From positions 1-51,773 of the forward strand of contig CAIPYV010000106.1 in NCBI GenBank assembly GCA_903869365.1: a DNA stretch of 51,773 nucleotides, written 5' to 3'. This DNA comes from an uncultured Chlorobiaceae bacterium (GTDB lineage: Bacteria > Bacteroidota > Chlorobiia > Chlorobiales > Chlorobiaceae). Within the stretch, counting starts at the first letter, position 1. Every line of letters begins with the position of its first letter. A model generated the notes under the pieces. It made no database searches. It was not told where the DNA came from and worked only from the letters and a program-made list of their open reading frames with translations. The position numbers and the translations under genes were made by a program. Shown here piece by piece: positions 1 to 51,773 of the stretch.

Positions 1-124
1 GAAAATCGTCGTCTATCTCGGTTTTTCCCTGTGTAATAACGGAAAGTTTTTCCCGAAGCGTATCCCGGGTTTTTCCGAGTCCTTCCTTAAGCCTTGATAA
101 TTTGAACTTGTCAAAAAAACCCAT
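1..124 (-). CDS. ftsY: Signal recognition particle receptor FtsY, N-terminal fragment
   Basis: Partial gene running off the left edge; only the first 41 codons are present. The reverse-strand start at 124 gives MGFFDKFKLSRLKEGLGKTR followed by a Lys-rich stretch and an acidic IDDD segment, which is the usual start of bacterial FtsY (short amphipathic membrane-targeting stretch, then the N domain). FtsY is the SRP receptor GTPase that docks ribosome-SRP complexes at the membrane translocon; its GTPase domain lies outside the window. It is divergent from thiL with a 111-bp gap. No good Shine-Dalgarno sequence precedes the start. Assignment rests on the N-terminus alone. Confidence 0.75.
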   Translation of the reverse strand, partial: MGFFDKFKLSRLKEGLGKTRDTLREKLSVITQGKTEIDDDF

Positions 125-235
125 AAAAAGGAGATATTACCAGATAGTTATTGAAATAGTGAAAACCCTGCAGCGTAACTGACAAAAAAGCACGCCAGAG
201 AATAATTCAAAGAGAAATTTAATTTACGTAAAAAT

Positions 236-1303
236 ATGCCATATAAAGCTATCTCCGGCATCGGTGAATTCGGTCTGATCGACAAAATCGCTGCCATCGT
301 GGAACCAACGCTTCATGCCGTACCACAAATAATGGCAGGAATCGGTGACGACTGTGCCGTCTATCAACCTTCCCCAGGGCTTTTACAGGTAGCGACAACC
401 GATATGCTTGTCGACCAGATACACTTTGATCTCTTGACAACCCCCCTGAAACTTCTCGGAAGCAAAGCCATCAGCGTCAATGTTTCAGACATCTGCGCCA
501 TGAATGCCCTGCCCCGTTACGCTCTTGTCTCCATGGCCGTGCCATCATCCTTTTCAGTTGCAATGATTGAGGAGCTTTACGAGGGTATGAGCTATGCTGC
601 AAAGGAGTACGGAGTTGCCATTGCTGGTGGGGATACCTCTTCATCCCGTTCGGGACTCGTCATTTCCATTGCTATGATCGGGGAGGTTTCCAGTGAAGAA
701 CTAACCCATCGAAAAGGCGCAAAACCAGGAGAACTTATCTGTGTTTCCGGCACTCTGGGGGGAGCAGCTGCAGGAATCAAACTTCTTATGCGTGAAAAAG
801 AGATCATGCTGGAGCATATCGAAAACAACGAAACGTACAATAAAAACGTCATGGCCGACCTGAAAGAGTACAGCGATGCAATACAACACCAGCTGCTGCC
901 TCTTGCACGCATCGATATCGTAAAATTATTACACTCGAAACATATCCGTCCCTCTTCGATGATCGACATTTCCGATGGACTCAGCCCGGAGCTCCAGCAT
1001 ATCTGCCGGCATTCAAATACCGGAGCATTGATTCATGAAAGCCGTATTCCGATCCATCCGGCCACTCGCCAAATTGCCGATGAGCTTCAGGAAGATGCCC
1101 TTACCTGGGCTTTGACAGGAGGTGAAGACTATCAGCTGCTGTTTACACTGTCGAAAGAGGAATATGAGGCAATTGCTGATAAAAAGGAAATATCCGTCAT
1201 CGGCGAAATAACCGACATGGAAGAAGGATTGCAGCTGAGTGATATTTACGGTATGACCATTGATCTCACTTCGATCAAGGGATATGATCATTTCAGCTCG
1301 TAA
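236..1303 (+). CDS. thiL: Thiamine-monophosphate kinase ThiL
   Basis: Phosphorylates thiamine monophosphate to thiamine diphosphate with ATP, the last step of cofactor synthesis, in the cytoplasm. The 355-residue length suits the AIR-synthase-like superfamily. Visible family motifs are GIGDD at residues 35-39 (nucleotide/Mg binding), TTDMLVDQIHF shortly after, AGGDTSSS in the middle, DISDGLSPEL and TGGEDYQLLFT toward the C-terminus. The acidic residues in these motifs are the expected metal ligands. It stands alone, divergent from ftsY and upstream of tRNA-Leu. Thiamine diphosphate is a cofactor of the KorAB enzyme encoded elsewhere in the window, but there is no physical linkage. The ATG at 236 is the only sensible start. 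Confidence 0.93.
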   Translation: MPYKAISGIGEFGLIDKIAAIVEPTLHAVPQIMAGIGDDCAVYQPSPGLLQVATTDMLVDQIHFDLLTTPLKLLGSKAISVNVSDICAMNALPRYALVSMAVPSSFSVAMIEELYEGMSYAAKEYGVAIAGGDTSSSRSGLVISIAMIGEVSSEELTHRKGAKPGELICVSGTLGGAAAGIKLLMREKEIMLEHIENNETYNKNVMADLKEYSDAIQHQLLPLARIDIVKLLHSKHIRPSSMIDISDGLSPELQHICRHSNTGALIHESRIPIHPATRQIADELQEDALTWALTGGEDYQLLFTLSKEEYEAIADKKEISVIGEITDMEEGLQLSDIYGMTIDLTSIKGYDHFSS

Positions 1304-1352
1304 CCGCTTCCCTCACTTGAAAAAAAGGAGAGGACAGGCACCATTTTATTTT

Positions 1353-1380
1353 TTGGGAAACACGTTGAAGATCGTAAATT
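1353..1380 (+). promoter_or_regulatory. Possible promoter of tRNA-Leu
   Basis: TTGGGA at 1353-1358 and TAAATT at 1375-1380 are separated by 16 bp and end 26 bp before the tRNA. Each hexamer matches the sigma-70 consensus at four of six positions. This is a weak pattern match in AT-rich DNA; placement in front of an RNA gene is the main support. Confidence 0.25.
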
Positions 1381-1406
1381 GTTAGCCCTGTCAATCCACA
1401 ATGCAG

Positions 1407-1495
1407 GCCGAAGTGGCGGAACTGGTAGACGCCCAGGACTTAAAATCCTGTGTTCAGCAATGGACGTACGGGTTCGATTCCCGTCTTCGGCACCA
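1407..1495 (+). tRNA. tRNA-Leu, anticodon TAA
   Basis: Acceptor arms GCCGAAG (1407-1413) and CTTCGGC (1485-1491) pair perfectly, followed by discriminator A and an encoded CCA at 1493-1495. The anticodon stem CAGGA/TCCTG encloses loop CTTAAAA, placing anticodon TAA at 1441-1443 (reads UUA/UUG). GGTTCGATTCC forms the T arm. The long variable region gives an 89-nt class II tRNA, as expected for leucine. Confidence 0.97.
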
Positions 1496-1788
1496 CTTCT
1501 TTTCTTTTTTATTGTTTACCCTACAAGCCTTCTGGAGTCTTCAATATTCATGGGTAGCTGTAATACTTTGCCTTAAGCATGCACAGGTACCAGCTAAGAA
1601 CCCCACCAAATTGAACCACTGGAGTAATAAGAACTATGTTTCTTCATGTCAAAGAAGCCCAATATCTTGGAGATAGCAATGGGGCTATATTGCCTGAAAG
1701 TTACCCAATGACTCTGATATTCAGTAACATCACAACAATCTCTACTTTTTGACCTGCTTATTGCAAAAAACAACAAATCAATACCATC

Positions 1789-3165
1789 ATGAGTTCGGAA
1801 TTCACGAAGATTATGTTGACAGAGGACGAAATGCCTCGTCAATGGTACAACATTCAGGCTGATCTGCCCACACCGCTTCCGCCGCCTTTAGGTCCGGACG
1901 GTAACCCGGTTGGACCGGATGCCCTTGCGAAAGTTTTTCCGATGAACCTGATTGAGCAGGAAATGAGCACTGAACGGTGGATCGATATTCCTCAGGAGAT
2001 ACAGGCTATTCTGAAACTATGGAGACCTTCACCGCTGACAAGAGCAAGACGGCTTGAAGCTGCCTTGCAAACACCTGCAAAAATCTTCTATAAAAACGAA
2101 GGTGTTTCTCCGGCAGGAAGTCACAAACCCAATACTGCTGTTGCCCAGGCTTGGTATAACAAACAGTTTGGCATAAAACATCTCATTACTGAAACTGGCG
2201 CCGGACAGTGGGGAAGTGCGCTGGCCATGAGTTGCAAGCTTATCGGTATCGACTGTAAGGTATTTATGGTGCGCATCAGCTTCGACCAAAAGCCATTCCG
2301 CAAAATCATGATGAAAACATGGGGTGCTGACTGCATTGCAAGTCCAAGCGATCAAACAGCCGTAGGACGCCGGATACTAAGTGAGATGCCGGATACACCG
2401 GGAAGTCTTGCCATTGCGATCAGCGAGGCTATCGAGCAAGCTGTAGAACGTGATGATACACGCTATGCTCTCGGAAGTGTGTTGAACCATGTGATGCTGC
2501 ACCAGACCATTATCGGTCTTGAGGCCCGCAAACAGCTTGAAAAAGTCGGCCTCTATCCGGATATCGTGATCGGTTGTGCTGGCGGAGGTTCTAACTTTGC
2601 AGGCATCAGTTTTCCTTTTATCTGTGATAAAATTCACGGTCGTGAGGTACAGATCATTGCAACCGAGCCGGAGGCATGCCCCACACTCACCAGAGGCCCC
2701 TACATCTATGATAACGGAGATGTTGCAAAAATGACTCCACTGCTGCCAATGCACAGTCTCGGCCATGGCTTTATTCCTCCTGCCATTCATGCCGGAGGAT
2801 TGCGTTATCACGGGATGGCCCCGCTGGTAAGCCATGTCAAGCAGCTTGGTCTTATTGATGCTACGGCCATTGGACAGACGGAGTGTTATGAGGCGGCTCT
2901 GCTCTTTGCCCATACCGAAGGGTTTATTCCTGCGCCTGAAACATCACATGCCATTGCTCAAACTATCCGTGAAGCAAGAACAGCAAAAGAGGAAGGAAAG
3001 GAGAAGGTGATTCTCATGAACTGGTCGGGTCATGGACTCATGGATCTTCAGGGCTATGATGCCTTCCTTTCAGGGAAGCTCCATGATTACCCACTGCCTG
3101 AAGAACTCCTGCAACACTCTCTTGCCGCAGTGAAAGACCATCCTCAAGCGCCGCAGCAGCCTTAG
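1789..3165 (+). CDS. trpB2: Tryptophan synthase beta subunit, TrpB2 type
   Basis: PLP enzyme that condenses indole with serine to tryptophan. At 458 residues it is longer than canonical TrpB (about 400) and carries the N-terminal extension and TETGAGQWG segment of the TrpB2 class. The PLP lysine is Lys113 in GSHKPNTA and the phosphate-binding loop is GGGSN at 265-269. TrpB2 proteins often act without TrpA and may serve as indole scavengers; no trpA is adjacent, which agrees with that role but does not prove it. The gene is solitary and convergent with clpC, sharing the terminator just downstream. The ATG at 1789 gives the usual N-terminal length; a second in-frame ATG lies nine codons on. Confidence 0.9.
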
Positions 3166-3172
3166 GTATAAG

Positions 3173-3200
3173 AAAAACCCCCGGAAACCGGGGGTTTTTT
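3173..3200. terminator. Bidirectional rho-independent terminator, trpB2/clpC
   Basis: Perfect inverted repeat: an A-run followed by CCCCCGG, loop AAA, then CCGGGGG and a T-run. It starts 8 bp after the trpB2 stop and ends 7 bp before the clpC stop codon on the other strand, so it can end both transcripts. Confidence 0.93.
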
Positions 3201-3206
3201 TATTGC

Positions 3207-5753
3207 TTATTCAGTGTCAAGCTTTTCCTCTCGCTTGCCTTTTTTGGCAGGAGTGGCTCCATCAAGAAAACGAAGCTCATTCTCCTTTTCATCAAAGGCG
3301 ATCCTGATCGTGCTGCCTTCAGAAAAGCGTCCTTTCAGCATCTCTTCGGCCAGCGGATCTTCCACATATTTCTGCAGTGCCCTTTTCAGTGGACGTGCAC
3401 CATATTTCTGGTCATAACCTTTATCGACAAGAAACTCCTTGGCTTTCTCATCGATCTCGACCTCAATACCCATTTCATGAAGCCTCTTGAAAAGCTTGCC
3501 GGCCGTAATATCGATAATGTTGAAAATATGCTGTTTTTCGAGCGGATGAAAAACAATAATATCATCAATACGGTTCAGGAACTCTGGATTGAACACCCGC
3601 TTAAGGGCATCTTCAATCGTTGACTTCATCGCCTTGTAGTTTCCGGTCGAATCATCAGGAGCGGTAAAACCCATACCTGATCCCGCGCCGAAACTCTTGA
3701 TGTCTTTAGCTCCGATGTTCGATGTCATGATGATGATGGTGTTGCGGAAATCAACCTTTCTTCCCATTCCATCAGTTAGAATTCCCTCATCAAGCACCTG
3801 AAGCAGAATATTGAAAACATCGGGATGCGCTTTCTCAATCTCATCAATAAGCACAACTGAATAGGGTTTGCGGCGTACCTTTTCCGTCAACTGACCGCCC
3901 TCTTCATAACCGACATATCCCGGAGGCGCTCCAACAAGACGACTGACCGAAAACTTCTCCATATACTCGCTCATATCGGCTCTGATCAGGGCATCCTCGG
4001 TATCAAAAATATATCGGGTCAATGCCTTGGCAAGCTCGGTTTTACCGACACCGGTAGGACCAAGAAAAATAAATGATCCAATAGGACGCGCAGGATCTTT
4101 CAACCCAGCACGGGTACGCTGTATGGCCTTGGTAATCTTTTTGATCGCCTCATCCTGACCGATCACCTCTTTTGTCAGATCAGCCTCCATGGTAAGGAGC
4201 CTTTTGGATTCCGACTGTGCGACCCTTGCCACCGGAATACCGGTCATCATGGCGATAACAGAGGTAATATCGGCCTCAGTGACATCGTAAATACTTTCTG
4301 AAGCACGGTCTTCCCACTCCTGTTTTGCATGATCAAGAGCATCAAGCAGGTTTTTCTCCTTGTCGCGGAGCCTTGCAGCTTCCTCGAAATTCTGCATCTT
4401 CACGACCTGATTCTTCTCTGCCTTGACCTCCTCAATAGACTTTTCAAGCTCAAGAATCTCCTTGGGAACATGAATGTTGCTTAAATGAACCCTTGCACCA
4501 GCCTCATCCATAACATCAATGGCCTTGTCGGGAAGAAAACGATCAGTGATATAACGTTCTGAGAGCTTTACTGCTTTTTCAATAGAGTCTCCCGAATAGT
4601 TCACATGGTGATGTATCTCATACTTCGACTTGATATTGTTGAGAATCTGGATGGTCTCATCAACCGATGTCGGCTCAACCATGATTTTCTGAAACCTCCG
4701 GTCGAGAGCACCGTCTTTTTCAATAAACTGGCGATATTCGTCAAGCGTGGTTGCACCAATACACTGTAGTTCCCCACGGGCAAGTGCAGGCTTGAAAATA
4801 TTGCTTGCGTCCAGAGAACCCGAGGCTCCACCGGCACCGACAATGGTATGCAGTTCATCGATGAATAAAATCACATCACGCGACCGCTCAAGTTCGTTCA
4901 TGAGGGCTTTCATCCTCTCCTCAAACTGACCCCTGTACTTCGTACCGGCAACAAGCGCTGCCAGGTCAAGTGCAACAACTCTCTTGTCGTAGAGCACCCT
5001 CGATACCTTACGCTGAACAATCTTGAGTGCCAGACCTTCAGCAATAGCAGTCTTTCCAACACCTGGCTCTCCAATCAGCACTGGATTATTTTTTTTCCTG
5101 CGGCTCAGAACCTGGGCTACTCGTTCGATCTCTTTTTCACGTCCGATAATAGGATCAAGCTTGTCCTCAAGGGCAAGACGGGTAAGATCACGACCAAAAT
5201 TGTCGAGAACGGGCGTCTTGGTTCTCTCCCCCTTTCTCGGATCAGCTTTTTTTGGCTGACGTTCTGCACCACCCGCCGAATAGGCTCCCTCCATAGGAGG
5301 CTCGTCAGACTCACTCCGGCTGCTGGTGATATTCGTAAGCTCATCCCTGACGAGATCGTAGGTAACACCAAACTGTTCAAGAATCTGAGCGGCGATATTA
5401 TCGTCACCTTTCATGATTGACAGTAAAAGATGCTCGGTGCCTATAACACTTGACTTGCAGATTTTTGCCTCGAGATAGGTAATTTTCAGCACCTTCTCTG
5501 CCTGCTTGGTGAGAGGCACATTACCCATCTGGGTTGCAGGAACCTTGGGGTGAGTACTCTCCTCAATTTTCTGTTTGAGGCTGAATAAATCTATCTTGAG
5601 GTTTTTCAGTATCCTGGCCCCGATACCTTCGCCTTCCTTGATAAGGCCGAGGAGAAGATGCTCAGTGCCGATATAGTCATGACCCAAGCGGAGAGCTTCC
5701 TCCCGGCTGAGGCGAATGACATCCTGTACTCTATTTGAAAAATTGCCTTCCAT
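3207..5753 (-). CDS. clpC: ATP-dependent Clp protease ATPase subunit ClpC
   Basis: Hsp100 AAA+ unfoldase that feeds substrates to ClpP. Domain order over 848 residues: two Clp-N repeats (about 1-145), a charged linker, AAA-1 with Walker A GEPGVGKT at 228-235 and Walker B FIDE near 297-300, a middle domain with a UVR motif (about 450-475), and AAA-2 with Walker A GPTGVGKT at 565-572. The UVR motif and the short middle domain separate ClpC from ClpB and ClpA. The tail is Lys/Glu-rich. Transcribed alone toward trpB2; the 178-bp AT-rich divergent region with the gene at 5932 presumably holds its promoter. No ctsR or mcsB neighbours are present. Confidence 0.96.
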
Positions 5754-5931
5754 TCTTTACGTATCGGTATAATTGTTATGAATATCCTGAATCAACATAT
5801 CCAGTTCTATGCACTCACAAAAAAATTGAGCAAAAATTATTTATTTATAAAGATAGCTACTTATAAAACCAATTCCATAAATCAGAAAACTCTTTTAAAC
5901 GCCTAAAGGTTCTTTATATTCTCCATCCTCT

Positions 5932-6402
5932 ATGAATGTTCAGCACATCCGTATCAACGACAGAAATCCAGAGCACCGTGAATTATCAATTTACCGTACC
6001 GGAAAAGTTAACAGAATAAGGCTTCAGGACAGCACCTACACAACATACCACTCCTTGGAAATCAATGCTCACGACTATGCCGCGTTTTTCCATTATGGCA
6101 TTGCAGAGGCTTTAAACAAACTCCCTTTCATTTCTGAAAGCAGCAATGGACTTGACAGCTGGGATGAGGCCTTTCTGCATAACAGCTGCCTTGAATTGAT
6201 GAACAGCATTATCGATGAATCCACAGCTGCAATCAATCCGGAAAACAAGGAAATAATTCTGCTCGGCTGGCAGGATCAACCATTGCAGGTAGCATACCTT
6301 CGTGAAATTGATCCGGTAAAATTTATTGCCTTTATTGCTACTCTCAAACAATTTGTCGAGGAATCGAAGGCACAAGGGTTCGACCTGGAGTTTATTCTGT
6401 AA
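5932..6402 (+). CDS. Conserved-looking hypothetical protein, 156 aa
   Basis: I do not recognise the family. The protein is soluble and acidic, with no signal peptide, membrane segment or cysteine cluster. The composition is regular and balanced, and the gene sits between two well-defined genes with its own divergent upstream region, so it is probably real. The middle (GWQDQPLQVAYLREIDPVKF) and the C-terminal amphipathic helix ending in DLEFIL look like a small alpha/beta fold. Convergent with cbiA with a 38-bp gap and no evident terminator hairpin. Function unknown. Confidence 0.75.
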   Translation: MNVQHIRINDRNPEHRELSIYRTGKVNRIRLQDSTYTTYHSLEINAHDYAAFFHYGIAEALNKLPFISESSNGLDSWDEAFLHNSCLELMNSIIDESTAAINPENKEIILLGWQDQPLQVAYLREIDPVKFIAFIATLKQFVEESKAQGFDLEFIL

Positions 6403-6440
6403 AAAGGCGATAAAAAGAACGTTTAGAAAAAACAGCGATT

Positions 6441-7778
6441 CTATGGAGTGAGAAAATATTGTGGAAAGCGGCGGTTTTCACCCCAATAGAGGTGAATGTA
6501 TGAGGCGATGGCATTTCCTGTTCTGAACACTGGAGTTGCGACACACTCTCCCCGAGCGTTTTTCACGGTTGCAATGTGCTGAAGCGCTCCCTGTCGGCTG
6601 ATGCGTGAATAATGAAATTCATGGCCGGGAAGCTCCATTTCAGGCATAGCATCCAGAACAATTTTTCTGTAGCCAAGCATAAGTTTTGAATCCTCAAGGG
6701 TGGTATCAACATCAAAAACCCCACACATCGGGTAGAGTGATCCATCGTTGAGGGTCATCGTTTTTCCAAGATACATCATCCCTCCGCATTCAGCATAGGC
6801 AGCACCGCCATGACGGCAATACGAAGCGATCTGTTCACGCATGGCACTATTGGCAGCAAGTTTTTGAGCGTAAAGTTCTGGATATCCGCCTGCAAGATAG
6901 AGCATGTCAGCCTCCGGAAGGCACTGATCATCAATCGGACTGAAAAAGACAATACGACCATGTTCACCAAGCACCTCAAGGTTTTCGTGGTAGATAAAGT
7001 TAAACGCTTCGTCACGGGCAACGGCAATGACCTTGTCACCTTTCCGATTCGATACGGAAACTGGATGAAACGGAGGAATGACCACTCGGGTAAGATCAAG
7101 CAGACGCTCAATGTCAACAGTTTTTTTGACATGCTCTGCCATAGCAGAAATAACACCCTCTCGATCGTACCCTGCTGAACCGTCAAGTCCGAGATGACGC
7201 TCGCTGATGGCAATCGTTTTGCTGCGTGGAAGATACCCAAGTGGCTCAACACCGGCATCACGGGCCGCTGCTTCAAGGTAGCGGTAGTGAGAAGGAGTAT
7301 TGACCTGATTGAAAATTACTCCCGCAAGGTTCAGCCGGGGATCAAACGTTCTGAATCCATAGAGCAGGGGTGCGGCCGAATAAGCCATACTTTTGGCATC
7401 GACCACCATAATAACAGGAATGCCGAGAGTACAGGCTATCTCGGCACTGCTGCCTTCGGATTTTTCCGCCCCGTCAAAAAGCCCCATCACCCCTTCGACT
7501 ACTGAAACATCAGCATCGGATGAATAACGGTAAAAGAGCGCCTTAACATGCTCTTTTGATGCCATGAAGGTATCAAGGTTTATACCTGTACGGTCACTTC
7601 CGCCCCATGATGCCGCCAAAGTGTGAAGGCGGGTATCAAGATAATCCGGTCCGCATTTGAACGGTTGAACCGTAAGACCCCGCTCAGCAAAAAGCCTCAG
7701 AAGAGCCAGCGTCAAGGTTGTCTTCCCTGAACCGCTTGAGGGAGCTGCCAGAAGAAAAGCTGTTTTCTTTACTGCCAT
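6441..7778 (-). CDS. cbiA: Cobyrinate a,c-diamide synthase
   Basis: ATP- and glutamine-dependent amidation of the a and c side chains of cobyrinate (CbiA) or hydrogenobyrinate (CobB) in corrin synthesis. The N-terminal dethiobiotin-synthetase-like domain has P-loop PSSGSGKTT at residues 13-21; the C-terminal class I glutamine amidotransferase domain has LAGGYPEL near 295-302 and nucleophile Cys331 in ECGGMMYLG. The 445-residue length is normal. It follows the NAD(P)-binding gene at 7791 by 12 bp on the same strand, so the two are probably cotranscribed. Green sulfur bacteria need B12 for the anaerobic bacteriochlorophyll cyclase BchE, a plausible reason to keep the pathway. CbiA versus CobB cannot be settled from sequence alone. 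Confidence 0.92.
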   Translation of the reverse strand: MAVKKTAFLLAAPSSGSGKTTLTLALLRLFAERGLTVQPFKCGPDYLDTRLHTLAASWGGSDRTGINLDTFMASKEHVKALFYRYSSDADVSVVEGVMGLFDGAEKSEGSSAEIACTLGIPVIMVVDAKSMAYSAAPLLYGFRTFDPRLNLAGVIFNQVNTPSHYRYLEAAARDAGVEPLGYLPRSKTIAISERHLGLDGSAGYDREGVISAMAEHVKKTVDIERLLDLTRVVIPPFHPVSVSNRKGDKVIAVARDEAFNFIYHENLEVLGEHGRIVFFSPIDDQCLPEADMLYLAGGYPELYAQKLAANSAMREQIASYCRHGGAAYAECGGMMYLGKTMTLNDGSLYPMCGVFDVDTTLEDSKLMLGYRKIVLDAMPEMELPGHEFHYSRISRQGALQHIATVKNARGECVATPVFRTGNAIASYIHLYWGENRRFPQYFLTP

Positions 7779-7790
7779 CGTGGATCCGTG

Positions 7791-8615
7791 CTATCCCGGG
7801 TGAACTGCCGGATCGGGATGAAGAAACTGATAGTGCAGGGCACTGATAAGCTTGGTGCTATCCACTATTTTAAAAGAAGCAGGCTCAGCCGAAGATGCAA
7901 GGGGAGGTAATGGTATGCCGGTAACTTCAGCAGCTCTGGCGTAGTATTCTCGTCGCAGGGGGTGAAGCGGACTGCAGGCGTTGAACACCTCGCCCCACTG
8001 CTGAAGACGGATGATTTCAGAGATGATCTGTACACAATCATCACGATGGATGAAGTTCATCGGCTGATCGGGATTGACTATCTCTTTCATGCTAACGAGA
8101 TACTTTTCCGGGTTACGGTCATAGCCGATCAAGCCGCCAAAACGCAGCACAGTGGTCTGAAACCCGCTCTCCTGCATCAGCATCTCTTCGACAAGGAGGA
8201 GCGCCTGGCCGGACAGGGCTTCAGGATCAACAGCGTCCTCTTCGGTAACTTCCCGGTTGAGGGATGGATAGACCGATGTTGAACTGACAAACAGCACCGA
8301 GCGAACCGGCGATTGACCAAGAGCATCGATCAGTGAAGAAAACTGTTCGATATGGTACTCAACAATGTCGTCGCGCCTCTCAGGCGGTATGTTGACGATA
8401 AGAATATCACTGTGCAGAAAATCGGTAATATCTTCGCCGTTCACCTCCGGGTCGAGTTCTACCAGATAAGGCTCTATGCCTGCGTCACGCAGAGTTTCCA
8501 GATGATCCTCCTGCGTGGTCGATCCCTTTACTTGATAACCCGCTTTGATGAGGGCTTCTGCCAGTGGCAGCCCGAGCCAGCCGCATCCGAGAATAGTGAT
8601 GGTTTCTTTTTTCAT
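7791..8615 (-). CDS. NAD(P)-binding epimerase/dehydratase-like protein (YeeZ type)
   Basis: Starts with a Rossmann dinucleotide-binding motif, ILGCGWLGLPLAEAL (residues 8-22), as in YeeZ-like extended short-chain dehydrogenases. SSTSVYPS in the middle is the usual Ser plus Tyr region of the family, although the classical YxxxK is not clear. 274 residues, soluble, no signal peptide. It is the first gene of a likely two-gene unit with cbiA. Substrate unknown; a link with corrin or tetrapyrrole metabolism would rest only on the neighbour. Confidence 0.8.
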   Translation of the reverse strand: MKKETITILGCGWLGLPLAEALIKAGYQVKGSTTQEDHLETLRDAGIEPYLVELDPEVNGEDITDFLHSDILIVNIPPERRDDIVEYHIEQFSSLIDALGQSPVRSVLFVSSTSVYPSLNREVTEEDAVDPEALSGQALLLVEEMLMQESGFQTTVLRFGGLIGYDRNPEKYLVSMKEIVNPDQPMNFIHRDDCVQIISEIIRLQQWGEVFNACSPLHPLRREYYARAAEVTGIPLPPLASSAEPASFKIVDSTKLISALHYQFLHPDPAVHPG

Positions 8616-8700
8616 GAAAGTGTTTTGCGGTTACTCAAGTTCAATGACCTAATGTAGTTGATCATCAGCTGCATTTCAACTGAATTCACCCTGAGTTTTC

Positions 8701-8912
8701 AGCATTTTAAAGTCAAGAAGTTGTGGTATTATGAAAATAACTATTGAGACACAGCAGATCGAAGGAGCAGCCACATCATTATGACTAAAGAAGGTGAACC
8801 TGCAACATTATCAATTCCAGATCATCGAGAAATTGCCAAGGGAACCTTACGAAGCCTCATCCGTGCTGCAGGATTGACCGTTCCTGAGTTTGTGGATACA
8901 TATCGAGCATAA
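8701..8912 (+). pseudogene. Remnant of a HicA-type mRNA interferase toxin
   Basis: The stretch 8781-8912 encodes 43 residues containing LSIPDHREIAKGTLRSLIRA, the C-terminal half of the HicA/YcfA double-stranded-RNA-binding fold. Upstream, in the same frame, codons read SSHIIM, matching the GSH catalytic-His region of HicA, but a TGA occurs 11 codons before the ATG. Further upstream, ILKSR in another frame resembles the HicA N-terminus. The gene is therefore broken by frameshift and stop. No hicB antitoxin lies on either side. The ATG at 8781 could still express a tail fragment, but that would lack the active site. The 8616-8700 stretch holds nothing else I can identify. Confidence 0.6.
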
Positions 8913-8928
8913 GATTATTTCAAAAAAA

Positions 8929-9150
8929 TCACACACTTTCACCTGAGCCGGCTTTTGCTATCAACTCGTCGAGACAGGTACTGCAGACACAGGTTTTATA
9001 GCGTTCGGCAAGATGCTCTTTCACTGCAACCGGAACTACTCTGGTGGCGCACCAGCACGCTGGCGAAAGGCTGCAGGTAAACGATTTCCCACATTGAGGA
9101 CAGGTTACGGTTTTTCCGTTTCCGGCTGTATGATCGATGGAATGTGTCAT
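8929..9150 (-). CDS. Small cysteine-rich CWC-type protein
   Basis: 73 residues with the pattern CPQCGKSFTC, then ACWC, then CVCSTC, which matches the Cys-rich CWC family of putative metal-binding proteins. Eight cysteines suggest one or two bound metal ions. No signal peptide. It follows glpK by 36 bp on the same strand and is probably the last gene of that operon. The molecular role is not known. Confidence 0.75.
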   Translation of the reverse strand: MTHSIDHTAGNGKTVTCPQCGKSFTCSLSPACWCATRVVPVAVKEHLAERYKTCVCSTCLDELIAKAGSGESV

Positions 9151-9186
9151 AAGTTAAACATTGGTTTATGATTGAAATGCTCCCAA

Positions 9187-17825: not shown

Positions 17826-18488
17826 CTACATTCGGTTACGTCGATGCTTCAAATACTCAATAACCGGCGGCATAAGGGAAATCACAATAATTGCCAGAAT
17901 GAGCAGCTTGAAGTTCTGCTGGACAAGAGGAAGCTGACCAAAAAAATAACCGCTGTAATTGAACAACCCTACCCAAAGCGCGGCACCGACAATATTGAAC
18001 AGAATAAATCTGCTGTAAGTCATGGCTCCGATACCGGCAACAAAGGGAGCAAACGTTCTGACAATGGGAATGAAGCGCGCGATGATGATTGTCTTACCCC
18101 CATATCTTTCAAAAAACTGATTGGTTGTTGCAAGATGCTCGGGATTGAAGAAACGTGACTTGTCGTATTGAAATACTTTTGGACCGATCCTTTCGCCGAT
18201 CTGGTAGTTAAGCGTATCGCCCAGCACAGCCGCTAAAAAAAAGAGTATAAAAAGCAAGTTCGGATCAAGAGATGAACCCGGCATGGATGCCAGAGAACCG
18301 GCAGCAAAAAGCAATGAGTCGCCGGGAAGAAACGGTGTGACAACAAACCCGGTTTCACTGAAAATGATAACAAAAAGAATACCGTAAAGCCAATAACCAT
18401 AATGAGCAGCAAGAAGCTGAAGATGAGTATCAATATGGAGAATAAAGTCTGCGATGGAAGAGATGAGAACGGTAAAAGAATAATCCAT
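17826..18488 (-). CDS. DedA-family inner-membrane protein
   Basis: About 220 residues from MDYSFTVLISSIADFILHID, which lines up with the DedA/YqjA start; an upstream ATG at 18560 adds 24 residues of doubtful value. Hydrophobic segments flank the family signatures ETGFVVTPFLPGDSLLF, GDTLNYQIGERIG, and FERYGGKTIIIARFIPIVRT followed by APFVAG. The GD and the R-x3-R region are the conserved acidic and basic residues needed for function in E. coli homologues. DedA proteins are implicated in lipid-carrier recycling and membrane potential maintenance, in the VTT superfamily. Transcribed alone, divergent from the hydrolase gene. Confidence 0.9.
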   Translation of the reverse strand: MDYSFTVLISSIADFILHIDTHLQLLAAHYGYWLYGILFVIIFSETGFVVTPFLPGDSLLFAAGSLASMPGSSLDPNLLFILFFLAAVLGDTLNYQIGERIGPKVFQYDKSRFFNPEHLATTNQFFERYGGKTIIIARFIPIVRTFAPFVAGIGAMTYSRFILFNIVGAALWVGLFNYSGYFFGQLPLVQQNFKLLILAIIVISLMPPVIEYLKHRRNRM

Positions 18489-18657
18489 GTTGTGCAGGGT
18501 AAGAATGAAACCTCTCTTTTTTTTCCAACCTAATGTACTCATTATGCCGACGAGTCGCAAAATAGCGCACAGTGCCCTTGCTGGGGGATGGCAGGAGATA
18601 AGTTATTATTGTTATATATTAGGTTTGTATTATCTATAATAAACCCATGCAACTCCC

Positions 18658-19566
18658 ATGAGTTATTTTGAGTCCTCCCGCTGTAAGCTGTACTATGAAG
18701 ACACTGCTGATTCTGATCCTTCCGGCAAAAAAAAATCTGTGGTGCTTTTTGTGAACGGCTGGGCAGTATCCTCCCGATACTGGAAACCCCTGGTCAACGT
18801 GCTCTCCAAAAACTACCGATGCATTACCTATGACCAGAGCGGCACAGGCAAAACCATTATCACAGGCTATAAACCAACCTTTACCATCCAGGGCTTTACC
18901 GAGGAGGCAGGTGCACTCATAGAACATCTCGGGCTCCAACAATCAAAACAGCTGCATATTGTCGGTCATTCAATGGGGGGCATGGTTGCAACGGAACTCT
19001 GCATTCGCTATCGTGAAGCTCTTGTCTCTGCAACAATCATTGCCTGCGGTATTTTCGAAGAGACCGCATTTACCTCTCTTGGCCTCATGTTTCTTGGTGG
19101 ATTGATTGATTTCTCCATGAATTTCCGCAATATTTTCCTGCACGAACCGCTGAAAAGCCTTTTTATCAGGAGGGCTGCATCAAAAGAGATTCCAAAGGAG
19201 TACCACAATATCATTGTTGAAGACTTCACGCAGTCCGACAAAGATGCGACCAATGCTGTAGGCAAGTTTTCCATCGACCCTGAGGCTCTGAGAACTTACA
19301 CCCGACATGTTATCAATATCGCTTCACCTTTATTATGCTGTGTAGGAATGGCAGATCATACCATTCCTCCTGAAGGAACCATATCGCTCTATGAAAAACG
19401 CAGGGCTGAGGCATCCGTACCCACAAGGCTTGCAAAATTCCCCGATCTCGGCCATTTACCGATGCTTGAAGAGACCGCTGAATTTGCCAGGGAGCTTAAA
19501 AAGCATTTTGAATTTGCTGAACAATTTTATAAAAAGAGACCGCTGGAAAACACAACCAATACCTGA
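18658..19566 (+). CDS. Alpha/beta hydrolase
   Basis: 302-residue alpha/beta-hydrolase fold. The oxyanion region VNGWAVSSRYW replaces the more usual HG motif, the nucleophile elbow is GHSMGG, the acid is likely the Asp in GMADHTIPPEG and the base His is in DLGHLPMLEE. No signal peptide. The substrate is unknown; esterase, lactonase and C-C hydrolase functions are all possible. It is followed by the penicillin-binding protein gene after 73 bp and may be cotranscribed with it. Confidence 0.85.
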   Translation: MSYFESSRCKLYYEDTADSDPSGKKKSVVLFVNGWAVSSRYWKPLVNVLSKNYRCITYDQSGTGKTIITGYKPTFTIQGFTEEAGALIEHLGLQQSKQLHIVGHSMGGMVATELCIRYREALVSATIIACGIFEETAFTSLGLMFLGGLIDFSMNFRNIFLHEPLKSLFIRRAASKEIPKEYHNIIVEDFTQSDKDATNAVGKFSIDPEALRTYTRHVINIASPLLCCVGMADHTIPPEGTISLYEKRRAEASVPTRLAKFPDLGHLPMLEETAEFARELKKHFEFAEQFYKKRPLENTTNT

Positions 19567-19639
19567 CAGCCGATACCATGACTATCATATTGCTTACTCC
19601 TTGTTACAACGAATACAACACTAAAGATCAACAGATACT

Positions 19640-21919
19640 GTGAGTAAAATATTTGCCAAAGGCATGCTTCTCTTGATTGCCTTTTTGATCGCCATAACGT
19701 TGACAAGCCCTGCGTTATATGCGATACCAAATTTTCTGGGCCTTCCAAGTCTTGAAGAACTTGAAAATCCAAATCCGGAACTTGCCTCGCTTGTCTACTC
19801 GGAAGATGGTGTACTTCTCCACAAGTTTTTTCTAAAAAACCGTACCTTCGTTCCTCTTAAATCCATTCCGCTTTCGGCACGCCATGCCCTTATAGCGACC
19901 GAAGATGTAGCGTTTTACCAGCACTGGGGCGTTGATCTCCGACGGCTTACGCTGGCTATGGGTGAAAATATCCTCAAGGGACGCACCCGCTGGCAAGGAG
20001 CCAGTACCATTACCCAGCAGCTTGCCAAAAACCTCTACCTGACTCAGGAGCGTACCGTCAGCCGAAAAATCAAGGAGTTCGTTACTGCAATAGAACTGGA
20101 AAAAACATACACCAAAGATGAGATCCTTGCCCTCTATCTCAACACGGTCTATTTCGGGTCGGGTGCTTATGGCATAGAAGCAGCGGCCTATACCTATTTC
20201 GGCAAGCCAGCATCACGCCTGACCCTGCCTGAAAGCGCCACGCTTATTGCAACCCTGAAGAACCCTACCGCATATAACCCGGCGAAAGATCCTTCCAGTT
20301 CTGCCAGCAGAAGAAACCTTATTCTCTCTCTGATGGAAAAGGCAAAATTCATTACGCCAAAACAGGCCGCTTCTGCCCAGAGAACTCCGCTCGTTTTGAA
20401 ATACACACCGGTGAACCATCAAGGCCTGGCTCCATACTTCACGGAGTATATCCGACAGACCATCAAGCCATCAGCAATGCTTGGGAACATTGACCTCTAC
20501 CGCGATGGTCTCTCCATCCAGACAACGCTCGACAGTCGGATGCAGAACTATGCCCAGCTTGCAGCCGCCGAACATCTTACCGAGCTTCAGGCTGCGTTTG
20601 ACCGATCATGGAAATGGCCTGAATCGTTGAAGAACCAGATTTTCAGGGAAAGTGAGCGATTCAAGGGCCTCATAGAGGATGGACTCTCTGACCAGGAGGC
20701 GATGGCTAAAGTTAAGGCGGACAAAGTATGGGTTAATGATCTTCTTCAGTCTAAAACCAGAATACAGGTTGCCCTTGTGGCTATTGACCCGACCAACGGC
20801 CATGTCAAGGCATGGGTTGGTGGCAACAAATTTTCGCCTGACGATTACAAATATCAGTTCGACCATGTCTGGCAGGCAAAACGTCAACCAGGTTCAACCT
20901 TCAAGCCTTTTGTCTATACAGCAGCCATCGACAAGGGGATTCCGGCAAACTATCAGGTGCTTGACCAGCCACTTGCCCTGAACAGCGGAAACGGCACGGT
21001 CTGGTCACCAAGAAACTCCGATGGTTCATCGGGCGGCATGACCACACTCCGTAATGCGTTGGCCCACTCACTGAACCAAGTTACCGTTCGCCTTGCCTAT
21101 GAACGCCTTACCACATCGGAAATTATCAGCTATGCTAAACGAATGGGCATCTCATCACCGTTGGCCTCAAACCTCTCTATCGCCCTCGGAACTTCTGAAG
21201 TTACCCCCCTTGAACTTGCGGGAGCATTTTCAACCTTTGCCAGCAACGGTATATGGAATGAACCTGTCTCTATTTTGAAGGTTGAGGACAAGCATAACCG
21301 CCTCTTGTCAGCATACAGACCAAACCATCGTTTTGCCATTGACTCTACCACCAACTTTGTTATGGTCTCAATGCTCAAGGATGTTATCACGAAGGGTACC
21401 GGCGTCGCTGTCCGTGCCCGTTACGGCTTTGATATCGAGGCTGCAGGAAAAACCGGCACGACCCAGAGTATGAGGGATGCCTGGTTTGCAGGGTTCACTC
21501 CTCAGCTTGTCGCAGTTGTATGGACAGGATTTGATGACGAGCGCATCAAGTTTACCTCGATGGAGTATGGGCAGGGTGCAAGAGCTGCACTGCCAATTTG
21601 GGCAGGATTTATGAAACGCTGCTACAGCGACCGGTCTCTGAAACTTGAAAACAGGTATTTTCATATTCCTGAAACGGTCATTGCCGTTCCTATCTCCGGT
21701 CAAACCAACACGCCTTCTGATCTGCTCGACAATAACGTCTATATTGAATACTATACTCCGAAAGGCTTTAAATACTATCAATCACGTCCGGGTCAATCAT
21801 CCGATGTGAAAGACAAACCTGCGGAAGGCAGCAACGGCTCTACCGGAAACGACAATGGAGCGTTACCCCCACAGAACCCTGTTCCGGCAGTACGCCCTAA
21901 ATTAGAAGAGATATACTGA
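19640..21919 (+). CDS. Class A penicillin-binding protein (PBP1A type)
   Basis: Bifunctional peptidoglycan glycosyltransferase/transpeptidase anchored in the inner membrane by a helix at residues 8-28. The GT51 domain has catalytic Glu88 in ATEDVAFYQHWGVD and GASTITQQLAKNL at about 120-132. The transpeptidase domain has STFK at 419-422 (Ser419 nucleophile), SLN at 477-479 and KTGT at 604-607, the full serine-penicillin-recognition set. The C-terminal tail of about 40 residues is Ser/Gly/Pro-rich and disordered. The start is a GTG at 19640; an ATG eight codons later would still leave the membrane helix mostly intact. guaA follows after 33 bp. Confidence 0.92.
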   Translation: MSKIFAKGMLLLIAFLIAITLTSPALYAIPNFLGLPSLEELENPNPELASLVYSEDGVLLHKFFLKNRTFVPLKSIPLSARHALIATEDVAFYQHWGVDLRRLTLAMGENILKGRTRWQGASTITQQLAKNLYLTQERTVSRKIKEFVTAIELEKTYTKDEILALYLNTVYFGSGAYGIEAAAYTYFGKPASRLTLPESATLIATLKNPTAYNPAKDPSSSASRRNLILSLMEKAKFITPKQAASAQRTPLVLKYTPVNHQGLAPYFTEYIRQTIKPSAMLGNIDLYRDGLSIQTTLDSRMQNYAQLAAAEHLTELQAAFDRSWKWPESLKNQIFRESERFKGLIEDGLSDQEAMAKVKADKVWVNDLLQSKTRIQVALVAIDPTNGHVKAWVGGNKFSPDDYKYQFDHVWQAKRQPGSTFKPFVYTAAIDKGIPANYQVLDQPLALNSGNGTVWSPRNSDGSSGGMTTLRNALAHSLNQVTVRLAYERLTTSEIISYAKRMGISSPLASNLSIALGTSEVTPLELAGAFSTFASNGIWNEPVSILKVEDKHNRLLSAYRPNHRFAIDSTTNFVMVSMLKDVITKGTGVAVRARYGFDIEAAGKTGTTQSMRDAWFAGFTPQLVAVVWTGFDDERIKFTSMEYGQGARAALPIWAGFMKRCYSDRSLKLENRYFHIPETVIAVPISGQTNTPSDLLDNNVYIEYYTPKGFKYYQSRPGQSSDVKDKPAEGSNGSTGNDNGALPPQNPVPAVRPKLEEIY

Positions 21920-21952
21920 TTTCTCGCTTAGTTAACACACAATCGTTTTGTT

Positions 21953-23494
21953 ATGCAATCGGTTTTAGTTCTGGATTTTGGATCACAATACACACAGTTA
22001 ATTGCCCGTCGTATCCGTGAACTGGGTATTTATTCTGAAATACTTCCCTACAACGCCTCGCCGGAAACCATCAGGGAGCACAACCCCAAAGCACTCATCC
22101 TTTCCGGTGGACCGACAAGTGTCTATGGTGAATCGGCCATACTGCCTGATGGAGGTATTTTTGCACTTGGTATTCCTGTTCTCGGCATCTGCTACGGCCT
22201 GCAGGCTATAGCCAAACATTTCGGTGGAGAAGTTGCCAGTTCATTAAAACACGAATTCGGACGCGCTCAGATTATTGTCTCCCATGACGAGGAACATGAG
22301 AGTTTGCTTTTCCGCGATATTCCCGACTCTGACGTCTGGATGAGCCACGGCGATAAAGTGATCAGGCTTCCTGAAGGCTTCAGAGTAACGGCCAGCAGTG
22401 GAAATTCTGAAATGTGCGCTATTGAAAGCTACGGCAGTAAAGGTGCCTTGAAAGTCTATGGACTGCAGTTTCACCCCGAAGTACAGCACACCCTTTACGG
22501 CAAGCAGCTTCTCTCGAACTTTCTTATCACCATTGCCGGTATAAAACCAGACTGGTCATCAAAAAGCTTTATCGATCACCAGATTGAGGAGATCGCTCGC
22601 AAAGCAGGAAAAGAAACTGTCATCTGCGGTATCAGCGGTGGTGTTGACTCCACCGTTGCTGCCGTTCTGGTAAGCAAGGCAATCGGCAAACAACTCCACT
22701 GCATCTTTGTCGATAATGGCCTGCTGCGAAAAAATGAGGCTGAAAAAGTGATGAGCTTTCTCTCGACGCTCGGACTCAGAGTATCTCTGGTCAATGCTTC
22801 CGATCTCTTCCTGAAACGGCTGAAAAATATTGCATCACCTGAAAAGAAGCGTAAAATCATAGGAAAAACCTTTATACAGGTTTTTGAAGAGCAGATGGCT
22901 CATGAAAAGTTTCTGGTACAGGGTACTCTCTACCCTGATGTCATTGAGAGCGTCAGCGTCAAAGGCCCTTCGGAAACCATCAAATCGCATCATAATGTGG
23001 GCGGATTGCCGAAACGCATGAAGCTCAAGCTGATTGAGCCACTTCGGGAACTCTTCAAGGATGAAGTCCGTGCCGTAGGGCGTGAACTCGGCATCGCCGA
23101 AGATATCCTGATGCGCCATCCTTTTCCCGGTCCCGGTCTTGCGGTAAGGGTGCTCGGATCAGTCAACAAAGAGAGGCTTGATATCCTTCGGGAAGCCGAC
23201 GAAATCTACATCGAAGAGCTGAAATCAAGCGGACTCTACCAGCAGGTGTGGCAGGCTTTCGCCGTACTGCTCCCGGTACAGTCGGTTGGTGTCATGGGCG
23301 ATAAACGCACTTACGAAAATGTTCTCGCGCTGAGGGCTGTTGAATCGACGGATGGCATGACTGCCGACTGGGCCCAGTTGCCGCATGATTTTCTTGCCCG
23401 AGTTTCAAACCGCATCATCAATGAAGTACGCGGCATCAACAGAGTGGCCTATGACATATCATCAAAACCTCCGGCCACAATTGAGTGGGAGTAA
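21953..23494 (+). CDS. guaA: GMP synthase (glutamine-hydrolysing)
   Basis: Converts XMP to GMP with glutamine and ATP. 513 residues. The amidotransferase domain has Cys80 in GICYGLQ and FHPE with His174 and Glu176; the ATP pyrophosphatase domain has the PP-loop SGGVDST at 228-234; the C-terminal dimerisation domain ends in the conserved PPATIEWE. The last codons contain GAGTGGGA, the sequence at which genomic islands typically integrate in guaA, and this copy is repeated at the right end of the island that follows. The reading frame is intact after integration because the repeat restores the 3' end. Confidence 0.97.
23480..23492. repeat. attL-like direct repeat in the guaA 3' end
   Basis: ATTGAGTGGGAGT, the last coding bases of guaA. 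An exact copy lies at 28578-28590; three of the next four bases also agree (AATG here, GATG there). This is the expected signature of tyrosine-recombinase integration at guaA. Confidence 0.75.
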
Positions 23495-23560
23495 TGCCGA
23501 TTTTTTAACTATTTGTTTTTTATAGACTTATAGTTATATTCCTTCTTCCAAGTAACATCC

Positions 23561-23585
23561 AAAACCCTTGATTTTCAAGGGTTTT
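23561..23585. terminator. Perfect palindrome after guaA, likely terminator
   Basis: AAAACCCTTGA, loop TTT, TCAAGGGTTTT: 11-bp perfect stem ending in a T-run, 66 bp after the guaA stop and 41 bp before the integrase start. It lies inside the island, so the element seems to bring its own terminator for guaA. A role in recombination cannot be excluded. Confidence 0.75.
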
Positions 23586-23626
23586 CAGCATTCTCCTTCT
23601 AATTTTTTTACTAACTACGGACATTA

Positions 23627-24883
23627 TTGAAAAACACAACTACCCTGAAAGACAGCAAGTGCTTTCAAAATCAGCAAGAGATTTTTGGGGGAAAGGGTAT
23701 TATCTACACTACACCGCAATCAAACGGCAACTACTACTTGCGAGTATGGATAAAAGAGCAATCCCATTACTTCCGCAAGTCGTTGAGAACTAACCTTCTC
23801 TCTGATGCTTTTACCCTCGCAGAACAGGAGGTTCTTGATATCTTAACAAAAGTTAGAAATGGACATAAAATCTCTGGAACAAGTTGGGGAGAATTATGCG
23901 AAGAATTTCTAAAGCATCAAGAAGTCAGAGTAGATACCGCAAGAATAACAAAGGGACGACTTATCACGGTGAGGTCGCAAGTTACGAAACACATTGTGCC
24001 ATTTTTGGGATATAAACTACGATTGAGTGAAATAGAACCAGAAGCATTTCTTGACTATGCAATATTCAGACGGAAAAATAATCCTGATGTGCAAGATGTA
24101 ACCATTAGAAATGAATGCACAACCATTAACTCAATAACATATTTTGGATGGAAGAACAAGTATCTGCCTTTTCAAAAAGTAGAGACAGAAGATATCAAAA
24201 TCAAAGGTGAAGTATCTCGTCGTGACTGCTTTACAAGTGAAGAATACAACATCCTAATTCTTGCAATGCGAAAATGGGTTAAAGATACGAAATTAGAAAA
24301 GGAGAAATACAACAGACAACTACTTCGTGACTTTATTTTACTGAACGCAAACACCTTTATGAGATTTGGGGAAATGCTTTCAGTTAAATGGAATATGCTT
24401 CAATACATTCAGAAGGATTGGAATGAAACGAAATCTGAAACTTACCTAAACTTTTCACTTCCTGCTGATATCTGTAAAAATAGGAAAAGAAGAACAGTTG
24501 TATCAAGAGGAAATGATTATATAGAACGGATTAAAAAATATTCTATTAAACAAGAAGCAGATGATTATATATTCATTACCAGAGATGGCAAACAAGTCGG
24601 AAGGAAACTTATGTATTCATTATGGAATGAACTTATTCCATATGCGGGATTAGATAACGAGAAGATAGGAAAGAAACTATCATTCTATAGTTTGCGACAT
24701 TTTGGAATTACCTGCAGATTATACGCTAAAGTGCCGATTTATGAGGTAAGCAAACTCGCAGGAACAAGTGTCGCATTTATTGAGAACCATTATTCTCACA
24801 TAGATATGTCACGACTAATTGATTGTGCATCTAAATCATTTAGGATTGATAAAAACGGCATATACATAGCATCAGGAGACTGA
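23627..24883 (+). CDS. Tyrosine-type site-specific recombinase (island integrase 1)
   Basis: 418-residue phage-type integrase with a Lys/Arg-rich N-terminal arm-binding region, a SAM-like core-binding domain (about 85-180) and a catalytic domain. Catalytic residues visible: Arg246 in NTFMRFGEML, Arg357 in YSLRHFGIT (the usual His is Tyr354), and nucleophile Tyr389 in ENHYSHID; the second His/Trp position is a Thr in AGTS, as in a known integrase subgroup. Start is a TTG at 23627. Codons 5-28 lie inside a 73-bp sequence repeated exactly at 26962-27034. The gene lies directly after guaA, the usual place for a guaA-island integrase. Confidence 0.88.
   Translation: MKNTTTLKDSKCFQNQQEIFGGKGIIYTTPQSNGNYYLRVWIKEQSHYFRKSLRTNLLSDAFTLAEQEVLDILTKVRNGHKISGTSWGELCEEFLKHQEVRVDTARITKGRLITVRSQVTKHIVPFLGYKLRLSEIEPEAFLDYAIFRRKNNPDVQDVTIRNECTTINSITYFGWKNKYLPFQKVETEDIKIKGEVSRRDCFTSEEYNILILAMRKWVKDTKLEKEKYNRQLLRDFILLNANTFMRFGEMLSVKWNMLQYIQKDWNETKSETYLNFSLPADICKNRKRRTVVSRGNDYIERIKKYSIKQEADDYIFITRDGKQVGRKLMYSLWNELIPYAGLDNEKIGKKLSFYSLRHFGITCRLYAKVPIYEVSKLAGTSVAFIENHYSHIDMSRLIDCASKSFRIDKNGIYIASGD
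23638..23710. repeat. 73-bp direct repeat, copy 1 (inside integrase 1)
   Basis: Exact match, 73 of 73 bases, to 26962-27034, starting AACTACCCTGAAAGACAGC and ending GTATTATCTACACT. Similarity stops sharply at both ends. In this copy it is codons 5-28 of the integrase gene, starting 11 bp after its TTG. Confidence 0.95.
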
Positions 24884-24921
24884 TTGAATACTTTGATATG
24901 CCATAATCCCATATTCTCGAT

Positions 24922-24957
24922 AGAATAGGCACTCAAAAGGTGCCTATTCTTATTTTT
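24922..24957 (+). terminator. Rho-independent terminator after integrase 1
   Basis: AGAATAGGCAC (24922-24932) pairs perfectly with GTGCCTATTCT (24940-24950) around a 7-nt loop, followed by TATTTTT. It lies 39 bp after the integrase stop. Confidence 0.85.
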
Positions 24958-25244
24958 CAACTCCCCTGAAAATACTTTATAACCCACTATATATCTACCA
25001 CTTACCGACCGCACTAAACTTTGAATTGGCATATATTTTGTTATATTATTCTATCAGAAGATTAGATAAAAACCTCTGATAGTTTCCCCTGCATTCCGCA
25101 TCAGACATCTCCTTCTTCTATCATATTTCTCATAAAAAGCAGAATTACCCCTGCTTTCTATTCCTGCGTTCAATCGTGCAGAAATCCGTTTTCTTATAAA
25201 TAGAGTTAATAAGAACCTTATGAATAATTCAAAAATAAACCTCT
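24958..25244. other. Noncoding leader of the island operon with two hairpins
   Basis: No gene. CTATCAGA (25051-25058) pairs with TCTGATAG (25075-25082), and AAAGCAG (25136-25142) with CTGCTTT (25151-25157). TTATAAATAGAGTTAATAAG at about 25194-25213 is a promoter-like AT-rich stretch before the operon start. The hairpins may attenuate transcription, bind the ribbon-helix-helix protein or belong to a replication origin; sequence alone cannot decide. Confidence 0.45.
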
Positions 25245-25442
25245 ATGGTAGCAAGTTTTAGAGCATTCCGCAATGCGATGAATGAAAACAATAATGACTA
25301 CAGATTGGCAACAGAAGCACTGAAAGTAAAAGACTTCGTTGTGAAAGAAAAACTCACGGCATTAGAGAAGACCATTGCCGAAAATACCAAGCAGAAGAAA
25401 CACAATGACACCATCTTCAATAAAATCAAATCAGATAAATGA
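25245..25442 (+). CDS. Small coiled-coil protein, first gene of the island operon
   Basis: 65 residues, Lys/Glu/Asn-rich, with a long helical segment KEKLTALEKTIAENTKQKK that looks like a coiled coil. Its stop overlaps the ATG of the next gene (ATGA), which supports it as a true gene. No recognised family. It may serve as an accessory or regulatory factor of the replication operon, by position only. Confidence 0.55.
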   Translation: MVASFRAFRNAMNENNNDYRLATEALKVKDFVVKEKLTALEKTIAENTKQKKHNDTIFNKIKSDK

Positions 25443-25654
25443 ACCATAACATTATAAGCATATCGATGAATGACCAGATACTTGAAGACCTGAATCAAAT
25501 CACATCAATCTTTACTTGCAGTCGTTCCGCATTTTTGAGATTTATCATCAGTGAGTATAAATCCTATCTCAACCAAGAAGTAGATATTGAGGCAGTTGAT
25601 TATGTGAATGAATTACGATACAAGTTAGGGGAAGACACTGATGAAACTGAATAA
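25439..25654 (+). CDS. Ribbon-helix-helix protein (CopG-like)
   Basis: 71 residues. IISISMNDQILEDLNQI followed by FTCSRSAFLRFIISEY has the beta-strand, helix, turn, helix pattern of ribbon-helix-helix DNA-binding proteins, such as CopG-type plasmid copy-number repressors. The acidic tail follows. It overlaps the gene before it by 4 bp and the next by 14 bp. CopG-like repressors next to rolling-circle initiators normally autoregulate the operon, so a copy-number or operon-repressor role fits (inference). Confidence 0.65.
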   Translation: MNHNIISISMNDQILEDLNQITSIFTCSRSAFLRFIISEYKSYLNQEVDIEAVDYVNELRYKLGEDTDETE

Positions 25655-25814
25655 AGAACAGGTGAAGAAGTTCGTTCAAGAGAAGACCTTCAAGACAGCA
25701 GAAGTCATCACCAGAGACGAGATACAGACACAGACCATCAGTGCTATCCTGAATGACATCAAGAGTAAAATCAAGAAGACCTGTCACATCATCATTCTGG
25801 AGGAACAGGGATGA
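25641..25814 (+). CDS. Small basic protein (57 aa) of the island operon
   Basis: Starts MKLNKEQVKKFVQEKTFK and ends HIIILEEQG. It overlaps the previous gene by 14 bp and its TGA overlaps the ATG of the putative initiator gene (ATGA). Lys-rich amphipathic helices then a short beta-like end (CHIIILEE). Not recognised. The continuous overlap of four genes implies a single transcript with coupled translation. Confidence 0.55.
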   Translation: MKLNKEQVKKFVQEKTFKTAEVITRDEIQTQTISAILNDIKSKIKKTCHIIILEEQG

Positions 25815-26356
25815 GCAATCAGACAACCAACAACCCAACACGTTCAGATTACATCAATTGGTTCAATGATTTAGTCGGCAGTTATGGAAGTGAATATCAC
25901 CATTATGCGTTTTCTGGGCATTTCGGTGGCAGTAGCAATGAATACAACAAAGACGGTTATGAAAAGAGATGGTTGAATGAAGAGAGAGAGTTCAGAAGGT
26001 TTTTCAGCATTCTTTCCAGAAAATACACTGGAATAAAGAAATGGGGAACATCATCTCGACATCGAGAAATGAAAGTATTGATTGTGCCTGAAATCCAGCA
26101 AACCCTTCATCTTCACGGCATACTCTCTCTACCTGCCGAAATGAATGAGTTCAACATTTTGGCATTTGACCATTTTGCCAATAAAGAATGGAAAAAGATT
26201 TACAACAAAGGTTCTTTTCTTATCAAGGAAAAAGAACCAATCGTAAGAGATCGCATTGTATATACTTGGGAGGAATACATTACAAAGAGAGTCGGATATG
26301 GAGATATTTTCGCAAACAACATTGCTCTTCTACCTTTCAACAAATCACTGAACTGA
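25811..26356 (+). CDS. Putative HUH-type rolling-circle replication initiator
   Basis: 181 residues. HLHG at 100-103 within IQQTLHLHGILSLP has the His-hydrophobic-His (HUH) metal-binding motif with the usual preceding strand (MKVLIVPE). About 54 residues later EEYITKRV (Tyr156, Lys159) fits motif 3 of single-Tyr Rep proteins (Y-x-x-K), where Tyr nicks DNA and stays covalently attached. HYAFSGHF at 31-38 could be motif 1. The protein is short for a Rep and has no helicase domain. Family membership is inferred from motifs, not from a full-length match. It is the last gene of the overlapping operon. Confidence 0.55.
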   Translation: MSNQTTNNPTRSDYINWFNDLVGSYGSEYHHYAFSGHFGGSSNEYNKDGYEKRWLNEEREFRRFFSILSRKYTGIKKWGTSSRHREMKVLIVPEIQQTLHLHGILSLPAEMNEFNILAFDHFANKEWKKIYNKGSFLIKEKEPIVRDRIVYTWEEYITKRVGYGDIFANNIALLPFNKSLN

Positions 26357-26366
26357 AAACAATCAG

Positions 26367-26424
26367 GGATTTTCTAATCCAAGTTCCACAAAAGTGGATG
26401 AAATGAGATGTTAGGGATAATCCC
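26367..26424. other. Three adjacent small hairpins behind the initiator gene
   Basis: GGATT-TTCT-AATCC (26367-26380), TCCAC-AAAA-GTGGA (26385-26398) and GGGAT-A-ATCCC (26414-26424), starting 10 bp after the rep stop. A cluster of short hairpins next to an HUH initiator gene is what an origin or nick site can look like. The rest of 26425-26605 has only tiny overlapping frames (23 codons at 26471-26542, for instance), which I do not call as genes. Confidence 0.4.
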
Positions 26425-26605
26425 GCATATTTACTTGGTGACCATCGTTAAACAGATTGCTCTCTTAGCAGATGAGTAATAACATTGTATTGCCCAGAAA
26501 GACACAGATGAAAGACCTTACAATGAAGCAGATAATGAAATAGATAATGAGATTGAATATGACAACCGACAATCATAACAGACAACACCATAACACCCAA
26601 CACAG

Positions 26606-26935
26606 ATGACCCACCAGAGATATAAGCAGATATTAAGCACTGCCCGTAAATTCAAAGATGCCCCACTTCCACCATACAAGACGCTCCGAGTTGTAGATGA
26701 GAAGTTCGTAACCATCCTCTACTACGAAGCACTCCTTGAAACCCACCTACTGCAACACCTACTATACTCCTACATAGTGTTCCTTACTAAAGACGTAAAA
26801 GACCTTGATGATAAAGAACTCAAGGAACTTATCAGATGCTACACAACAGAACCCACCGAACCATCAATCCTCCGACAAGTCAAATACACCTGCATCTGTT
26901 TCAACTTTCCTGCAATTGATTGGAATGAAGATTGA
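26606..26935 (+). CDS. Hypothetical island protein, 109 aa
   Basis: Not recognised. N-terminus basic (MTHQRYKQILSTARKF), centre hydrophobic and Leu/Tyr-rich (LLQHLLYSYIVFL), C-terminus acidic with two cysteines in CICF. Predicted largely helical. Codon use is rich in ACC/CTC-type codons, unlike the AT-rich operon before it, so it may have another origin. It ends 26 bp before the second copy of the 73-bp repeat, and that copy continues in the same reading frame after the TGA. Confidence 0.5.
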   Translation: MTHQRYKQILSTARKFKDAPLPPYKTLRVVDEKFVTILYYEALLETHLLQHLLYSYIVFLTKDVKDLDDKELKELIRCYTTEPTEPSILRQVKYTCICFNFPAIDWNED

Positions 26936-26961
26936 TGTGTTCCAGAGTGCCTGTGGCACAA

Positions 26962-27034
26962 AACTACCCTGAAAGACAGCAAGTGCTTTCAAAATCAGCA
27001 AGAGATTTTTGGGGGAAAGGGTATTATCTACACT
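26962..27034. repeat. 73-bp direct repeat, copy 2
   Basis: Exact duplicate of 23638-23710. Here it is out of context: it would encode the same integrase peptide but is closed by TAA a few bases beyond. It abuts the stop codon of the reverse-strand membrane protein gene, which begins at 27035, the first base after the repeat. Confidence 0.95.
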
Positions 27035-27367
27035 TTATAATGCTTTTTGACTCCTACCTATTCCAAAATATAGCAATGAACCTAGAAAAGGCAAAAATAT
27101 AACAACCAAAACCCAAACAATTTTATTGTTGCCTTTAAACTCACTTCTCAAAATATCAATCAATGCCGATATAATCAGTATTGGTAAAAATAATATTATG
27201 AAAATAAACGCAAACTCTCCTCCTCCTAATCCAAACATAACAACTCCTTTTGCTAAAATTAAACAACTAAAAACAATGGAAACGCAAAAAATTAGTGAGC
27301 GGAATAGGAATGACATCAAATCAAAGGATAACTTATAAAAAACATTGTATTCCCATACAGCATACAC
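27035..27367 (-). CDS. Small membrane protein with PLDc_N-like C-terminus
   Basis: 110 residues with three hydrophobic segments. The C-terminal VWVLVVIFLPFLGSLLYF then GIGR is the pattern of the phospholipase D N-terminal-like (PLDc_N) membrane domain found in many small proteins, some linked to immunity or envelope functions. The gene stops exactly at the edge of repeat copy 2, so its 3' end may have been set by the recombination event. It is on the reverse strand, unlike the other island genes. An internal ATG (MFGLGGGEFAF) about 42 residues in is an alternative start that would leave two helices. Function unknown. Confidence 0.65.
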   Translation of the reverse strand: MYAVWEYNVFYKLSFDLMSFLFRSLIFCVSIVFSCLILAKGVVMFGLGGGEFAFIFIILFLPILIISALIDILRSEFKGNNKIVWVLVVIFLPFLGSLLYFGIGRSQKAL

Positions 27368-27422
27368 ACAGATTGCATTGCACAGAATTCATTTCACACC
27401 CAAAAAAAAACAGAATAATGAG

Positions 27423-27581
27423 ATGAGAACGACTGAAAAGACCTGCCGATAGTGCTTAGAGGAGTATGAAGGCATTTTGATGGGGGGTTGTGCTAACTGC
27501 CGAAAAACGAATGCTTCACCACTACCAAAATATAGTTTAACAAAAATACTTGTGATATGGAAGTCAGAGCAGAGATTTTGA
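27423..27581 (+). pseudogene. Small Cys-knuckle ORF with internal amber codon
   Basis: Reads MRTTEKTCR, then TAG at 27450-27452, then CLEEYEGILMGGCANCRKT and on to TGA at 27579. The two CxxC pairs (the first spanning the stop) look like a zinc-ribbon protein of about 52 residues. It could be a recently inactivated gene or chance. The rest of the 27368-27793 gap contains only the inverted repeat listed next. Confidence 0.3.
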
Positions 27582-27648
27582 TGTGATAATTCAATACTGA
27601 TGACTTTCCCCAGAAAGCACCAAACCTTCTTCTTTCCCCCATTTTTTA

Positions 27649-27680
27649 ACTCGTTATAGAATTGGTATTATATAACGAGT
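27649..27680. promoter_or_regulatory. Inverted repeat upstream of integrase 2, possible operator
   Basis: ACTCGTTATA (27649-27658) and TATAACGAGT (27671-27680) form perfect 10-bp arms with a 12-bp spacer, about 115 bp before the recombinase start. Symmetry and arm length fit a dimeric repressor or recombinase-arm site; the loop is too long and lacks a T-run for a terminator. Confidence 0.45.
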
Positions 27681-27793
27681 AACCATAACTCCCAATAAAA
27701 CAACAATATAATCTCATCACTTTTCCCTTGCCTAATCAAACTCATTATATTATATTTGATTATAAATATTTAATAATCAGTTCAGGAGACAAA

Positions 27794-28399
27794 ATGGGTA
27801 TCGGAAAACAGGCAAAGGTTCTGACCAAAAACCAGATTGACATCATAGCAGAATACCTTCCTTCACATCGGAACGGAAAAAGAAACCTTGTAATCTTCTT
27901 ACTCTCCACGAAAGCAGGAATGAGAGCAAAAGAAATTGCCTGTTTGAAATGGAATATGCTCTTGACTTCAGACGGTACTCTTGGTGAAGAGATACACTTG
28001 AGCAACGATGCTTCAAAAGGTTCTACTGGTGGTCGGGTCATTCCTATGAACAAACAACTGCGTCAGGCACTTGTTCAGTTATTTCAAGAGGAAATTGAGA
28101 ACAACCGACTTTTCGATACTCACAAGGCATTTGTTATCAGAACAGAGAGACAGAGTTCAACAACAGCACAGGCAATAGTCAATCTTTTCGGGGGATGGTA
28201 TAAGATTTTCGGTTTGGTCGGATGTAGTTCGCATTCAGGTAGAAGAACCTTCATCACGAACACTGCGAGGAAGATTTCTACTGTCGGAGGAAGTTTGAAG
28301 GATATTCAGATGTTGGCAGGTCACTCATCTCTTCAGACAACACAGAGATACATTGACGAGAACAAGGATGCGAAGAAAAGGGTTGTGGATTTGGTGTAA
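27794..28399 (+). CDS. Compact tyrosine recombinase (island integrase 2)
   Basis: 201 residues from the ATG at 27794, which has a good Shine-Dalgarno (AGGAG) eight bases upstream; an in-frame start at 27728 lacks one. It is essentially a catalytic domain alone, without a clear core-binding domain. The complete active site is visible: Arg44 in KAGMRAKEI, His147-x2-Arg150 in SSHSGRR, His177 in LAGHSSLQTT, and nucleophile Tyr186 in RYIDE. This XerC/D-like set is intact, unlike integrase 1, where two histidines are replaced. It lies about 180 bp from the right-end repeat, so it may be the enzyme that acts at the guaA site, or a partner. Confidence 0.88.
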   Translation: MGIGKQAKVLTKNQIDIIAEYLPSHRNGKRNLVIFLLSTKAGMRAKEIACLKWNMLLTSDGTLGEEIHLSNDASKGSTGGRVIPMNKQLRQALVQLFQEEIENNRLFDTHKAFVIRTERQSSTTAQAIVNLFGGWYKIFGLVGCSSHSGRRTFITNTARKISTVGGSLKDIQMLAGHSSLQTTQRYIDENKDAKKRVVDLV

Positions 28400-28577
28400 A
28401 ATGAATGGTCACAAGGTTATATTATTTGTGGTAAGGGTATAGGGATGCGGGTTATTGACTTACTTTGATAGCATAAATCCTAAAATAAATGCACAATAAT
28501 TCCGTCACGTAACTTCCAACTTTCCTCCAACAGTTTTTTATCTCTATATTTTAAAATATCTTACAGTCGATAACATT

Positions 28578-28590
28578 ATTGAGTGGGAGT
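28578..28590. repeat. attR-like direct repeat of the guaA 3' end
   Basis: ATTGAGTGGGAGT, identical to 23480-23492. It lies between integrase 2 and the outer-membrane protein gene and marks the right end of the island. Confidence 0.75.
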
Positions 28591-28608
28591 GATGGTTGGA
28601 CTGGCTCT

Positions 28609-29274
28609 TTAGAATCCGACCATCACCCAGAGCAGAACACTGTTACCTGGCACTTTAAAATATCCGTTATAATTATTGAGGGTGACCGGGTAAGTGCCAA
28701 AATAGCGATACTGTAAATCAAGAGAAATATTTTGGGTCACGGTAATGGCAATACCGCTGCCAATCTGATAACCAAGCCCTGAATAGGTTTCCGAAATAGT
28801 GTTAGGGGGGTTGACTGCATGGTGGATGCTGACTTGAGCCAGCCCAAGACCAACGATCAGAAATGGTTGAACGGCACCGGCGTTGAAATCGTAATAACCA
28901 TTTGCCATATATGACGTTACTGAACGATCTCCCCGAAATGTAAAAATTCCGGAATCAATGATGATTTTGTCGGCATCGTTTCGCTGATAGCCTGTTTCAA
29001 CCTCAAATCTGACATTATCGAAACCCTTGCCGAAAAGGTTCGTCAAGTTTATCCCTGATATGGCCTCTTGCTGAATGAGTGCAATTGGATTATATGATGT
29101 TATATCACTTTTTGACAAGACCCCGATATTCGCACTGATAAAAGAGGGTTCAATAGCAAAGGCAGGAAGATCCGGTATTCCTGCTGTAAAAAAAACTCCA
29201 AGAAGAAGATGATATTTTTTCACAAAACACAAGAATGTCTCTTGGATGAATACTATAAGCCAAACAAAAAACAT
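28609..29274 (-). CDS. Outer-membrane beta-barrel protein
   Basis: About 221 residues. Alternating strands with aromatic girdles (such as NISLDLQYRYFG) and a C-terminal Phe (WVMVGF) are typical of small OmpA/OmpW-like eight-stranded barrels. A GTG 51 bp into the frame (29223) gives a cleaner signal peptide, with KK followed by LLLGVFFTAG, and a cleavage region near ALPAFA-like residues; the ATG at 29274 has a GGGGA Shine-Dalgarno and adds a hydrophobic leader. I list the longer form. The gene's 3' end lies just beyond the island's attR. Ligand unknown. Confidence 0.7.
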   Translation of the reverse strand: MFFVWLIVFIQETFLCFVKKYHLLLGVFFTAGIPDLPAFAIEPSFISANIGVLSKSDITSYNPIALIQQEAISGINLTNLFGKGFDNVRFEVETGYQRNDADKIIIDSGIFTFRGDRSVTSYMANGYYDFNAGAVQPFLIVGLGLAQVSIHHAVNPPNTISETYSGLGYQIGSGIAITVTQNISLDLQYRYFGTYPVTLNNYNGYFKVPGNSVLLWVMVGF

Positions 29275-29586
29275 ACGCAGTTCCCCGATATTAACCGCGG
29301 TTTTTCTGACAAGGTCGAAATGCTTCAGAAAAACATTAATCGAGCGCGTATTATTAGCGAATAATTTTGACTGAGTACATTTTCTACGCTGTTATCATTC
29401 TTTAAAAGAATATTTTGCATACTTCAATTTCTGAGTGCCATAGAAGGTCTGAGGTATCAAGAAAAAACATCAGTTTTTCTCCGGAATATTGTTGAATCAT
29501 TTTTGTATATCTTTATTTTATAAATACTTATGCCGAGTATTGTAACGAAAGCATCTTTGGTTTGTCATGATCAGTTCCAATCTGTC

Positions 29587-30717
29587 ATGAAACCAGCAAT
29601 GCGCCGTGCAATAACTCTTATAAGCATCTGCTTCTTAAGTTTTTTGTTTGGATGTAACAAGGAGCCCTCTGAATATTCAGCCGATAATACTTGTAATATT
29701 GTCATCAATCCGCAATTCTTCGCTGTCGAAGAGTTTAAAGATGGATTCGCGGCAATCAAGATCGGTGATTCACTCTCCGCTAAACAAAGCTTTGTGGACC
29801 TGCAGGGAAAAATGCTCATCGCTCCGAAATTTGACGAAGTACATCAGTTTTCAGAAGGTCTTGCTGCAGTGAGGATAGGTGATGAAACTGATGGTAAATA
29901 TGGATTTATTGACAGGAAGGGAAAAATGGTTATCACTCCGCAATTCCTTTTTGTCGGTAACTTTTTGGAAGGTCTTGCTCTGATGAGGGATGGTGACGCA
30001 TTTACAGGTAAGTATGGATTTATTGATAAACGCGGAAAAGTTGTAGTCACCCCGAAATTTGATGCTGAAAACAGCTTTCAAGAAGGTCTTGCCGCAATAA
30101 GAGTGGGAGATGCCATTTCAGGAAAATGGGGATTTATAGATAATAATGGTGGTTATGTCATCACTCCTCAATTCGATCTGGCGGGTGACTTTTCAGAAGG
30201 TCTTGCGCCAATAAGAATGGGAAGTGAAAAATCTGGAAAATGGGGATTTATTGACAAACAAGGGAAGGTGGTTATCGCGTTGCAATTCGACTATGCCGAG
30301 CCCTTTAACCATGGGCTTGCTGTCATACGCATTGGCGATAAATACAAAGGGAAGTGGGGGGTTATTGATAAACAGGGTAAGATGGTCATCAAACCGCAAT
30401 TTGATGAAAAATGCCGGTTTTCAGAGAATCTTGCCTGTGTTAAAACAGTGAACGGAAGTTCAGGAAAATATGGGTTTATTGATAAACAGGGAAAAGTTGT
30501 CATCATCGAGAAATTTGATGGCACAGGTGACTTTTCAGAAGGACTCGCTGCCGTAAGAATTGGTGATACAGCAACAGGAAAATGGGGTTTTATTGATAAA
30601 CAGGGAAAAATGATCATCAATCCGCAGTTTGATGCCGTTGGTAAATTTTCACAAGGGCTTGCGCCAGTCAGGATTGGTAATGCAGTAACAGGAAAATGGG
30701 GTTTTATAAGTAAATAA
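29587..30717 (+). CDS. WG-repeat lipoprotein
   Basis: 376 residues from MKPAMRRAI; an upstream ATG at 29530 adds 19 residues before an otherwise normal lipoprotein signal (hydrophobic segment then FLFGC, Cys as lipid site), so I prefer 29587. The mature part is nine tandem repeats of about 38 residues, each of the form F-x-E-G-L-A-x-V-R-I-G-D, then G-K-W-G-F-I-D-K-x-G-K-x-V-I (WG repeat). Such repeats form surface or periplasmic beta-propeller-like structures; function unclear. The last repeat is cut short at GFISK. serB begins 26 bp later and may be cotranscribed. Confidence 0.82.
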   Translation: MKPAMRRAITLISICFLSFLFGCNKEPSEYSADNTCNIVINPQFFAVEEFKDGFAAIKIGDSLSAKQSFVDLQGKMLIAPKFDEVHQFSEGLAAVRIGDETDGKYGFIDRKGKMVITPQFLFVGNFLEGLALMRDGDAFTGKYGFIDKRGKVVVTPKFDAENSFQEGLAAIRVGDAISGKWGFIDNNGGYVITPQFDLAGDFSEGLAPIRMGSEKSGKWGFIDKQGKVVIALQFDYAEPFNHGLAVIRIGDKYKGKWGVIDKQGKMVIKPQFDEKCRFSENLACVKTVNGSSGKYGFIDKQGKVVIIEKFDGTGDFSEGLAAVRIGDTATGKWGFIDKQGKMIINPQFDAVGKFSQGLAPVRIGNAVTGKWGFISK

Positions 30718-30743
30718 CTCGAACATCGTAAACGCAATAAGGT

Positions 30744-32012
30744 ATGAGAGAGTTTCTCCTTATCAATATTACAGGCCCGGATAAACCGGGTTTGACATCG
30801 AAAATAACCTCCATCCTTTCAGGCTATACAATACCGATCCTTGATATCGGCCAGGCGGTTATCCATAACCATCTTTCACTGGGAATGCTGGTCGAGATAC
30901 CAAAAGAATCAACCTCATCCCCCATACTGAAAGATCTGCTCTTCTGCGCCCACACACTCGGTATCCAGATCACCTTTACACCGGTATCCGACACAGAGTA
31001 TGAACAGTGGGTGCAGGAACAGGGAAAACCCAGATATCTGCTGTCGCTGCTTGCAAGAAAAATAACCGCTGAACAACTTGAGCGTGTATCATCCATCATT
31101 GCATCACATACGCTCAATATTGATACCATCAACCGCCTCTCGGGACGAATTCCGCTTGAACACGATCAGATCGGTCACACCAAAGCCTGCGTGGAGTTTT
31201 CAATACGGGGTACCCTGCAAAACGAAAACCGGTTCCGCGAGCAGATGCTTGCCATAACCGACACTCTTGGAATCGACATAGCTTTTCAGGAAGACAACAT
31301 TTTCAGGCGAAACCGCAGACTGGTCGTGTTCGATATGGACTCAACCCTCATTACCTCCGAAGTAATCGATGAACTTGCTCTTGAAGCCGGAGTCGGCGCG
31401 GAGGTTTCAGCAATTACAGAGCAAGCCATGCGCGGAGAACTTGATTTTACCGAAAGTCTTCTGAAAAGGGTTTCCCTGCTGAAGGGGCTTGACGAACATA
31501 TTCTTGAAACCATTGCCTGCAGACTGCAGCTTACTGAAGGAGCTGAAACACTGTTCCATAACCTGCACAACCTTGGATTTAAAACCGCTGTCATTTCCGG
31601 CGGATTCACCTATTTCGGCCACTACCTGCAGAAAAAACTCAATATCGATTATGTTTATGCCAACACGCTGGAAATCGAAGAGGGCAGATTGACCGGTAAG
31701 GTACTTGGCAGAATAGTCGACGGAAAAAGAAAAGCTGAACTGCTTGAGCTTATTGCAAAAAAGGAAAATATCAGGCTGGAGCAGACCATTGCTGTCGGTG
31801 ACGGTGCCAATGACCTGCCAATGCTTGGAAAAGCGGGACTCGGTATCGCCTTCAGAGCAAAACCGATTGTCAGAGAGAGTGCAAAACAGGCCATATCAAC
31901 CCTTGGGCTTGATGCTATTCTGTACCTGATGGGATTCCGAGACCGCGACGACCTCTCGGTCAGTCAACATGCTCTACAAAATGTGCAAAATCTTCCGGTC
32001 GTGGCAGGCTGA
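30744..32012 (+). CDS. serB: Phosphoserine phosphatase with ACT domains
   Basis: Hydrolyses O-phosphoserine to serine, the last step of the phosphorylated serine pathway. N-terminal ACT-type regulatory repeats (LLINITGPDKPGLTSKITS and a second at about 100-180) sense amino acids. The HAD phosphatase domain has DMDST near 198-202, the nucleophile Asp plus its acid partner, SGGFTYF (motif II), and GDGANDLPML (motif IV). 422 residues, as in the two-ACT form. Its 3' end overlaps the convergent ferredoxin gene by 53 bp. Confidence 0.93.
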   Translation: MREFLLINITGPDKPGLTSKITSILSGYTIPILDIGQAVIHNHLSLGMLVEIPKESTSSPILKDLLFCAHTLGIQITFTPVSDTEYEQWVQEQGKPRYLLSLLARKITAEQLERVSSIIASHTLNIDTINRLSGRIPLEHDQIGHTKACVEFSIRGTLQNENRFREQMLAITDTLGIDIAFQEDNIFRRNRRLVVFDMDSTLITSEVIDELALEAGVGAEVSAITEQAMRGELDFTESLLKRVSLLKGLDEHILETIACRLQLTEGAETLFHNLHNLGFKTAVISGGFTYFGHYLQKKLNIDYVYANTLEIEEGRLTGKVLGRIVDGKRKAELLELIAKKENIRLEQTIAVGDGANDLPMLGKAGLGIAFRAKPIVRESAKQAISTLGLDAILYLMGFRDRDDLSVSQHALQNVQNLPVVAG

Positions 32013-32262
32013 TTGCTCCAGAAGGGCAGACAGGTTCGCAGCGGGTGCACTGCACAATACAGTTATAGGGTTTGGAAACGGTCATTTTTGCCCGTTTGAC
32101 TCCCTCGGGAGCACCGAGGGAAAAAACTCCCGGTTTGCAGAAATCCTCACAATCACCGCAACCATTGCAGAGAGTAGAGTCAAGTTCAGGAAACCAGGCG
32201 ATCTCTTCTCGGGGTAGAAGAAGCCTTCGTTTTTTCTTTGCTGGTGAGGCTGAATCGCTCAT
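31960..32262 (-). CDS. 2[4Fe-4S] ferredoxin-like protein, 100 aa
   Basis: The start MSDSASPAKKKRRLL at 32262 has a Shine-Dalgarno GGAGA. Cluster I is C-x2-C-x2-C-x3-C (CNGCGDCEDFCKPG) and cluster II is C-x3-C-x2-C-x3-C (CIVQCTRCEPVCPSG), so cluster II has an extra residue between the first two Cys. Sequence EEIAW before cluster I is also present in the sibling encoded just upstream. Likely a low-potential electron carrier, for example for KorAB, by function rather than linkage. It overlaps serB by 53 bp at the 3' end in convergent orientation. Confidence 0.85.
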   Translation of the reverse strand: MSDSASPAKKKRRLLLPREEIAWFPELDSTLCNGCGDCEDFCKPGVFSLGAPEGVKRAKMTVSKPYNCIVQCTRCEPVCPSGAISLPRPEDFAHFVEHVD

Positions 32263-32315
32263 GATCTCTCCGTTTTGTTGATTATTGTTTCGGTTCCTCT
32301 CCGGCTGGAATTCTA

Positions 32316-32834
32316 TCAGTCCAGATACTCCACAAAATGCTCGAACTCCTTTTTCGGAGGGAGAACAATGGCGCCGGAGGTACAGATGGGCAAACACCTT
32401 GAGCAAAGGACGAGACAATGATAAGGATGCGCGACAATCAGTTTCGGACGGTGGATCCCTGCGGGATCTGGTTCGCCCAACTCGAACACGCCCGGTTTGC
32501 AGAGAACCTTGCAGTCGCCGCACCCGTTGCAAAGCTCCGGCTTGATCGTTGGATACCATGCGATCTCTTCCCTTGGAGCAAGGAGGCGCTTCCGTTTTTT
32601 TAGAGCATCCTGTTGCTGATGCATGACCTTGGCGTGCAGCGTCGCAGTCTCGGGTTTATCCCACGAACCAACCGCTTCGACAGAGGAATCTTCTTTTTTC
32701 TGCATCGCACGCGACTTGAGTGCGATGCGCAGTGAACGGACAAGCCGAAAAGCGCAGCGTTCGCATGAAGGTTTTGAGCATCGCCCGAAAAAGCAGTCAA
32801 GAACCAGCAAACCAGTCAATTGTTGTTTGTTCAT
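32316..32834 (-). CDS. Ferredoxin-like protein with Cys-rich N-terminal extension
   Basis: 172 residues. The C-terminal 90 are a paralogue of the downstream ferredoxin: [14 protein letters not shown] and [15 protein letters not shown] with the same spacing, and the same final E-F-x-H-F-V-E-Y-L-D. The N-terminal 60 residues contain [14 protein letters not shown], a second Cys set that could bind another metal, followed by a basic stretch. The ATG overlaps the alaS stop (ATGA), so it is translationally coupled to alaS and the extension is probably translated; a start at MQKKED or MHQQQD is the alternative. Tandem duplication with its neighbour is likely. Confidence 0.8.
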
Positions 32835-35494
32835 CCCTGAAGCGCAGCCTTGACCGAAACGGCATAGAGTTCAAGAGCTCTTGAAATTCCTTCAAGGTTC
32901 TTGCCGCCGGCAGTAGCAAACTCGGGCTTGCCTCCACCACCGCCCTGCACACACTTCGCCGCTTCGCGAATCAGTTTTCCTGCATCAAGACCGAGATCCC
33001 TGACGGCCTTGTCGGAAGCAAAGCTGACCAGCGATACTTTTCCATCTTCCACACTGCAGAGCAGGGCTGCGGAACAGGGCAGCAGTTCCCGCATGGCAAG
33101 AGCGGCCTGGCGCAGTGTATCCGCATCCACCGCTTCGACAACCTTTGTCATGATCCGGCAACCTCCGATATCAGAAGATGCGTGCAGTTCGGCGGAGAGT
33201 ATGCTGAGAAGCGAAGCAATCTTTCCATCCTGAAGCTGCTTTTCGAGCTCTTTTTTTGCCTCCATTAATTCCGAAACCCTCTCTGACAGCGACTCATCCC
33301 CTTTTACTTTAAGAAGATGGCGAATATGCTGCACTTCATGGTACTCTTTCCACATCAGTGTTTCAGCCGCTTTTCCTGTGAGCGCTTCGATACGCCGGAC
33401 TCCCGCTGCTACAGAGGATTCACTGATAATCTTGACGAGCCCAATCCGGCCAATATTGTCGACATGAGTACCGCCGCACAGCTCTACCGAGATGCCAGGA
33501 ACTTCAATCACTCTGACATGATCAGCATACTTGTCTCCAAAAAATGCGAGCGCACCTTTCGCGATAGCATCATCGTAAGGAACATCTGCATGTTTAAGCA
33601 CCTGTTCGGACGTTCTGATCTGTTCGTTCACCTCGGCTTCAACCTCCTCAACCTCTGCGTCGGTAAGCTTGGAAAAATGGCTGAAATCAAAACGAAGCCG
33701 TTCGGCATTGACAAATGATCCTTTCTGCTGAACATGCGATCCGAGAATCCTTCGAAGTGCACCATGAAGCAGATGCGTCGCGGTATGATTTCTTTCGGTA
33801 TCCAGTCGCACGTTCCTGTCAACAGAGGCTTCAGCAGATAACTGGTCAACTTCAATCGTCATATCATCCGGATTGAGCGCAGTATCGAGAATTTTGTCGA
33901 AAACAGCGCTGATGACGTGAACAATGGCATCACCATCTTTGATGGTGTCGGTCACCTGCATGCGGTATCTGCCACTCTCTATCCATCCCCTGTCACCCAC
34001 CTGACCGCCACTTTCAGCATAGAATGGGGTTTGATCAAGCACGATAAAAAGTTTCCCTTTGACATGCTTGATTCCGCTGATCATGACCGGCATAACAAGC
34101 TGATCGTAACCGGAAAATCTGGTGCCATGCACCTCGCTGAACCATAACCATTGCGCTCCATCATCCTCAACATGCTGTTTTTCCCTGCGGTCGGTTCTTG
34201 CCCTCGTTTTCTGCAGCAGCATAGAGTGTTCAAAGCCTTCACCATCTACCTGAAAACCAACATCAGCCGCCATAAGACGAGTCAGATCAAAAGGAAAGCC
34301 GTAAGTGTCATAAAGTTTGAAGGCATCAGTGCCACTGATGGTATCACCCTTCTCGGAACGGACTTTTTCGATAAGATCGTTGAATATTTCAATTCCACGG
34401 TCAAGGGTAACAATAAAGCTCTCCTCTTCGGCCTTGATAATTTTTTTGACCGTTTCCTGCTGCTTCTGCAACTCAGGAAAAACATCACCCATAGAGTCGG
34501 CAAGCGTACTGACAAGTTGATGGAGAATCGGTTCGTTATAACCAAGATTTTTAGAGTAGCGAAGTGCACGACGGAGAATACGGCGAAGCACATAACCTCG
34601 TCCCTCATTCGAAGGCATGGCTCCGTCTGAAAGCGCAAAAGTCAGTGTACGGGCATGGTCGGCTATAACCCTCATGGCTATATCAAGAGGATCATCCATA
34701 GACGCTTTATAAACAACACCGGTAATTTCGGTGATACGATCAAACAGCGGCTTGAAAACGTCTGTATCGTAGTTTGAGCCTTTTCCCTGTAAAACCGCAG
34801 CCACCCTTTCAAAACCCATGCCGGTATCCACGTGTTTCTTTGGAAGCGGCTCAAGGCGTCCATCGCTTTGGCGGTTATACTGGATAAACACCAGGTTCCA
34901 CAGTTCTATGACACGGTAATCGCCGACATTGACAAGACTCATGCCTGAACCATCCGTGGTAAGATCAATATGAATTTCAGAACAGGGACCGCAGGGGCCT
35001 GTCTCTCCCATCTCCCAGAAATTGTCTTTTTCACCAAAACGGATGATGTGCTCAGGGTCAATATCAGTATGGTTCTGCCATATCTGAAAACTCTCATCAT
35101 CGTCATGATAGACTGTTGCATAAAGCCGATCCTTCGGCAGCGGCCATACTTCGGTCAGCAGTTCCCAGGCCCAGGTTATAGCCTCAACCTTGTAATAATC
35201 GCCAAAAGACCAGTTGCCGAGCATTTCAAAAAAGGTATGGTGGTAGGTATCTCGTCCTACATCCTCAAGATCATTATGCTTGCCGGAAGCCCTGATGCAT
35301 TTCTGGGTATCAGCAGCCCGCACGTAAGGCCTTGTCCCTTTATCTAAAAACACATCCTTGAATTGGTTCATCCCTGCATTTGTAAAGAGGAGAGTAGGAT
35401 CATCTGCCGGAATAACCGGGGCTGACCGGACAAGAGTATGATCTTTTTGAGCAAAATAATCCAAAAAAGATTGTCTGATTTCTCGGGATTTCAT
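32831..35494 (-). CDS. alaS: Alanyl-tRNA synthetase
   Basis: Class II synthetase, 887 residues from [14 protein letters not shown]; an ATG 12 bp upstream (MIIS) is an alternative. The catalytic domain has [18 protein letters not shown] and the [12 protein letters not shown] motif; the editing domain has [11 protein letters not shown] and CGGTHV, whose His and Cys bind zinc. A C-terminal DHHA1-like domain has a Gly-rich stretch ([10 protein letters not shown]). The length is normal. It heads a unit with two ferredoxin genes: the first start overlaps the alaS stop. Confidence 0.95.
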
Positions 35495-35756
35495 AGAGAT
35501 TATCATCTTGTTTCAATGCATTCAATCATACCGTTACCTGCAGGACAGGTGCCTGTTACGGCCACAAAGTTACTCTTTTTTAAGGCTTGTTGCCAACTTA
35601 ATTTTATCACCTATCCGCTCAAGAGTGACACGATGCTTCAAGGCTTGGCAGAAATGGTTGATGGAGTATGTTCTTTTTAAAAAAGAATTATATTCATACA
35701 TAACGGTTAGAGTATCAAAGCCAGTCTATTTTTCCATTTAAAACAGGGAGACTGAT

Positions 35757-36014
35757 ATGAGTTGGGGGGTGGAAAATCAGCGACGCAGAGAAGGGGTTAT
35801 GGAACTGATGGAGATTTCAGCCAGAATCATGAAGAACAATCCCAACCATGTCAATGAAGTGCGTAAAAGCGCTACTGGTTGCTGGATGGAGCAGATGTAC
35901 GGTATGCTGCGCTGTGATTTCTGTGACCTATCGCCTGATTGCCCGATAAGGGAAGAACAGGAATGGCAGGAGTATCTGACAAAAAATAATATTGTTATTG
36001 AAAAAAAGTCTTAG
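35757..36014 (+). CDS. Small Cys-containing hypothetical protein
   Basis: 85 residues starting MSWGVENQRRREGVMELM, with a good Shine-Dalgarno (GGGAGA). Cysteines at about 42, 53, 56 and 62 (CDFCDLSPDC) suggest a bound metal ion or cluster. The N-terminal half is helical and charged. No family recognised. It lies alone between alaS and korA. Confidence 0.65.
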   Translation: MSWGVENQRRREGVMELMEISARIMKNNPNHVNEVRKSATGCWMEQMYGMLRCDFCDLSPDCPIREEQEWQEYLTKNNIVIEKKS

Positions 36015-36224
36015 CTGAAACAGTCGAAAACTTGTTTTAACCCTTCGCATCCTTTATATTTTCATTTAATGCAGAGGACTGTGGTGGTAGGCTCTTGTCT
36101 TCTACTTTACCCACCAATAATACATTTCACCAGATAACAGGCCAATGACTTCCGTGTCATGATGTTCATAGTCATGGGGATTTTATTGCTGTTTACTAAC
36201 TTTGAAAAGTAATTAACAGGGACA

Positions 36225-38111
36225 ATGACTGATACAAAAAAAACAACCCGACAGGTCAATGTAACATCAAAAACCAGCGTGTCCGTGCTTTTTGCAGGAG
36301 ACTCAGGTGACGGAATGCAGTTGACCGGTACACAGTTCGCCAATACCGTGGCAGTCCATGGAACCGAGCTGAATACATTCCCTAATTTTCCTTCAGAGAT
36401 AAGGGCCCCTGCAGGAACCATTGCAGGCGTATCAGGGTTTCAGCTTCAGTTCAGCAGCAAACCGGTCTATACGCCGGGCGCACGATTTGATGTCATGGTA
36501 GCGATGAACTCGGCCGCACTGAAAGCAAATCTGAAAGACCTGCACCGTGGCGGTATCATTATCGCCGGTACCGAAGGTTTCGATGAAAAGAATCTGAAGC
36601 TCGCCGGCTATCCCGAGGGAGCCAACCCTCTTGAGGACGGCACTCTTGCTAACTATATCGTCTTTCCTGTCCCTGTGTTACAGCTTACCCGTGAAGCACT
36701 CAGAGAGAGCGGACTCAGCAGCAAGGAGATCGACCGTTGTAAAAACATGTTTGTTTTAGGGCTGCTCTACTGGCTCTACACCCTTCCTCTTGAAGGAACC
36801 ATTGAGACATTGCAGGCAAAATTCCAGAAGAATATTCAGATGGCTGATGCGAACATCAAAGCGATGAAAGCAGGCTATTTCTTTGGTGATGAAACCGAAC
36901 TCTTTGCAAATCTTGGACGCTTCGATATTGCGCCACAAAAACAACACGGTACCTACCGCCGTGTTACCGGTAATGAGGCATGCGCTATCGCTCTGACAGC
37001 AGCAGCCAAAAAATCCGGTCTTGAACTCTTTCTTGGCTCATACCCCATCACGCCAGCAACAGAGGTACTTCAGACTCTTGCAAAAAAGAAAAAATATGGA
37101 GTCAAGACCTTTCAGGCTGAAGATGAAATCGCAGGGATCGTAAGCAGTATTGGTGCAGCTTATGGCGGTGCACTTGCCGCTACAAACACGTCCGGTCCTG
37201 GACTTGCGCTGAAAACTGAAGCACTCGGCCTTGCAGTCATCCTTGAAGTACCACTGGTTGTCATCAATGTTCAGCGTGGTGGCCCATCAACCGGTCTTCC
37301 AACCAAGCCGGAACAGTCTGATCTGTTCATGGCCTTGTACGGCCGGCATGGTGAAGCACCGCTTCCCGTTATCGCCGCACGCTCTCCCGTTGACTGCTTT
37401 TATACCACTTATGAAGCAGCAAGAATTGCCGTTGAACATATGACGCCCGTGATCTGTCTTTCAGACGGCTATCTCGCTCTGAGCTCAGAACCATGGAAAG
37501 TTGAAAGTCCTGATAATCTCGCAGAAATAAAACCACGTTTTCAGCCAGCAAGGAAACCGGAAGACCCTCCCTATCTGCCGTACAAACGTGATGACCGTCT
37601 GGTGCGTTCCTGGGCTATCCCGGGAACCAAAGGTCTCGAACACCGTATTGGCGGACTTGAAAAACAGAATGAGACAGGAAATGTATCGCATGATCCGGAA
37701 AATCATGAATTGATGACCAAGCTTCGTGCTGAGAAAATCGCACGAATTGCAGACAATATTCCGCTTCAGTCCATTGACAACGGACCACTGAAAGGAGATA
37801 TCCTTGTCCTTGGATGGGGTTCATCTTATGGAGCGATCAAAACCGCTGTTGAGGAGGCTCTGGAAGAGGGGCTCAGTGTCGCGCACGCTCACCTCCGTTA
37901 TATCCATCCATTCCCGAAAAACCTTGGAGAGATTCTCGGAAACTTTACAAAGGTGTTGATACCTGAGATGAACAGCGGACAGCTTATCCATATTATCCGT
38001 GATACCTTCCTGATAGCTCCTGTTGGGTACAGCAAGGTGCAAGGAGTACCGTTCAATGAAATGGAAATTCTGACTAAAATCACTGACCTTATCAAGGAGA
38101 TTCAATCATGA
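36225..38111 (+). CDS. korA: 2-oxoglutarate:ferredoxin oxidoreductase, fused gamma-alpha subunit
   Basis: With KorB, catalyses ferredoxin-dependent carboxylation of succinyl-CoA to 2-oxoglutarate, a defining step of the reductive TCA cycle, or the reverse oxidation. The N-terminal 190 residues are the gamma-type domain ([24 protein letters not shown]); the middle is the alpha domain with the YPITPATE segment near residue 270 and the [14 protein letters not shown] loop; the C-terminal part is the transketolase-like domain. 628 residues. Overlaps korB by 4 bp (ATGA), so the subunits are coupled. The preceding 210 bp contain no gene. Confidence 0.93.
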
Positions 38112-39154
38112 CCGATAACGATACAACAATAAAAACTCCGCCTGTTCTTACAGCAAAGGATTTTGCTTCCGACCAGGAGGCAAAATGGTGCCCTGGTTGT
38201 GGTGATCATGCCGTACTGCAGCAATTGAAAAATGTTATGCCGGAACTCGGCGTTTCCCCGGAAAACATTGTGATTCTTTCCGGGATTGGCTGCTCGTCCC
38301 GACTCCCTTACTATATGGCCACCTATGGCGTTCACGGCATTCATGGCAGAGCCCTGCCAATGGCCACCGGGCTGAAAGTCTCACGTCCTGAACTGAATGT
38401 ATGGGTTGCAACGGGTGATGGCGATGCATTATCGATTGGCGGCAATCATTTCATTCATACCCTCAGAAGAAATCCAGACCTCAACGTCGTGCTCTTCAAC
38501 AATGAGATATACGGGCTCACTAAAGGTCAGTATTCACCAACATCAAAAATCGGCTTGAAGACGGTAACCTCGCCTTCAGGTGTTATCGACCACCCATTCA
38601 ATACAGCAGCACTGACGATCGGCTCGGGAGGTTCATTCTTTGCTCGGGCTTTTGACCGCGACGGCAAATATTTGAGATCTATACTGAAACGTGCTGCACT
38701 GCATAGGGGAACATCACTGGTGGAGATTTACCAGAACTGCCCCATATTCAACAACGCAGCCTTCGAAGCATTTGCTTCTCCTGACAATAAAGCCAATCAC
38801 ACAGTCTATCTTGAACAGGATAAACCGCTTATTTTTGGAAAAGAGAAAAACAAGGGAATCAGACTTGATGGATTTACGCCGGTTGTTGTCGATCTGGACA
38901 AAGATGATCTCTCACCCTCTGACCTATGGGTTCACAATGAGACTGACATCAACAAGGCATCCATTCTTGCGCGCTTTGCTGATGATAAGGCTCTAGCGGA
39001 ACATATTCTCCCAAGACCTTTTGGCGTCTTCTTCGCGGAGGAAAGGGTAACGTACGAAGATGCCCTGACCGCCCAGATCCGTGAAGCCCAGAAAAATGGA
39101 TGCGCAACCCTTGAAGACTTGCTCAAAGGAGAAAGTTCTTACGTCATTAAATAA
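38108..39154 (+). CDS. korB: 2-oxoglutarate:ferredoxin oxidoreductase, beta subunit
   Basis: TPP- and Fe-S-binding subunit. CPGCGDH (Cys28, Cys31) supplies Fe-S ligands; [12 protein letters not shown] binds Mg-thiamine diphosphate, with the usual N-x-Y-G-L-T-x-G-Q following ([10 protein letters not shown]). 348 residues, typical. Start overlaps the korA stop. Followed by a bidirectional terminator shared with accA. In green sulfur bacteria this enzyme works with low-potential ferredoxins such as those encoded in the window (inference for pairing). Confidence 0.95.
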
Positions 39155-39174
39155 TTCAAAAAGAGATTGGTAAT

Positions 39175-39206
39175 AAAAAAAGCCTGCCTACAAGCCGGCT
39201 TTTTTT
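39175..39206. terminator. Bidirectional terminator, korB/accA
   Basis: An A-run plus GCCTGC pairs with GCCGGC plus a T-run around loop CTACAA, with one internal mismatch. It sits 20 bp after the korB stop and touches the accA stop codon on the other strand. Confidence 0.88.
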
Positions 39207-40212
39207 ATACCTCTTCTTTCCAGACTCCCATAGACGAAAACTTTTCTATCCGATCATGAACCAGTTCACCCGGATCCCTTGGCAGAAGCGCTTTCAGCTC
39301 CTCGATCAATATATTCTTCAGGGTAGCGGCCATGGCATCAGGGTCAGTGTGAGCACCTCCAAGCGGTTCAGGAATAATCCTGTCGATGATCCCCTGGGCA
39401 AGAAGATCCTCTGCCGTAAGTTGCAGCGCCTCAGCCGCCTGTTCTTTATAATTCCAGCTTCTCCAGAGGATTGAAGAACAGCTTTCAGGAGAAATCACAG
39501 AATACCAGCTGTTTTCAGCCATAATAATCCGGTCACCTACACCGAGGCCAATGGCGCCTCCACTTGCACCTTCACCAATAATCACACAGATAACCGGAAC
39601 AGTCAACTTTGCCATTTCAAACAAATTCCGTGCAATTGCCTCCGCCTGCCCCCGTTCCTCAGCTTCTATTCCAGGAAATGCACCCGGAGTATCAATCAGA
39701 GTAATGACCGGTTTACGAAATTTCTCAGCAAGCTTCATTAAACGAAGCGCCTTGCGATATCCTTCAGGCTGTGCCATACCAAAATTCCGGTAAAGATTGG
39801 ATTTGGTATCACGTCCTTTCTGGTGACCAATGATCATAACGGATTGGGAAAAATCTGACGAACTCTCTTCAATGCGGGCAAAACCACCGACAATGGCTTT
39901 ATCATCACTGAAATGCCGGTCGCCCGCCAGTTCGACAAACTCTTTGGTCATCATATAGATGTAATCCAGCGTAAACGGCCTCTCTGGATGGCGTGCGAGC
40001 TGTACCTTCTGCCAGCGGGTAAGATTTTTGTAGATCGAACGACGAAGCGCATCAACTTTCAACTCAAGCGTCTCGATATCATGCTTGAGCAACTCACTTT
40101 CAGAAGACACCTGTTCTCTCGTAATGCTCCGAAGGCACTGACGCATTTCATTGAGTTTGGCTTCAAGCTCAAAGAGTGGCTTTTCAAAATCAAGGACAAC
40201 TTTCTTGGCCAT
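39205..40212 (-). CDS. accA: Acetyl-CoA carboxylase carboxyltransferase subunit alpha
   Basis: With AccD, transfers the carboxyl group from carboxybiotin to acetyl-CoA, making malonyl-CoA. 335 residues. An N-terminal coiled-coil ([12 protein letters not shown]) precedes the crotonase-like domain with [19 protein letters not shown] and the oxyanion [10 protein letters not shown]. accD is not adjacent. An HU gene lies 40 bp upstream on the same strand. Confidence 0.95.
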
Positions 40213-40252
40213 AGTGTGGAATATAAATGATAAAAAAAAAGTCCACCAGGCA

Positions 40253-40528
40253 TCAACCGCCGACCTCTTCCTTTAATGCCTTTCCTGGCTTGAACTTAAC
40301 AACTTTTTTTGCTGAAATGGTAATTGCTTCACCTGTCTGAGGATTCCGTCCCTGTCTTTCCGCCCTGTCACCAGTGGTGAACGTACCAAAACCGACAAGT
40401 GTGACATCATCCCCAGCCTTCAGTGATGCTGTTATTACATTGATAAAGGCATTTACAGCACGTTCGGCATCCACTTTTGTCAGTTTTGCCTGTTCAGCGA
40501 TTTTTTCTACGAGTTCAGCTTTTGACAT
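40253..40528 (-). CDS. hup: HU-type DNA-binding protein
   Basis: 91-residue nucleoid protein with the HU/IHF arm [12 protein letters not shown] and the usual N-terminal dimerisation helices ([15 protein letters not shown]). Bends and compacts DNA as a dimer. Same strand as accA, 40 bp upstream; may be cotranscribed. The 209-bp gap to efp is AT-rich and presumably holds divergent promoters. Confidence 0.95.
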
Positions 40529-40737
40529 AAGGCATGTTTGATATTGTTGAAGTAAAACAAAAAAAATTTCACTGTTTCTTATTTAATGAATTTAAACAGT
40601 GATTTACAAACATCCAATGGCTTTTTAGTATTATCGTGATTTGCTCGTTCTGGCGATTTGTATTGGTTCCGCACTGTGTTATATTTAGGTTCGTTTGATA
40701 GTACAACAAACCGCACAAGACAAATTTTTTCCTGTTT

Positions 40738-41304
40738 ATGATTTCTATCAGTAATGTTTCAAAAGGTTCAATTATCCGTTTCAAAGGAGAACCACATAGT
40801 GTTGAGAGCCTTATTCACCGTACTCCTGGAAATCTGAGGGCGTTTTACCAGGCAAACATGAGGAACCTGAAATCCGGCAGAAATGTAGAGTACCGATTCA
40901 GTGCTACAGAATCAGTGGATGTTATTGTAACAGAGAGAAAACAGTATCAATATCTTTATCGAGACGGCAGTGATTTTGTCATGATGGACAACGATACCTT
41001 TGACCAGATCAATGTTCCTGAAGTAGCAATCGGATCTGCATCCCGTTTCGTCAAAGATGGCATCATTGTCACTATTGTATTTTCTGATGACGCCTCTATT
41101 CTTAGCGTTGAACTCCCCACATTTGTCGAGGTTGAGGTCATTGAAACAAGTCCGGCATTAAAGGATGACAGGGCAACAAGCGGAACAAAACCGGCAGTCG
41201 TTGAAACTGGCACAGAAGTCAACGTCCCGATGTTTATCCAGACAGGAAGCATTATTCGTGTTGACACCCGTACAGGAGAGTATATTGAAAGAGTTAAAAA
41301 GTAG
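40738..41304 (+). CDS. efp: Elongation factor P
   Basis: 188-residue three-domain KOW/OB protein that stimulates peptide bond formation at polyproline. The tip loop reads RTPGNLRAF: Pro30-Gly31-Asn32, where E. coli has PGKGQ with modified Lys34. This EF-P therefore has no Lys or Arg at the modification site. The C-terminal [20 protein letters not shown] is the standard EF-P C-domain. accB and accC follow, the usual efp-accB-accC order. Unmodified or differently activated EF-P is likely (inference). Confidence 0.95.
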
Positions 41305-41359
41305 TATTTTTTTTTTGTGATGGATCAGGTTGCGTGTTTTAAACTTAAGTAACATTATT

Positions 41360-41821
41360 ATGAACTTTAACGAAATCAAGCAGCTTATCGACATTGTCGA
41401 TAACTCAGATCTTCAGGAAACAATCATCGAACAGGGTGACTTTAAAATTATTATGAGGCGGGCTCCCTCAGCAACAGGAACTCTGCAGCCGAATGTTCTA
41501 CCGTCTGCAGAACCTTTGTTGCAAGCCGCTCCCCAGGCTTTACCTCCTGTTCCTGTGGTTCAAAAAGAGGAGCCTGCATGGGGCTTGATCGAATCACGCT
41601 CACCAATTGTCGGGACGTTCTACCAGTCATCATCCCCTGACTCTCCACCCTTTGTTGCCATCAATGACACCATAAAAAAGGGGGATGTTCTCTGTATTAT
41701 CGAAGCCATGAAGCTTATGAACGAAATTGAAGCAGAGGTTTCGGGCACTATTGTTGAGATTCTTGTTGAAAACGGACAGGCTGTAGAGTATGATCAACCA
41801 CTCTTCAGGATTAAACCATAA
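41360..41821 (+). CDS. accB: Biotin carboxyl carrier protein of acetyl-CoA carboxylase
   Basis: 153 residues from [11 protein letters not shown], the conserved start; an ATG 30 bp upstream adds a doubtful leader. The biotin domain has EAMKLM with biotinylated Lys118. A Pro/Ala-rich linker (about 40-75) separates it from the N-terminal helix. Carries CO2 as carboxybiotin between AccC and AccA/AccD. Lies 55 bp after efp and 19 bp before the likely accC start. Confidence 0.95.
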
Positions 41822-41840
41822 ACATTCATCAGAGAAAACC

Positions 41841-43184
41841 TTGTTCAATAAAATACTTGTTGCAAATCGCGGCGAAATTGCCTTGCGTATTATGCAGACC
41901 TGCCGCGAAATGGGAATCAGTACTGTTGCAGTTTATTCTACAGTTGATGCTGAATCAATGCATGTCAAATACGCCGATGAAGCTGTCTGTATAGGACCAG
42001 CTTTATCAAGAGAGAGTTATCTTAACATTCCACGTATCATTGCTGCTGCTGAAGTAACGAATGCTGATGCCATTCATCCCGGCTATGGTTTTCTGGCTGA
42101 AAATGCAGATTTTGCTGAAGTATGTGCCTCTGTCAATATCAAGTTTATCGGCCCTACAGCCACAATGATCAACCAGATGGGCGATAAAAACACAGCAAAA
42201 TCAACGATGATCTTTGCTGGAGTTCCTGTCGTTCCAGGTAGCCCCGGTCTGGTTACCGATCTTCAGCAAGCTATCGAAACAGCTCAAAGAACCGGTTACC
42301 CTGTTATTATCAAGCCAACTGCCGGTGGCGGAGGAAAGGGAATGCGGGTCGTTACAGAAGATAGCCAGATGGAAAAAGCCTTGAACACAGCTCGCAGCGA
42401 AGCCGAGCAATCTTTCGGCAACAGTGGTGTCTATATCGAGAAGTATCTTGAAAATCCTCGCCACGTTGAGATCCAGATTTTATCAGATCAGCATGGAAAC
42501 ACTATTCATCTCGGAGAACGTGACTGTACTGTCCAGAGAAGACATCAGAAACTGATTGAGGAAACTCCTTCGCCGGTTGTTGATGAGGCACTCAGGAAAA
42601 AAATGGGTGATGCCGCTGTAGCCGCAGCACGGGCAATCAACTATGAAGGAGCAGGAACTATTGAGTTTCTGCTCGACAAGCACAAAGATTTCTACTTCAT
42701 GGAGATGAATACCCGTATTCAGGTGGAACATCCGGTTACTGAAGAACGCTATGATGTTGATCTCGTCAAAGAACAGATTCTCATCGCAGCTGGTGAATCA
42801 ATTGAAGGCCGAAACTTTATTCCAAAAGGCCACTCGATTGAATGCCGAATTAATGCTGAGGACCCAGAGCACTCGTTCCGTCCTTCACCTGGACAGCTTC
42901 AGGTTTTCCATACCCCTGGTGGTCACGGCGTAAGGGTTGACTCGCATGCTTATGCCAGCTATGTTGTCCCATCGAACTACGACTCCATGATTGCAAAACT
43001 TATCGTTACAGCCCACTCAAGAGATGAGGCTATTGCAAGAATGTCACGCGCCCTCGATGAATTTATTGTCGTCGGGATAAAAACCACTATTCCTTTCCAC
43101 AAACAGGTCATGCATTCTTCTGTTTTTCAAAGCGGGGATTTCGATACGAGTTTTCTCGAATCCTTCAGGTATGAAAAAAAGTAA
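41841..43184 (+). CDS. accC: Biotin carboxylase of acetyl-CoA carboxylase
   Basis: ATP-grasp enzyme that carboxylates biotin on AccB. Starts at TTG 41841 giving [16 protein letters not shown], the family N-terminus; an in-frame ATG at 41790 overlapping accB would add 17 residues without family support. ATP-grasp Gly-rich loop GGGGKGMR at about 166-173, catalytic segment [15 protein letters not shown], and the C-terminal [10 protein letters not shown] region. About 447 residues. Ends at a strong terminator shared with rpoC. accA is encoded 2.5 kb away on the other strand. Confidence 0.93.
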
Positions 43185-43186
43185 AC

Positions 43187-43222
43187 AAAAAAAAAGGGAG
43201 ATTTTCATCTCCCTTTTTTTTT
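43187..43222. terminator. Bidirectional terminator, accC/rpoC
   Basis: A-run plus GGGAGAT, loop TTTC, ATCTCCC plus T-run: perfect stem, 3 bp after the accC stop and 22 bp before the rpoC stop on the other strand. Confidence 0.93.
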
Positions 43223-43244
43223 GTGTCATCTGTATGATGAAGCA

Positions 43245-46200
43245 CTATCGTTCATTAGCAAAACCCTCTCTCGTCGGAACCTCTTCAGCCTTGTTCTCAC
43301 TATCAGCAACGGAGTCCTGACCCTCACCCGTCAGTTTTATGGTTTTGTATCTCTTCAATCCCGTTCCTGCAGGAATCAGTTTTCCGACAATAACATTTTC
43401 TTTCAAACCGGCAAGATAGTCAACCTTTCCAGCAACAGCAGCATCGGTCAGCACCTTGGTGGTTTCCTGGAATGATGCTGCAGAGATAACACTCTCAGTC
43501 TGAAGGGCTGCACTGGTAATACCAAGAAGCACAGGATGAGAGGTTGCCTGCAGAGCTGGCTCGAAAGCAATCATATTTTTACTGTTCTTGCGCAACTCAC
43601 GATTCAGTTTAGTAATATCACGCAATTTGTGAAGTTGACTATCCTGAATCCTGGCCGGAGCATCGCCTTTTTCAGTTATACGTACCTTTTCAGCAATACT
43701 GTTGTTAGACTCAACAAAGGCACTTCGATCAATCAGATCACCAGGCAAAAGATTGGTATCACCAGATTCTTCAACCCGAACTTTCTGAAGCATCTGACGC
43801 ACAATAACCTCTAGATGCTTGTCGTTGATCTCAACACCTGCATTGATCTGGTACACTTTCTGAATTTCGTTTACAAGGTACTGCTGCACTGCATTAGGAC
43901 CCTGAATACGCAGAATATCCTGTGGCGAGACAGCTCCATCAGTCAACGGATCACCTGCCTTGACTTCATCACCTTCATTGGCAAGCACATGCTTACCAAC
44001 CTGAACGTAATAAACCTTTTCTTCGCCAAAATCATTTTTAACCTTGATCTCTTTACTGCTTCTGCGCTGCGAACCAAAACTGACATAACCATCAATTTCA
44101 GTGACAATTGCAGGATCCGAAGGAATACGAGCTTCAAAAAGTTCGGTAACCTTTGGCAGACCCGCTGTAATATCGCCGCCGACACGATCAAGATTTCTTG
44201 GAACCTTGGCAATGATATCGCCTGGAGCGATCCGCTGACCATCCTCAACATAAAGATTTGTCTTGATCGGTACAGGATAGGTTTTTCTGACCTCACCGTT
44301 TGCATCAATAATCACCAGCCTAGGCTCTCTTGTTTCAGAAGCTCTCAGCTTGGAACGCCAGTTGATAATGGTGTGCTGGGAAAAACCGGTCTGCGGATCA
44401 ACCTCTTCCTTATAGGTAACACCTTTTTCGATATCAGCAAATTTAATGAAACCAGGCATCTCAGCAATAATCTGCGTACTGTTTGGTTCGCTACTGAACA
44501 TCATCTGATCTTTTTTAATCAGGTCGCCATGTTTGCAGTTAAGATGAGCACCATGCGGCACAATATATCGCTTCAGAATCTTGCCGGAATCAGGATCGGC
44601 AATATTGATTTTTCCGTTTTTCTGAATAACGATAATCCGATGATCCTCGACCCCATCCTCATTAATAGCCGTATGCTCAACCGACTTGATATCCTCAAAC
44701 TGAATCTGGCCATCATAGAATGCCTTGGTCTCAGTTTCAGTAATACCACCCTGAGCGGTACCACCCTGGTGAAAGGTACGAAGCGTCAGCTGCGTTCCAG
44801 GTTCACCAATCGACTGGGCAGCAATAACACCAACTGCTTCTCCGATTTCAACCAGCTCATGAACCGAAAGGTTTGTTCCATAACATTTTGAACAAATACC
44901 AATTTTTGACTCACAAGTCAGCACCGAACGGATTTCAGCCTCCTCAACACCTGCAGTCTCCTGAATAAGCTCAGCAAGTTCTTCTGTAATGATCTCACCA
45001 GAGCTGACAATAACCTTGTTGTTCAGGGTATCGTAAATATCGCGGGCCGCAACACGCCCTTTGATTTTTTCACGAAACTTGATCTGGCCGCTTGTCTCTT
45101 CCTCAATATTGCGGTGAACATAAAGACCACGCGTTGTGCCGCAGTCATCAATGGTGACAATGACATCCTGAGCAACATCGTGGAGTCGTCTGGTCAGATA
45201 ACCAGCATCAGCTGTTTTCAGTGATGTATCAGAAAGACCTTTTCGAGCACCGTGTGTTGAAATGAAATACTCAAGAACGGTAAGCCCCTCTTTAAGATTC
45301 GAAATAATCGGGTTTTCAATAATTTCACCTGGCTGACCCGACATGGACTTCTGTGGACGGGCAATAAGACCTCTCATACCGGTCAACTGACGAACCTGCT
45401 CCCTGGAACCACGGGCTCCGGAATCAAGCATCATATAGAGTGGATTAAAGCCGTCACGATCTTTTTTCAATTTCTGATAGGACTCTTCAGCGACAATGTT
45501 CGATGTTTTCTGCCAGACATCAACGATCTGATTGTAACGTTCATTGTCGGTCAACGTTCCGCGATTGTACTCTTTGACAACCTTTGTACTCTCACGTTGA
45601 GCATTTTTAATATGCTTGACCTTTGTTTCTGGGACAATTGCATCAGAAAGACCAACCGAAAGACCGCCTTTCATGGCATAGTGGAATCCGACCTCCTTGA
45701 TATTGTCAAGAAATTTAGCGGTCTCAACATTGCCGACCTCACTACTCAGGCGCCCGATAAGTTCCTTTGCAACTTTCTTGTCAATAACGCGGTTGATAAA
45801 CCCGATCTCGTGGGGGACATTCTGGTTAAAAATCACCCTGCCAACCGTAGTAAGCAGTATCGACTTCTTTTCAAGCTGTGATTTCAGCCAGAGAGATTTT
45901 TCGGAATTTGGCTCTACAATGGTATCAAGGACACGCAGCGGATCAAATTTTTGATCGATCTCACCACAATACTGTACAAATATCTGTGCATGAAGCCCTA
46001 CACGCTGTTCATTGAACGCTATAAGAACATCTTCAGGGCTGTAGAATATCTGCCCCTCACCAATATCACCAACACGTGACTTGGTCAGAAAATACATACC
46101 GAGAACCATGTCCTGTGAAGGAACGGTGACCGGTTTACCTGACTGAGGCAGAATAAGGTTATGAGAGGAAAGCATAAGCAAAGATGCCTCGAGCTGCGCT

Positions 46201-47747
46201 TCCTGTGAGAGTGGTATATGAACAGCCATCTGGTCACCATCAAAGTCGGCATTGAACGCCGTACAGACCAGCGGATGAATCTGAATAGCCTTGCCCTCTA
46301 TCAGTACCGGCTGGAAAGCCTGAATACCAAGACGGTGAAGAGTCGGAGCCCTGTTGAGCATAACCGGTCTTCCATCAATGACTTTTTCAAGCACATCCCA
46401 GACAATCGGATCTTTTCTATCAATAAGTTTCTTTGCTGATTTCACCGATTTGGCAATACCGCGATCAACAAGACGGCGTATCACAAAAGGCTGAAAGAGC
46501 TCGATAGCCATGCTTTTCGGCAGACCGCACTCATGAAGCTTCAACTCAGGTCCGACAACGATAACCGAGCGGCCTGAGTAGTCAACTCTCTTGCCAAGCA
46601 GGTTCTGGCGAAACCGCCCCTGCTTTCCTTTAAGTGAATCAGAAAGCGATTTTAACGGCCTGTTTGACTCACCTGTTTTCACAGCGTTTGCCTTACGGGA
46701 ATTGTCGAACAAGGCATCCACTGCTTCCTGCAGCATTCTCTTTTCGTTACGCAGAATGACTTCAGGGGCCCGAATATCGATAAGTTTTTTCAGCCGGTTG
46801 TTCCTGATGATAACCCTGCGATAGAGATCATTAAGATCGGATGTAGCAAACCTGCCGCCTTCAAGTGGAACAAGTGGACGAAGTTCAGGAGGAATAACCG
46901 GAACTACTTCCATTACCATATACTCTGGTTTATTGCCTTCATAGACATAAGGCTCGGGAAGCTCGTCCTCCGGAAACAGCCCGAGAGGTTTTTTCCGGGT
47001 TTTTTTATGCGGTTCATAGCTTTTTCTGAACGCCTCGACCACTTTCAGTCTTTTAAGTGCATCAGCTCTTTTCTGTTCGGAATTGCTCTCCTTGAGCACT
47101 TTGCGCAAATGGATCGCAGATGAATCGAGATCAATATTCTTAAGCAGCATGTGAATAGCTTCGCCTCCCATTTTGGCAACAAACTTGTCAGGATCTGAAT
47201 CTTCAAGATCCTGATTATCCTCATACTCCGTAATAATCTGGAAATACTGTTCTTCCGTCAGACGGTCAAGTTTCTTGATACCCTGTTTCGCACCAGGTTC
47301 ACCGGGATTGATGACAACATAGACTTCATAATAGATAATCCTTTCAAGCTCCTTTGTCGAAAGATCAAGCAATGCCCCGATCTTGCTTGGTACTGAGCGG
47401 AAGAACCAGGTATGCACGACGGGAACAGCCAGGGAGATATGCCCCATACGTTCCCTGCGGACACTCTTGGTTGTAACTTCGACTCCACATCGATCGCAGA
47501 TTATCCCTTTATAGCGTACGCGCTTATATTTACCGCAGTAACACTCCCAGTCCTTGGTAGGACCGAATATTTTTTCGCACATCAACCCATCACGCTCAGG
47601 CTTGAAGGTGCGATAATTTATTGTCTCTGGTTTCAGTACCTCTCCCCTTGAATGAGCAAGAATGCTTTCGGGTGACGCAATACTGAACTTTATCCTTGAA
47701 AAATCACCTTTCAAAGGCGAAGCTCCCTGTGAAAAAATCATAGTCAA
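43245..47747 (-). CDS. rpoC: DNA-directed RNA polymerase subunit beta'
   Basis: 1500 residues. Catalytic Mg-binding [12 protein letters not shown] near residue 490, N-terminal zinc site [13 protein letters not shown] then CDRCG, and the second zinc set CGTTRG and [13 protein letters not shown]. Bridge-helix and trigger-loop regions are present ([16 protein letters not shown]). The size is normal for the Bacteroidetes/Chlorobi form. It follows rpoB by 55 bp on the same strand as in nearly all bacteria. A second in-frame ATG two codons on is possible. Confidence 0.97.
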
Positions 47748-47802
47748 TTCCTCTGTTTAAACGACTCTGTTTAATGTCCGTTAATGATGTACACGAGAAT
47801 TA

Positions 47803-50800
47803 TCACATTACTAAAACCCTGTCGTCAATACGAATCTCAAGACCAAGCCCCTGCAACTCCCTGATAAGGACGTTGAAGGATTCCGGTATACCCGGTTCCG
47901 GCAGGTTCTGGCCTTTAACAATTGCTTCATACGTTTTGTTCCGGCCAATCACATCATCTGATTTAACCGTAAGCATTTCACGAAGTATATTAGCTGCACC
48001 ATAAGCCTCGAGCGCCCAGACTTCCATTTCACCAAACCTCTGACCGCCAAACTGGGCTTTACCGCCGAGAGGCTGCTGAGTGATAAGTGAATACGGACCT
48101 GTTGAACGAGCATGAATCTTGTCATCGACAAGATGGCTCAGTTTGAGCATATAAATAAAGCCGATAGTAACCTCATCATCAAAGCGCTCACCGGTACGTC
48201 CATCAAAAAGACTGACCTTGCCATGAACCGGAAGACCAGCTCTTTCAAGTTCGTTCTGTACTTCCTGATAGGTGGCACCATTGAAAATCGGTGTTTTAAA
48301 CTTGACTCCAAGTTTTTTCGCTGCCCAGCCGAGTGATGTCTCATAAAGCTGACCAATATTCATACGGCTTGGTACACCAAGCGGGTTAAGAACAATATCA
48401 ACCGGAGTACCATCCGCCATAAACGGCATATCCTCGATCGGCAGAATCTTCCCCACAACACCCTTGTTACCATGCCGACCGGCCATCTTGTCGCCAACCT
48501 GAATTTTCCTTTTCTGAGCGATATAAACCTTGGCAAGCTCCTCAATACCCGGAGGCAGCTCATCGCCTACATTAATCTTGTATTTCTCGTTTTCCCGCTC
48601 ATCTGAAAGATCTTTCAGTTTGAATCGGAACTCCTTGACAAGACGGATGACATTATCATTCACCTTGAGAGAGCTTGTCAGACCTTTTGAAAAATCTAAA
48701 GACTCAAGGAATGGCATGGCACTGAATTTCGCGAGAACTGCCGCGTCATAGATCGTACCTTCAGATATAAGCTGTTTACCTTTGTCATTATACAGACCGG
48801 TTGAAGTCTTGCCTTCAAGCAGCTGTTTCACCCATTCGGCAAACCGTCTTCTCAGATCGAACTCTTTATAGTCGTATTTTTTGTCGACAACCTCAATCTT
48901 CTCCTTTGAGTCCATCCCTACCTTTTTCTTGCGGCTGAAAAGTTTTGTCTTGATGACAATACCTTTCATTCCGGCAGGAACGTGCATGGACGCGTCCTTG
49001 ACATCACTCGATTTGTCACCGAAAATCGCTCTCAGCAGTTTTTCCTCAGGCGTCGGATCACTTTCACCTTTCGGTGTTATTTTTCCGACAAGAATATCAC
49101 GTTCCTTGACTTCTGCTCCGTTACGGACAATGCCGTTTTCGTCAAGGTTTCTGAGTGCTTCATCACTGACATTATAGATGTCGCGGGTAAACTGCTCTTC
49201 ACCACGTTTCGTATCGCGGACATTCGCCTCAAATTCGTGAATATGAATCGAGGTGAAAACATCATCATACACAAGCCTTTCGCTGAGAATGATAGCATCT
49301 TCAAAATTATATCCACGCCATGGCATGAAGGCTACCAGAACATTTTTTCCAAGTGCCAGTTCACCGTTATCTGTTGATGAACTATCAGAAAGTATAAAGC
49401 CTTTTTCAACTCGCTGACCGATATGCACCAGAGGTTTCTGAGAAATACAGGTATCCTGGTTTGATCGTTTGAACTTGATCAACTTGTAGGTTTTAAGACC
49501 TTCATCCGGATCAAGCATCGACAGAACATTATTATCAGGATCAAGATCGTAGCGAACCTGTATATATTCAGCCGTCACATCTTCAATCACACCGGGGCCT
49601 TCAGCAATAATCACTGAACGGGAATCCCTGGCAACTTTGGCTTCCATACCAGTTCCCACCACAGGAGCTTCAGAAGTCAACAGAGGAACCGCCTGGCGCT
49701 GCATGTTAGCACCCATAAGTGCACGGTTACCATCATCATGCTCAAGGAAAGGAATCAAAGCGGCTGCCGCACTGACAATCTGAACAGGTGAAACATCCAT
49801 AAAATTAACATCCTCTGCAGCTACAACCGGATAGTCACCCTTCGTTCTTGCCTGTACTGTCTCAACAGCGATGTTATTGTTTTCATCAAGTGGAACACTG
49901 ACAGGTACGGTAATCTTGTTTTCTTCGTCTTCAGCCGAAAGCATCAGAACAGTATCAGTCACATGACCTTGATCAACGACTCTGTAAGGTGTCTGTATAA
50001 AACCTTTATCGTTGATTTCCGCATAAACCGAGAGCGAAGAAATAAGACCGATATTCGGACCTTCAGGAGTTTCGATAGGGCAGAGCCTGCCATAATGCGT
50101 ATAGTGAACGTCACGAACCTCAAAACCAGCACGTTCTCTGGTAAGACCACCAGGTCCAAGGGCTGAAACCCTTCTCTTGTTGGTCATTTCAGCCAGAGGA
50201 TTCGTCTGATCCATAAACTGCGAGAGCTGGCTTGTAGCAAAGAAACTCGAAACAACGCTCGACACCGTACGCGCATTAATAAGATCTGCAGGAGCAATTT
50301 TATCGGAATCCCTGGAATTCAGCTTTTCACGGACATTTTTGCCCATCCTTGCCAGTCCAATGACAAACTGGGCTGCAAGCTGCTCACCCACAGAGCGTAC
50401 ACGACGATTCGCCAAATGATCGACATCGTCCACTTCAGCCAACCCGTTGACCAGCTTAATGAGGTAATAAATGACGGAAATAATATCGTAATGTGTCAAT
50501 ACCAGAATATCCTCACCGTTAGGCTCATCCGAAAAAGACTGTATGGTCTGAAGAATTTTTTCGTATATGGTATCAGAAAGCTGCTTGAGCTCTGGTTTCC
50601 CGGAAAGATATTCTGTCAGATCATCAAACTCTTTACCAAGCTTTTTCTTGATCCTGTAACGGCCAACCTCGCCGAGATCATATTTTTTCTGGTTAAAAAA
50701 AGTTCTCTCAAGAAAACTCCTCGCCGCATCAATATCAGGAGCTTCATTCGCTCTCAGCTCTTCATAGACAATCTCAAGCGCCTCTTCCTCTGTCGCGGAA

Positions 50801-51720
50801 TTATCATTGAGAATAGTATTGATAATGATAGATTTGTCCGGCCCCTTGTCTCCGCCGGAGTACGACTTCATTATCTTGATACTTTTGTAACCGGCAGCAA
50901 GAATCTGCTCAAAAATATCTTCTGTGATTGCCGTTCTTGCACTGACCACCTCGCCCGTCTGCATATCAACAATATCCGAAGCCAGATACTGCCCGACGAG
51001 TTGCTCCTTTTTTGTGGATTTCAGGGTAACCTCTTCAACCAGATCAAACAAACCAAGAATATCCTCATCCCTTGCAAACCCTATGGCACGCAGCAAAGCA
51101 CTGACCAGAAAATTCTTTTTCTGATCGATATAAACAAAAATCTGATTATTGATATCGGTCTGAAACTCAATCCATGAGCCTCTGGTCGGAACAATTTTGG
51201 CCGAATACATTTTCTTGCCGTTCGGATGGATGGCTTCACTGAACACCACTCCTGGAGAACGGTGAAGCTGGGCAACCACAACCCTTTCAGCACCATTGAC
51301 AATAAAAGTCCCTCGCTCCGTCATATAAGGGATTCTGCCAAGATAGACCTCCTGCTGTATGGTCTCCTTCCAGTCGGTCTCATCCGCTTCATCCTTGTAT
51401 GAAAGCTTGAGCTTAACTTTCAGAGAGACATCATAGGTCAGGCCCCGTTCAATACAGTCTTCAACGGTGTACTTCGGTTTATCAAAGCTATAAGTGATAT
51501 ACTCAAGCAGATAGAGACCTCTCGTATCGGTGATAGGGAATGCGCCGCGCAGAACACGCTCGAGACCCTGATCTTTTCTCTTGGCAAGAGGTACGCTATC
51601 TTGTATAAAATTATGAAATGAATCTAACTGAACTTTTAATAAATCGGGAGGTTCTATAACACTTTGGATTTTTGAAAAGTCAATACACGGTGTTGTTGCA
51701 TCAGCCACTTTCACATGCAC
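47803..51720 (-). CDS. rpoB: DNA-directed RNA polymerase subunit beta
   Basis: 1305 residues. The rifampicin pocket reads [20 protein letters not shown]: the residue equivalent to E. coli His526 is Asn514, encoded by AAC at 50179-50181. Downstream [20 protein letters not shown] and [18 protein letters not shown] are the standard conserved regions, and the C-terminus has [20 protein letters not shown]. The start at 51720 is 53 bp from the window edge; rplL probably lies beyond. The 51721-51773 stretch contains no gene. Confidence 0.97.
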
Positions 51721-51773
51721 CTCGCTTTTATCAATTGCATGAATTACTTACAGATTAAGTCCTCATAAAGATC

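Follow-up and report, generated by a model that had tools for sequence, protein, structure and literature searches.

The elongation factor P (EF-P) encoded by the efp gene of an uncultured Chlorobiaceae bacterium carries asparagine at the tip of its beta3/beta4 loop, where E. coli has Lys34, and this Asn is one member of a set of coupled loop residues that has switched repeatedly. EF-P helps ribosomes past proline runs and, as usually described, depends on a Lys or Arg that has been modified; exceptions are few. On balance, the protein analysed here is probably a genuine, working EF-P of an Asn-tipped (N-tip) subfamily that acts without post-translational modification. Asn at the EF-P tip is, as a residue class, already in print and is not new; what we did not find described in the literature is that the loop residues form a coupled set, how widely this set occurs, and that it switches as one unit. 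What is added here includes the occurrence of the same loop across numerous families of the phylum, and also in genomes that bear the titles Verrucomicrobia or Acidobacteria.

The window is the whole stretch of DNA that was analysed, 51,773 nucleotides in length. The efp gene, the loop and the flanking genes lie as follows.

39205..40212, minus strand: accA, acetyl-CoA carboxylase carboxyltransferase alpha, on the upstream side of efp (profile match)
40253..40528, minus strand: HU/IHF-family DNA-binding protein, divergent, upstream of efp (best NCBIfam scores below the cut-offs)
40738..41304, plus strand: efp, elongation factor P, 188 aa, three domains (domain profiles, fold model)
40822..40842, plus strand: beta3/beta4 loop Thr29-Pro-Gly-Asn-Leu-Arg-Ala35, equivalent to E. 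coli Lys31 to Ala37 (alignment; modelled as an inter-strand coil)
40831..40833, plus strand: Asn32, codon AAT, at the position of E. coli Lys34 (sequence, alignment)
40834..40839, plus strand: Leu33-Arg34, coupled to Asn32 (E. coli Gly35, Gln36; residue counts)
40894..40896, plus strand: Arg53 (E. coli Thr55), a further residue characteristic of N-tip EF-Ps (alignment, conservation)
41360..41821, plus strand: accB, biotin carboxyl carrier protein, downstream of efp (NCBIfam/profile match)
41790..43184 (ORF as listed), plus strand: accC, biotin carboxylase (profile match)

The true start of accC probably lies later than the listed one, because the listed ORF overlaps accB.

By its domains and predicted fold, the efp product is an elongation factor P. 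All its Pfam domains score above their cut-offs (EFP_N 56.8, EFP 65.7 and the C-terminal domain 84.6 bits), as does the NCBIfam model TIGR00038 efp (213.7 bits, cut-off 185.8). The AlphaFold model (30 sequences) has a mean pLDDT of 88.9 and a pTM of 0.71; residues 29-35 are predicted to form a coil between two strands, and the top PDB matches of the model are EF-Ps, the best being that of C. glutamicum (6s8z, TM 0.92). An identity as EfpL/YeiP was rejected: NF003392 reaches 122.3 bits (cut-off 216) and TIGR02178 116.2 (cut-off 264.05), and the loop is not extended. The original prediction had read the loop as PGNLRAF with Asn32 as the equivalent of Lys34, and both readings hold: the open reading frame at 40738-41304 (+) gives H27-R-T-P-G-N32-L-R34-A-F36, and alignment with E. 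coli EF-P places residue 32 (AAT, 40831-40833) on Lys34. A shifted loop register was rejected, the loop having seven residues as in E. coli. With Asn at the tip there is, as had been claimed, no acceptor there for the known Lys- or Arg-directed modifications, and the possibility raised at the time that a standard Lys lies in another part of the loop is not borne out (residues 27-44 have none). That the same genome has a second EF-P with a Lys tip was also rejected: there is a single EFP_N match, making this the sole EF-P found in the genome.

Could the Asn itself be an artefact? A sequence error at 40831-40833, which the original prediction had named as a possible objection, is excluded because the EF-Ps of relatives all have Asn. 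Our sample of the order comprised 75 genomes (48 of the genus, own genome included, 17 of the family's other genus and 10 others). EF-P is present in 73 of these, and all 73 proteins carry Asn at the tip, which answers the proposed check of other Chlorobiaceae; their tip triads are NLR in 70 (G244 being NLR), NKR in 2 and NLH in 1. The profile search for EFP_N found nothing in G193 and G157, two relatives rated 98-99% complete. That the Asn reflects a sequencing error or a decayed gene has next to no chance of being right, given the unanimity within the order, an open frame that is intact with all domains present, and the use of both Asn codons (AAC 128 and AAT 87 times over the 215 ORFs counted).

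The loop extends well beyond the order. A DNA pattern for PGNLRAF, which also admits Ser for Arg, matched 126 of the 296 genomes of the phylum; matches outside the order were retrieved in part, and some of them were not EF-P (non-EF-P matches dropped: L002, L004, L007, L008, L009, L012 and L081). EF-P tips were read in 201 of the 296 genomes, 132 of them with an N-tip, 10 with an Arg tip (KTARAAAK) and 59 with a Lys tip only; as these 201 genomes were chosen partly by the loop pattern, 132/201 is not a frequency. Judged by title, the N-tip relatives include Sphingobacterium, Pedobacter, Mucilaginibacter, Chitinophagaceae and Cytophagales, and further Ignavibacteria, Chlorobiota OPB56, Acidobacteria and Verrucomicrobia (best 80 among the matches listed). 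Among the genomes sampled in the phylum to which the Opitutus locus L164 belongs, 18 of 115 have a PGNLRAF-type EF-P loop; for the phylum of the Acidobacteria locus L162 the figure is 12 of 119. Both counts refer to one fixed loop string, which other N-tip loops would escape, and 4 of 22 and 4 of 16 loci, respectively, were dropped as not EF-P. What the original interpretation said of the loop, the Asn tip and the lack of an acceptor stands, but the Asn class had been published before and is not specific to Chlorobiaceae. In one genome, G225, the loop occurs on two contigs (L106 and L107), both copies at contig ends; they are probably one gene on overlapping contig ends.

The residues that follow the tip are coupled to the tip itself. 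We compared 308 distinct EF-Ps, leaving out ORFs shorter than 150 aa. The 200 N-tip proteins have the triads NLR (187), NWR (9), NKR (3) and NLH (1): the +1 residue is Leu, Trp or Lys and never Gly (0/200), the +2 residue is Arg in 199, and Pro stands two residues before the tip in all 200. Among the 98 K-tip proteins, the triads are KGG (45), KGP (24), KGA (23), KGN (3), KGQ, KGR and KTR (1 each), with Gly at +1 in 97 and Arg at +2 in 2; the 10 R-tip proteins are all RAA. The search pattern had prescribed Leu and Arg, and the count was therefore repeated on 84 EF-Ps picked by domain model, partly chosen for failing the loop pattern. There, the 15 N-tip proteins comprise 8 NWR, 4 NLR, 2 NKR and 1 NLH (no Gly at +1, Arg at +2 in 14), and all 59 K-tip proteins have Gly at +1, with Arg at +2 in one; 10 are R-tip. 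In E. coli numbering, both N-tip groups differ from the K-tip proteins at positions 31, 34, 35, 36 and 55, and more weakly at 53, the changes including Lys31 to Thr or Asn, 36 to Arg and Thr55 to Arg. The original prediction was right about the Asn but treated it as a single changed residue, whereas positions 31, 34, 35, 36 and 55 co-vary. In 46 N-tip proteins less than 70% identical to one another, conservation is 1.00 at residues 27, 30, 31 and 32, 0.98 at 34 and 36, and 0.93 at 35 and 53, the mean over columns being 0.61. The loop is thus conserved as a block, which speaks for function.

A tree was built from 126 representatives of 260 sequences, with the loop columns omitted and without a root; L219_1 (a wrong ORF, its genome being re-read from L386) and the short ORFs L106, L169 and L182 were excluded. 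Seven tip changes are needed on this tree, and supported branches force at least four switches, whichever of the two labels, N or K, is scored. Lys-tipped proteins lie within N-tip clades (G128 with KGR, G109 with KGG, Microscilla with KTR, and a KGG duplicate that shares its clade with Sphingobacterium), and the NWR group is placed with Bacteroidia-like Lys-type proteins. Lacking a root, and with weak support on many deep branches, the tree does not give the direction of switching. A test on independent pairs had 4 usable pairs, in which, on average, Arg at +2 changes in parallel in 2.7 and Gly at +1 in the opposite direction in 2.9 (median p 0.25); with only four pairs and this p value, the coupling rests on few events. 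The Microscilla loop, TPNKTRAM (L158:3001-3564), has a Lys tip and Arg at +2 without Gly at +1, and is unlike both types.

Both N- and K-tip EF-Ps were read in four genomes (G080, G099, G138 and G214), and a fifth, G122, has two EFP_N matches, one of which was read. In a Pedobacter MAG (L126), the N-tip and Lys-tip EF-Ps lie in tandem. Genomes with two EF-Ps cluster with Sphingobacteriaceae and have an N-L-R and a K-G-G copy, about 70% identical, either in tandem (L014, L015, L038, L039, L126) or apart (L037 with L061, L035 with L062). Of 186 residues, 127-137 are identical between the two copies, and only 77 or 84 between the Lys-type copy and a Lys-type EF-P from Bacteroidia. Since it is closer to its N-tip partner than to that protein, the Lys-type copy is, as judged by residue identity, a duplicate with its loop switched. 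Two genomes with such a copy, G080 and G214, have no EpmB match over the cut-off.

We then consider the enzymes that modify EF-P elsewhere. With E. coli among the controls that score over the cut-off, the EpmA model reaches 240.1 bits in the own genome (cut-off 286.9), in a 518-aa frame that we take for LysRS, and the EpmB model 27.4 bits (cut-off 369.3). EpmB exceeds its cut-off in none of 22 genomes, a set that includes G070, where no EF-P was read; seven of them, N-tip genomes included, have sub-cut-off scores of 221-250 bits. The EarP model has no match in the own genome or in any of 74 genomes, which does not demonstrate absence, because no control genome reached the cut-off either. A linked modifying enzyme was rejected: beside efp there is no candidate in the window and none common to ten N-tip loci (two efp neighbours each), where the neighbours include accA, accB, fabH, lpxC-fabZ and unrelated genes, two being without a Pfam match. 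Ten genomes of one family of the Bacteroidota phylum (L051-L060) have the Arg tip KTARAAAK with no Pro at -2, and the EarP search, which had no positive control, was matchless there as well; their EF-P is an Arg type for which no modification is assigned.

The need for EF-P seems to persist in this genome. Its ValS keeps PPPNVTG, which indicates that polyproline still has to be translated. In 283,712 bases of its own sequence, we counted 117 PP against 140.3 expected and 4 PPP against 6.3, compared with 151 against 148.5 and 6 against 5.5 in the Lys-type relative G188, and 49 against 51.8 and 0 against 2.2 in 100 kb of E. coli. There is a slight lean towards PP being somewhat rarer than expected in the own sequence, the counts being small.

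The original prediction left a choice between an unmodified and a newly modified EF-P, a fair pair of which we favour the first. In its favour are the block conservation of the loop, the coupling of its residues, the repeated tip switches, the lack of EpmA or EpmB over cut-off and of an EarP match in the own genome, the absence of a shared enzyme gene beside efp, the fold match to C. glutamicum EF-P and the ValS motif. We propose that TPGNLRA, at the E. coli loop length, would put an uncharged Asn tip on a Pro-Gly turn, with a bulky side chain, Leu here and Trp or Lys in relatives, where E. coli has the flexible Gly35. Together, this side chain and the Pro-Gly-Asn turn would hold the loop in one shape, and Arg34, two residues after the tip, may contact the P-site tRNA as the modified Lys does elsewhere. 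With this contact and a fixed loop shape, the N-L-R triad would replace the modified Lys, so that no modifying enzyme would be needed. In E. coli, Lys34 contacts the CCA end (PMC6544042, available text). The same source counts against an unmodified factor, in that E. coli K34N is inactive, G35N has 3.8% and Q36S 21.1% activity; a triple change of the K34N/G35L/Q36R type was not found reported in the literature, as far as its texts were available. The small pair test, the EarP searches without a positive control and the slight Pro-Pro deficit weigh on the same side.

The near-invariant loop could equally be an enzyme recognition motif. An enzyme would then act on Asn32 (by glycosylation, hydroxylation, methylation or ligation) or on Arg34, with T-P-G-N-L-R as its motif, an explanation that we regard as unlikely although the loop hardly varies across groups and the accessible parts of PMC6544042 and PMC5615199 describe loop-tip modifications on EF-Ps of other groups. 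Variation occurs at +1 (L, W, K) and +2 (R, H) but not at the Asn, and the loci, as described above, offer no linked enzyme. We are similarly doubtful that EF-P has a further modification chemistry whose substrate would be the N-tip loop common to much of Bacteroidota/Chlorobiota and to certain Verrucomicrobia and Acidobacteria. Another explanation would make the N-tip EF-P weak or specialised, with other factors, such as ABCF proteins (for example YfmR/Uup) and YebC-type proteins, carrying most polyproline rescue. The loss of activity in E. coli K34N, the slight deficit of Pro-Pro pairs and the existence of other rescue factors (PMC11990639 and PMC11381351, in the text available) fit such a factor. 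It is nevertheless improbable in our view: the loop and the whole protein are conserved, nearly every genome sampled in the order keeps EF-P, ValS retains its PPP, and the N-tip EF-P is mostly the sole EF-P of its genome.

An Asn-tipped EF-P that is group-wide and has a coupled Arg suggests that different ordinary residues, or a new modification, may do the same work, and what had been a figure in published tables of percentages becomes a directly testable case. If it is true that such an EF-P needs no modifying enzyme, it would be convenient for cell-free translation. We found no paper on how active a natural Asn-type EF-P is, or on its modification, in a search largely confined to main texts outside subscription journals, nor anything in the available portions of PMC5615199, PMC8807479 and PMC12992588. 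One paper on Chlorobaculum EF-P lists its occurrence only, and the string PGNLRAF had no literature match.

Among the systems already described, the closest are the Asn-34 EF-Ps of the literature, which share the Asn tip and the Pro two residues before it, and the efp product, with Asn34 and Pro32 in E. coli numbering, belongs with them. In the texts as available, Asn tips make up 2.2% among organisms without yjeA/yjeK (YjeA/YjeK) (PMC2821294, 2010) and 2.23% of 1166 EF-Ps, with Pro32 in 100% (PMC6544042, 2019), and Asn is listed among loop tips (PMC11611912, 2024). Those texts give percentages, an ancestral reconstruction and E. coli K34N, and in the parts available the coupled +1 and +2 residues and the carrier groups are not described. 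The Lys-type EF-P of E. coli, beta-lysylated by EpmA/EpmB, resembles the protein in domains, loop length and the Pro-Gly before the tip, but here Lys is missing at position 34 and elsewhere in the loop, and neither EpmA nor EpmB is over its cut-off in the own genome. The EarP-rhamnosylated Arg type also has Arg in the loop, at the tip rather than at +2, and almost lacks the Pro at -2 that is present here (PMC6544042, available text); the efp product, having Asn at the tip, is not of this type. EfpL/YeiP works with an unmodified loop (PMC11611912, available text), as we propose for this protein, but its loop is lengthened with Arg at the tip, whereas the efp product has seven loop residues and Asn. 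That article, in the part available, states that stiffened or lengthened loops function without modification and cites the C. glutamicum-type loop as stiffened to work unmodified. The unmodified EF-P of Actinobacteria is also the best fold match of our model; C. glutamicum has a Lys tip, PGKGPAF, where the efp product has Asn, Leu and Arg.
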